A DNA stretch of 45,237 nucleotides, from NCBI RefSeq assembly GCF_016429285.1, contig NZ_JAELUI010000037.1, forward strand, positions 1-45,237, read 5' to 3'. Each line of letters opens with the position of its first letter. Within the stretch, counting starts at the first letter, position 1. Below, in pieces: positions 1 through 45,237 of the stretch. The stretch is from Ralstonia sp. ASV6. Lineage in GTDB: Bacteria; Pseudomonadota; Gammaproteobacteria; Burkholderiales; Burkholderiaceae. Position numbers and translations under genes: made by a program. A model generated the notes under the pieces. That model made no database searches. It was not told the origin of the DNA and saw nothing but the letters and a program-made list of their open reading frames with translations.

Positions 1-283
1 GCCGGCGCACGGTATTGAGCACGTTGTTGTATGCGCCGATCGGCTGCCCCACCACCAGCGGCGTCGCGTCTTCAATTGTCTTGCGGATCGCCTCGCCGCC
101 CGGCACCTCGCCCACGCCGGTATGGCCATCGGAGTCTTCCAGGATGACGATGTTGCGGGTGAAGAACGGACCGTGCGCGCCGCTCAGGTTCAGCAGCATG
201 CTGTCGCGGCCCGCCACGGGAATGACCTGGAGGCGAGTGATGCGCGGCGTGCGCAGGGTGGATTCAGCAGAGTTGTGGTTCAT
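1..283 (-). CDS. gudD: Glucarate dehydratase, N-terminal part (cut by window edge)
   Basis: Only the first 94 codons are inside the window; the gene continues past base 1. The translation begins MNHNSAES and contains [40 protein letters not shown] and [20 protein letters not shown]. This matches the N-terminal capping domain of enolase-superfamily D-glucarate dehydratase almost word for word, as I recall the E. coli GudD sequence. The enzyme removes water from D-glucarate to give 5-keto-4-deoxyglucarate, the first step of glucarate catabolism in the cytoplasm. The catalytic barrel lies outside the window. The gene is divergent from a GntR/FadR-family regulator, and a 20-bp operator-like site lies just 13 bp upstream of its ATG, so repression by that regulator is likely. 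Confidence 0.9.
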
Positions 284-296
284 GGCCGTCACGTAC

Positions 297-316
297 GTTA
301 TCAGTCGTCATACAAC
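297..316. promoter_or_regulatory. Candidate GntR operator, gudD/gntR divergent region (site 1)
   Basis: The site reads GTTATCAGTCGTCATACAAC. It has GTT/AAC ends and partial dyad symmetry, with 12 of 20 positions symmetric. It matches the reverse complement of a second site at 1180-1199 at 17 of 20 positions. It overlaps the likely -35 region of the regulator gene and sits beside the gudD start, as expected for a repressor acting on both genes. The assignment to this regulator is inference. Confidence 0.6.
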
Positions 317-333
317 ATGGAGCGGAATATAAT
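305..333 (+). promoter_or_regulatory. Candidate sigma-70 promoter of the GntR regulator gene
   Basis: A perfect -10 hexamer TATAAT (328-333) lies 17 bp after TCGTCA (305-310), a 4/6 match to TTGACA. The expected transcript start is near 340, giving a leader of about 50 nt before the ATG at 389. The -35 lies inside operator site 1, which predicts autorepression. The same bases read TATATT on the minus strand (331-326) and could be the -10 for gudD. Confidence 0.5.
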
Positions 334-388
334 GGACGCATCCACGCAGAACTACCCCTGGTAAACCCGAAACCCGTCCGGAGACAGC

Positions 389-1144
389 ATGTCCACCCCC
401 GGCTCCCCCGCAACGCTCGCGCGCCGCACCCAAAGCCTGGCGGAAGTGGTGGTTGATTACGTCAAGCAGCGCATCGCCACCGGCGAACTACGTATCGGCG
501 ACAAGCTGCCCACCGAGTCGGAATTGATGGAAGCACTGGGTGTCAGCCGCACCGTGGTGCGCGAGGCCACTTCACGCCTGCAAGCCAAGGCGCTGATCGA
601 GACTCGTCACGGCATCGGCAGCTTTGTGCTGCCCCCGCGCCAGGACAACACCATCCACTTGGGTGCCGCCTCCACGCTGCACGACATCCTGGCCATGCTG
701 GAGTTGCGAGTGGCGCTGGAAACCGAATGTGCGGGCCTGGCCGCCCAGCGCGCCACGCCGGAGAATCTCGCCACGCTGCAGCAAGCGCTCGACGCCATCG
801 AAGCAGACCAGGCCGCCGGCCGTGACAGTGCGGCGTCCGACCTACGCTTCCATCTGACCATTGCGCGCGCCACCGGCAACCAACACTTCGTGACGGTGCT
901 CGACCAACTGGGCAAGACGCTGATCCCGCGCAGCCGCATCGACGCATCGCAGGTTGGCTACTTGAACTCGCAGGAATCGCGCACCACCGTCAACCGCGAG
1001 CACCACAGCATCTTCGAGGCGATCTCCCGCAAGGAGCCGGAAGCCGCCCGCGCGGCCATGCGCATGCACCTCTCGAACAGCCGTGAACGACTGCGCCGCG
1101 CACACGATCTGGCCGCCCCCGCAACACCCGAGGCCTTTACCTGA
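389..1144 (+). CDS. GntR/FadR-family transcriptional regulator (FCD domain)
   Basis: This 251-residue DNA-binding regulator has an N-terminal GntR winged helix-turn-helix at about residues 15-80, including LPTESELMEALGVSRTVVRE. A helical FCD effector domain follows at about 95-230. The usual FCD metal-ligand pattern is visible as D151, H155, H205 and H227, which suggests binding of a carboxylate effector with a divalent metal. The gene is divergent from gudD with 105 bp between starts. Two closely related operator-like palindromes lie before and after it. Together this suggests a repressor of sugar-acid catabolism that responds to glucarate/galactarate or a breakdown product. The effector is inferred from context; the family assignment is secure. 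Confidence 0.88.
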   Translation: MSTPGSPATLARRTQSLAEVVVDYVKQRIATGELRIGDKLPTESELMEALGVSRTVVREATSRLQAKALIETRHGIGSFVLPPRQDNTIHLGAASTLHDILAMLELRVALETECAGLAAQRATPENLATLQQALDAIEADQAAGRDSAASDLRFHLTIARATGNQHFVTVLDQLGKTLIPRSRIDASQVGYLNSQESRTTVNREHHSIFEAISRKEPEAARAAMRMHLSNSRERLRRAHDLAAPATPEAFT

Positions 1145-1179
1145 GCCAGCCGGCGCTTGAATCGGTGGGCCGGCTCCTT

Positions 1180-1199
1180 GTTGTACGACGTCTTATAAC
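1180..1199. promoter_or_regulatory. Candidate GntR operator downstream of the regulator gene (site 2)
   Basis: GTTGTACGACGTCTTATAAC is a strong imperfect palindrome, with 8 of 10 arm positions pairing. It begins 36 bp after the regulator stop. Its reverse complement matches site 1 at 17 of 20 positions. No protein gene on the plus strand follows, so it controls either the candidate RNA at 1286-1385 or nothing that remains here. Confidence 0.55.
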
Positions 1200-1285
1200 A
1201 AATCGACACACATTCAGCGCTACCGTACCCAGATGCGTGTTGATAAAGATTTGCATTGTGTCGGCGCCAGCCACGTAACCTGAAT

Positions 1286-1385
1286 AGGCACCGACCCCTC
1301 GTGGGTGCGCTCCGGTCGCGGAAGAGAGAGCCGCGATCTACTTGGCCCTGATGCTGCTGTCCCGAGTATCAGGGCGCTTTTCTTT
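1286..1385 (+). ncRNA. Candidate small RNA: three hairpins with intrinsic terminator
   Basis: Three hairpins stand in a row. They are GCACC/GGTGC (1288-1308), a perfect TCGCGG/CCGCGA stem with loop AAGAGAGAG (1316-1336), and GCCCTGAT/ATCAGGGC followed by GCTTTTCTTT (1345-1385). A second, separate terminator for the convergent protein genes follows at 1411-1437, so the first is not needed to end gntR. The purine-rich single-stranded loop could bind pyrimidine-rich RNA. No clear promoter was found, and I recognise no known RNA family. It could simply be the processed 3' UTR of gntR. Confidence 0.35.
1345..1385 (+). terminator. Intrinsic terminator
   Basis: An 8-bp perfect stem GCCCTGAT (1345-1352) / ATCAGGGC (1368-1375) with a 15-nt loop is followed by GCTTTTCTTT. 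It ends plus-strand transcription from gntR or from the candidate small RNA. Confidence 0.6.
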
Positions 1386-1406
1386 GGGCGCTCCCATTCG
1401 AGCAAC

Positions 1407-1437
1407 AAAAAAGCCCCGACAGGCGGGGCTTTGTTTT
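1407..1437. terminator. Bidirectional terminator between gntR and response regulator
   Basis: The stem GCCCCG (1413-1418) / CGGGGC (1424-1429) has an A-run on the left and TTTGTTTT on the right, so it can terminate in both directions. It serves gntR from the left and the minus-strand response regulator ending at 1469. Confidence 0.8.
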
Positions 1438-1468
1438 GTGTGGGGAGGCTTTCAGCGTGGCTGCGTCA

Positions 1469-2170
1469 TCAAACGACGCTTTCCATCACACGCTCCAAGC
1501 AGAAACCCTGTCCGTAGATCGCCCGCAGGCGCAGGCCGTTCTCAGCGCCCAGCAGCAACTTCTTGCGCAGGCGGGAGACGTGCGTGTCAAGCGTGCGTGA
1601 GTACGGGCTCAGCTCACGCCCCCACAACGCCAGTTCGATATCTGCACGAGACAGCACACGCCCAGCATTTGCAAACAGCAGCAACGCCAACTCAAACTCG
1701 CGAGCGTGCACCGCCACCTGAGTATCGCGCAGGCGGATCGAGCGGTTCTGTCGGTCGATCGTGTAGGGCCCCAGGCAAATTTCGGAGGCGCGCACGGCAC
1801 GGCTGACGGCAAAGCGGCGGATCAGCGCATCGAGACGCGCCAGCAGCTCCGGCGGGCGAATATCGCCCTGGAAGCACAGATCTGCGCCGTGGTTCAATGC
1901 GTCGGCGGTCTCAACATCGGCCTGACCGTCAGCAAGATAAACGATGGCCATGCCAGGCCCCACACGCTCGCGCACTGTGCGCACCAGCGACAGCCCCGGC
2001 ATGTCATGTGCATTTGCACCCACCATCAGCAGGTTGATGCCGTGCACATCGATGGCCTCGAACACCTGACGGGAGAGAAACAGCGGCACGCATTCGAAGC
2101 GCGACGGCTGCAGCGCGGAGTGAATTGCCTGTTGGCGGGCGATATGTGTGTCGATCAGGCCGATCTTCAT
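1469..2170 (-). CDS. OmpR-type response regulator with degenerate (Asp-less) receiver
   Basis: The protein has 233 residues, starting at MKIGLIDTHIARQQ; AGAAAGAGA precedes this ATG, and the longer frame adds 13 unlikely residues. A receiver-like domain covers about 1-120. A winged-helix DNA-binding domain covers about 130-230 (ELALWGRELSPYSRTLDTHV, SRLRKKL). Aligned with the intact regulator at 6670-7383, the phospho-acceptor Asp is Gly51, one Asp of the acidic pair is missing, the conserved Thr is Ala80 and the conserved Lys is Gly102. The DNA-binding half remains well conserved, so it probably binds DNA independently of phosphorylation. It ends the signalling cluster and resembles the other regulator enough to suggest an old duplication. 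Its targets cannot be read from sequence. Confidence 0.85.
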   Translation of the reverse strand: MKIGLIDTHIARQQAIHSALQPSRFECVPLFLSRQVFEAIDVHGINLLMVGANAHDMPGLSLVRTVRERVGPGMAIVYLADGQADVETADALNHGADLCFQGDIRPPELLARLDALIRRFAVSRAVRASEICLGPYTIDRQNRSIRLRDTQVAVHAREFELALLLFANAGRVLSRADIELALWGRELSPYSRTLDTHVSRLRKKLLLGAENGLRLRAIYGQGFCLERVMESVV

Positions 2171-2227
2171 GGCTCGGTCTCTTTCTGGATGGGCCGCGAA
2201 GCACAGCATGCAACTGCTTCACGTAAA

Positions 2228-2428
2228 TCAACTGCAAATGACATCGCGCTGGCGCGCATCAACCCGACCGATGCCCTCGTCGCGCGAAGCGAACAAACGC
2301 CGACCAGCCAGCCAGACCTGTGCATCCTGCGGCAGATTCCCGTTGCCGCGCAGGGCTTGGTGCAGTTGCATGCGAAGGTGTTCGTATTCGCATTCGTTCA
2401 GCACATCGGTTGCGGTCTTGCTCAACAT
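2228..2428 (-). CDS. Small hypothetical protein (66 aa) in the signalling cluster
   Basis: The 66-codon frame starts MLSKTATDVLNECEYEHLRM. AAGGTG lies about 6 nt before the ATG, a plausible ribosome binding site. An upstream GTG at 2437 is also possible. Third codon positions are mostly G or C, as in the neighbouring real genes, and the frame fills most of the gap between the kinase and the degenerate regulator on the same strand. No membrane segment or signal peptide is visible. The composition is charged (several Glu, Arg and Asp) and the middle could be helical. I do not recognise a family. It may be a small partner of the signalling proteins, or a chance open frame in high-GC DNA. Confidence 0.45.
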   Translation of the reverse strand: MLSKTATDVLNECEYEHLRMQLHQALRGNGNLPQDAQVWLAGRRLFASRDEGIGRVDARQRDVICS

Positions 2429-2639
2429 ACGTAGCACCTTGGGTCGCCGGTCATTCCTGCGTGGTTCGCTTCTGCCTGCGCTTCCGGTTCTCGCCCAGGT
2501 ACCGCCGTCTCTCGACCGGGTGCATCACCCGAGTACGTTGTGCTGGTCGGCAAATGAACTGTAGGGCCGCCAGACAAGCGGATTGCAAATGATTGAAAAA
2601 GGAAAGTGGCAGAAGCCGCACCGTGTGTGCGGTTGCCGA

Positions 2640-2667
2640 AAGAGCAAACGCCTGCGTGGTCAGGCGT
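2640..2667 (-). terminator. Possible weak terminator at the kinase stop codon
   Basis: The stem ACGCCTG (2648-2654) / CAGGCGT (2661-2667) overlaps the kinase stop. On the minus strand it is followed by TTGCTCTTTC, a poor U-tract. It may reduce read-through into the small ORF and the degenerate regulator. Confidence 0.3.
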
Positions 2668-4975
2668 CTTGGTGAAGCGGCCCGCGCGGCAGCCAGACTG
2701 TGAAGGTGGAGCCCAGCCCCGGTACGCTCTGCACGGTGATGCGACCGCCATGACGCTCAATGGCAGTCTTCACGAAGACGAGGCCGAGGCCGCTGCCCGA
2801 TGGGGCGTTGGCTCCCGTCTCATGCAAGCGGTGGAATGGCTGGAACAGCCTTGGCTGATCCGCCAGCGCAATGCCAGCGCCCTGATCGGCCACGGCCACC
2901 GTGAATGCCCCTTCGTCGGCCCCCACCGATACCGTCACCAACGAACCCTGCGCGCTGAACTTGATGGCGTTGTTGAGCAGGTTAACCAAGGCACGCACCA
3001 GCAGGCGCGGCTCGCCGCGCACGGGCGCTTCGATGTCCGCCTCCACGCGCACCTCGACCTGATGGCGATTCGCCAGGGCCCAGACCTCGTCGGCAGCATC
3101 GAGCACCAGCCCAACCAGATCCACGTCCACCAGTTTGAGCGCCTGGGATTCGGCGCGTGCCAAGTCGATGAAGGCGTCAGCCAGCTCCAGCGTACGTGAC
3201 GAAAGTTGCTCGATGCGGGAGAGCAGCACCTCTCGATCCAGCGCGCGCGAGGCATCGCGCTGCAGCTCAATCAGCGCCAGGATCGCGCTCTGTGGCGAGC
3301 GCATGTCGTGCGAGATGAAGCGCAGCGCCTCTTCACGATGGCGCTCGGCTTGGCGCACGGGGGTGATATCGGCAAAGCTGACGATGATGTCAACGGGGCG
3401 ACCGGCGTCGTCGCGCAACGCGGCGGCGTGCATGAGCACCGAACGGCCATCGTGTGTATGCAGCTCGACAGGCTCCAGCTTGGCGTCGGGGTCAGCCAAC
3501 CATTGCGCCCAGTAACGTTGGCCCGCAGTCGGATCGGAAAATGCGCGCGTCAGCAGGCTCGGCAGGTCACGCAGCGCCGCGGCGCGGTTCTGGCCCGGCG
3601 TGCTCAGTTGGCCGGTGAGCCCCGCGCTGCGGCCGTTGGCAAGGCGGATCGCGCCGTCCGGTGCGCAGATGACCGTGGCATCGGGCAAGCTTTCCAGCGC
3701 ATCGGCCAGGAAGCGGCGCAGCCCGCGCAGCTTGTCGATGAGCGAGGCCACCGCATCCATGTGTGCACCGAGCGTGCGGCCCGTGCGGGCGAGCGGTGCA
3801 GTATCGGTCAGTACACCGGGTTCGCGCGCGAGGCGATAGAGTTCGGCGCGCAGGAAACGTAAAGCGGCTTCCTGCTGGCGCCAGCTCCACAGCGGGTACA
3901 GCACCAACGGCCCGACCAGCGCGGCAAACGGCGGCAGCCAGCGGTTGCCAAGCACCAGCACAGCGACCACACCCAGCAGCAACACTGCTGCACTCGCCAG
4001 CGCCACGGCCAGCGCCATGCGTGGCGTGAACCAGCGGACTGCGCACGCGGTCATCAGCAGCGGCAGCAACGTCATCACCCAGAACACGCCGTTCGGCACC
4101 GGCAGGATGGCGTTTCCATCGAGCACCGTTTGCGTGGCGTTGGCCAACACCTCGACGCCGCTCATCGTGCGCGACGTGGGCGTGGCGAAAATATCCGACA
4201 CGCCCGAAGCCGTCGCGCCAATCAGCACCAGCTTGCCCGCGAAGACTTCGGGCGGCACACGACCATTGAGCACATCCAATGCAGGCACATGCCGAAAGGT
4301 ACCGGCCGGCCCGGCAAAGTTCAGGCGGATATGCGCCTGTCGCGTCCACCCACTGGCGTCGGTTTCCAGATCCAGCGTGGCTGGCGTCGACACGGGCGCT
4401 TGTGCGGCCAGCCGCGCAAGTTGAACCGCCAGGTGGTCGAGCACGTGCCCACGTGGGCCTTCGGCCAGATACATGCCGCGCACCACGCTATCGGCATCGG
4501 CCGCGGCATTGATATGGGCGACAGTGGCCTCGATGCCGAGGAACGGATAGTGATACACGCGCCCCTGCTCTGTTCGTTCCGGCAGCGCAGGCAGGATGAC
4601 GTGACCGGCCTGGGCGATGGCCGCAGTCAAAGCGCGATCGCCCTCGGGGTGCGCGAGGTCCGGTTCGATAAACAGAATATCGACGCCGATTCCGCGCGGG
4701 TGCGCCGCCCCTACACGTGCCAGCAGATCGGCCAGACGGCTGCGCGGCCACGGCCAGCGGCCCACTGCATCCAGGCTCTGATCGTCAATGGCGACGATGA
4801 CGATGTCGTCGCGCGCTGGATGCCCATGCAGCGTGATCACGGTGTCATACAGCGCCGAATCCAGCCGCTCGACCACACTCCAGCGCACTGCACCGATCGT
4901 CAGCAGTGCAGCCAGCAGCACCAGCACGCCCCACTCCGCCAAAGAGCGCAGCCTTCCGTGCGGAGCTGTTCGCAT
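2660..4975 (-). CDS. CHASE2-PAS sensor histidine kinase
   Basis: The protein has 771 residues, taking the ATG at 4975; longer frames run into the upstream gene, which ends 4 bp away. Order of parts: a membrane helix at about 14-31; a periplasmic CHASE2 sensor at about 35-295 (IVIVAIDDQSLDAVGRWPWP); three membrane helices at about 297-364; a PAS-like domain at about 422-540; a HisKA domain with phospho-acceptor His556 in FISHDMRSPQ; and an ATPase domain with N box LVNLLNNAIKFS, G1 DQGAGI and G2 GSGLGL. All catalytic boxes are intact. CHASE2 is an extracytoplasmic ligand sensor whose ligands are generally unknown. The upstream LysM-FecR protein is probably its periplasmic partner, and the intact regulator at 6670-7383 its phosphorylation target. 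Confidence 0.9.
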   Translation of the reverse strand: MRTAPHGRLRSLAEWGVLVLLAALLTIGAVRWSVVERLDSALYDTVITLHGHPARDDIVIVAIDDQSLDAVGRWPWPRSRLADLLARVGAAHPRGIGVDILFIEPDLAHPEGDRALTAAIAQAGHVILPALPERTEQGRVYHYPFLGIEATVAHINAAADADSVVRGMYLAEGPRGHVLDHLAVQLARLAAQAPVSTPATLDLETDASGWTRQAHIRLNFAGPAGTFRHVPALDVLNGRVPPEVFAGKLVLIGATASGVSDIFATPTSRTMSGVEVLANATQTVLDGNAILPVPNGVFWVMTLLPLLMTACAVRWFTPRMALAVALASAAVLLLGVVAVLVLGNRWLPPFAALVGPLVLYPLWSWRQQEAALRFLRAELYRLAREPGVLTDTAPLARTGRTLGAHMDAVASLIDKLRGLRRFLADALESLPDATVICAPDGAIRLANGRSAGLTGQLSTPGQNRAAALRDLPSLLTRAFSDPTAGQRYWAQWLADPDAKLEPVELHTHDGRSVLMHAAALRDDAGRPVDIIVSFADITPVRQAERHREEALRFISHDMRSPQSAILALIELQRDASRALDREVLLSRIEQLSSRTLELADAFIDLARAESQALKLVDVDLVGLVLDAADEVWALANRHQVEVRVEADIEAPVRGEPRLLVRALVNLLNNAIKFSAQGSLVTVSVGADEGAFTVAVADQGAGIALADQPRLFQPFHRLHETGANAPSGSGLGLVFVKTAIERHGGRITVQSVPGLGSTFTVWLPRGPLHQDA

Positions 4976-4979
4976 CGGG

Positions 4980-6686
4980 TCAGCGAGGGTTGGTACGACC
5001 GGACCAGTCATTGAGCAAGAGATTGCCGCCGCCGCTCTGCACGGGGTTGCGCGACGAATCGCCGACGAACGCACCAACATCGATGCGCTGCGGCTTGGCA
5101 TACATAACCGATGCCGGGTCGCCCAGGTCAACGCCTGTGCGGATGTAGTACGTACCGGCTGGCGGCTGCGGAATGGCGGCTTCGCTGCCGTCACTCACGA
5201 TGTCGGCAACCGGTTTGGCAAAGGTCGGCTCGCTGGCAAGCTGCACGCGCGTGCGCGCGCCGGCTGCTGCCAGTTCGGGCGCGAGTGCGGGCCAGTGGGC
5301 GTGCAGCATGCCGTCGTCGCCTGCATCAACGGAGGCTGGGGGCACAGCACCCGGCGGAATATCGAGCGCCTGGAAGCGCAGCGCATCGCTCCACGGGCCG
5401 GTCTTGCCGTCTTCAGCCACCGAGCGCACGCGCCACCACCAGGAGCCTGCGCTCAACGCCTTGGTCACGCGCACATCCTGCCCGCGTTGCTGGACAACGG
5501 GCGACGCAAAGGTCTCCGTGTCGCCTACTTCTACATCGTAGCTGCGCGCATCCGACACCGTTGCCCATGAGAACACCAGCTCACCGCTGCGATAGGTTTT
5601 TCCGCTCGCTGGCTGAATCGTGTATGGCGCCTCCGGGTGCAGGCGCACCGTAAAGGGTCGCGTGGCCGACGGGCTGGTCAGGCCAAGCGCGTCAATGCTC
5701 TGCACAACCAAGGTGTAGTCGCCGTCTTCGTCACCGCACAGGGTAGCGCCCGGCGTCTTGCTGTGTTGATAGGCACTCAGTTCGGTCAAGGCGGCGTCAC
5801 GCGCAACGGCCGCACGATAGGCAACCGCCCCTTTCACCGGCTGCCACATCGCCCGGAAGCACGGCCGCTGCACCAGATCCGGAATGGCGTCGAGTTTTGG
5901 CGCCGCAGGCAGCGCCGCGCGCTTGAGGTGTCCGCCTGAGACCTGTACGCCAAACCCGGCTTTGACTCCCTGCGTTCGGCGGCCGGCCTGGGCGGCTACT
6001 TCCCCTTCGAGCACGGAACTGGTCGATACGGACTCGCTTGCCTGCACGCGAAAGCGCGTGCCGCGTACGCCCGTCACGAGCGACGGCGTGGAAATCTCAT
6101 AGCGGCCTACGCCCGTTTTCCTGGGCGAAACGTTCGACTCGGCCTCGCCCTGTTTCACGTGCACACGCACGTCGATCAGCCCAGCGCGCGCAAACGCACG
6201 CACACGCGACAACGCCACGCGGCTGCCCGGCGGCACGGTCACGCGTGTGCCGTCATCAAATGCGAGCGTGACGGCGCCCTTGTCGCCGGTTTCGATCTGC
6301 GTGTCTTCTGCGAGCTTCATGCCGGCTTGCAGCGGCTTGCGGTCGGCGGTCGTGGCGTCGCGCGCAAACACGACCTGCGCCGTGGCCGGCACCACCGGAA
6401 TGCGGTCGAAGGGAATCCGCAGCACAGAGCCCGGCTGCAAGTGGTACGGATCCGCGACGTGGTTGCGCTGCTGCAGCAGGCGCCAACCTTCGACGCTATC
6501 CATGTAGCGGTCTGCCAGGGCGATCAGCGTGTCGCCGGGCTGGACGCGATAGAGGAAATCGCTGCCGTCTGCGCCGGAAGGCTGTGCAACCGCCGCCTGC
6601 CAGACGCCCCCAAAAACAACAAGCGCGCCGACAACCGCGGCGCGCCCGAGCCTTTTGCGTCGAAACGCTTCAACCTGCTTCGCCAT
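4980..6686 (-). CDS. LysM and FecR domain periplasmic protein with C-terminal Fn3-like repeats
   Basis: The protein has 568 residues, taking the ATG at 6686 (MAKQVEAFRRKR), which overlaps the end of the upstream regulator gene by 17 bp. A signal peptide is visible at 1-35: a basic start, a hydrophobic core AAVVGALVVFGGV, and a cleavage-like AVAQ. A LysM peptidoglycan-binding domain covers about 45-92 (YRVQPGDTLIALADRYMDS). A FecR domain covers about 130-235, including ISTPSLVTGVRGTRFRV. Beta-rich repeats follow, with a pattern like fibronectin type III (FSWATVSDARSYDVEVGDTE). The protein likely sits in the periplasm anchored to the cell wall and signals to, or scaffolds, the CHASE2 kinase encoded 4 bp downstream. 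FecR domains are also known from metal-siderophore sensing, but no TonB receptor or ECF sigma partner is here. Confidence 0.85.
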   Translation of the reverse strand: MAKQVEAFRRKRLGRAAVVGALVVFGGVWQAAVAQPSGADGSDFLYRVQPGDTLIALADRYMDSVEGWRLLQQRNHVADPYHLQPGSVLRIPFDRIPVVPATAQVVFARDATTADRKPLQAGMKLAEDTQIETGDKGAVTLAFDDGTRVTVPPGSRVALSRVRAFARAGLIDVRVHVKQGEAESNVSPRKTGVGRYEISTPSLVTGVRGTRFRVQASESVSTSSVLEGEVAAQAGRRTQGVKAGFGVQVSGGHLKRAALPAAPKLDAIPDLVQRPCFRAMWQPVKGAVAYRAAVARDAALTELSAYQHSKTPGATLCGDEDGDYTLVVQSIDALGLTSPSATRPFTVRLHPEAPYTIQPASGKTYRSGELVFSWATVSDARSYDVEVGDTETFASPVVQQRGQDVRVTKALSAGSWWWRVRSVAEDGKTGPWSDALRFQALDIPPGAVPPASVDAGDDGMLHAHWPALAPELAAAGARTRVQLASEPTFAKPVADIVSDGSEAAIPQPPAGTYYIRTGVDLGDPASVMYAKPQRIDVGAFVGDSSRNPVQSGGGNLLLNDWSGRTNPR

Positions 6687-7383
6687 CGTCTTGTGTGGTT
6701 TCGAGTCGATAGCCATGCGAGTACACCGAGACGAGCCGCACGCCATTCTTCTGATTGAGATCCAGCTTGAGCCGCAGCTTGGAGATGTGGGTGGCGAGTG
6801 TGCGCGAATCCGGGCCGATGCTGCGCCCCCAGACGGCTTGCTCGATCAGCTCGCGCGGCACCAGCTTGCCGACATTGCGGAACAGGTACAGCCCCAGGTC
6901 GAATTCCCGCGGCGACAGCTCGACCTGCGACCCATTCAGTGTCAGCACACGTCCGATCGGGTCCACAGCATACGGACCCACGCGGATGCGCTCAAGCGAT
7001 TCGCTGGTGCGCGGCGCGGCGCGGCGCAGCAAGGCGCCCACGCGTGCCACCAGTTCAGCGCGGCGCACCGGTTTGATGACGTAGTCATCCGCGCCGGCAG
7101 CCAGCCCGCGTACCACATCATCTTCGAGTGAGCGGTTGGTCAGGAACAGCACCGGCAGCGCAGGGCCGACCGTCTGCCGCACCCAGCTCACGAGCTGGAT
7201 GCCGCTGATGTCCGGCAACTGCCAGTCAAGCAGCAGCAGGTCGAAGGTTCGATCCCGCAGCGCCTTGACGAAGGCATCACCGCTACTGAAAGACTCGCAT
7301 TCGTATCCGGACGAAACCAGGATCTCTCGAATCAACTCCGATTGCGCCTGGTTGTCTTCTACCGAGGCAATTCGTATCGCCAT
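6670..7383 (-). CDS. OmpR-type response regulator (intact receiver)
   Basis: This 237-residue two-component regulator is the first gene of the minus-strand signalling cluster. The receiver (about 1-120) keeps all active-site residues: acidic pair E9-D10, phospho-acceptor D53 in LLLLDWQLPD, T82, and K104 in DYVIKP. A winged-helix output domain covers about 133-230 and includes AVWGRSIGPDSRTLATHISK. It is the likely target of the CHASE2 kinase. Its stop overlaps the start of the LysM-FecR gene, which suggests translational coupling. A 414-bp non-coding region precedes it, with a tandem repeat that may be its own binding site. Confidence 0.9.
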   Translation of the reverse strand: MAIRIASVEDNQAQSELIREILVSSGYECESFSSGDAFVKALRDRTFDLLLLDWQLPDISGIQLVSWVRQTVGPALPVLFLTNRSLEDDVVRGLAAGADDYVIKPVRRAELVARVGALLRRAAPRTSESLERIRVGPYAVDPIGRVLTLNGSQVELSPREFDLGLYLFRNVGKLVPRELIEQAVWGRSIGPDSRTLATHISKLRLKLDLNQKNGVRLVSVYSHGYRLETTQDDGEAG

Positions 7384-7661
7384 CTGGACTGCCTTTTCCC
7401 CGCTCCGGGCCCGGCTGTTCAGCCGGCTCCCGCCGCCGCTACATGGGACGCCGGCTCGCTCCCTTTGTCGTTGTGATCGGGGTCCCGGACCAGCGCATCA
7501 TGGTTTGATCCGCCGGCCACCTCCGGCGCGGCACCGACTCCCGCGCAAGACCTTACCCAGGCCACCAACATGCCTTACATGTCGACTTGAGCCCAGGTCA
7601 TCCTAAAAGGCCAACCCTGTCATATTGCAAACAATTGTGAAAACCTAGGCGCAGAGCCAAA

Positions 7662-7699
7662 GTTCTGTCGTGTTCTATCATTTTTCACCACGTCAGAAC
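7662..7699. promoter_or_regulatory. Candidate OmpR-type binding site (10-bp tandem repeat plus inverted copy)
   Basis: GTTCTGTC and GTTCTATC are direct repeats with a 10-bp period, typical of paired OmpR/PhoB-family half-sites on one helix face. A third copy, GTCAGAAC, lies inverted 12 bp away. Position upstream of the cluster suggests autoregulation by one of its two regulators. Confidence 0.4.
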
Positions 7700-7718
7700 A
7701 AGGCAGACCCCTTCGAAA

Positions 7719-7747
7719 AGTATAGGACTCGGCTTATCGAATGGCAG
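7719..7747 (-). promoter_or_regulatory. Candidate promoter of the signalling cluster
   Basis: On the minus strand, CTGCCA (7747-7742, 4/6 to TTGACA) is spaced 17 bp from TATACT (7724-7719, 5/6 to TATAAT). The start point would be near 7712. The match is suggestive only. Confidence 0.3.
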
Positions 7748-7776
7748 GCCCGCCGGGTATACACCGGTCTAGCACA

Positions 7777-7792
7777 CCCCTCGAAAGAGGGG
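7777..7792. repeat. Perfect hairpin with GAAA tetraloop after the MFS gene
   Basis: CCCCTC-GAAA-GAGGGG forms a 6-bp stem closed by a stable GNRA loop on the plus strand. It lies 5 bp beyond the MFS stop. There is no U-tract in either direction, so it is more likely an mRNA 3'-end stabiliser than an intrinsic terminator. Confidence 0.4.
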
Positions 7793-7797
7793 AATTG

Positions 7798-9039
7798 CTA
7801 GCGCGCTTCCACCTCCAGCCGGCGCGTCCACGCCGCGGTTGCCGCCCAGAACCCCAGCGCCGCCACGCTGATGCCCGCGCCCAAGAGGCACACGCCCAAC
7901 CACCCCGTCCACGCATACACCGCTGTTGAGGCCATTGCCCCCAGCCCACTGCCGGCCGCGTAGAACAGCATGTAGGCACCGACCAGTCGGCTATGCGCGT
8001 CCGGATGCAAGCGGAAGATCAAACTCTGGTTGAGCACGTGAACGGCCTGCCCACCCAGATCAAGCAGGATGACGCCAACAATGAGCCAGGCTAGATGCTG
8101 CAAACCCAACCCCAACGGCACCCAGGCGATCAGCAGCAACCCCAGCGCGGCGGCAGTGGCCGGCTGCGCCCACCCGCGGTCTGCTAAGCGCCCCGCACGT
8201 ACTGCCGCCAGCGCACCTACCGCCCCTACCAGCCCGAACATGCCGATACCCGCCGTCGAAAACGCATACGGCGGCGCACTCAACGCCAATGCCAGCGCGC
8301 TCCAGAACACGCTGAATGCTGCAAACATCAATAGGCCGATCAACCCACGCACCTGCAGCACGCGTTCGGTCAGCAGCAATTGCCACGTCGAGCGGAGTAG
8401 CGCGCCGTAGCGCATGGGCACAGCTTCCATCGGCGGTGCTGGCAGCCAGCGCCACAACACAGCCAGCATCGTTACCGAGATCCCCCCCGACACGGCATAC
8501 ACCGCTCGCCAGCCCCAGGCATCTGCGATGATGCCCGCCACCGCCCGCGCGACGAGCAACCCGATCACCACGCCACCTTGCACCACGCCGAGCACACGGC
8601 CGCGCTCTTTCACCGAGGCCAACGCAGCGGCACAGGCGATCAAACCCTGCGTCATCGCCGTCCCCAGCAGGCCAACGCCCAGCATGCCCAGCAACAGCGG
8701 CCAACGCGTTTGTGCGAGGCACACACACAGCAGCGCCGCAGTCAGCAATACAAGCTGAACAAGCAACAGTGGCTTGCGTGGCCAGCGGTCACCCAGCGGC
8801 ACCACCAGCGCCAACGCCAGCGCGCATCCCGCCTGCGTTGCGCCGATGATGCCTCCGGTCCAGGCATCGCTCAGCGCAAAGTCGCGGGCCAACGCATCGA
8901 GCAACGGCTGCGCGAAGTAGACGTTGGCCACGCTGACCGCCGCACACATCGCCAGCATGGCAACCCAAGCCCGTGGCAAAGCGCCCACGGGAGCAATCTT
9001 CTCCCCGGGCGAATCAGCAGCAAGAGAATCGACAAGCAT
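7798..9039 (-). CDS. MFS transporter, drug/arabinose efflux type
   Basis: This 413-residue inner-membrane protein has about 12 hydrophobic helices. The start is taken at MLVDSLAADSPGEK (ATG 9039), because longer frames read back through the regulatory palindrome. The first helix contains NVYFAQPLLDALARDF, followed by the loop signature GDRWPRKP, both usual in the YnfM/arabinose-efflux group of major facilitator permeases. The transporter probably exports small organic compounds in exchange for protons; the substrate cannot be told. It is divergent from an HxlR regulator with a 25-bp palindrome between them, a common arrangement for inducible efflux genes. Confidence 0.85.
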   Translation of the reverse strand: MLVDSLAADSPGEKIAPVGALPRAWVAMLAMCAAVSVANVYFAQPLLDALARDFALSDAWTGGIIGATQAGCALALALVVPLGDRWPRKPLLLVQLVLLTAALLCVCLAQTRWPLLLGMLGVGLLGTAMTQGLIACAAALASVKERGRVLGVVQGGVVIGLLVARAVAGIIADAWGWRAVYAVSGGISVTMLAVLWRWLPAPPMEAVPMRYGALLRSTWQLLLTERVLQVRGLIGLLMFAAFSVFWSALALALSAPPYAFSTAGIGMFGLVGAVGALAAVRAGRLADRGWAQPATAAALGLLLIAWVPLGLGLQHLAWLIVGVILLDLGGQAVHVLNQSLIFRLHPDAHSRLVGAYMLFYAAGSGLGAMASTAVYAWTGWLGVCLLGAGISVAALGFWAATAAWTRRLEVEAR

Positions 9040-9048
9040 GCATACCCC

Positions 9049-9073
9049 ATCTGGTTTTAAATTAAAACCAGAT
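9049..9073. promoter_or_regulatory. 25-bp perfect palindrome, likely HxlR operator
   Basis: The two 12-bp arms ATCTGGTTTTAA / TTAAAACCAGAT flank a single central A at 9061 with no mismatch. The site begins 10 bp from the MFS start codon and lies 67 bp before the HxlR start at 9141. It is very AT-rich in the middle, unlike the surroundings, and could overlap the promoters of both genes. The dyad fits a dimeric winged-helix regulator, here the adjacent HxlR protein. Confidence 0.75.
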
Positions 9074-9140
9074 GAGTCTAGGCAGACTTGTTTTATCATG
9101 CAACCACTTGACCGACGCGGCCATTCGCCGCCCATGGACC

Positions 9141-9602
9141 ATGGTTCAACGCAAACGCTTTGACGACTCCACCTGCCCTGTCGCGCGCGCACTCGATGTG
9201 ATCGGGGACCGCTGGATGCTGCTAATCGTGCGCGATGCTTTCGACGGCCTGCGCCGCTTCAGTGAATTTCAGAAGAGCACCGGTGCTGCGCGCAACATCC
9301 TGGCCGACCGCCTGCGGCTGCTGGTCGAGCACGGCATCTTTGCCGTGGCCCCGGCCTCCGACGGGACGGCGTATCAGGAATACGTTCTGACCCCCAGGGG
9401 CGAGGCGCTCTTCCCGCTGGTCGTGGGTCTGCGGCAATGGGGGGAAGCGCATCTGTTTGCGCGGGGCGAGAGGCATTCCGTACTGGTCGACAAGCAAACG
9501 GAACAGCCGCTCGCGCCGATGCAGCCCGTGGCCCGAGACGGCCGTACGATTCGGGCAACAGAAACAGAGGTGCGCAAGGTGGCGGTCAAAGCGCGCGGCT
9601 AG
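9141..9602 (+). CDS. HxlR-family transcriptional regulator
   Basis: The protein has 153 residues from MVQRKRFDDSTCPVARALDV. Upstream in-frame starts would begin inside the operator and are less likely. The HxlR winged helix covers about 10-100. The family signature is clear: CPVARALDVIGDRWMLLIVR with the N-terminal Cys used for redox or electrophile sensing in several family members, then LRRFSEFQKSTGAARNILADR. The C-terminal 40 residues are an extension (HSVLVDKQTEQPLAPMQPV) seen in many betaproteobacterial members. It probably represses the divergent MFS gene by binding the palindrome at 9049-9073. A bidirectional terminator follows its stop. Confidence 0.88.
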   Translation: MVQRKRFDDSTCPVARALDVIGDRWMLLIVRDAFDGLRRFSEFQKSTGAARNILADRLRLLVEHGIFAVAPASDGTAYQEYVLTPRGEALFPLVVGLRQWGEAHLFARGERHSVLVDKQTEQPLAPMQPVARDGRTIRATETEVRKVAVKARG

Positions 9603-9616
9603 GCGCGATACCAAAG

Positions 9617-9646
9617 AAAAAGCCCCGAACCAGTCGGGGCTTTTTT
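9617..9646. terminator. Bidirectional terminator between hxlR-type gene and tRNA-Cys
   Basis: The stem GCCCCGA (9622-9628) / TCGGGGC (9634-9640) is followed by TTTTTT on the plus strand and by TTTTTCTTT on the minus strand. It ends both the regulator and the tRNA-Cys transcript. Confidence 0.88.
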
Positions 9647-9652
9647 GCATTC

Positions 9653-9726
9653 TGGAGGCGGAGGCCGGAATCGAACCGGCGTACACGGCTTTGCAGGCCG
9701 CTGCATAACCACTTTGCTACCCCGCC
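9653..9726 (-). tRNA. tRNA-Cys (anticodon GCA)
   Basis: The cloverleaf is complete on the minus strand. The acceptor stem is GGCGGGG / CTCCGCC, the anticodon loop CTGCAAA reads GCA, the T-arm contains GGTTCGATTCC, and the discriminator U73 (a cysteine identity base) is followed by an encoded CCA. The 5' end is at 9726. Confidence 0.95.
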
Positions 9727-9742
9727 AAGGGCTGAGCACCGT

Positions 9743-9751
9743 ATTGTAGCA
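9743..9751 (-). promoter_or_regulatory. Extended -10 promoter of tRNA-Cys
   Basis: The minus strand reads TGCTACAAT, an extended -10 (TGn plus TACAAT at 9748-9743). It is placed about 17 bp before the mature tRNA 5' end, so the primary transcript would start only about 10 nt upstream. No good -35 box is visible. Confidence 0.5.
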
Positions 9752-9779
9752 ATTCGTGAAGAACTGCGTTGTGCCGTGC

Positions 9780-9811
9780 CGATAAAGAAAAAGGGAAGCA
9801 AGGCTTCCCTT
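9780..9811 (-). terminator. Terminator of the tRNA-Gly pair
   Basis: A 9-bp perfect stem AAGGGAAGC (9791-9799) / GCTTCCCTT (9803-9811) with a 3-nt loop is followed on the minus strand by TTTTTCTTTATC. It separates the two tRNA-Gly genes from tRNA-Cys. Confidence 0.8.
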
Positions 9812-9817
9812 CGGGAT

Positions 9818-9893
9818 TGGAGCGGGAAACGAGGCTCGAACTCGCGACCTCAACCTTGGCAAGGTTGCGCTCTACCAACTGAGCTATTCCCGC
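9818..9893 (-). tRNA. tRNA-Gly (anticodon GCC), second copy
   Basis: A 76-nt cloverleaf on the minus strand, GCGGGAATAGCTCAGTTGG at the 5' end. The anticodon loop contains TGCCAA (GCC), the T-arm is GAGTTCGAGCC-like, and CCA is encoded. It is identical to the copy at 9946-10021, from which it is separated by 52 bp without a terminator. Confidence 0.95.
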
Positions 9894-9945
9894 GTAACCG
9901 GTTATGCCGCCGTGCACCACATCAACACGGCCACATATTTCAAAC

Positions 9946-10021
9946 TGGAGCGGGAAACGAGGCTCGAACTCGCGACCTCAACCTTGGCAAGGTTGCGCTC
10001 TACCAACTGAGCTATTCCCGC
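9946..10021 (-). tRNA. tRNA-Gly (anticodon GCC), first copy
   Basis: This has the same 76-nt sequence as the copy at 9818-9893, with anticodon GCC and encoded CCA. It is promoter-proximal in a two-gene tRNA transcript that starts at about 10090 and ends at the hairpin at 9791-9811. Confidence 0.95.
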
Positions 10022-10096
10022 ATTTTGGCTATCAGCACTGCCGTACAACTTTTGTGCTGCCAGACCGTTTCGTCACATCGCTGCAACGAGAAAGAG

Positions 10097-10126
10097 ATTA
10101 TGGCAAAAAAGAATCGCGCTCGTCAA
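10097..10126 (-). promoter_or_regulatory. Sigma-70 promoter of the tRNA-Gly pair
   Basis: On the minus strand TTGACG (10126-10121, 5/6) lies 18 bp from CATAAT (10102-10097, 5/6). The start point is near 10090, giving a leader of about 70 nt to be trimmed from the first tRNA. The promoter begins only 28 bp after the pgsA stop. Confidence 0.7.
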
Positions 10127-10153
10127 CACTTTTGCGCGAGAGTTTTTGCAGGC

Positions 10154-10729
10154 TCACTTTGCGCGCTCGCGGATCTGCGGCCAGGCGAGCTTCATGTAGT
10201 AAGCCATCGACCACAGCGTGAGCACCGCTGCCACGTAAATCAGCCAGGTTCCCCACATATGCGCGTCGATCACGTCGAGCAGCTTGCCCTCGAACAGCAG
10301 CAGCGGAATCGCGATCATCTGGAAGGTCGTCTTCAGCTTGCCGAGCATGTTGACGGCTACGCTCTTTGACGCGCCGATCTGCGCCATCCACTCGCGCAGC
10401 GCCGAGATGGTGATCTCGCGGCCGATGATGATCAACGCGACGATGTCCGAGACACGGCCCAACGCCAGCAATACCAGCAGCGCTGCGGCCACCATTAGCT
10501 TGTCGGCCACCGGATCGAGAAAGGCGCCGAACGATGAAGTCTGGTTCCAGCGGCGCGCGAGAAAGCCATCGAACCAATCGGTCAGTGCCGCGACGATGAA
10601 GAACACCGCGGCCGTCAGATTCTTGGCGGGCAGCGCCATCCAAGTGTCCGGCAGGTAGAACACGCCCACCACCAGCGGGATCATGGCCACACGCAGCCAG
10701 GTCAGGAGGATCGGGAAATTGAAAGGCAT
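10154..10729 (-). CDS. pgsA: CDP-diacylglycerol-glycerol-3-phosphate 3-phosphatidyltransferase
   Basis: The protein has 191 residues from MPFNFPILLTWLRV, the usual start of this family; a TTG six codons upstream is a weaker choice. It joins CDP-diacylglycerol and glycerol 3-phosphate to make phosphatidylglycerol phosphate, the committed step to phosphatidylglycerol and cardiolipin in the inner membrane. The CDP-alcohol phosphotransferase motif D-x2-D-G-x2-A-R-x8-G-x3-D-x3-D is complete, running from DWFDGFLARRW to FGAFLDPVADK. Several hydrophobic helices surround it. It follows uvrC on the same strand by 69 bp, and the tRNA block comes next. Confidence 0.95.
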   Translation of the reverse strand: MPFNFPILLTWLRVAMIPLVVGVFYLPDTWMALPAKNLTAAVFFIVAALTDWFDGFLARRWNQTSSFGAFLDPVADKLMVAAALLVLLALGRVSDIVALIIIGREITISALREWMAQIGASKSVAVNMLGKLKTTFQMIAIPLLLFEGKLLDVIDAHMWGTWLIYVAAVLTLWSMAYYMKLAWPQIRERAK

Positions 10730-10798
10730 GGCAAGTCGAGAAAACAACTACTGCGCCGGGTCATGCGCCGGCGCGGCAAGATGGGGCATTGTCGCCGA

Positions 10799-12772
10799 TC
10801 AATGCAGCTGGCGGTAGATTTCTTCGGCCAGGGTCTGGGAGATGCCTTCCACCGTAGCCAGCTCATCCACGCTGGCAGACATCACGCCGCGCAAGCCGCC
10901 AAAGCGCGCCAGCAGCCGCTGCCGGCGCTTGGCGCCAATGCCCTCGATCTCTTCCAGCCGCGAGGTATTGCGTGCCTTGGCCCGCTTGGCGCGCATACCG
11001 GTGATCGCAAAGCGGTGCGCTTCGTCACGGATCTGCGCGACCAGCATCAGCGCGGCGCTGCCCTGCCCCAGCTCCAATGAAGACCGGCCGTCAGCGAAGA
11101 TCAGCGTCTCCAGACCAACCTTGCGACCTTCTCCCTTGGCTACGCCGACCAGCAAGCCGATGTCGAGCCCCAACTCTTCAAACACCTGCCGCGCGACTTC
11201 CACCTGCCCCTTGCCGCCGTCGATCAGCACGATGGTGGGCATGTTGGGTGTGTCTTCGCCCGCCTGCTCGACGATCTTCTGGTAGCGGCGGGTCAGGACC
11301 TGGCGCATGGCGGCATAGTCGTCGCCGGGGGTGATGTCCTGGATGTTGTAGCGGCGGTATTCGCCGTTTTGCATGGCGTGGCTGTGGAAGACCACGCACG
11401 AGGCCTGCGTGGCCTCGCCGGCGGTGTGGCTGATGTCGAAGCACTCGACGCGCAGCGCGGCAAGGTCTTCGAGATCGATACCGATGGTCTCAGCCAGTGC
11501 GCGCGTGCGGGCCTGCTGGCTGCCTTGCTCTGACAGACGCCGCATCAATGAAAGCTCAGCACCCTTCTCGGCCATCTCCAGCCACGCACGGCGCCCGCCC
11601 TGCGGCTGACGCACGACAGACACGCGGCGCCCAGCCTGCTCGGCCAGCGCGTCGATGAGTTCCGTTGCATGGATCGGGTGACTGACCACCAGCACGGGTG
11701 GCACGAACTGGTCCAGGTAGTGCTGCGCGACAAACGCTTCGAGGATGTCGCTGGCCATGCGCTCCGGATCGCGCGCCAATTCCGCTGCGGAAGCACCCTC
11801 GGCTTCCACGTCTTCCCCAACGATGGCGGCGCCATCCTCCACGTGAGTCGGAAAGTAGGCCTTATCTCCCAGATGCCGGCCGCCGCGCACCATCGCCAGG
11901 TTCACGCAGGCGTGACCACCCTTGATGGCCACGGCCAGGATGTCGATGTCGCTGGCCTGCCCCACCTCTTCCACCGATTGCTGCGTGAGCACGGTCGACA
12001 GCGCGCCGATCTGGTCACGTACGACGGCGGCCTGCTCGAACGCAAGCGCCTCTGAATAGCGCTGCATCTTGTTTTGCAGCGTCTGCATGACTTCGTCCTG
12101 ACGACCTTGCAGGAATCCGGCCGCGTTGGCGACGTCGCGGGCGTAGTCCTCAGGGCTAATCGCCTGCACACATGGGCCACTGCAGCGATGGATCTGGTGC
12201 AGCAGGCACGGGCGCGTGCGGTTGTTGAAGACGGTGTCTTCGCACGTGCGGAGCTGGAACACCTTCTGCAGGATCTGCATGCTCTCGCGCACCGCATGCG
12301 CACTCGGGAACGGACCGAAGTACTGGTGCTTGCGATCCGTCGCGCCGCGGTAGTACGCCATGCGCGGATAGGCGTGCTGCGTAAGCTTGAGATACGGATA
12401 CGACTTGTCGTCGCGAAACAGGATGTTGTAGCGCGGCGCCAGCGCTTTGATGAGGTTGTTCTCAAGCAGCAGCGCTTCGGCCTCGCTGCGCACGACGGTG
12501 GTGTCGATGCGCGCGATCTTCGCCACCATCATCGCAATGCGCGGCGAGAGCAGCGTCTTGTTGAAGTAGCTGGAGACACGCTTCTTCAGGTCACGCGCCT
12601 TGCCCACGTAGAGCACATTGCCCTGCGCATCAAAATAGCGATACACGCCGGGCAGGTTGGGCAGGCGCGCGATGTACGCTTTCGCATCGAAATCAGGCAC
12701 ATTCGCGGGCGCGCTGGACTCGGCGCTCTCAGGCGTCTCAGGAAAATCGGGTGGCGTGGGGTCGGACGGCAT
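10799..12772 (-). CDS. uvrC: Excinuclease ABC subunit C
   Basis: The protein has 657 residues. UvrC makes the dual incision in nucleotide excision repair together with UvrA and UvrB. The N-terminal GIY-YIG nuclease domain ([35 protein letters not shown]) begins at about residue 36, after a Pro/Glu-rich leader that is longer than in E. coli. A UVR motif for UvrB contact follows near 230. Next comes the RNase H-like endonuclease domain ([33 protein letters not shown]), and two helix-hairpin-helix motifs close the protein ([19 protein letters not shown]). It is divergent from earP with 97 bp between starts. Confidence 0.96.
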
Positions 12773-12818
12773 GACGTTCGCAGGCTCAGAGGGCGTCAGT
12801 GTAGAACAAGCCGCCGAC

Positions 12819-12824
12819 TACAAT
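12819..12824 (+). promoter_or_regulatory. Possible -10 box of earP inside an inverted repeat
   Basis: TACAAT sits exactly between GCCGAC (12813-12818) and GTCGGC (12825-12830). The -35 region is poor. The start would be near 12831, 39 nt before the earP ATG. Confidence 0.3.
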
Positions 12825-12869
12825 GTCGGCCCACCGTCTTTCCCGCCCGACTCGCCTTTCTCTTTCTGT

Positions 12870-14063
12870 ATGCGCACCATCACGTCCTGGGATCTCTTCT
12901 GCCGCGTCGTCGACAACTATGGCGACATCGGCGTGTGCTGGCGCCTTGCCCGGCAGCTTACGCAGGAGCACGGCCACACCGTGCGGCTGTGGGTCGATGA
13001 CCTGCGCTCATTCGAAAAGCTCTGCCCCGCCGTTGACGTAACCGCCGAGGCGCAGCGCGTCTCGGGCGTCGATATCCGCCAGTGGGGCGATGATGCGCAG
13101 GTGGCCGCATTGCTCGCCGCCGATGCGCACGCCACGCCGCATGACGTGGTGATCGGCGCCTTCGCGTGCGCCGTTCCGGAGCCGATGCTGCAGGGCATGG
13201 CCGCGCTTGCATCGCAGAGCACGGCGCCAGTCTGGATCAACCTGGAATATCTCAGTGCAGAGAACTGGGTGGCCGAGTATCACGCGATGCAATCGCCACA
13301 TCCACAACTGCCGCTGGTCAAATACTTCTTCTTCCCGGGCTTTGCGCGCAATACGGGCGGTGTGCTGCGCGAAACGCATCTGGGCGCCCAGCGCGCAACG
13401 TTCAACGCCAGCCCGGCGGCTCACCAAGCGTTGTGGCACCGGCTCGGCGTGGACGACCTGATGCGCGAACACCCCGACGCCCTGCGCGTAAGCCTGTTCG
13501 CATATGCCAACCCGGCATTGCCGGCGCTGGTTGCCCAATGGGAAGCCTCCCCGCTGCCGGTGATCTGCCTGGTGCCCGAGGGCTTGGCCGCCACGCAAAT
13601 CGCCGAGTTGCCGGGCAGCACCGGCGCCGCCAAAGCAGGTGCCCGCTGGTCGCGCGGCCAACTGACGGTCGCGGTGGTGCCGTTTGTTCCCCAGGAGCAC
13701 TACGATCCACTCTTGTGGGCCTGCGACATCAACTTCGTGCGCGGAGAAGATTCCTTTGTGCGCGCGCAGTGGGCGCTGCAGCCATTTATCTGGCACATCT
13801 ATCCGCAAAGCGACGATGTGCACCTGACCAAACTGGATGCCTTTCTGGCGCGCTACGCCCCCGCCCTGCCCGAAGCGCAAGCCAATGCACTCCGCACGTT
13901 CTGGCACGCCTGGAATGGGAGGCCAGACACGCTCGACTGGCCTGCTCTTGTGGCCGCCGCACCGGCCCTGCGCAACCGCGCGATCACCTGGGAGCACACC
14001 TTGTTGCATCTGGGTGATCTTGCCGCGAATTTGGTGGCATTTTGCGAAAAACAGGTAAAATAG
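12870..14063 (+). CDS. earP: EF-P arginine rhamnosyltransferase EarP
   Basis: The protein has 397 residues from [20 protein letters not shown], the conserved N-terminus of the family (formerly DUF2331). EarP moves rhamnose from dTDP-rhamnose to one arginine of elongation factor P, which activates it for rescue of ribosomes stalled at polyproline. It is an inverting GT-B enzyme. Asp15 and Asp19 in VVDNYGDIG match the conserved N-terminal aspartates, and the acidic C-terminal site [15 protein letters not shown] is present. The substrate gene efp lies 115 bp downstream on the same strand, the diagnostic arrangement. The first start after the divergent region was chosen; longer frames overlap the uvrC start. 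Confidence 0.95.
14034..14061 (+). promoter_or_regulatory. Candidate efp promoter inside the earP 3' end
   Basis: GTGGCA (14034-14039, 4/6) is spaced 16 bp from TAAAAT (14056-14061, 5/6). A start near 14068 gives efp a leader of about 110 nt and lets it be transcribed more strongly than earP. Confidence 0.45.
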
Positions 14064-14178
14064 CGGGCTGATCTCTATATGCGGCCCCGGCTTTGATCTA
14101 GTTCGCGCGACCCGAGGGTATCGCGCGGTGCTTCGTTGCTTGGCGCGCATCGAACCCTCTTTTCTCAGGAAATGTGAA

Positions 14179-14769
14179 ATGGCTTTGAAAATCGCGCAAG
14201 AACTCCGCGCTGGCAACGTGTTCATGTGGGGCCCCAACGGCAAGGAAGCAGAGGCGATGGTCGTGCTCAAGACTGAGTACAGCCGCTCGGGCCGTTCGGG
14301 CGCCGTCGTCAAGATGAAGTACAAGAACCTGCTGTCGGGCGCAGGCGGTGAATGGGTGTTCAACGCCGACGACAAGCTCGATCAGGTCATCCTGGACAAG
14401 AAGGAAGCCGAATACTCCTACTTCGACGGCACGATGTACGTGTTCATGGACCCGGTCACGTATGAACAGTACAACGTCGAGCCCGCCGCCATGGGCAGCG
14501 CGCTGAACTACCTGCAAGACGGTATGAAGGTCGAAGTGACGTTCTACAACGAGAACGCCATCTCGGTGGAACTGCCGACCACGGTGGTTCGTGAAATCGT
14601 CTACACGGAACCGGCTGTCAAGGGCGACACGTCGTCGGGCAAGGTTCTGAAGGCCGCTCGCATCAACGACAACGAAGAATTCACGATCATGGTGCCGCTG
14701 TTCTGCAACATCGGCGAAAAGATCGAAATCGACACGCGTACGGACGAGTACAAGAGCCGCGCCAAGTAA
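14179..14769 (+). CDS. efp: Elongation factor P (rhamnosylated type)
   Basis: This 196-residue protein starts [25 protein letters not shown] lies 8 nt before the ATG. EF-P binds between the ribosomal P and E sites and speeds peptide bond formation at consecutive prolines. The domain-I tip loop reads [10 protein letters not shown]. Arg39 is in the position of the rhamnosylated Arg32 of the Pseudomonas protein; E. coli has a modified lysine instead. The absence of a lysine there and the adjacent earP agree. The region before the loop ([20 protein letters not shown]) is several residues longer than in Pseudomonas. A strong terminator follows 23 bp after the stop. Confidence 0.97.
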
Positions 14770-14785
14770 GCTGGCGCAGCACCAA

Positions 14786-14816
14786 CAAAAAAGGCAGCTT
14801 CGCGCTGCCTTTTTTG
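14786..14816. terminator. Bidirectional terminator between efp and nagZ
   Basis: The stem GGCAGC (14793-14798) / GCTGCC (14804-14809) with loop TTCGC is preceded by AAAAAA and followed by TTTTTTT, so it works for both converging transcripts. Confidence 0.9.
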
Positions 14817-14870
14817 TTGTGTCCGTGAAAAGCGAACCGGGCAAGCGGCCCGCCATCGCCTCTCTACGCT

Positions 14871-15923
14871 TTACGCAATCAGCCGGGCCTCACGCAGGGT
14901 ACGCAGGGCCTGCTTGTAGGCCGATTGCTGTTGCAGCTTTGACCAATCCTTGATCGCCCTGCCGCCAAACAGCCGGCGCACACGTCGCTGGGATGCTTTG
15001 CCCATCGCCACGTCCAGTTCCCCAAGCAGGCGATCGGCCTTGTCCGGCGCATTGCAGATCAGCACCATGTCGCAGCCCGCAGCCAGTGCCGCACGAGCAC
15101 CATCCACCACGGAGCCGGCGACGCTCGCGCCTTCCATGCTCAGATCGTCGCTGAAGATCACGCCGTCGAAATTGAAGTGCGCACGCAGCATGTCCTGCAG
15201 CCAGAAGCGCGAGAAGCCGGCCGGATTCGGATCGACCGCCGAATAGATGACGTGCGCCGGCATCACCGATTGCAGGCCGAGGCCCATCCAGCCATACGGC
15301 TGCGCATCGTCAGCAAGAATGGCCTCAAGCGGGCGATCATCCACTGGCACGGCAACGTGCGAATCGGCCTGGACATAGCCGTGCCCCGGGAAGTGCTTGC
15401 CACAGTTGGCCATGCCGGCCAAGCGCAGGCCGAGCGTCAGGTGGTTCGCGAGCATGGTCACGACGCGCGGGTCGCGATGGAAAGCACGATCGCCGATGAC
15501 GCTGCTGGTGCCGTAGTCGAGATCGAGCACGGGCGTGAAGCTCAGGTCGATATCGCACGCGCGCAGTTCAGCGGCCAGCACGTAGCCGCATGCGGTGGCC
15601 GCGCGCGTCGCTGCCAGCACGTCGCGGTCCCACAGTTTGCCTAGGGCGCCCATCGCGGGCAGGTGCGTGAAACCATCGGTCTTGGCGCGCTGCACGCGGC
15701 CGCCCTCGTGGTCGATACAGATCAGCACGTCATCACGGATGGCGCGGATCGCCTGCGTGAGCGCCGTCAGCTGCGCGCGCGACTCAAAGTTGCGGGCAAA
15801 TAGGATCACACCACCCGTCAACGGATGCGCGATGCGACGGACATCGTCAGCCCCGAGTTGGAGGCCCGCAACGTCGAGAACGATCGGGCCGGGGCGTTTC
15901 TGCGTCTTTGCTGTGGAATTCAT
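14871..15923 (-). CDS. nagZ: Beta-N-acetylhexosaminidase (cell-wall recycling)
   Basis: The protein has 350 residues from [20 protein letters not shown]; its ATG overlaps the acpS stop as ATGA. NagZ is a cytoplasmic glycoside hydrolase family 3 enzyme that removes N-acetylglucosamine from 1,6-anhydro-muropeptides during peptidoglycan recycling, producing the AmpR inducer in organisms with inducible beta-lactamase. Key motifs are present: [12 protein letters not shown], the substrate-loop motif [10 protein letters not shown] with the catalytic His, and [14 protein letters not shown] with the nucleophile Asp. It is the last gene of the long minus-strand block and ends at the bidirectional terminator. 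Confidence 0.95.
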
Positions 15924-16363
15924 GCGGTGGGTTTCGTTTGCAACTCGGCGACGGCAAAGGCGACAGCGTAGTCGCGCTCGTCCGTCACGCTGATCTGAAT
16001 ATGGAGGCCATGCTGTGCAATCCAGTCGGCCAGTTCGCCGCTGTAGCGCACCACAGGTTGCCCGGAGGGTAAGTTGAGCGTCTGCACTGCGCGCCACGTC
16101 ATCGGCCAGCGCATGCCCAGGCCGATGGCCTTGGACACGGCTTCCTTGGCGGCAAAGCGCGTCGCCAGAAAGGCCAGCCCGCGGCGCTCGGAGCGCGCCT
16201 TACGGGCGTGGTAGACACGCAGTTCATCGGGCCCGAGCACCTTTTCGGCAAAGCGGCCGTTGGTCCGCTGCATCACGCCCTCGACACGCTCGATCTGGAT
16301 GATGTCGGTCCCGATGCCATAGATGGCACCGGACACCTTAGCGGCAGCGGCCTGCTCGTTCAT
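15920..16363 (-). CDS. acpS: Holo-[acyl-carrier-protein] synthase
   Basis: The protein has 147 residues. AcpS moves 4'-phosphopantetheine from CoA to the serine of ACP, here presumably the acpP product at 29377-29616. Both family motifs are present: [13 protein letters not shown] with the metal-binding Asp, and [15 protein letters not shown]. It overlaps pdxJ upstream and nagZ downstream by 4 bp each (ATGA), so the three are probably translationally coupled. The N-terminal dozen residues before IYGIGTD are an extension. Confidence 0.95.
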
Positions 16364-17151
16364 ACGGGCACGCCCGGATGGGCCGCAGTAGGCGTCATGG
16401 ACGACAAGCGCGCTGCCACCATGATCGCCTTCATCTCGCGCACTGCGTTCTGCCAGCCGGCAAACACAGCATGCGCCACAACGGCGTGGCCGATATTCAG
16501 CTCGTGGATGCCCGCGATGGCCGCGATCGGTTGCACGTTCGTATAGTGCAGGCCGTGGCCGGCATTCACGCGCACGCCCCAGCGGATGCCCTCTTCCACG
16601 GCCGTTTCGATGCGGACGAGTTCCGCCTTCAGCTCGGCATCGTCGGTGGCTTCGGCATAGCGCCCCGTGTGCAGCTCGATGACGGGTGCGCCAGCGGCAG
16701 CTGCGGCTTCAATCTGTGCCGCATCCGGATCGATGAACAGCGACACGCGGATGCCCGCATCGGCCAGTTGCTTGCACGCTGCCTGCACCTTGGCAAAGCC
16801 GCCCACCACATCCAGGCCACCCTCGGTGGTCACCTCCTGGCGGCGCTCCGGCACGAGACACACGTCTTGCGGGCCGATATCGCAGGCGATGTCGAGCATC
16901 TCCTGCGTGACAGCACACTCCAGGTTCATGCGCGTGCGAAGTTGCGGGCGCAGCGCACGCACATCGGCATCCTTGATATGACGACGGTCTTCGCGCAGAT
17001 GCAGCGTGATGAGATCAGCGCCGGCCTCTTCCGCCAGCAACGCCGCTGCAATCGGATCCGGATAGGTGGTGCCGCGCGCGTTGCGCAACGTGGCGACGTG
17101 GTCGATGTTGATGCCCAGGTCGATAACGCCCGGCGAAGCATGAAAGATCAT
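16360..17151 (-). CDS. pdxJ: Pyridoxine 5'-phosphate synthase
   Basis: The protein has 263 residues. PdxJ condenses 1-deoxyxylulose 5-phosphate with 3-amino-2-oxopropyl phosphate to form pyridoxine 5'-phosphate, the last ring-forming step of the DXP-dependent vitamin B6 pathway. The TIM-barrel signature starts at residue 11 ([17 protein letters not shown]), followed by [12 protein letters not shown] and [20 protein letters not shown]; the end reads [18 protein letters not shown]. All match the family closely. ATGA overlaps join it to recO upstream and acpS downstream, an order typical of betaproteobacteria. Confidence 0.97.
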
Positions 17152-17969
17152 AGTTTCTGCAAGTCGATCAGGATCTGGCGCGTCGAAAGCGGCGTGCCGT
17201 GCAAATGATAATGCAGCAGGAAACGCATCAGGCTGCGGCTCTGCTGGGCAGTTGTGGCGCGTGAGGCGTAGTCGTCGCGCTCCATGTCGATCAGTGTCTG
17301 ACCGCGCAGCACAGGCCAGGAGGAGGGATCGCTCGGCAACGCGCGGCGGATGCCGCGTTCAGGGTGATAAACGTAGTCGCCCTCGGCCTGCACCGGCTCA
17401 CCGTCAATGCAGCGGTCGAGCTGGGCAGCAAAGCCGGTTTCCCGCAGGAGCACACGTTCGAACGCGCGCAGTGTCAACGCAGCGGGCTCACCGTGCGCGA
17501 GTTTATTGAGTGTTTCGACGTAGTGCGCGAACAGCACCGGGTGGCCGTCTTCGCGGGCAACGAACTTGACCAGCAGCTCGTTCAGATAGAAGCCCGACAA
17601 TAGCCCTTCGCCACCGAGCGGGACCATACCGCCAACCCACTCGGCGCGGGTCAGCGTACGCACATCACCGCGGCCACTCCATGACACCGACAGCGGCTGG
17701 AACGTCTGCAGCACCGCACGCAGCGCCGAATGCGGTCGCTTGGCGCCCTTGGCGACCAGCGCCATGCGGCCGTAGTCCGGCGTGAAAACGTCGATGATGA
17801 GGCTGGTCTCGCGGTACGGGTAGCTGTGCAGCACGAAGGCCGGCTGCGCCGCAACGCGCGTCTCCGAGCGCCCGGCAGGAAAGCTCCTGCGCGGCGCGGC
17901 GCCGGCAACGCCTTCCTCTGCCAGCCATTCCGCAGCCTCGTCCGGAATCGGATCGGATCGTCCCGCCAT
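17148..17969 (-). CDS. recO: DNA repair protein RecO
   Basis: The protein has 273 residues. RecO works with RecF and RecR to load RecA onto SSB-coated single strands and can anneal strands. The N-terminal OB fold is visible from about residue 40 ([20 protein letters not shown] and [14 protein letters not shown]), followed by a helical C-terminal domain. The first 40 residues (acidic, then Arg-rich) extend beyond E. coli RecO, so an internal start is possible, although none has a better ribosome binding site that I can see. The stop overlaps the pdxJ start. The gene follows era by 44 bp. Confidence 0.92.
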
Positions 17970-18013
17970 CGAGCGTGTGTGGAGTTGCCAGCTAAAGGCA
18001 AACGGTTAGGCGG

Positions 18014-18952
18014 CTACTCGTAGCCGTAGGCGCGCAGGCCGGCTTCGTTGTCGGCCCAGCCGCTCTTGACCTTGATCCAGACCTCCAGATACACCTTGCC
18101 GTCGAACAGTTTTTCCATGTCCATGCGTGCTTCGGTCGAGATCTGCTTGAGCTTGGCACCCTTGGCGCCAATGATCATCGCCTTGTGCGCGTCACGGTCC
18201 ACCAGAATGGTGACGAACACGCGGCGCAGGCGGCCTTCGGTCTCGAACTTGTCGACGACGACGGTGCTGGAGTACGGCAATTCGTCCCCGGTCCAGCGGA
18301 AGACCTTCTCGCGAACAATTTCTGCGGCCAGGAAGCGCTCGCTGCGGTCAGTCAACGCTTCCGGGTCGTACATCGGCTCGCCTTCCGGCAGGTACGGGCG
18401 CACGATGCCGAGCAGGCGGTCGATGTCATCGCGGTTCTTGGCCGACATCGGCACGATTTCGGCAAACGGAAACACCTGCGCCATGTCTTGCAGGAACGTA
18501 GCGACCATCTCGGCACGCGTGTAGCCATCCAGCCGATCGACCTTGTTGACGATCAGGATCACGGGCGTCTCGCGCGGCAGCAGTGAGAGTACCTTCTCGT
18601 CGTCCGGGCCATAGCGACCAGCTTCGACCACGAACAGCACGGCATCCACCGACGTGAGCGTGGACGTGACCGCGCGGTTAAGCGAACGGTTCAGCGCGGT
18701 GGCATGGCGCGTCTGGAAGCCCGGCGTATCGACGAAGACGAACTGCGCGTCGTCCGTGGTTTGAATGCCGGTGATGCGATGACGCGTGGTCTGCGCCTTG
18801 CGCGACGTGATGCTGACTTTCTGGCCCACCAGGGCATTCATCAGCGTGGATTTGCCAACGTTCGGGCGCCCAACGATGGCGACCATGCCGCAGCGGAACC
18901 CCTCCGGGGCACCAGATTCTGGTTGCGGAGGCTGCAATGGGGTGTCGCTCAT
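18014..18952 (-). CDS. era: GTPase Era
   Basis: The protein has 312 residues. Era is an essential GTPase that binds the 3' end of 16S rRNA and helps finish 30S subunit assembly. The G motifs are intact: G1 GRPNVGKS, G2 around [12 protein letters not shown]3 DTPG and G4 NKVD. The C-terminal KH domain is visible as [19 protein letters not shown] followed by [15 protein letters not shown]. It lies 8 bp after rnc, whose product processes rRNA, the standard rnc-era pairing. Confidence 0.97.
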
Positions 18953-18960
18953 TTACCTGA

Positions 18961-19731
18961 TTATTCCTTCAACCTGAGAGACAACTGCGGATCGGGCGGT
19001 GTGGCCTGCTTGCGCGTCTTGCCGGTGCGCTCGGCGCGGCTGCGCTTGACGAGCTGCGGCACCAGGCGATGCGCTTCATCCAGGGCCAGTTTGGCCGCCG
19101 ATTGTTCGGCCGCGCGCCGCGATGCCCCACTGCCGGAAACGCGAATCTCCAGCTTCGGAATCGTGCACTCGACCTCGAACTGCTGATTATGCGCCGCGCC
19201 GTGGGTGGCAACCACCGTGTACAGCGGCAGCGCAATTTTGTGACCTTGGAGGTACTCCTGCAGCAGCGTCTTGGCATCCTTGCCTAGCGTGCGCGGGTCG
19301 ACCTGCTCCAGGATCGGGATATATAGCTTGCGGATCAGCGTGCGAGCGGCATCGAAACCGCCATCGAGAAACACCGCACCGAAGATCGCCTCCAACGCAT
19401 CCGCCAGGATGGATGGCCGGCGGAAGCCACCGCTCTTCAACTCGCCCTCGCCCAAGCGCAATGCGTCAGGCAACTGCAACATCTGAGCAATCTCGTACAG
19501 CGCCTGCTGCTTGACCAGGTTGGCCCGCACGCGCGAGAGATCGCCCTCATCCAGCTTGCCGAACATGCCGTAGAGCATGTCTGCGACAGCGCAATTCAGG
19601 ATCGAATCCCCCAGAAACTCCAGGCGCTCGTTATGCATCGCGCTGTGGCTGCGATGGGTGAGCGCCTGCTGCAGCAACTCCGGTTTGCTGAAGCGATAGC
19701 CAAGGCGTTGCTGCAATGCATCCAAACTCAT
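18961..19731 (-). CDS. rnc: Ribonuclease III
   Basis: The protein has 256 residues. RNase III cuts double-stranded RNA, including rRNA precursors. The catalytic signature [17 protein letters not shown] is present at about residue 36, and a second acidic site lies in [16 protein letters not shown] double-stranded RNA-binding domain begins near 155 ([20 protein letters not shown]) and ends with [15 protein letters not shown]. After it comes a 30-residue basic tail ([14 protein letters not shown]) that is absent in E. coli. Only one base separates it from the upstream DUF4845 gene. Confidence 0.97.
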
Positions 19732-19732
19732 G

Positions 19733-20101
19733 TCAACGCTGGGTTCCCGAATAGGTAATCACCAAGCCGATCGGGCCGTACAGCGGAATCTCGCGCTTGT
19801 ACGAGAAGCGCACTGCCTGAATGGAGCCACCTGCATCCAGCACGTCCAGATCCTCGCCCTTGATCGACTTGATGTCATCAATGGCGGCCTGCTTGTCGAA
19901 TGCATTGGACACCTCTTCACGCGTGCTAGCACGCTCGCGTGCCTGCTTCACTGCGCGGGTAATCGCTTGATACTCCATCAGGCTTGGAACGGACCGGATT
20001 GCTGGCAGCACGAACGTGATCAACACAATAATGCCGATCAGGATGCCGAACATCGAAATCCCGCGCGACTGGCGTTTCAGACCGGCCTGACGAATCCGCA
20101 T
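19733..20101 (-). CDS. DUF4845 family single-pass membrane protein
   Basis: The protein has 122 residues from [20 protein letters not shown], with GGGGGA as ribosome binding site before this ATG. It has a short basic start and one long hydrophobic segment at about 16-37 ([20 protein letters not shown]), like a type IV pilin N-terminus without the usual cleavage Gly-Phe-Glu motif. A periplasmic domain of about 85 residues follows. It corresponds to the DUF4845 family, which regularly sits between lepB and rnc in betaproteobacteria. The function is unknown. The genetic neighbourhood suggests a link with protein export or membrane-associated RNA processing, but that is inference from position only. 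Confidence 0.8.
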
Positions 20102-20163
20102 TGCATTTCCCCCGTTGTGCAATTGCCGAGTTTCAATAAGAGAATTTTGAGTCACTTACCGGA

Positions 20164-21057
20164 TCAATGGAAGCTGCCGATCCGCTTCAGGTCACCCAGG
20201 TTCATCCAGATGAAGAACGCCTTCCCGACGATGTTCTTGTCCGGCACGAAGCCCCAGTAACGGGAGTCCGCGCTGTTGTCGCGATTATCACCCATCATGA
20301 AATAGTGACCTGCAGGTACCTTGCAGGTAAAACCGGTCTGATTGTAAGTGCAGTTTTCGCGGAACGGAAAATCGTCCGGACCCGACACGTAGGCCGGACG
20401 ATCGGCGTCGTTGAGGATGTTGTGCGAGACGGTACCGAGCGTCTCCTGGTACTGCTTGGAGTACGTTAGGCGCTCGCCGTCGAGGTAGTCGGACTGCGGC
20501 GCATAGGTGGCAGGCTGGCCGTTCACCGTCAGGCGCTTGTTGTCGTACTTGACCACGTCACCCGGCACGCCGATCACGCGCTTGATGTAATCCATCGACT
20601 CGTCTTTCGGGTAACGGAAGACCATCACGTCGCCGCGCTGCGGCTGGTTCAGATCGACAATCTTCTTGTTCACGATCGGCAGACGAATGCCATACGTGTA
20701 CTTGTTGACGAGGATGAAATCGCCGATCTGCAGGGTCGGGATCATCGAGCCCGACGGAATCTTGAACGGCTCGATCACGAACGAGCGCAGCAGGAACACT
20801 GCCGCGATTACCGGGAAGAAGCTTGCGGTGTACTCAAGCCACCAGGGCTGGCGCAGCTTGTCTTCGGCCAGTTGCAGACGCGCTGCGCCGATGTCGCCAC
20901 CACCGCCGTACTGCGCCTGCACTTGTGCGCGCGCATCGAATTCAGCCAGCGCTGTCGCCGCAGCCGCTTGGCGCTGGCGTTGGAACACAAGCTTGTCAGC
21001 CACCCAGGCAATCCCGGTGATGACAACGAGAACAAACAAAATCAGGGCGAAGTTCAT
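20164..21057 (-). CDS. lepB: Signal peptidase I
   Basis: The protein has 297 residues. LepB cleaves signal peptides from exported proteins at the outer face of the inner membrane with a Ser-Lys dyad. Membrane helices are visible at the N-terminus (FALILFVLVVITGIAWVADK) and near residue 85. The catalytic Ser is in IPSGSMIPTLQIGDFILVNK and the catalytic Lys in YIKRVIGVPGDVV. The conserved box MMGDNRDNSADSRYWGFVP closes the fold. It lies 21 bp after lepA, the widely conserved lepA-lepB order. Confidence 0.97.
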   Translation of the reverse strand: MNFALILFVLVVITGIAWVADKLVFQRQRQAAAATALAEFDARAQVQAQYGGGGDIGAARLQLAEDKLRQPWWLEYTASFFPVIAAVFLLRSFVIEPFKIPSGSMIPTLQIGDFILVNKYTYGIRLPIVNKKIVDLNQPQRGDVMVFRYPKDESMDYIKRVIGVPGDVVKYDNKRLTVNGQPATYAPQSDYLDGERLTYSKQYQETLGTVSHNILNDADRPAYVSGPDDFPFRENCTYNQTGFTCKVPAGHYFMMGDNRDNSADSRYWGFVPDKNIVGKAFFIWMNLGDLKRIGSFH

Positions 21058-21078
21058 GTGTGAGAGATTCGTCCGGGG

Positions 21079-22878
21079 TTATTTTTCTTCGACGCGCAGG
21101 ATGGCGAGGAACGCCTCTTGCGGAATTTCAACCGTGCCCACCTGCTTCATGCGCTTCTTGCCCTCCTTCTGCTTCTCGAGGAGCTTCTTCTTGCGCGAGA
21201 TGTCGCCGCCGTAGCACTTGGCTAGCACGTTCTTGCGCAGCGCCTTTACGTTTTCACGTGCGATCACGTTGGCGCCGATGGCAGCCTGGATGGCCACGTC
21301 GTACATCTGGCGCGGAATGATTTCGCGCATCTTGGCGGCCACTTCGCGGCCACGGTAAGCGCTGTTAGAGCGGTGGACGATGATGGACAGCGCATCGACC
21401 TTGTCACCGTTGATCAGGATATCGACCTTGACCACGTCAGACACGCGATATTCCTTGAACTCGTAGTCCATCGACGCATAGCCGCGCGAGACCGACTTCA
21501 GGCGATCAAAGAAGTCCAGCACGATTTCGCCCATCGGGATCTCGTACGTCAGTTGAACCTGGCGCCCGTGGTAGCTCATGTTGATCTGCGAGCCGCGCTT
21601 CTGCTCGCACAGCGTGATCACGGCGCCCACATATTCCTGCGGCATGTACAGGTTGACCGTAACGATCGGCTCCAGGATCGCCTCGATCTTGCTCGGGTCC
21701 GCCGGCATCTTGGCCGGGTTTTCCACCTGCACCATGGTGCCGTCGCGCTGCTGCACCTGATAGACCACCGTCGGCGCGGTGGTGATCAGGTCCATGTCGA
21801 ACTCGCGCTCCAAACGCTCCTGCACGATCTCCATGTGCAGCAGGCCAAGGAAGCCACAGCGGAAGCCAAAGCCCAGCGCCTGCGAGACTTCCGGCTCGTA
21901 CTGCAGCGAAGCGTCATTGAGCTTGAGCTTCTCCAGCGATTCACGCAGCGCTTCGTACTGGTTGGCCTCCACCGGATACAGGCCGGCAAACACCTGCGGC
22001 TTGACTTCCTTGAAGCCTGGCAGCGGCGCCTCGGCCTTGCGCGGGGCCACGTGGGTGATGGTGTCGCCCACCTTGGCAGCCTTCAGCTCCTTGATACCCG
22101 CGATGACAAAGCCAACCTGACCTGCCGACAGCGATTCACGCGGAACCGACTTCGGCGAAAACACGCCCACCTGCTCCACCAGATGCTGCGCACCCGTGGC
22201 CATCAGCAGAACCTTGTCCTTGGCGCGCAACGTGCCGTTCACCACGCGCACCAGCATCACCACGCCGACGTAGTTGTCGAACCACGAGTCGATGATCAGC
22301 GCCTGCAGCGGCGCATCCGGATCGCCCTTGGGCGCAGGCACCCTGGCGATCAACGCCTCAAGCACGTCCGCCACACCCACACCGGTCTTGGCCGAGCAGC
22401 GCGTCGCATCCGTCGCGTCGATGCCAATCACATCTTCGATTTCCTGGATCGCGTTGTCCGGGTCGGCTGCGGGCAGGTCGATCTTGTTGAGCACCGGCAC
22501 CACTTCCACGCCCAGCTCAATGGCGGTGTAGCAATTGGCGACTGTCTGCGCCTCCACGCCCTGCGACGCGTCCACCACCAGCAGCGCACCCTCGCAGGCG
22601 GACAACGAGCGGCTGACTTCGTAGCTGAAGTCGACGTGCCCCGGGGTGTCGATCAGATTGAGGTTGTAGATCTTGCCGTCCTGCGCCTTGTAGGACAGCG
22701 CGGCGGTCTGGGCCTTGATGGTGATGCCGCGCTCCTTCTCGATGTCCATCGAGTCCAGCACTTGGGCTTCCATCTCGCGGTCGGAGAGGCCGCCGCACAA
22801 CTGGATGATGCGATCGGCCAGCGTCGATTTGCCGTGGTCGATGTGGGCGATGATCGAAAAATTGCGGATATTGTCCAT
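21079..22878 (-). CDS. lepA: Elongation factor 4 (LepA), ribosome-associated GTPase
   Basis: The protein has 599 residues, the usual family length. LepA is an EF-G-like GTPase that binds the ribosome and affects initiation, 30S assembly and recovery from stalled states. The G domain is intact: [24 protein letters not shown] and [12 protein letters not shown]. The LepA-specific C-terminal domain is present ([20 protein letters not shown] and the basic stretch [20 protein letters not shown]). A leader of about 155 nt with a TAAAAT box precedes it. Confidence 0.97.
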
Positions 22879-23040
22879 CGAATGCGTCGAAAAGCGCCCA
22901 TCCCAGGGGCGCGTTGCCGGGCCACGTGTGGCGAGTCCGGCATAGCCGGCGCGCTCAGGACGGCACCGGCAGGAGAATTGGATTTGAAGCCAAGGTTGCG
23001 ACGCAAAATCATGCGATGCAAAAATCGGCGCTAACAGTCG

Positions 23041-23046
23041 ATTTTA
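23041..23046 (-). promoter_or_regulatory. Possible -10 box upstream of lepA
   Basis: TAAAAT on the minus strand (23046-23041), within CCGGTAAAATCGAC, is the only good -10 in the 216-bp gap between the glutaredoxin gene and lepA. No convincing -35 accompanies it. Confidence 0.3.
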
Positions 23047-23094
23047 CCGGATTTCAGGGGGCCTCCCGCGCCTCTTTTTGCGGCGCTGCCGAGA

Positions 23095-23370
23095 TCAGGC
23101 CCGCGTCGTCTGTGCGGCCAGCCAGCCCTGAACGGCAGGCACATCCACAAAGTAGTGGCACAACTCCTGCGCTCCCCCCAACTGCGAGTCAGGCGCGCCG
23201 GTCATGAGCACCGGCACCAGTTCGCCAAAACGCGCTTCCAGCGCCGGATCGCTGTCGACGTCCACCTCGTGCAAAAGAAAAGAAAAATCACGCCGGAGCG
23301 GTTCCAGCGCGACCTTCATGTCGTCGCACAGATGGCAGTACGTGCGGCCGTAGAGCGTCAGCTCAATCAC
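23095..23370 (-). CDS. Glutaredoxin-family protein (DUF836-like)
   Basis: The protein has 91 residues with a thioredoxin-like fold start, MIELTLYGRTYCHLCDDMKV. The active-site motif is CHLC, where classical glutaredoxins have CPYC. The rest (VDVDSDPALEARFGELVPVL) fits the DUF836/glutaredoxin-2-like group. It probably handles thiol-disulfide exchange in the cytoplasm; no signal peptide is present. Its start overlaps the stop of the periplasmic protease gene mucD by 4 bp, so it belongs to the rpoE stress operon. Its partner protein is unknown. Confidence 0.85.
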   Translation of the reverse strand: MIELTLYGRTYCHLCDDMKVALEPLRRDFSFLLHEVDVDSDPALEARFGELVPVLMTGAPDSQLGGAQELCHYFVDVPAVQGWLAAQTTRA

Positions 23371-24881
23371 TGACCGCTGCCCGAACGCGCCGCACTCGGG
23401 CGCATCGTCACCACCTGCGTGGCATCGCCTCGACGCACAAACACGGCCACCATGCGGTTCTTGTCGAGCTTGCCGACCACGTCGTTGAACTGCTTGGCGC
23501 TGGTGATGTCGGTATCGCCCACGCGCAGAATCAGGTCACCAGCGCGGATGCCCACGCGTGCCGCCGGACCTTCCGCCACTTGCACCTCGACCCCCACCTT
23601 GGTCTTGAACTCGCGCTGCGCGCCCTCAGACAGATCGGCCACCACCAATCCCAGCGCATTCGGCTTGCCTGGACCCTGCTGGCTGTTGTCGGGCTGGGAA
23701 CCCTTGCCGCGCTGCGCGACCTTGGTATCAGCCTGCAGCTCAGCCACAGTCACAGACAAATCGCGCGTTGTGCCCTTGCGCCAGACCTGCACGGTCGCAC
23801 GCGTGCCCGGTTTGGTCTCGCCAACCTGGCGCTGCAGGTCGCCCGCGCGCTCGACATCGCGGCCATTGAATTTCAGAACGATGTCGCCCGCTTCGATGCC
23901 CGCCTTGTCGGCCGGACCACCCGCCTCGACGTTGCCCACGTAGGCACCGCGCGCCCGTCCCAGGCCCAGCGATTCCGCCGCGTCCTTCGGTACGTTATCG
24001 ATGGCCACGCCGATGCGACCCCGCGTCACGCGCCCCGACGCCTTGAGCTGTTCAGCCACACGCATCGCCTCGTCGATCGGGATCGAGAACGAGATGCCCA
24101 TATAGCCGCCGCTCTGGCTATAAATCTGGTTGTTGATGCCGATCACCTCACCACGCAGGTTGATCAGCGGGCCGCCTGAGTTGCCCGGATTGACGGCCAC
24201 ATCCGACTGGATAAACGGCAGATAATCGCCCGTATCGCGCCCCTTGGCCGACACGATGCCAGCCGTGACCGTGTTGTCCAGCCCAAACGGCGAGCCAATC
24301 GCCAGCACCCACTCACCCACGCGCACCTTGTCGGAATCCCCTTGTTTCAGGCTCGGCAGGCCACTGGCCTCCACCTTGACGAGAGCGACATCGGTACGCT
24401 TGTCCAAGCCGATCAGCTTGGCCTTGAACTCACGCTTGTCGAGCAGCGTCACGTAGATGGTCTCGGCGCCATCCACCACGTGGGCGTTGGTCAAGATGTA
24501 GCCATCGCCGGAAATGATGAAGCCGGAACCGACACCACGGCTCTGCTCTTCTTCTTGCGGCTGCGGTGTGCTGCGGCGCTTCTGACCTTGCCCCTGACCG
24601 GGCATGCCAGGCATTGGCACGCCGAAGAAACGGCGAAAGAACTCGGCCATGTCGTCGTCGCTCGGGCCGCCCTGCATGCGGACCTTCTCGGTCGTACGGA
24701 TGTTGACGACAGCGGGGCTGACCTTCTCGACCAGGTCGGCAAAATCGGGCAAGCCGTACGTGCCGGTGGCCACGCTGCCGGTCGCATTCTGCGCATGGGC
24801 GGGCAAGAGCGCGCCTCCAGCCGCCATGAGGGCAGCAACGCACAACAGACGCAAGGCATGAACGGTTCGAGCGGTACGCAT
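23367..24881 (-). CDS. mucD: Do-family periplasmic serine protease (DegP/MucD type)
   Basis: The protein has 504 residues from MRTARTVHALRLLC, with GGGGAGC before the ATG. The longer frame to 25058 overlaps rseB and has no signal peptide at its start. A signal peptide ends near AHAQNA. The trypsin-like domain contains the catalytic triad as His in LTNAHVVDGA, Asp in DKRTDVALVKV and Ser in NPGNSGGPL, followed by two PDZ domains (GAYVGNVEAGGPADKAGIEA and RVGIRAGDLILRVGD). It degrades or refolds damaged envelope proteins. Its position directly behind rpoE-rseA-rseB matches the mucABCD arrangement of Pseudomonas. Confidence 0.95.
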   Translation of the reverse strand: MRTARTVHALRLLCVAALMAAGGALLPAHAQNATGSVATGTYGLPDFADLVEKVSPAVVNIRTTEKVRMQGGPSDDDMAEFFRRFFGVPMPGMPGQGQGQKRRSTPQPQEEEQSRGVGSGFIISGDGYILTNAHVVDGAETIYVTLLDKREFKAKLIGLDKRTDVALVKVEASGLPSLKQGDSDKVRVGEWVLAIGSPFGLDNTVTAGIVSAKGRDTGDYLPFIQSDVAVNPGNSGGPLINLRGEVIGINNQIYSQSGGYMGISFSIPIDEAMRVAEQLKASGRVTRGRIGVAIDNVPKDAAESLGLGRARGAYVGNVEAGGPADKAGIEAGDIVLKFNGRDVERAGDLQRQVGETKPGTRATVQVWRKGTTRDLSVTVAELQADTKVAQRGKGSQPDNSQQGPGKPNALGLVVADLSEGAQREFKTKVGVEVQVAEGPAARVGIRAGDLILRVGDTDITSAKQFNDVVGKLDKNRMVAVFVRRGDATQVVTMRPSAARSGSGQ

Positions 24882-24957
24882 GAAAGCTCCCCGGAACAAA
24901 GACAGATAGAGAAATGCGCTGCGTGATCTAGTCACGCAGCTTGAGGCAGGCGCCGGC

Positions 24958-26079
24958 TTATTGTGGTGCGTTGGCCGGCTTGTTGGTTGCCGAGTTGGTC
25001 GCGTTGGCGGAAACCGGCTTGTAGTCGACCGCTGCACCGAATTGCTTGATGGTAGCAAACGGCACTTCGCCCACCACCGTCAGCCAGAAATCGGCAATGC
25101 GGCGCACCATCACGTGTGTCGCACCCTGCGAAATGAAGCCCTCGCGGCGCGTGCGCTTCTCGGAAACCGGCTCGATGAAGAGCGACAATCCGGCGAGCCC
25201 GTCGCTGAACACGACCTGCTGCACTTCGAAGCTCGAACTGCCTTTGCCCGCCGGCGCAATATCGCCCAGCGGACGACGCACTTCGCGAATCTTCTGGAAA
25301 CCCTTGATGGGCGTACCGATGGTCCAACCCTGATCAGCCAGGTTGGTCGGCTGTGTCACGATCTCGTATTGGTTCCAGCCACTCAGATTCTTGAGCGCCG
25401 CAATGATCTTCTGCTTTTCCGACGGCACACCCACCTCGACCTGCGAGAAGGCAACCTGTTCCAGCACTTTGCCGTCGTCGCCGATGGTCTGTGCACGCAT
25501 CAGCAAACCGCTGTTGCGGTCAGCCCAGATGCGATAGGCATAACGGAAGCCATCTTTCGGGTCGAGCTGGAAGACTTCGCAATCCATGCCGGCCACGCGC
25601 TCAGACGGCAGGTGACGCATGTCGTACTGGTCAAGCACGTCGCCATTGGTCGTGGCGAGCAGCGCCGGGAAGCTGTCTTTGTGCTCCTGTTTCTCGGTCA
25701 CGACCAGCTTGACGTCGTAGATCAGGTTCCGGACGACGTCGTTCTGACGCAGCATCTCGCGCTGCTTGCCGTCCAGCGCTTCAACGCGCTCGTACTCGTT
25801 ATTGAAGAGATCGGCGTAGTGCTGAATGCGCGTGGAATGCATGCCGGTACCACGCTGGTACGTCAGCGTGCCGACATAGTTCTGCTTGAGTGCCGCGCGA
25901 TGAATCTTGGCCAGCCACGAGGCGGCCTCCTTGCGCGGCATGGGTTCGACTTGCGGCTGCGCAGCGGCAGCCAGCGTCGATGCACAGAGAAGAAGGAAAA
26001 CGGACCGACGAACGGCCTGCAGCTTGCGGGCGCCTGCCCCGGCAACGGGGTGCCACACCTTCGACATGGATGCCCGCAT
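24958..26079 (-). CDS. rseB: Sigma-E regulatory protein RseB/MucB
   Basis: The protein has 373 residues. RseB is periplasmic, binds the anti-sigma factor RseA and protects it from DegS until mislocalised lipoprotein or LPS intermediates displace it. A signal peptide is visible after a basic leader (SVFLLLCASTLAAAAQP). The N-terminal domain contains LKQNYVGTLTYQRGTGMHST, and the C-terminal domain ends in VVGEVPFATIKQF. The start codon overlaps the rseA stop as TAATG. A second ATG four codons in is equally possible. The last 20 residues are Asn/Ala-rich and look unstructured. Confidence 0.93.
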   Translation of the reverse strand: MRASMSKVWHPVAGAGARKLQAVRRSVFLLLCASTLAAAAQPQVEPMPRKEAASWLAKIHRAALKQNYVGTLTYQRGTGMHSTRIQHYADLFNNEYERVEALDGKQREMLRQNDVVRNLIYDVKLVVTEKQEHKDSFPALLATTNGDVLDQYDMRHLPSERVAGMDCEVFQLDPKDGFRYAYRIWADRNSGLLMRAQTIGDDGKVLEQVAFSQVEVGVPSEKQKIIAALKNLSGWNQYEIVTQPTNLADQGWTIGTPIKGFQKIREVRRPLGDIAPAGKGSSSFEVQQVVFSDGLAGLSLFIEPVSEKRTRREGFISQGATHVMVRRIADFWLTVVGEVPFATIKQFGAAVDYKPVSANATNSATNKPANAPQ

Positions 26080-26708
26080 TATTCCTGATTGGAGTCCTGG
26101 GTGTTCGACACCGCGTTGGCCACCGCACGCAGATACGGAACCACCATGCCGTTGGTCGCCGACTGCCGATGCGCGCTCAGGTATTCGTCCAGGCGGGCGT
26201 CGCGGATCATGGGCGTATTGTCGGCCGAGGCCAGCGTCACGCCCGGTGCGTCGGCACCCTGTACCGCCTTGGCAACCAGTGCCGGCGAGGCTCCGCTGTC
26301 GGCGGGACCACGCAATTGCGGCACGACCACCCAGCTAACGGCCGCCACCGCCGCAGCCACGGCAGTCGTTGGCATGATCCGGCGGACCCACGAGGGGCGG
26401 ACCAGGAAGCGATGCCTCTCTTCGGCTTGCGCGCGCTGCGCCACGGCCGGCACCAGCAGATGCGGCTCGGCGTCGAGCTTGGCCGAGAACCGGCTAAGGA
26501 AATCTTCGGAGGAGCGCGTGTTCAGCAGGTCTTCCGACCGGAGCACGTCACCGATCAGCTGATACTCGCGCCAGTGCGCCGCGCCCTCGCCGTCCTTGGC
26601 GAGTTCGACAGCCGACGACACCTCGTGCGCCGCCACTTCACCGTCCATCAACGCGGAAATACGCTGCGCGAATTCCGCTTCTGCTGCCTGCATTTGAGCC
26701 TGACCCAT
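26079..26708 (-). CDS. rseA: Anti-sigma-E factor RseA/MucA
   Basis: The protein has 209 residues from MGQAQMQAAEAEFAQRISAL; a longer frame to 26741 is less likely. The N-terminal cytoplasmic domain binds sigma-E and shows the family pattern RISALMDGEV, WREYQLIGDVLR and FLSRFSAKLDAEP. One membrane helix lies at about 103-122 (IMPTTAVAAAVAAVSWVVVP), and the remainder is periplasmic, where RseB and a DegS-type protease act. In Pseudomonas, damage to the equivalent mucA causes mucoidy. The gene follows rpoE by 116 bp and is coupled to rseB. Confidence 0.92.
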   Translation of the reverse strand: MGQAQMQAAEAEFAQRISALMDGEVAAHEVSSAVELAKDGEGAAHWREYQLIGDVLRSEDLLNTRSSEDFLSRFSAKLDAEPHLLVPAVAQRAQAEERHRFLVRPSWVRRIMPTTAVAAAVAAVSWVVVPQLRGPADSGASPALVAKAVQGADAPGVTLASADNTPMIRDARLDEYLSAHRQSATNGMVVPYLRAVANAVSNTQDSNQE

Positions 26709-26824
26709 TTCCCGACCCCAAAAACTCCAACGTCCAATCAACGATCCGAGAGAAGACTTCCCGAGGTTTCACCGTTTGCAGCCGGGGCTTACGCCCGCGG
26801 CCGCCGGCTTGTCATATCGGCTGG

Positions 26825-27424
26825 CTACCACCGTTTGCCCTCCACCGTTCCCAGCAGGGGGCGCAATTTCTCGGCAATCGCCTCGCGAGCCCGGAAAATC
26901 CGTGACCGGACCGTCCCAATTGGGCACGCCATCGCTTCGGCGATTTCCTCATAGCTCAGACCCTCGATCTCCCGGAGCGTGATTGCGGTACGCAATTCCT
27001 CGGGCAGCGCCTCCATCGCACGGTTGACCGTTTCGGCCACCTGCTTGGTGTGCAGCATGGAGTCCGGCGTATTGATATCCCTTAGTTGTTCACCGTCGGC
27101 AAAAGTTTCAGCCTCTTCGGTGTCAATGTCGCTGGACGACTCAGGGCGCCGGCCCTGTGTCGCCAGGTAATTCTTCGCCGTGTTGACGGCAATGCGATAC
27201 AGCCACGTATAGAACGCGGATTCACCCCGGAACTGGGGCAACGCACGGTAGGCCTTGATAAAGGCATCCTGTGCCACATCCTCGACTTCGGCCGGGTCAC
27301 GGATCAGGCGCGAGACGAGACGAATGATCTTGCGGTGGTACTTGACCACCAGCAACTCAAACGCCCGCTTGTCGCCTTGCTGGACGCGCTCGACGAGGAT
27401 CTGGTCGGCTTCGCGTTCACTCAC
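26825..27424 (-). CDS. rpoE: RNA polymerase sigma factor RpoE (AlgU type)
   Basis: This 199-residue ECF sigma factor starts at GTG 27424 (MSEREADQILVERVQQGDKR). Region 2 is visible as DVAQDAFIKAYRALPQFRGE with YTWLYRIAVNTAKNYL, and region 4 as LREIEGLSYEEIAEAMACPI then GTVRSRIFRARE. It directs transcription of envelope-stress genes and is held at the membrane by the rseA product. Overlapping the stop of the preceding gene, TAAAAT (27484-27479, minus) could be a housekeeping -10. I could not find a clear sigma-E promoter (GGAACTT-type) nearby, so autoregulation is not shown. Confidence 0.96.
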   Translation of the reverse strand: MSEREADQILVERVQQGDKRAFELLVVKYHRKIIRLVSRLIRDPAEVEDVAQDAFIKAYRALPQFRGESAFYTWLYRIAVNTAKNYLATQGRRPESSSDIDTEEAETFADGEQLRDINTPDSMLHTKQVAETVNRAMEALPEELRTAITLREIEGLSYEEIAEAMACPIGTVRSRIFRAREAIAEKLRPLLGTVEGKRW

Positions 27425-27485
27425 GGATTCTTCACCTGCAGTGTATCGCCTTGAATTTTTGTGACTTCGAAACGTTGTATTTTAC

Positions 27486-27977
27486 CTACGACACACCGGT
27501 CGCCTGAGTAGCCATCGGAGGCGGCCCCAGACGCAACAGACTTCGTATGCGGCGCAGCAGCCCGGCAGTAAACCAGGGTGGCATCAGCACAAAGATCTGT
27601 GGACACCACCCGCGCTGCGCGACACCCAGAATCAAGACGCGCTCGCCGAGAGACCAAGACCATAACAGAAGCGCATTTCGGACCGCTTGGGGCATTTCCA
27701 ACCGGACCTGCCAGATAGGCTGGCCTGGTTCACCATCTGCTTTGAGACGAGCGCGCCACATCAGTTCCATCGCAAGCGGTGAACGGTTCACTGCCAGCGG
27801 AATGCAAGCCACCACTGCCAGTGCGCCGATCCCGACCCACGTCAGCATCGGGAGCGCCGCACCCCACGCACAGGCTAACCAGAGCAGGACAAAGCAAACA
27901 AGGCTTGCCATGCAGAGCCGACCGACGGCACACAACCGCCGATACGGCGCCGGGAAAACGATGCGCTGAACAACCAA
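27486..27977 (-). CDS. Hypothetical membrane protein between fabF and rpoE
   Basis: The protein has 163 residues. Two adjacent hydrophobic helices at about 21-62 (MASLVCFVLLWLACAWGAAL; MLTWVGIGALAVVACIPLAV) are followed by a cytoplasmic domain of about 95 residues ending in GLLRRIRSLLRLG. This layout resembles YgfX/CptA proteins, which have two N-terminal helices and a soluble tail and are linked to division and cytoskeleton control in E. coli. The sequence similarity I can see is weak, so the assignment is only a suggestion. It follows fabF by 50 bp and precedes rpoE, and may be part of the same transcript. Confidence 0.65.
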   Translation of the reverse strand: MVVQRIVFPAPYRRLCAVGRLCMASLVCFVLLWLACAWGAALPMLTWVGIGALAVVACIPLAVNRSPLAMELMWRARLKADGEPGQPIWQVRLEMPQAVRNALLLWSWSLGERVLILGVAQRGWCPQIFVLMPPWFTAGLLRRIRSLLRLGPPPMATQATGVS

Positions 27978-28027
27978 GATGGGGAGCGAAAACGGCGCAC
28001 AACCCTGAGGCTGCGCGCCGGATAGCG

Positions 28028-29263
28028 TTACGGACGCGTAAACACCAACGTGCCGTTGGTCCCGCCGAAGCCGAAGTTGTTCTTCACGGCCACGTCGATC
28101 TTCATATCACGCGCGGTATTGGCGCAGTAATCGAGATCACACTCGGGATCCTGATTGAAGATGTTGATGGTCGGCGGCGACACCTGGTTGTGCAACGCCA
28201 GAATCGTAAACACCGACTCCAGCCCCCCCGCCCCGCCCAGCAAGTGACCGGTCATGGACTTCGTGGAGTTCACGACAACCTTGCTGGCATGGTCGCCGAA
28301 AGCCGCCTTGATGGCATCCGATTCGTTCTTGTCGCCCAGCGGCGTCGACGTGCCATGCGCATTCAGGTACTGGACCTGATCGGCGTTGATGCCAGCATCG
28401 CGCAGCGCGTTGAGCATGCAACGGCGCGGGCCATCCATATTCGGTGCGGTCATATGGAATGCGTCACCGCTCATGCCGAAGCCCGCGACTTCCGCGTAAA
28501 TCGTAGCGCCACGCGCCTTGGCGGCTTCGTACTCCTCGAGCACCACCACGCCAGCACCCTCACCCAGCACGAACCCGTCGCGGTCCTTGTCCCACGGACG
28601 GGACGCGGTGGCGGGGTCATCATTGCGGGTCGACAATGCGCGCGCCGCGGCAAAACCACCGATGCCCAGCGGCGAGACGGTCGACTCGGCACCACCGGCA
28701 ACCATCACATCAGCATCGCCGGCCTGAATCAGGCGAGCCGCCAGACCGATGCTGTGCAGCCCCGTTGTACAGGCCGTCACGGCTGCCAGGTTCGGGCCCT
28801 TCAGGCCGAACATGATGCTCAGGTGACCCGAAATCATGTTGATGATCGAGCCCGGCACAAAGAACGGCGAAATGCGGCGCGGGCCGCGATTCGTGTATTC
28901 AGCGTGGGTATCTTCGATCATTGGCAGACCGCCGATGCCGGAGCCGACCAGCACGCCGATGCGCTCGGCGTTGCCCTCGGTGATCTCCAGCCCGCTATCC
29001 TTGAGCGCTTGCACGCCCGCGGCAATGCCGTAGTGGATGAAGGTATCCATGCGGCGCGCCTCATTGGCGGGGATACCATATTCCTCGACATTGAAGCCCT
29101 TCACTTCACCAGCGAAGTGCACGGCCAGCGCGGAATGATCGAATTTGGTGATGGTGGCGATCCCAGTCTTGCCGGCGACCAGATTGGCCCATGCTTCGGC
29201 GACCGAGTTTCCTACCGGAGAGACCAGCCCCAGGCCGGTTACGACTACGCGACGACGGCTCAC
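28028..29263 (-). CDS. fabF: 3-oxoacyl-[acyl-carrier-protein] synthase II
   Basis: The protein has 411 residues, taking GTG 29263 as start ([20 protein letters not shown]), preceded by AGGAAAGCATA; an ATG 13 codons upstream lacks family support. FabF elongates acyl-ACP with malonyl-ACP and controls the temperature-dependent making of unsaturated chains. The Cys-His-His triad is present: Cys in [14 protein letters not shown], His in [12 protein letters not shown] and His in [13 protein letters not shown]. It follows acpP by 113 bp in the fab cluster. Confidence 0.97.
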
Positions 29264-29376
29264 TATGCTTTCCTGCAACTCTGTATCAGCGACAAAGGCC
29301 ACAGAAAGTGCGCCACCCGGTCAAACCGGACAACCGCCCTTTCTGTGGCCCGCGATGTCAAGAGATCGATTGACGC

Positions 29377-29616
<240 letters not shown>

Positions 29617-29654
29617 TTAACCCTCCAGGGAAGTATTCGACAAAAAGTGCGCGC

Positions 29655-29663
29655 ATTCTAGCA
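29655..29663 (-). promoter_or_regulatory. acpP promoter (extended -10)
   Basis: The minus strand reads TGCTAGAAT, an extended -10 with TAGAAT at 29660-29655. The expected start is near 29648, about 30 nt before the acpP ATG. The -35 region is T-rich but poor. Confidence 0.55.
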
Positions 29664-29803
29664 GGTTTGCGCAGCGAAAAACCGCGCCTGAATCCTTGCA
29701 AAAACTGCGCCCAACATGATGCTAAAAAGCCTGTTAATTCAGCGATTCCACAGAATTCTGCGCATGCGCAAGACCCTGCACAATCGCCGCCGGGACGGCT
29801 TCC

Positions 29804-30553
29804 TTATCCCATGTACATGCCGCCGTTGACGTGCAGCGTCGAGCCCGTAATGTAGCCCGCTGCCGGTGACGCCAGAAAGGCAACCGCGCTGGCAATGTCT
29901 TCCGGCGCGCCCAGACGGCCCAGCGGAATCTGCGCCTTCAGCGCTGTATGTTGCTCTTCCGACAGAACCTTGGTCATATCGGTATCGATGAAGCCCGGTG
30001 CGATGCAATTGACCGTGATGTTGCGGCTGCCGATTTCGCGAGCCAGCGCACGCGCCATGCCTTCCACGCCAGCCTTGGCAGCGGCGTAGTTGGCCTGACC
30101 AGGATTGCCCGCCGAGCCCACCACCGAGGTGATGTTGATGATGCGACCACCGCGCGCCTTCATCATCGGGCGCAGCACGGCACGCGACAAGCGGAACACG
30201 GCGGAGAGGTTCGTGTCAATGACGGACACCCACTCCTCGTCCTTCATGCGCATCGCCAGGTTGTCCTGCGTGATGCCGGCATTGTTGACCAGAATGTTCA
30301 GGCCACCATGCGTTTTGATGGTCTCGTCGATGACGGCTTCGCAGCGCGCAGCATCGTTCACGTTGAGCACCACGCCTGCGCCCTTCACACCGGCTTCGGC
30401 AAAGTAAGCCGTGATGGCTTGCGCGCCAGCATCTGACGTGGCTGTACCGACTACCGTCGCGCCTTGGCGCGCCAGTTCCAGCGCAATGGCACGACCGATG
30501 CCGCGCGACGCGCCGGTGACGAGCGCAACTTGGTTGTTCAATGCTTGGGTCAT
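29804..30553 (-). CDS. fabG: 3-oxoacyl-[acyl-carrier-protein] reductase
   Basis: This 249-residue short-chain dehydrogenase reduces beta-ketoacyl-ACP with NADPH in each round of fatty-acid elongation. The Rossmann motif GASRGIGRAIALELARQGA is at residue 15, then NNAG. The catalytic triad includes Ser in NITSVVGSAGNPGQ and the YxxxK motif in NYAAAKAGVEGMARALA. The C-terminus reads GSTLHVNGGMYM, typical of FabG. It lies 14 bp after fabD. Confidence 0.97.
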   Translation of the reverse strand: MTQALNNQVALVTGASRGIGRAIALELARQGATVVGTATSDAGAQAITAYFAEAGVKGAGVVLNVNDAARCEAVIDETIKTHGGLNILVNNAGITQDNLAMRMKDEEWVSVIDTNLSAVFRLSRAVLRPMMKARGGRIINITSVVGSAGNPGQANYAAAKAGVEGMARALAREIGSRNITVNCIAPGFIDTDMTKVLSEEQHTALKAQIPLGRLGAPEDIASAVAFLASPAAGYITGSTLHVNGGMYMG

Positions 30554-30567
30554 ACGAATCCCGTTGA

Positions 30568-31497
30568 TTATTTGAGTTGGCCCAGCACAGCCTCAAGCGA
30601 AGCCGGATCGAAGATCGCATCGCCGATGATTTCGCCATCAATACGCTTGACTAGACCCGCCAGCACCTTGCCCGGGCCACATTCGACCACGCGGGTAATG
30701 CCATCGGCCTTCATCTTCTGGACGGTCTCGACCCAGCGCACCGGCGAAGCAGCTTGGCGCACCAGCGCTTCCTTGATGGCTGTGGGATCGCTCACCACTG
30801 CCACATCCACGTTGTTGATAACGGGGATGACCGGCGCGTTGACGGTCACGTTGGCAAGGTACTCGCGCAGACGGTCCGACGCCGGCCTGAGCAGCGACGA
30901 GTGGAACGGCGCCGACACCGGCAGCGGCAACGCGCGCTTGGCGCCCTTGGCCTTGGCGATCTCGCAGGCCTTCTCGACAGCGGCCTTGGCACCAGCAATC
31001 ACCACTTGGGCCGGCGCGTTGAAGTTCACGGCTTCGACCACGCCAGCAGCCGACGCCTCGGCGCAGGCAGCGCGCACGTCGTCATCCGACAAGCCGAGAA
31101 TGGCAGCCATGCCGCCCTCGCCCACCGGCACGGCTTCCTGCATGGCCTTGGCGCGAAAACGCACCAGCGGCACGGCGTCCTTGAAGGCGATCGCGCCTGC
31201 TGCCACCAGCGCCGAGTACTCGCCCAGGCTGTGGCCCGCCACGACGGTCGGCGCCGGGCCGCCCGCTGCCTGCCATGCACGATAGACAGCCACTGCCGCC
31301 GTCAACATGACCGGTTGCGTGTTGGTCGTCAGATTCAGCTCTTCAGCCGGACCGTCGGCGATCAGCTTACCGATGTCCTGACCCAGCGCATCAGAGGCTT
31401 CGGCCAGCGTAGCCGCCACTGCGGAATGGTCAGCAAATGCATTGAGCATGCCGACCGATTGCGAACCCTGGCCGGGAAAGACGAAAGCGAATGTCAT
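30568..31497 (-). CDS. fabD: Malonyl-CoA:acyl-carrier-protein transacylase
   Basis: The protein has 309 residues from MTFAFVFPGQGSQSVGMLNA; a longer frame overlaps fabH and is not supported. FabD charges ACP with malonate. The nucleophile Ser is in the elbow GHSLGEYSALVAAG, the malonyl-binding Arg in PLVRFRAKAMQEAVPVGEG, and the catalytic His in LPVSAPFHSSLL. The start lies 32 bp after the fabH stop. Confidence 0.97.
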   Translation of the reverse strand: MTFAFVFPGQGSQSVGMLNAFADHSAVAATLAEASDALGQDIGKLIADGPAEELNLTTNTQPVMLTAAVAVYRAWQAAGGPAPTVVAGHSLGEYSALVAAGAIAFKDAVPLVRFRAKAMQEAVPVGEGGMAAILGLSDDDVRAACAEASAAGVVEAVNFNAPAQVVIAGAKAAVEKACEIAKAKGAKRALPLPVSAPFHSSLLRPASDRLREYLANVTVNAPVIPVINNVDVAVVSDPTAIKEALVRQAASPVRWVETVQKMKADGITRVVECGPGKVLAGLVKRIDGEIIGDAIFDPASLEAVLGQLK

Positions 31498-31529
31498 GGC
31501 TCGTATTGTTCGTTCTGGAAATTCGTCGA

Positions 31530-32510
31530 TCAGAAGCGCAGCAATGCAGCGCCCCACGTAAAGCCGCCGCCCACGCCTTCAAGCATCACGTGCTGACCAC
31601 GCTGGATGCGACCATCGCGCACGGCAACATCGAGTGCCAGCGGAATCGAAGCGGCCGACGTATTGCCGTGTTCGTCAACGGTGACGATCAGGCGTTCGTT
31701 CGATAGACCCAGCTTCTTGGTCGTGCCCTGCATGATGCGGATGTTGGCCTGATGCGGAATCAGCCAATCCACCTGCGAGGCCTCAAGTTCGGCAGCCGCC
31801 AGCGCTTCGCGGGCGACCTTGTCGAGCACCGTCACGGCCAACTTGAAGACAGCCTGACCATCCATGTACAGGAAAGCACTGCCCTGGATCGCGCCCGCGG
31901 CCACGTTACCGGGCACGCACAGAATATTGGCGTGGCCGCCGTCGGCGTGCAATGCGGTCGACAGGATGCCCGGTTCGTCCGAGGCTTGGAGCACCACAGC
32001 GCCGGCACCATCGCCGAACAACACGCAGGTCGTGCGATCGCTGAAATCGATGATGCGCGAGAACACTTCCGAACCGATCACCAGCACATTGCGGTAAGCA
32101 CCCGCACGGATGAACTTGTCGGCCGTCGACAGCGCGTAGACAAAGCCGGAGCACACGGCCTGCACGTCAAACGCAGCGCAACCGTTGGTGATGCCCAGCT
32201 TCTGCTGCACGAGGCAGGCGGTGCTCGGGAACACAAAATCTGGCGTGGACGTCGCCACCAGAATCAGGTCGATCTCGGAGCGGTCGATGCCAGCCGCCTC
32301 GATGGCACGCTCGGCCGCCTGGACGGCGAGATCGCTACACGTGACATCGGGCTCGGCAAAGTGGCGCGCACGAATGCCGCTGCGCGTGACGATCCATTCG
32401 TCGCTCGTCTCGATGCCCTTTTCGGCCAGTTGTGCAGCCAGTTCTTGATTGGTGACCCGCTTGGGCGGCAGATAGCTGCCCGTGCCGATGATCCTTGCGT
32501 AACGTGTCAT
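31530..32510 (-). CDS. fabH: 3-oxoacyl-[acyl-carrier-protein] synthase III
   Basis: The protein has 326 residues from [20 protein letters not shown]. FabH starts fatty-acid synthesis by joining acetyl-CoA to malonyl-ACP. The Cys-His-Asn triad is visible: Cys in [14 protein letters not shown], His in [10 protein letters not shown] and Asn in [15 protein letters not shown]. It lies 37 bp after plsX, the conserved plsX-fabH order. The in-frame extension to 32630 overlaps plsX and looks spurious. Confidence 0.97.
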
Positions 32511-32547
32511 GTGCAGTGGGGTGAGTGCTGACTCGGGGGCAACGCGC

Positions 32548-33609
32548 TCAAGCGGCGTCGGCGGCCGGAGTGGAAGTGGAGACCGGCGCAGCGCCCGCTG
32601 CGTCGTGGTGCGATTCGAACGCCTGCGCAATACGGGCGATCACGCCGTTGGCCGCTGCGTCGTAGGCGCGCTTGATCGCCCATTCAAACGCATAGGCATC
32701 GGCCGAACCGTGACTCTTGATGACGAGACCCCGCAGGCCGAGCAACGCGGCGCCATTGTAGCGCCGATGATCAACACGGCGTTTGAAACGCGAAAGCACC
32801 GGCAGCGCCACCACAGCGAGCAGCTTGGTAAACCACGAGCGACTGAATTCTTCTCGCAGCATCTCGCCGATCATCTTGGCGAGGCCTTCCGTGCTCTTGA
32901 GCGCCACATTGCCGACAAAGCCGTCGCAGACGACGATGTCCGTGGTGCCTTTGAAGATGTCGTTGCCCTCAACGTTACCGAAGAAATTGAGGTCAGAGCC
33001 GCGCAGCAATTCACCGGCCTGCTTGACGACCTCATTACCCTTGATGACTTCTTCGCCGATGTTAAGCAGGCCCACCGTCGGGCGCGGCTTCTGCTCAACG
33101 ACCGACACCATCGCCGAGGCCATCTGCGCGAACTGCAAAAGGTGTGCGGGCTCGCAATCTGCGTTGGCACCGAGATCCAACACCGTGGTACCAGCGCCCT
33201 TTTCGTTCGGGATAGCGGTGGCGATGGCCGGGCGATCGATACCGTCCAGCGTTTTGAGAACGTAACGCGACACGGCCATCAAGGCGCCGGTGTTGCCGGC
33301 GGAAACGCACGCCTGCGCGGCACCTTCCTTGACTTGGTTGACGGCCACGCGCATCGAAGAATCTTTCTTCTTGCGCAGCGCGATCTCCACCGGATCATCC
33401 ATCGACACCACCTCAGAGGCGGGGACGACATGGATGCGCGGATTCGCGGTAGCGTGAAGACGCTTGAGCTGCGCTGCGATGGCATCGGGCTGCCCCACGA
33501 GCAGCATTTCGACGTCTTCGTGTGCGGCGAGAAATTGGATCGCTGCAGGGATCGTCACGCCAACGCCGTGATCGCCACCCATGCAGTCGATGGCAAGCTT
33601 GATGGTCAT
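32548..33609 (-). CDS. plsX: Phosphate acyltransferase PlsX
   Basis: The protein has 353 residues. PlsX makes acyl-phosphate from acyl-ACP, the acyl donor for glycerol-3-phosphate acylation, and so joins fatty-acid and phospholipid synthesis. The start [20 protein letters not shown] is the family signature, followed by [20 protein letters not shown] and [20 protein letters not shown]. The C-terminal 15 residues are Ala/Pro/Thr-rich and extend beyond the fold. A terminator-like hairpin lies 91 bp upstream, between it and rpmF. Confidence 0.96.
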
Positions 33610-33699
33610 GCGAGTCTGAGTTGCGGTTTCACGTGCGGCTTCAGCATAGGCGCCGTATGGTACACAAACACGACCACGCCTTGCCGAATTCTGCGCAAC

Positions 33700-33725
33700 A
33701 AAAAAGCGGCAAATTGGCTTGCCGC
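33700..33725 (-). terminator. Terminator-like hairpin between rpmF and plsX
   Basis: The 7-bp stem GCGGCAA (33706-33712) / TTGCCGC (33719-33725) with a 6-nt loop is followed on the minus strand by TTTTTTG. On the plus strand TTTTCTGTTT follows. It should stop or attenuate yceD-rpmF transcription before plsX, separating ribosomal-protein and fatty-acid gene dosage. Confidence 0.75.
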
Positions 33726-33797
33726 TTTTCTGTTTGCATCATGAACCTGTGCGTTCAGACCAACCCAACGCGCTTGCCAGAGACCTGGCAAATCGCA

Positions 33798-33977
33798 TCA
33801 GTCGTTCTTGGTCTTCACAACCTTGCGGCCACGATAGTAGCCGTTCGGGCTCACGTGGTGACGCAGATGGACTTCACCCGTGGTCGGCTCGACAGCGATC
33901 GGGGCCGTGGTGAGGAAGTCGTGCGAACGATGCATGCCGCGCTTGGACGGCGACTTCTTGTTTTGTTGAACAGCCAT
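33798..33977 (-). CDS. rpmF: 50S ribosomal protein L32
   Basis: This short gene of 59 codons encodes [20 protein letters not shown] and ends [20 protein letters not shown]. It is the classic L32 sequence, basic and close to the usual length of 57-60 residues. AGGAG lies 7 nt before the ATG. The position between yceD and plsX is conserved across proteobacteria. The zinc-binding cysteines found in some L32 proteins are absent, so this is the zinc-free form. Confidence 0.97.
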
Positions 33978-34002
33978 GACTGACTCCTAAGCAATTTGAT
34001 CG

Positions 34003-34011
34003 ATTTTATCA
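34003..34011 (-). promoter_or_regulatory. Possible rpmF promoter (extended -10)
   Basis: The minus strand reads TGATAAAAT, an extended -10 with TAAAAT at 34008-34003, about 26 bp before the rpmF ATG. The -35 region is poor. It would allow L32 expression independent of yceD. Confidence 0.4.
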
Positions 34012-34092
34012 CATCACACGGAGCCGGAGCGTAGCCATTCCGGTAGGCGTGTGAAACGTACTGCCATCAGCGCACGCAAACCCTGCGCACGC

Positions 34093-34629
34093 CTAATGTT
34101 TGGTCTTCAGATTGGCCAGCACCGCGAACGGCGACGGCTTCTTTTCCACTTCCGCTTCTTCCGGCAAGACTTCATCCGGACAGACTGCATGACGCGGCGA
34201 CACCGGCAATGCCAGCAGCAACTCGTCTTCGATCTGCGTGATCAGGTCGAAGTGGCGGGAGCCGACAATGACATCTGCCTCATCGTCATCCAGAGGCGCG
34301 GCGTCAGCCTCATCCTCCGAACGCATCACCTCCAGGCGTGTACGCACCGGTAGCGATTGCTCGTAGGCGTGCAGGCAACGCTGGCATTGCAGCCAGACCG
34401 AGCCATCCACTTCCAGATCAACGAAGAGACGCTGGCGGGCCGACTGACCCGCGGTGGCTTCCTCGCGCACCGCACCCTGCATCTGCCAACGGAATTGCTT
34501 GCTGGCATCAACCGGCGCATCGGCGGCTTGCTCGGCCAGCAGACGGGGCATATCGGCCAGGGCGACCGTGCCGCTTACCTGCTCTCCGCTGCGGATGAAC
34601 GCGAAAAGATCGAATGATCGAAAATTCAT
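34093..34629 (-). CDS. YceD/DUF177 family protein
   Basis: The protein has 178 residues from MNFRSFDLFAFIRSGEQVSG; the longer frame reads into the promoter. The central signature VWLQCQRCLHAYEQSLP with C-x2-C belongs to the DUF177 family, followed by an acidic stretch (SEDEADAAPLDDDEADVIVG) and the conserved EDELLLALPVSPRH. Family members are linked to 23S rRNA/50S assembly (the plant homologue is needed for 23S rRNA accumulation) and are almost always encoded next to rpmF, as here. The exact biochemical role is not settled. Confidence 0.9.
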   Translation of the reverse strand: MNFRSFDLFAFIRSGEQVSGTVALADMPRLLAEQAADAPVDASKQFRWQMQGAVREEATAGQSARQRLFVDLEVDGSVWLQCQRCLHAYEQSLPVRTRLEVMRSEDEADAAPLDDDEADVIVGSRHFDLITQIEDELLLALPVSPRHAVCPDEVLPEEAEVEKKPSPFAVLANLKTKH

Positions 34630-34780
34630 GATCGAACCCGCTGAACGCGTTGCCGCCTGTTGCTGATACGTGCGAGAAACCTGATTTGTGCCGCCCTGTG
34701 CGCGAACCCCGACACCTTTCGGCATCTTGCGCCTGGGCGCCTGGTTTGCGACACTGCGCGGCCAAACCGCGAAACGCGGG

Positions 34781-34810
34781 ATTATAGCGAACAAAAACCT
34801 CTGACGTCAA
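34781..34810 (-). promoter_or_regulatory. Strong sigma-70 promoter of yceD-rpmF
   Basis: On the minus strand TTGACG (34810-34805, 5/6) is spaced 18 bp from a perfect TATAAT (34786-34781). The start is near 34774, leaving a leader of about 145 nt. It is the likely entry point for the long ribosomal/fab block. Confidence 0.75.
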
Positions 34811-34849
34811 AAGGTTTTCGCTCAAAAACCACTGCATCTTCAAGCACTT

Positions 34850-35446
34850 ATGACTTCTGCCTCGCGCCCGCCGCTGATTCTCGGCTCCAGCTCGCCCTAT
34901 CGGCGGGAATTGCTCGAACGCCTGCGCCTGCCGTTCGAAATCGTGGTGCCGAACATTGACGAGACCCCCGCGCCCGGCGAATCGCCCGACCAAACCGCAC
35001 TGCGCTTGGCACGGCAGAAGGCGGAGAAGGTGGCGTTGGACCATCCAGGCGCACTGGTGATCGGCTCCGATCAGGTGGCCACGCTGGACGGCAAGCAGGT
35101 CGGCAAGCCTGGCGATCATGCTCGCGCACTCGCTCAATTGCATTGGATGCGTGGACGCACCGTCACATTCCATTCAGCGCTGTGCCTGTACGACGGCCGC
35201 ACCGGGCAGCATCAAAGTGAAGATGTCCGCACGCTAGCGACGTTCCGCGACCTCTCCGATGCCGAACTGGACGCCTATCTGCATCTGGAACACCCGTACG
35301 ACGTGGCCGGCAGCGCAAAATCCGAAGGGTTGGGCATCGCTCTGCTGGAGCGCGTGGAATCGTCCGATCCAACCGCACTGGTCGGCCTGCCGCTCATCGC
35401 GCTGACCAGCATGCTGCGCAACGTGCACTACCCTCTCTTCGTTTAA
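34850..35446 (+). CDS. maf: Maf-family nucleotide pyrophosphatase (YceF type)
   Basis: The protein has 198 residues. Maf proteins hydrolyse non-canonical or methylated nucleoside triphosphates; the YceF subgroup, encoded beside yceD-rpmF as here, prefers 7-methyl-GTP. The N-terminal motif PLILGSSSPYRRELLERLRL is diagnostic, and VIGSDQVATLDG holds the catalytic Asp. A C-terminal YDVAGSAKSEGLGIALLERV segment is also typical. It is divergent from yceD with 220 bp between starts and is followed after 3 bp by the methyltransferase gene. Confidence 0.93.
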   Translation: MTSASRPPLILGSSSPYRRELLERLRLPFEIVVPNIDETPAPGESPDQTALRLARQKAEKVALDHPGALVIGSDQVATLDGKQVGKPGDHARALAQLHWMRGRTVTFHSALCLYDGRTGQHQSEDVRTLATFRDLSDAELDAYLHLEHPYDVAGSAKSEGLGIALLERVESSDPTALVGLPLIALTSMLRNVHYPLFV

Positions 35447-35449
35447 GCC

Positions 35450-36181
35450 ATGGCTGGCACGCTTTACCTCATCCCGAACACACTCGGCTCGCGCGATGCG
35501 GCCGACCCGCTGCCCGATGTGATTCCCGCGGGTGTGCAGCAGATCACTGCTCGGCTCGACTACTTCGTTGCCGAGCACGCCAAGACCGCACGCGCGCTGC
35601 TCAAGAAGCTGGCAGATACCACGCCGCTGGCGCGCCCGCTGCAGGAAATCACCATCCGCGAACTCAACGTCAAGACGCCGGACTCAGAACTGAAAGCACT
35701 GCTGGCGCCGGTCATTGCCGGGCAAGACGCGGGGCTGATGTCGGAAGCCGGTGTGCCGGCCGTTGCCGATCCGGGTGCAAACCTTGTGCGCCTCGCCCAC
35801 CAGCACGGCGTGCGCGTAAAGCCGTTGGTGGGGCCGAGTTCGATTCTGCTGGCGGTGATGGCATCCGGCCTGAACGGCCAGAGCTTTGCGTTCAACGGCT
35901 ACCTGCCGGTGGATGCAGCCGAGCGCAAGACCAAGCTGCGTGCGCTGGAGCAGCTTTCGCGCTCGGCGGGGCAAACCCAGGTCTTTATCGAGACGCCGTA
36001 CCGCAACGGCGCGCTGCTGGAAGCCATCCAGGCGGGTTGCGCGCCGGGCACGCTGCTTTCCATCGCGGTGGATCTGACACTCCCCAGCGAGCAGGTGGTG
36101 ACCCTGCCCGTGAGCGACTGGCGCGCCGACCGCATGGACTTGCACAAACGGCCAGCGATCTTCTCGTTGCTGGCGCGCTGA
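35450..36181 (+). CDS. RsmI-like SAM-dependent methyltransferase
   Basis: The protein has 243 residues of the tetrapyrrole-methylase fold. The start GTLYLIPNTLGSRDAADPLP replaces the glycine-rich start of canonical RsmI (16S rRNA C1402 2'-O-methylase), but GLMSEAGVPAVADPGANLVR and VKPLVGPSSILLAVMASGLN are clear family motifs for SAM binding. These shorter proteins are RsmI paralogues found beside maf in betaproteobacteria; their substrate is not established. The stop codon abuts that of sppA on the opposite strand with no base between. Confidence 0.82.
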   Translation: MAGTLYLIPNTLGSRDAADPLPDVIPAGVQQITARLDYFVAEHAKTARALLKKLADTTPLARPLQEITIRELNVKTPDSELKALLAPVIAGQDAGLMSEAGVPAVADPGANLVRLAHQHGVRVKPLVGPSSILLAVMASGLNGQSFAFNGYLPVDAAERKTKLRALEQLSRSAGQTQVFIETPYRNGALLEAIQAGCAPGTLLSIAVDLTLPSEQVVTLPVSDWRADRMDLHKRPAIFSLLAR

Positions 36182-37294
36182 TTACTCCTTCATCAGCAGC
36201 TTGAGCTGGCCCGTCGAGGCCAGCGCCTTGACGGCCCCTGCGCCCATCGCCGTACCGAGCTTGCGGGCAACACGCGAGGCGAAGTTTTCCTTGACGGTGT
36301 AGTCGACCACATCCGGCGCCTTGATGACGTTGCGCGCCACGAAATCCGCACTGCCAAGCCCATCGGCCAAGCCCAGTTCAACCGCCTTCGAGCCGGTCCA
36401 GAACAAGCCCGTGAACAATGTCGGATCGTCCTTCAGACGGTTGCCGCGGCCTTGCTTGACCACGTCGATGAACTGCTGATGGATGTCGTTGAGCATGTCC
36501 TGCGCGTACTGCTTCTGCTGCGGCGGCAGCGGCGAGAACGGGTCCAGCATCCCCTTGTTTGAGCCCGCCGTCAGCAGGCGGCGCTCAACACCAATCTTGT
36601 CCATCAGGCCGGTAAAGCCGAAACCATCCATCAGCACGCCGATCGAACCGACGATGCTGGCCTTGTCAACGTAGATCTTGTCCGCCGCCGCGGCCACATA
36701 ATAGCCACCCGAAGCGCACATCTCTTCTACCACCACATACAGCGGGATGTTCTTGTACTTGGCGCGCAGCCGGCGGATGTCGTCGTTGATCATGCCTGCC
36801 TGCACCGGCGACCCACCCGGCGAGTTGATCTTGAGGATCACGCCGACCGTGTTGTCATCAGCAAACGCCGCCTCAAGAGAGGCGTTGATGTTCTCGGCGC
36901 TGGCGTTCGTGTTGGCGGCAATCTCGCCATCAAGGTTGACCACAGCGGTGTGGCGGCCGGTGCTGACGGTCTCGCCCTCGAAGCTTGCGAACGCCCAGAG
37001 AATCAGACCGACGATACCCAGCGACACGAAGCGGAAGAAGATGCGCCAGCGGCGGGCAGCGCGTTGCTCGCGCACCGTCGCCATGAGCACCTTTTCGAGC
37101 ACCTCGCGCTCCCAGCCACTTGGCTGCGCCTGCGCCGACGCGGGAGCCGCAGATGCAGGCTTGCCGGCGACCGGGTCACGCAACTCGGCCTCGAGCGGGT
37201 GATCGGCATGCTGCGTGACTTCCAGCGCTTCCGGTTTGCCGGCGCCCTCTTCGGGAGCGTTTTCAGGCCTTTTCGGCGGATTCGAGTCGGTCAT
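36182..37294 (-). CDS. sppA: Signal peptide peptidase, S49 family (SppA type)
   Basis: The protein has 370 residues. After a Pro/Ala-rich cytoplasmic leader, one membrane helix at about 85-104 (IFFRFVSLGIVGLILWAFAS) places the protease domain in the periplasm. It is the short, single-domain form. The Ser-Lys dyad can be assigned as Ser195 in EEMCASGGYYVAAAAD and Lys247 in AGSNKGMLDPFSPL. NSPGGSPVQAG forms the conserved oxyanion region. It removes leftover signal peptides from the membrane. It is the last gene of the rluC-HAD-Rieske-sppA set, 48 bp after the Rieske gene. Confidence 0.92.
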   Translation of the reverse strand: MTDSNPPKRPENAPEEGAGKPEALEVTQHADHPLEAELRDPVAGKPASAAPASAQAQPSGWEREVLEKVLMATVREQRAARRWRIFFRFVSLGIVGLILWAFASFEGETVSTGRHTAVVNLDGEIAANTNASAENINASLEAAFADDNTVGVILKINSPGGSPVQAGMINDDIRRLRAKYKNIPLYVVVEEMCASGGYYVAAAADKIYVDKASIVGSIGVLMDGFGFTGLMDKIGVERRLLTAGSNKGMLDPFSPLPPQQKQYAQDMLNDIHQQFIDVVKQGRGNRLKDDPTLFTGLFWTGSKAVELGLADGLGSADFVARNVIKAPDVVDYTVKENFASRVARKLGTAMGAGAVKALASTGQLKLLMKE

Positions 37295-37342
37295 AAACGA
37301 AGTGGAGAACGTTCGAGGAGGTCAAGAAGATAGACGGCACCA

Positions 37343-37744
37343 TCAGGCCGGTGGAATCGGCGCCGCCGTGGGCGCCGGCATACGAAACAACGCATCGGGC
37401 TGCCACCAGACCTCGCCGTCGCGCTCGGCAATATCAAGCTTGGACAGATGCGAGCCTCGGCACGGCCCGCCAACACAGCGACCGGTATCCGGCTCATAGA
37501 TGGCGCCATGCGTCGCGCACATCAGATACAGCCCGGAGCTTTCAAAAAACTGACCTTCCTGCCAGTCCATCTCCATCGGCACATGCGCGCACTGGTTCAG
37601 GTAGCCATGCACGCCGCCTGCGTAGCGGACGACGAAAGCGCTCACCGTACGCCCACGCACTTCCACGGGGAAGCGCACGCCCAGACCGCCATCTTCCAGC
37701 GCGGTGCTTTCGCAGATGCGAACCGGCTCGGTCATTTCAGGCAT
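37343..37744 (-). CDS. Rieske [2Fe-2S] domain protein
   Basis: The protein has 133 residues, a stand-alone Rieske domain. Cluster ligands are visible as C-x-H in YLNQCAHVPMEM and C-x2-H in LYLMCATHGAIYEP, 27 residues apart. The spacing is longer than in classical ferredoxins because of the inserted WQEGQFFESSG. There is no transmembrane helix or signal peptide, so it should be cytoplasmic. It overlaps the HAD gene by 8 bp. Small Rieske proteins of this kind occur beside rluC and sppA in betaproteobacteria. The electron partner is unknown; no oxygenase gene is nearby. Confidence 0.88.
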   Translation of the reverse strand: MPEMTEPVRICESTALEDGGLGVRFPVEVRGRTVSAFVVRYAGGVHGYLNQCAHVPMEMDWQEGQFFESSGLYLMCATHGAIYEPDTGRCVGGPCRGSHLSKLDIAERDGEVWWQPDALFRMPAPTAAPIPPA

Positions 37745-38396
37745 GGTCGGTCAGCCAGCGGTGCAGATCAGCGACCGATTGAGCGCAGTACAGCGGCGTG
37801 AGCGCATGCAGCACATCGGCAGGGTGCGCGCCGTATGTGACGGCGACACCGGCAGCACCTGCATTGGCGGCCATCTGCAAGTCGTGTGTGGTGTCGCCAA
37901 TCATCAGCGTGCGCTCGACATCCATGCCGAGGTCTCGCGTGAGCTCGAGCAACATCGCCGGATGCGGCTTGGAGAACGTCTCGTCAGCACAACGTGTGTT
38001 GTCGAACACGCCAGACAAACCGGTGACCTCCAGCGCACGCTGCAGGCCGATACGCGATTTGCCGGTCGCTACAGCCAGCAGATAGTTCTCGCGACGCAGT
38101 GCATCGAGCATCTCGCGCACGCCCTGAAACAGCACCAGTTGCGAATCGCGGCTGAGGTAATGAAAGCGATAACGCTCAGCCAGCTTGCCGTAGTCCGCCG
38201 GGTCGAGCGTCGGTACGGCGTATTCAAGCGCGTCACGCAAACCCAGACCGATCACGTGGCTGGCATGCGCATCATCCGGCACGGGCAGATCGAGATCCCG
38301 GCACGCAAGCTGGATCGACCGGGTAATGGCCGACGTCGAATCCATCAAGGTACCGTCCCAGTCGAAGACGATCAGGTCAAAGCGCTGCTGCGGCAT
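37737..38396 (-). CDS. HAD-family hydrolase, phosphoglycolate phosphatase-like
   Basis: The protein has 219 residues from MPQQRFDLIVFDWDGTLMDS, which contains HAD motif I with the nucleophile Asp. Motif II is VATGKSRIGL, motif III KPHPAML, and motif IV IGDTTHDLQMAANAG. A helical cap lies between motifs I and II, as in Gph and related phosphatases. The precise substrate cannot be assigned; phosphoglycolate or another small phosphate ester is plausible. It overlaps rluC by 20 bp and the Rieske gene by 8 bp, so the four genes form a tight operon. Confidence 0.88.
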   Translation of the reverse strand: MPQQRFDLIVFDWDGTLMDSTSAITRSIQLACRDLDLPVPDDAHASHVIGLGLRDALEYAVPTLDPADYGKLAERYRFHYLSRDSQLVLFQGVREMLDALRRENYLLAVATGKSRIGLQRALEVTGLSGVFDNTRCADETFSKPHPAMLLELTRDLGMDVERTLMIGDTTHDLQMAANAGAAGVAVTYGAHPADVLHALTPLYCAQSVADLHRWLTDHA

Positions 38397-39417
38397 CGGA
38401 ATCGGGGCTTGGAGATTGGAAAGCGTTGAGAAAATCGGAGCACTCGGCCGGCAACGGCGCATTGAATATGACGATTTCACCACTATGCGGGTGTGTCAAC
38501 TGCAGCCGATGTGCGTGCAGGAACATCCGCCCCAGCCGCGGCGAAGCGTTCGCACGCGACAGCGCCTTGTTGAGCGCGAAATCGCCGTATTTGTCATCGC
38601 CAAGAATGGGAAACCCCGCATGCGCCAGGTGCACCCGAATCTGGTGCGTGCGGCCGGTCTTCAACTCGGCCTCCATCAGGGTGTAAGGCCCAAACACCCC
38701 AACCTTGTTGAAGATCGTGTGCGACGGCTGCCCGTCGGCCTGCACGCGCACGCGGCGCTCGCCTTCGGGCGTCGTGAATTTGTGCAGCGGCGACTTGATG
38801 TGCTGGCGCTTGTGCGGCCAGACGCCCTTTACCGCAGCGAAATAGCGCTTGTCGAGCTGACCTTCGCGAATCTGTTCATGCAACGCCACCAGAGCCGAGC
38901 GCTTCTTGGCCAGCAACAAGACACCGGAAGTCTCGCGATCGAGGCGATGCACCAGCTCAAGGAACTTGGCCTCCGGGCGCGATTGACGCAGTTGCTCGAT
39001 CACCCCGAACGCGACACCCGAGCCACCATGCACCGCCACGCCGGCCGGCTTATCGATCACCAACAGATGCGCATCTTCGTAGAGGATCGTAAATTCGGCC
39101 GCCGGCACCGCGCGCGGCGCTTCCGCCTGCTGAGCAATTCGAAGCGGCGGAATGCGCACCAGATCACCGAGTTTCAGGCGATATTCGGCGTCGATACGGC
39201 CCTTGTTCACGCGCACTTCGCCGGAGCGCAGGATGCGATAGATATGACTCTTGGGCACGCCCTTGGCCAAGCGCATCAGGAAATTGTCGATGCGCTGCCC
39301 TTCGGCGTCTTCACCGACTTCAACATAAGCGACGGATTTGCCGTCGAGTGCGTCACCGAGAGTGCCACGTGCGGCCTGTTGAATGCGCCCATCAAATGGA
39401 TGGCGTAACTCATTCAT
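38377..39417 (-). CDS. rluC: Ribosomal large subunit pseudouridine synthase C
   Basis: The protein has 346 residues from MNELRHPFDGRIQQAARGTL; the frame is open further upstream but without family support. RluC makes pseudouridines at 955, 2504 and 2580 of 23S rRNA in E. coli. An S4 RNA-binding domain is seen at about 50-100 (GQRIDNFLMRLAKGVPKSHI), then the catalytic motif HRLDRETSGVLLLAKK with the active-site Asp, and LKTGRTHQIRVHLAHAGFPI. It is divergent from rne, the same arrangement as in E. coli. No good ribosome binding site precedes the ATG. Confidence 0.94.
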   Translation of the reverse strand: MNELRHPFDGRIQQAARGTLGDALDGKSVAYVEVGEDAEGQRIDNFLMRLAKGVPKSHIYRILRSGEVRVNKGRIDAEYRLKLGDLVRIPPLRIAQQAEAPRAVPAAEFTILYEDAHLLVIDKPAGVAVHGGSGVAFGVIEQLRQSRPEAKFLELVHRLDRETSGVLLLAKKRSALVALHEQIREGQLDKRYFAAVKGVWPHKRQHIKSPLHKFTTPEGERRVRVQADGQPSHTIFNKVGVFGPYTLMEAELKTGRTHQIRVHLAHAGFPILGDDKYGDFALNKALSRANASPRLGRMFLHAHRLQLTHPHSGEIVIFNAPLPAECSDFLNAFQSPSPDSDAAAAL

Positions 39418-39518
39418 TTTCAATATAATTTTCTCGCTGGACAGTCGTTTAGGCGCCAGCAACAGCCGGTCGGGACGAAACAACAGGTATTGTACACAGC
39501 CACCGTTTCCGTCCGGAA

Positions 39519-39580
39519 CGTGCCGATTCCCCACCCACTTGTGTTACAAAGCTAATCACGTGGCCGGTCAAATCGGCACG
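39519..39580 (+). repeat. Perfect 10-bp inverted repeat in rne leader
   Basis: CGTGCCGATT (39519-39528) pairs perfectly with AATCGGCACG (39571-39580), enclosing a 42-nt loop. In the rne transcript it would form a long-range stem. Confidence 0.5.
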
Positions 39581-39682
39581 AAAGCAGCACGCACCGCTGT
39601 CCCGTTGCGCAGGACGTGAACCAAAGATCACGTCGGCAAAACCGGCCAGCGTAGAACGAGCAGCTGGTAGAACAGAATTCAA

Positions 39683-39719
39683 AAGCGGGCGCCACATGGT
39701 CTCCATACGGCGCCCGCTT
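39683..39719 (+). promoter_or_regulatory. Strong two-part stem-loop in rne leader
   Basis: AAGCGGGCGCC (39683-39693) pairs perfectly with GGCGCCCGCTT (39709-39719). Inside, after a 2x2 internal loop (AC/AC), ATGG pairs with CCAT around a TCT loop. No U-run follows on the plus strand and no gene ends here, so it is not an obvious terminator. A role in RNase E autoregulation is inferred by analogy with the E. coli rne leader. Confidence 0.5.
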
Positions 39720-40156
39720 GGTGAAAGAAGCCCTTGCCGCACCATAGTTGGTGCCGGCCGGCTCAGTATCCGGTTACCGCGTTGCCATGCGGTCCGGCGG
39801 CAAAACTCCAACAAGCAGCACGCCGCCCGATTCGCCCGCCGCGGGTTTCGCCCGGACACGCCGCGCCGTCTATTCGCTCTTTGTGGTCGCTTCACGCGAC
39901 TCGCCGCCGCCGGCCCACCCGCACAACGCGTTGGGCCCGTGGCACGAGTGACAGGACGCGCGACAGGACGCCAACCGCGTCCGCGAACTCCGCCCTGACA
40001 TCCATGGTGACGCGTGTAATGTCCTCATTTCTTTCGCCCGTGCCCCGTCGTACCGTCTTTTTATCGGTCGACACTCCGGCAATTCTTTGACCACCCGCTC
40101 CGCCTTCGCGTGCTCCATGAAGCGCCGTGCTCGCACGGCATTGGAGTGAGGTTGCA

Positions 40157-43100
40157 ATGAAACGCATGTTGTTCAATGCGACGCAGCAGGAAGAATTGCG
40201 CGTTGCCATTGTCGACGGTCAGAAACTGATCGACATCGACATCGAAACCGCCGGGCGCGAACAGCGCAAAGGCAATATCTACAAGGGTGTCATCACCCGC
40301 ATCGAACCGTCGCTGGAGGCCTGCTTCGTCAATTACGGCGAAGAGCGGCACGGTTTTCTCCCCTTCAAGGAAGTCGCCCGCGCCTATTTCAAGGCCGGCG
40401 TGGACGTGCGCACCGCGCGCATCCAAGACGCCCTGTCTGAGGGCCAAGAGCTGATCGTCCAGGTCGAGAAGGAAGAACGTGGCAACAAGGGCGCTGCCCT
40501 GACCACCTTCATCTCGCTGGCCGGCCGCTACCTGGTGCTGATGCCGAACAACCCGCGTGGTGGTGGCGTGTCGCGCCGTATCGAGGGTGAAGACCGCCAG
40601 GAACTGCGCGAAACCATGGCGCAGCTGGAAGTGCCGGATGGCATGAGCATCATCGCCCGCACCGCCGGTATCGGCCGCTCGGCCGAAGAGCTGCAGTGGG
40701 ACTTGAACTACCTGATGCAGTTGTGGAAGGCCGTGGATGGCGCTGCCGTCGACAACAAGGCGCCGCTGCTGATCTATCTCGAATCCAGTCTGGTGATTCG
40801 CGCAATTCGCGATTACTTCCAGCCGGATATCGGTGAAATCCTGATCGATACGGATGATATCTACGATCAGGCCCGCGCCTTCATGAGCGTGGTGATGCCC
40901 GACAACATGAATCGGGTGAAGAAGTACCGCGACGACGTTCCCCTGTTCTCGCGCTTCCAGATCGAACACCAGATTGAATCGGCGTATTCGCGCATGGTGA
41001 TGCTGCCCTCGGGCGGCGCCATCGTGATCGACCACACCGAGGCGCTGGTCGCCATCGACGTGAACTCGGCCCGCGCCACCAAGGGCGCGGATATCGAGGA
41101 AACCGCCGCGCGCACCAACCTCGAAGCCGCCGACGAAATCGCCCGCCAGCTCCGCCTGCGTGACTTGGGCGGCCTGATCGTGATCGACTTCATCGACATG
41201 GAGTCGAGCAAGGCCCAGAAGGACGTCGAGACCCGCCTGAAAGACGCGCTGCGCCACGACCGCGCCCGCGTGCAGATGGGCAAGATCAGCCGCTTCGGCC
41301 TGATGGAGCTGTCGCGCCAGCGCCTGCGTCCGTCGCTGTCGGAAGGCTCGCACGTCACCTGCCCGCGCTGTAACGGCACGGGCCACATCCGCGATACCGA
41401 ATCGTCCGCCCTGCAGGTGCTGCGCATCATCCAGGAAGAGGCGATGAAGGAAAACACCGCCGCGCTCCACTGCCAGGTGCCGGTGGAAGTGGCTGCGTTC
41501 CTGCTCAACGAAAAGCGCCCGGACATCAACCTGATCGAGACGCGCTTCAAGGTCAATGTGCTGCTGATCCCGAACAAGCATCTGGAAACGCCGCACTACA
41601 AGTTGGAGCGCCTGCGCCACGACGATCCGCGCCTGGACGACACCAAGGCCAGCTACAAGATGGCCGAGGAAGCTGCCAAGGAATTGGAAGCCGACACCGC
41701 TTACAGCACCCGCAAGGAAGCGGTCAAGCCGCGTCAGGAAGCGGCCGTCAAGGGCATCACGCCGGAACAACCCGCACCGGTGTCGGTGCCGCGTCCGGAG
41801 CGTCCAGCTCGCGCCGAAGCCACCCCGGCCCCGCAAGTGGCTGCGCCGGTACCTGCCCAAGGCGGATTCATCTCGTGGCTGAAGTCGCTGTTTGGCGGCA
41901 AGCCGGCTGAGCCGGTGGTTGCAGCGCCGGTCGAAGCACCGAAGCAACGTGCGGAAGATGGCAACCGCCAAGGTCGTGGCAATCGCCAAGACCGTGGTGG
42001 CCGTGGCCAGCGCGGTGAACGCGCGGAACGTGGCGAGCGCCAGGGTCAAGGCCAGCAACAAGGTGGCCGCGACGGCAACCGCCAAGGCCGTGACCGCAAC
42101 GAAGCCCGCGAAGGCCTGCAACAACAAGGCCAGCGCGAAGGTCAACGTGACGGCCAACGCGGCAATCGCGACCGCAACCGCCAGCCGGCCCAGATCGAAG
42201 GCGGTGCACGCGAAACCGCTGAAGCCCGTCAGCCGCAACAGGGTCAGGAAGCCCGCGGTGAAGGCCAGGGCCGCCGCGAACGCAATCAGGAACGCCGTGA
42301 GCGCCAGCCGCGCGAAGGTGCCCGTGAAGGTCGTGAGACCCGCGAACCGCGCGAGCCGCGTGAAAACCGCGAGCGTGATCAACAAGCCAAGGAAGCCGCT
42401 GCCGTGGCCGCTGAAGGCCTGATCGATCAAGCCGCGCCGCAAGTGCCGGAAACCCTGCTCGACACCACGGTGCCGGCGGAAGCCGTGACCGCGGAAGGCG
42501 TTGTGCCGGGCGCAGAAGGCAACGGTGAGGGCGAAGAACGCCGCCGCCGTGGCCGTCGTGGCCGCAACCGCTATCGCCGTGACCGTGAAGGCGCAGAAGG
42601 CGTGCGCGCGGAAGGTGAAGACGACGCGGAAGGCAGCGAAAGCGCCATCGCAGAAACCGAAGTGCATGCTGCGCCTGAAGGCAACCAGCCCGCCGAGCCG
42701 GCACCGCACACGACCGTGACTGAGCCGGTGCAGACCGCCTCGTTCGCACCGGTCGAGGCGCCGGCCCCGGTGGTCCAGGAGCCCGTGCTTGCGGCTGACG
42801 CCGTGGCACCGGTCGCTGCCGCGCCTGCTGTGCAGCCGACTGAACCGGCCGTGGTGGTGGCTGCCCCTGCAGTTGAAGCTGCCGAAGCTGCTGTCGCAAC
42901 TGCAATGGCCGCTGCACCGGCACCGGTCAGCACGATCGCCAAGGCTGCGCCGCTGTCCGTCGAAACGCTGCAAAGCGTGGTGACCAACGTCGGCATGACG
43001 TGGGTTCACACGGACGCACAGAAGCTGCAAGCCTCGCAGGAAGAGGCTGCCCGCACCGTCACGCCGCCACGCGTGCCGCGTGAGCGCAAGCCGCTGCCAC

Positions 43101-43168
43101 CGATCCAGCAAGGTCCGATGATCCTGGTTGAGACCGGCCGCGTGCCAAGCGGCGCTGACCAACAGTAA
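40157..43168 (+). CDS. rne: Ribonuclease E
   Basis: The protein has 1003 residues from [20 protein letters not shown], with GGAGTGAGG before the ATG. RNase E starts mRNA decay and matures rRNA and tRNA, and organises the degradosome. An S1 domain is seen at about 38-120, and the catalytic DNase I-like fold carries the two metal-binding aspartates in [16 protein letters not shown] and [12 protein letters not shown]. The zinc-link CPRCNGTGH completes the tetramer-forming core, which ends near 510. The C-terminal half is disordered: first a Gln/Gly/Arg-rich RNA-binding stretch (about 600-760), then an Ala/Pro/Glu-rich region, and a conserved-looking tail ending [16 protein letters not shown] terminator follows. 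Confidence 0.97.
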
Positions 43169-43206
43169 GCGCTCTACTGGCGGGTAACCGCCGGCGCATT
43201 GCCTGA

Positions 43207-43229
43207 GGGCGGCTTCGGCCGCCCTTTTT
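43207..43229 (+). terminator. rne terminator
   Basis: GGGCGGC-TTCG-GCCGCCC (43207-43224) is a 7-bp GC stem with a stable UUCG tetraloop, followed by TTTTT. It starts 38 bp after the rne stop and isolates the molybdenum cofactor genes. Confidence 0.92.
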
Positions 43230-43349
43230 CCTGTGCACGGCTCGTGGGGACTGAATTGTGCTCCCCGCGTCAAACAGGGGCTGCGCTACACTCGAAGATG
43301 TCTCCAGCGTGATCGTCCCGCCTTGTGGATTGATGCGCCGCAACACACC

Positions 43350-44483
43350 ATGACCGAAACCGTCATCCCCCTCTACGATCTGCGCGACGGCCAGCACCAT
43401 CGCGCTACGGTGCCCGCCGTGCCGGACACGCTCGTCCCTGCACAGGGCTGGCTGACGGACACACGCGGCCGCCGGCTGCACGATCTGCGTATCTCGGTCA
43501 CGGATCGCTGCAATTTCCGCTGCGTCTACTGCATGCCGAAGGATGTGTTCGACAAGGACTACCGCTTCCTGCGTCACTCCGAACTGCTGTCGTTCGAGGA
43601 GATCGAGCGCATGGCCCGCCTGTTCATCGAACACGGCGTGGAGAAGATCCGCCTCACGGGCGGCGAGCCCTTGTTGCGCAAGGACATTGAGCGCCTGGTC
43701 GAGATGCTCGCGCGCCTGACCACCGCAGAGGGCAAACCGCTGGACCTGACGCTGACGACCAACGGTGCCCTGCTGGCACGCAAGGCACAGTCGCTCAAGG
43801 ACGCCGGTCTGAACCGCGTGACCGTCAGTCTGGATGCCATCGACGATGTGGCCTTCCGCCGCATGAACGACGTCGATTTTGCCGTGAGCGAGGTACTGCA
43901 CGGTATCGAGGTTGCACAGAAGGTGGGCCTTGCGCCGCTCAAGGTCAACATGGTCGTCAAGAAAGACGACAACGACAGCCAGATCGTGCCGATGGCGCGC
44001 CATTTCCGGGGCAGCGGCATCATCGTGCGTTTCATCGAATACATGGACGTGGGCACGACCAACCACTGGGAGATGGGCTCCGTCGTGCCGTCGGCCGAGG
44101 TGGTCAAGCGCTTGTCTGCCGCGTTTCCGCTGGAGCCGGTTTCGGCCAACTACAGCGGCGAGACTGCCGAGCGCTGGCGCTACGTGGATGGCGCGGGCGA
44201 GATCGGCGTGATCTCCAGCGTCACGCAAGCGTTCTGCCACGACTGCGCGCGCGCGCGGCTCTCGACCGAGGGCAAGCTGTACCTGTGCCTGTTCGCGACC
44301 GAAGGCTTCGACCTGCGCGCCCTGCTGCGCGGCGGCGCGACTGATCTTGAACTCTCCAACTCGATCCGCGCCATCTGGCAGGGCCGTGCAGATCGCTACT
44401 CGGAACTGCGCGCCAATGGCCAAGCCCATCCGGCGGGCCCGCAGGGCGGACGACGTATTGAAATGTCCTACATCGGCGGCTGA
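43350..44483 (+). CDS. moaA: GTP 3',8-cyclase MoaA
   Basis: The protein has 377 residues. This radical SAM enzyme converts GTP to 3',8-cyclo-dihydro-GTP, the first step of molybdenum cofactor synthesis. The N-terminal cluster ligands are C54, C58 and C61 in [13 protein letters not shown], the SAM motif is [11 protein letters not shown], and the second cluster is bound by cysteines in [19 protein letters not shown]. The end, [10 protein letters not shown], has the Gly-Gly tail needed for activity. The 37 residues before the core are an extension seen in related species. A 120-bp gap after the rne terminator must hold the promoter, but I found no convincing one. Confidence 0.96.
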
Positions 44484-44503
44484 GCCCGCCAGCCACCCAC
44501 CAC

Positions 44504-45118
44504 ATGATTTCCACATCCGACATCACCGGCCTGATCCTGGCCGGCGGCCGGGGCAGCCGCATGGGCGGCGTCGACAAAGGCCTGCAGACATTCCGCGGCG
44601 CGCCGATGGCGATGCATACGCTGATGCGCCTGTCGCCACAGGTTGACCACATGCTGATCAACGCCAACCGCAACCTGGCCGCGTACGAATCGTTTGGCGT
44701 GCCGGTGGTGGTGGACTCGGTGCCTGATTTCGCCGGACCGCTGGCCGGTGTGCTTGCGGGGCTGGAGCAATGCCAAACGCGCTATCTGCTGACCGCGCCG
44801 TGCGATTCGCCGTTCGTGCCAACCGATCTGGCTGCCAGGCTATCGGCCGCGCTTGAAGATGCAAACGCGCGCATCGCCATGCCGGTGACGTTGGAGCCCG
44901 ATGCGCATGGTCAACCGCGCAGGCAGGTGCAGCCGGTGTTCTGTTTGATCGATGCGCTGCTGGCAGACGACCTGACCGCTTACCTGCAAGGTGGCGGCCG
45001 TAAGATCGAAACCTGGACTGCGCGCCACTCGACGGTAGAAGTGTTGTTTGACGACACCGCCGCCTTCGCCAACATCAACACGCTGGAAGAACTGCACCAC
45101 CTGGCCGAGCGCCGCTAG
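44504..45118 (+). CDS. mobA: Molybdenum cofactor guanylyltransferase
   Basis: The protein has 204 residues. MobA adds GMP to molybdenum cofactor to form the bis-guanine dinucleotide form used by DMSO reductase-family enzymes such as nitrate reductase and formate dehydrogenase. The nucleotide-binding start ITGLILAGGRGSRMGGVDKG is diagnostic, followed by VVVDSVPDFAGPLAGVLAGL and the metal-binding APCDSPFVP. It begins 20 bp after moaA and is followed after 27 bp by moeA, so the three are probably cotranscribed. Confidence 0.96.
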   Translation: MISTSDITGLILAGGRGSRMGGVDKGLQTFRGAPMAMHTLMRLSPQVDHMLINANRNLAAYESFGVPVVVDSVPDFAGPLAGVLAGLEQCQTRYLLTAPCDSPFVPTDLAARLSAALEDANARIAMPVTLEPDAHGQPRRQVQPVFCLIDALLADDLTAYLQGGGRKIETWTARHSTVEVLFDDTAAFANINTLEELHHLAERR

Positions 45119-45145
45119 AGCGCTGCCCCCTCCCTCATCGACGTC

Positions 45146-45237
45146 ATGACCACCCTCGCCTCCGTCGTTTCCTGCCTGCCCGATTACGATCCGAACGCGC
45201 TGCCGGTCGCGCAGGCGCAAGCCATCATGCGCGACTT
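45146..45237 (+). CDS. moeA: Molybdopterin molybdenumtransferase MoeA, N-terminus (cut by window edge)
   Basis: Thirty codons are inside the window: MTTLASVVSCLPDYDPNALP then VAQAQAIMRD. The pattern of a short leader followed by an Ala-rich helix (LPVAQAQAIM) is the usual MoeA start, as in the L-x-V-x-x-A-x-x-x-I/L of the family. The position directly after moaA-mobA supports it. MoeA inserts molybdate into adenylylated molybdopterin. The short length keeps certainty moderate. Confidence 0.7.
   Translation, partial: MTTLASVVSCLPDYDPNALPVAQAQAIMRD

What the first reader, a model, noticed from the sequence alone, without database searches (positions are those of the whole stretch)
1469..7747. 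Five-gene CHASE2/LysM-FecR signalling module with two unequal response regulators
One strand carries an intact OmpR-type regulator, a secreted LysM-FecR-Fn3-like protein, a CHASE2-PAS histidine kinase, a 66-codon ORF and a degenerate OmpR-type regulator. The first three are joined by a 17-bp overlap and a 4-bp gap. LysM suggests the FecR protein is bound to peptidoglycan, and CHASE2 is an extracytoplasmic sensor, so the pair could read the state of the cell wall. Having one phosphorylatable and one non-phosphorylatable regulator suggests competition for, or cooperation at, shared sites. The domains are seen in sequence; the wiring is inference.
Basis: partly seen in the sequence, partly recalled or inferred. 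Interest (0 to 1): 0.75.

Follow-up and report, generated by a model that had tools for sequence, protein, structure and literature searches.

The report
Sensor operon plus a crippled twin
A known bacterial cell-envelope sensing operon carries, in the genus Ralstonia, an extra regulator that has lost the residues needed for the usual on-switch yet is strongly preserved, and both regulator genes have the same rare DNA signature in front of them, which suggests one shared control loop.

Summary
The ORFs are as described. Three (OmpR-type regulator RR1, secreted LysM-FecR protein, CHASE2-PAS kinase) form the published 'BiofilmReg' operon of Burkholderiales (PMC5192318), which lists R. pickettii as three-component. 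Not mentioned in the parts of that paper I read is RR2, the downstream OmpR-type regulator: a pseudo-receiver (four of five phosphorylation residues lost), at the same place in 16 of 16 genus genomes searched, under strong purifying selection (pN/pS 0.094; receiver 0.072, DNA-binding domain 0.070); no orthologue was found in the 283 other family genomes searched. The 66-codon ORF is weakly supported. The longest invariant runs upstream of RR1 and of RR2 share CAATNNTTTGCA, followed at the same distance by a -10-like hexamer in 16 of 16. CAATNNTTTGCAAT occurs exactly twice in the window's 5.9-Mb genome, at these two places. Which regulator binds, and with what sign, is untested; a two-sequence shuffle test and a sigma-70 scan did not support the element. 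Works like C. difficile CmrRST; a new variant of a known kind.

The parts
6670..7383 (-). RR1: OmpR/PhoB-type response regulator with intact phosphorylation residues (E9, D10, D53, T82, K104)
   Evidence: 94-100% identical in 15 other genus genomes; pN/pS 0.043
4980..6686 (-). Secreted LysM-FecR protein (hydrophobic N-terminal segment consistent with a signal peptide; LysM 46-92, FecR 130-230)
   Evidence: 17-bp overlap with RR1
2660..4975 (-). CHASE2-PAS-HisKA-HATPase sensor histidine kinase
   Evidence: 4-bp gap after FecR gene; 81-94% identical in the 15 other genus genomes
2228..2428 (-). 66-codon ORF in the RR2 leader; only its first 30 codons look coding
   Evidence: pN/pS 0.34 for codons 1-30, 0.85 for 31-66; frame broken in L038, absent in L045; no Pfam match up to E 1, no NCBIfam match up to E 0.01
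1469..2170 (-). RR2: OmpR/PhoB-type regulator with a pseudo-receiver (D, T, G, A, G at the five positions) and a winged-helix domain
   Evidence: 16 of 16 genus genomes; pN/pS 0.094
7624..7643 (-). Operator-like element upstream of RR1: TTTTCACAATTGTTTGCAAT (CAAT-N6-CAAT, 10-bp direct repeat)
   Evidence: longest invariant run upstream of RR1 in 16 genomes
7600..7605 (-). -10-like TAGGAT, 18 nt after the element
   Evidence: TAGGAT or TAGCAT in 16 of 16; not flagged by the sigma-70 scan
2582..2600 (-). Operator-like element upstream of RR2: TTTTTCAATCATTTGCAAT (CAAT-N6-CAAT; last CAAT is CATT in 9 of 16)
   Evidence: longest invariant run in the kinase-RR2 gap in 16 genomes (still longest without L045)
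2558..2563 (-). -10-like TACAGT, 18 nt after the element
   Evidence: TACAGT, TACAAT or TACATT in 16 of 16; not flagged by the sigma-70 scan
1410..1432 (.). Terminator-like hairpin downstream of RR2 (found on both strands)
   Evidence: 8 terminator-like sites in the stretch, 5.0 expected by shuffles

Best explanation
The locus is the known RR / LysM-FecR / CHASE2-kinase operon, to which an ancestor of the genus Ralstonia added a diverged second OmpR-type regulator. Proposed mechanism: the peptidoglycan-associated FecR protein and the CHASE2 domain sense an envelope state; the kinase phosphorylates RR1; RR1-P binds the CAAT-N6-CAAT element in front of its own operon and in front of RR2. RR2 cannot be phosphorylated in the usual way, folds and dimerises anyway, and so works by dosage: made from a promoter with RR1's operator, it binds the same or related sites and amplifies or damps the RR1 output. 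Shown by sequence: gene set, synteny, loss of active-site residues, purifying selection on both RR2 domains, a shared promoter-region element, exact copies of which are nearly confined to this locus, with equal spacing to a -10-like hexamer. Inferred: that the element is an operator of RR1 and/or RR2, the dosage mode, the sign, the sensed signal, FecR-CHASE2 contact.
For: RR2 in 16 of 16 genus genomes at 480-520 bits, next best in the 299 family genomes 155 bits (at most 9 candidates per genome scored). pN/pS of RR2 0.094, receiver 0.072, DNA-binding domain 0.070, against 0.18 for the kinase and 0.21 for FecR. Four of five active-site positions lost in 6 of 6 RR2 rows compared. In the 14-row alignment of RR2, RR1 and one outside regulator, 9 of 16 invariant receiver columns lie in residues 95-119, the stretch of the usual alpha4-beta5-alpha5 dimer face (role of that face recalled, and named for CmrT in PMC12548384). 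AlphaFold model mean pLDDT 84.6, pTM 0.61, with receiver and winged-helix elements; Foldseek hits are OmpR/PhoB regulators, including atypical HP1043 and CosR. CAATNNTTTGCAAT: exactly 2 sites in 5.9 Mb, both here; 23 exact sites in 16 genomes, 22 here; backwards-pattern control 0 in all 16. Starting from RR1's site alone, 19 sites with <=2 mismatches in the genome (control 6), one of them in the 489-nt gap. Invariant runs; equal 18-nt spacing in 16 of 16.
Against: A pairwise comparison of the two window upstream regions alone is not significant (37 of 150 shuffles score as high). The sigma-70 scan flagged neither element; its one hit in 1150-7800 is elsewhere and at the chance level. The motif was chosen after seeing the alignment. 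With one mismatch the own genome has 8 further sites (10 in all, control 2). The element is absent upstream of 15 of 15 RR1-type genes outside the genus group (one of them a paralogue in the own genome), so it is not an ancestral RR1 site. No further conserved target was found. In 9 of 16 genomes the RR2 element has CATT for the last CAAT. No binding, expression or phosphorylation data for these proteins were found.
Confidence: 0.56

Rival explanations
1. RR2 acts mainly by heterodimerising with RR1 (coincidence detector or dominant-negative), and the shared element is a heterodimer site.
For: Dimer-face residues are over-represented among what RR1 and RR2 share in the receiver; the recognition-helix regions are similar (SRTLDTHVSRLRKKL / SRTLATHISKLRLKL); precedents BldM/WhiI and CmrR/CmrT (PMC12632262, PMC12548384).
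Against: Nothing here tests a contact; RR1 and RR2 are only 35% identical.
Confidence: 0.17
2. The CAAT-N6-CAAT element belongs to an unrelated transcription factor that co-regulates both promoters, and RR2 regulates something else altogether.
For: The element is missing from RR1-type upstream regions outside the genus group (15 of 15), so RR1 orthologues do not need it; one-mismatch sites exist elsewhere in the genome (8).
Against: A general factor should have good sites elsewhere, but exact matches are confined to this locus apart from 1 of 23. A 10-bp direct repeat suits OmpR/PhoB dimers (recalled).
Confidence: 0.18
3. RR2 is a stand-alone sensor-regulator, for example thiol-based: Cys27, Cys99 and Cys224 are invariant in 16 of 16 and the last two are absent from RR1.
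For: Cysteine columns; RitR, titled a redox-sensor family evolved from response regulators, is among the structural matches.
Against: Overall invariance of RR2 is so high that invariant cysteines are little evidence; RitR's switch cysteine lies in the linker (recalled), where RR2 has no conserved cysteine (column 132 varies).
Confidence: 0.08

Closest known systems
BiofilmReg operon of Burkholderia contaminans and other Burkholderiales (Voronina et al. 2016, PMC5192318; parts 1-4 of 6 of the text and the tables read)
   Same: Same gene order RR - LysM/FecR - CHASE2-PAS kinase; FecR gene starts inside RR; R. pickettii 12J and DTP0602 listed. One plasposon insertion in its RR gene abolished biofilm formation in B. 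contaminans.
   Different: Burkholderia has a DUF4136 protein as fourth gene; the paper calls the Ralstonia operon three-component and, in the parts read, does not mention RR2, the 66-codon ORF or the shared element.
CmrRST of Clostridioides difficile (PMC12548384: abstract and first part of the Discussion read)
   Same: One kinase, one ordinary OmpR-type regulator, one pseudo-receiver OmpR-type regulator; the ordinary one binds upstream of its own operon; biofilm among the phenotypes.
   Different: cmrR and cmrT are co-transcribed and CmrT is only mildly altered (DD to DGD, D to E); RR2 has lost four of five residues and has its own promoter-like element. The CmrR site is an inverted repeat, here a direct repeat. 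No claim of common descent.
Bacterial pseudo-receivers / atypical response regulators (PMC12632262: abstract and the sections on composition at key positions and on the two kinds of indirect mechanism read)
   Same: Loss of active-site residues with retained fold; dosage-type and heterodimer models are proposed there.
   Different: Here the pseudo-receiver is tied by position to a CHASE2/FecR kinase operon and shares its element.
CHASE2 adenylate cyclase - FecR clusters of Campylobacterota (PMC9239204: passages read)
   Same: FecR-domain protein encoded in a cluster with a CHASE2 sensor.
   Different: Output is a cyclase, not a kinase; no pseudo-receiver regulator in the passage.

Membership tests
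BiofilmReg operon | Gene order RR, LysM-FecR, CHASE2 kinase on one strand | tested here: met
BiofilmReg operon | FecR gene starts inside the RR gene; short gap to the kinase gene | tested here: met
   17-bp overlap, 4-bp gap; 10-bp gap in B. contaminans (PMC5192318)
BiofilmReg operon | DUF4136 fourth gene (Burkholderia form only) | tested here: not met
   No DUF4136 among the five proteins; the paper itself lists three-component forms, Ralstonia among them
BiofilmReg operon | Needed for biofilm formation | not testable with these tools
   needs a deletion strain
Pseudo-receiver (PsR) | One or more of the five residues DD, D, T/S, K missing | tested here: met
   D, T/A, G, A/G, G in 6 of 6 RR2 rows; E, D, D, T, K in 6 of 6 RR1 rows
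Pseudo-receiver (PsR) | Not a decaying pseudogene | tested here: met
   pN/pS 0.094 over 16 genomes
OmpR/PhoB family | Receiver fold plus winged-helix DNA-binding domain | tested here: met
   (the receiver scores under Pfam's cut-off but has the fold in the model)
CmrRST-type three-component system | Kinase, ordinary RR and pseudo-receiver RR in one transcription unit | tested here: inconclusive
   All three within 6 kb on one strand, but RR2 has its own promoter-like element; transcription itself not tested
CmrRST-type three-component system | RR autoactivates and the two RRs can dimerise | not testable with these tools
   shared element only

The most novel reading that the evidence does not exclude
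A genus-specific, two-site private circuit: a kinase-driven regulator and a phosphorylation-blind twin bind the same CAAT-N6-CAAT operator, exact copies of which exist in the genome only at their own two promoters. The twin's level then sets gain or threshold of an envelope-sensing operon, so that competition between an active and a pseudo-receiver regulator can be measured at just two natural sites.
Probability: 0.3. Interest if true: 0.62.

Novelty: new variant of a known kind. Interest (0 to 1): 0.45.

Why it matters
A 2025 review says in its abstract that the mechanisms which switch bacterial pseudo-receivers on and off remain a mystery (PMC12632262). This locus offers a natural pair, an ordinary and a pseudo-receiver OmpR-type regulator, with two shared sites whose exact form is nearly unique in the genome, fixed across the genus genomes searched, beside a kinase operon already linked to biofilm formation in a relative. 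It also shows FecR-CHASE2 neighbourhood across kinase, cyclase and GGDEF outputs, pointing to a portable periplasmic sensing pair.

Tried and rejected
Structure of the LysM-FecR protein: the model was poor (mean pLDDT 52.7) and was not used; the 'Fn3-like' part therefore rests on weak Ig-like Pfam hits only.

Pairwise shuffle test of the two upstream regions: not significant (37 of 150); the sigma-70 scan flagged neither element. The case rests on 16-genome invariance and genome-wide rarity instead.

Invariance recount: the genome L045, which lacks the 66-codon ORF stretch, made invariance impossible over that stretch. Without L045 the RR2 element is still the longest invariant run (12) but two runs of 9 appear beside it; without L045 and L046 a run of 13 at the RR2 start codon is longer.

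Wider regulon: of the 8 other sites with one mismatch in the own genome, 7 lie inside a mechanical ORF of 80 aa or more and 1 between such ORFs. One recurring site (CAGTCCTTTGCAAT) lies on the opposite strand over the ribosome-binding region of what looks by eye like an acetolactate-synthase gene; judged coincidence. The many one-mismatch sites of the other 15 genomes (listing cut) were not followed.

Motif upstream of RR1-type genes outside the genus group: no CAAT-N6-CAAT in 450 nt for 15 of 15 loci tried, best match 2 to 5 mismatches.

RNA families: three matches with E up to 1 in 1150-7800, all under their gathering scores.

RR2 orthologues elsewhere: the named-genome scan returned 12 loci, 11 orthologous (nine records named Ralstonia, two named only Burkholderiaceae) and one distant Massilia regulator. 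I did not test plant-pathogenic Ralstonia by name.

Literature for RR2: searches 'CHASE2 + FecR', 'CHASE2 + LysM + histidine kinase', 'Ralstonia + CHASE2 + histidine kinase', 'BCAL1443', 'PA4036', 'CHASE2 domain / adenylate cyclase / FecR', and 'Ralstonia' with three pseudo-receiver terms: no listed title or abstract start names it; only open-access papers are held and most listed papers were not opened.

Errors of mine: for the FecR survey the CHASE2 ORF of several loci was first taken on the wrong strand; corrected. L201 entered the family scan wrongly and was rescanned. The 39 loci were picked by me from the cut listing for diversity and contig length, not at random; the 21 without a FecR neighbour were aligned but their output domains were not scanned.
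Full report
What is there. RR1 (6670-7383) overlaps the LysM-FecR gene (4980-6686) by 17 bp, which is followed after 4 bp by the CHASE2-PAS kinase gene (2660-4975); then a 231-nt gap, a 66-codon ORF (2228-2428), 57 nt, and RR2 (1469-2170). Pfam confirms the domains, except that no Fn3 model is listed and HisKA is just under its cut-off. The kinase keeps its H, N and G boxes (box names recalled). The own genome has one CHASE2 match at E <= 0.001, this one.

The trio is known. The RR / LysM-FecR / CHASE2-kinase operon was described in 2016 as 'BiofilmReg' from Burkholderia contaminans, where a plasposon in the RR gene abolished biofilm formation; its table lists R. pickettii 12J and DTP0602 as three-component (PMC5192318). 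In my sample of 61 genomes the kinase has near full-length matches at 81-100% identity in 16 of 16 genus genomes and at lower identity in other families. In the 18 non-genus loci first examined, RR1, FecR and kinase homologues are together in 11 (10 in this order, L048 in another order), RR and kinase without a FecR hit in 3, FecR and CHASE2 part in 1, neither in 3 (some contigs or matches are partial); L151, fetched later, has the trio too. RR2 has no orthologue in these loci: its hits are cross-matches to RR1-type genes.

RR2 is the new part. It is present at the same place in 16 of 16 genus genomes (480-520 bits), while the next best match in 299 genomes of the family, those 16 included, scores 155 bits (at most 9 candidates per genome scored). 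A named-genome scan gave 11 orthologous loci, nine in records named Ralstonia and two named Burkholderiaceae. The five phosphorylation positions read E, D, D, T, K in 6 of 6 RR1 rows and D, T, G, A, G in RR2 (4 of 6 rows exactly; two rows differ at one position each and regain nothing). By the criterion given in PMC12548384 and PMC12632262 it is a pseudo-receiver. It is no relic: pN/pS over all pairs of 16 genomes is 0.094, with receiver 0.072 and DNA-binding domain 0.070; RR1 0.043, kinase 0.177, FecR 0.213. In a tree of 37 regulators RR2 sits on a very long stem (2.69 changes per column) followed by short branches, inside the group of RR1-like regulators (support 88/79, not strong; long branches make the place unsure). 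This fits duplication, fast change, then fixation before the sampled genus members split.

The receiver residues that RR2 still shares with RR1 and a distant regulator cluster in residues 95-119: 9 of 16 invariant receiver columns in 14 rows. The model is fairly confident (mean pLDDT 84.6, pTM 0.61) and has receiver and winged-helix elements, matching OmpR/PhoB structures, among them the atypical HP1043 and CosR and the redox regulator RitR.

The shared element. Over 16 genomes the longest invariant run in 330 nt upstream of RR1 is TTTTCACAATTGTTTGCA (18 nt; 17 of 18 columns of the site invariant against 92 of 312 elsewhere). In the kinase-RR2 gap the only invariant run of 7 or more is CAATCATTTGCA (16 of 18 columns in the site against 46 of 477 elsewhere). 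That second contrast is inflated by L045, which lacks much of the gap: without it the site is still 16 of 18 and the longest run, but elsewhere rises to 147 of 477 with two 9-nt runs; dropping L046 as well, a 13-nt run at the RR2 start is longer. Both elements contain CAAT-N6-CAAT, a 10-bp direct repeat (CAAT-N6-CATT upstream of RR2 in 9 of 16; CAAT-N6-CAGT upstream of RR1 in 1 of 16), and both are followed after 18 nt by a -10-like hexamer (TAGGAT/TAGCAT; TACAGT/TACAAT/TACATT) in 16 of 16. CAATNNTTTGCAAT occurs exactly twice in the 5.9-Mb genome, at these two places; in 16 genomes there are 23 exact matches, 22 of them at these two places, with 0 for the backwards control. With one mismatch the own genome has 10 sites, 8 of them elsewhere (control 2). 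Starting from RR1's site alone (CAATTGTTTGCAAT, up to 2 mismatches) there are 19 sites in the genome (control 6), and one falls in the 489-nt gap; for the 18 other than RR1's own, about 0.0015 would be expected there.

Against the element: a direct comparison of the two window sequences is not significant (37 of 150 shuffles), the sigma-70 scan flagged neither site, the pattern was chosen after seeing the alignment, and 15 of 15 RR1-type genes outside the genus group lack it.

RR2 is probably not just the fifth gene of an operon: it has a promoter-like element matching that of RR1. No terminator-like hairpin was found between the kinase stop and that element; three weak ones lie further on, at 2245-2315 in the RR2 leader, in a stretch with 8 such sites where 5.0 are expected. 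Read-through remains possible. Whether RR1, RR2 or both bind, and whether RR2 competes or cooperates, is open. The closest model is CmrRST of C. difficile, where the ordinary regulator autoactivates its operon and the pseudo-receiver regulator is thought to act by its amount or as heterodimer (PMC12548384, PMC12632262).

The 66-codon ORF. Over 14 genomes codons 1-30 show frame-specific constraint (0.34 against 0.67 and 1.88), codons 31-66 do not (0.85 against 1.05 and 0.77); the frame is broken in L038 and the ORF is absent in L045, where RR2 starts 131 nt from the start of the element. It may be a short leader peptide or nothing.

FecR and CHASE2. In 39 CHASE2 loci chosen by me for diversity from a 249-genome search of the phylum (158 genomes with a match), 18 have a FecR-like ORF within about 4 kb, 13 within 200 nt: 6 upstream on the same strand, 7 downstream on the opposite strand. 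The 26 control loci (133 kb against 351 kb, mostly from this family) had none. Nine of the 18 neighbours were checked and all nine pass Pfam's FecR cut-off. Of the 18 CHASE2 proteins, by tally 14 match a cyclase domain, 3 a kinase ATPase domain, 1 GGDEF. Such a neighbourhood was noted before in Campylobacterota (PMC9239204). So FecR goes with CHASE2 rather than with a given output, which supports, but does not prove, a sensing pair; 21 of 39 loci have no such neighbour.

Verdict. The trio is ordinary and published; the pseudo-receiver twin with a shared promoter-region element is a new variant of a known kind and worth a footprinting experiment.

Noticed in passing
7672-7685 (- strand): A second invariant run upstream of RR1, AAAAATGATAGAAC, in 16 of 16 genomes, 28 nt upstream of the operator-like element; role unknown.
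   Followed up: no
L149 5036-5707 and 5953-6633; L152 5020-5697 and 5992-6702: In another genus of the family, pairs of divergent OmpR-type regulators of the same subfamily, one of them with altered receiver residues (Q, A, D, G, K in L149): a possible independent paired-regulator case.
   Followed up: partly
L062 4986-8092 (own genome, contig C352): A second RR plus CHASE2-like kinase pair, 30% identical to the kinase here and not found by the Pfam CHASE2 search, with no FecR hit in the locus.
   Followed up: partly
L146 6001-6702 and L147 5983-6681 (own genome): Two further RR1-like regulators (52-53% identical to RR1) without a kinase hit in the locus, beside genes that by eye look like EAL-type, glycosyltransferase or methyltransferase genes.
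   Followed up: no
1374-1431 (+ strand): Sub-threshold match to the Xanthomonas sRNA family asX2 (37 bits, gathering 70, E 1.6e-4) between the FadR-like gene and RR2.
   Followed up: no
RR2 1469-2170: Cys27, Cys99 and Cys224 are invariant in 16 of 16 genomes; RR1 of the window has only the first counterpart.
   Followed up: no
L047, genome G019: A CHASE2 kinase gene 41-43% identical to this one without RR1 or FecR hits in the locus, while the same genome has a full trio elsewhere (L063).
   Followed up: no
L044 (genome G012), FecR gene: The LysM-FecR reading frame ends at codon 495 here and the homology continues in a second piece; a natural frame break or an assembly error, not resolved.
   Followed up: no
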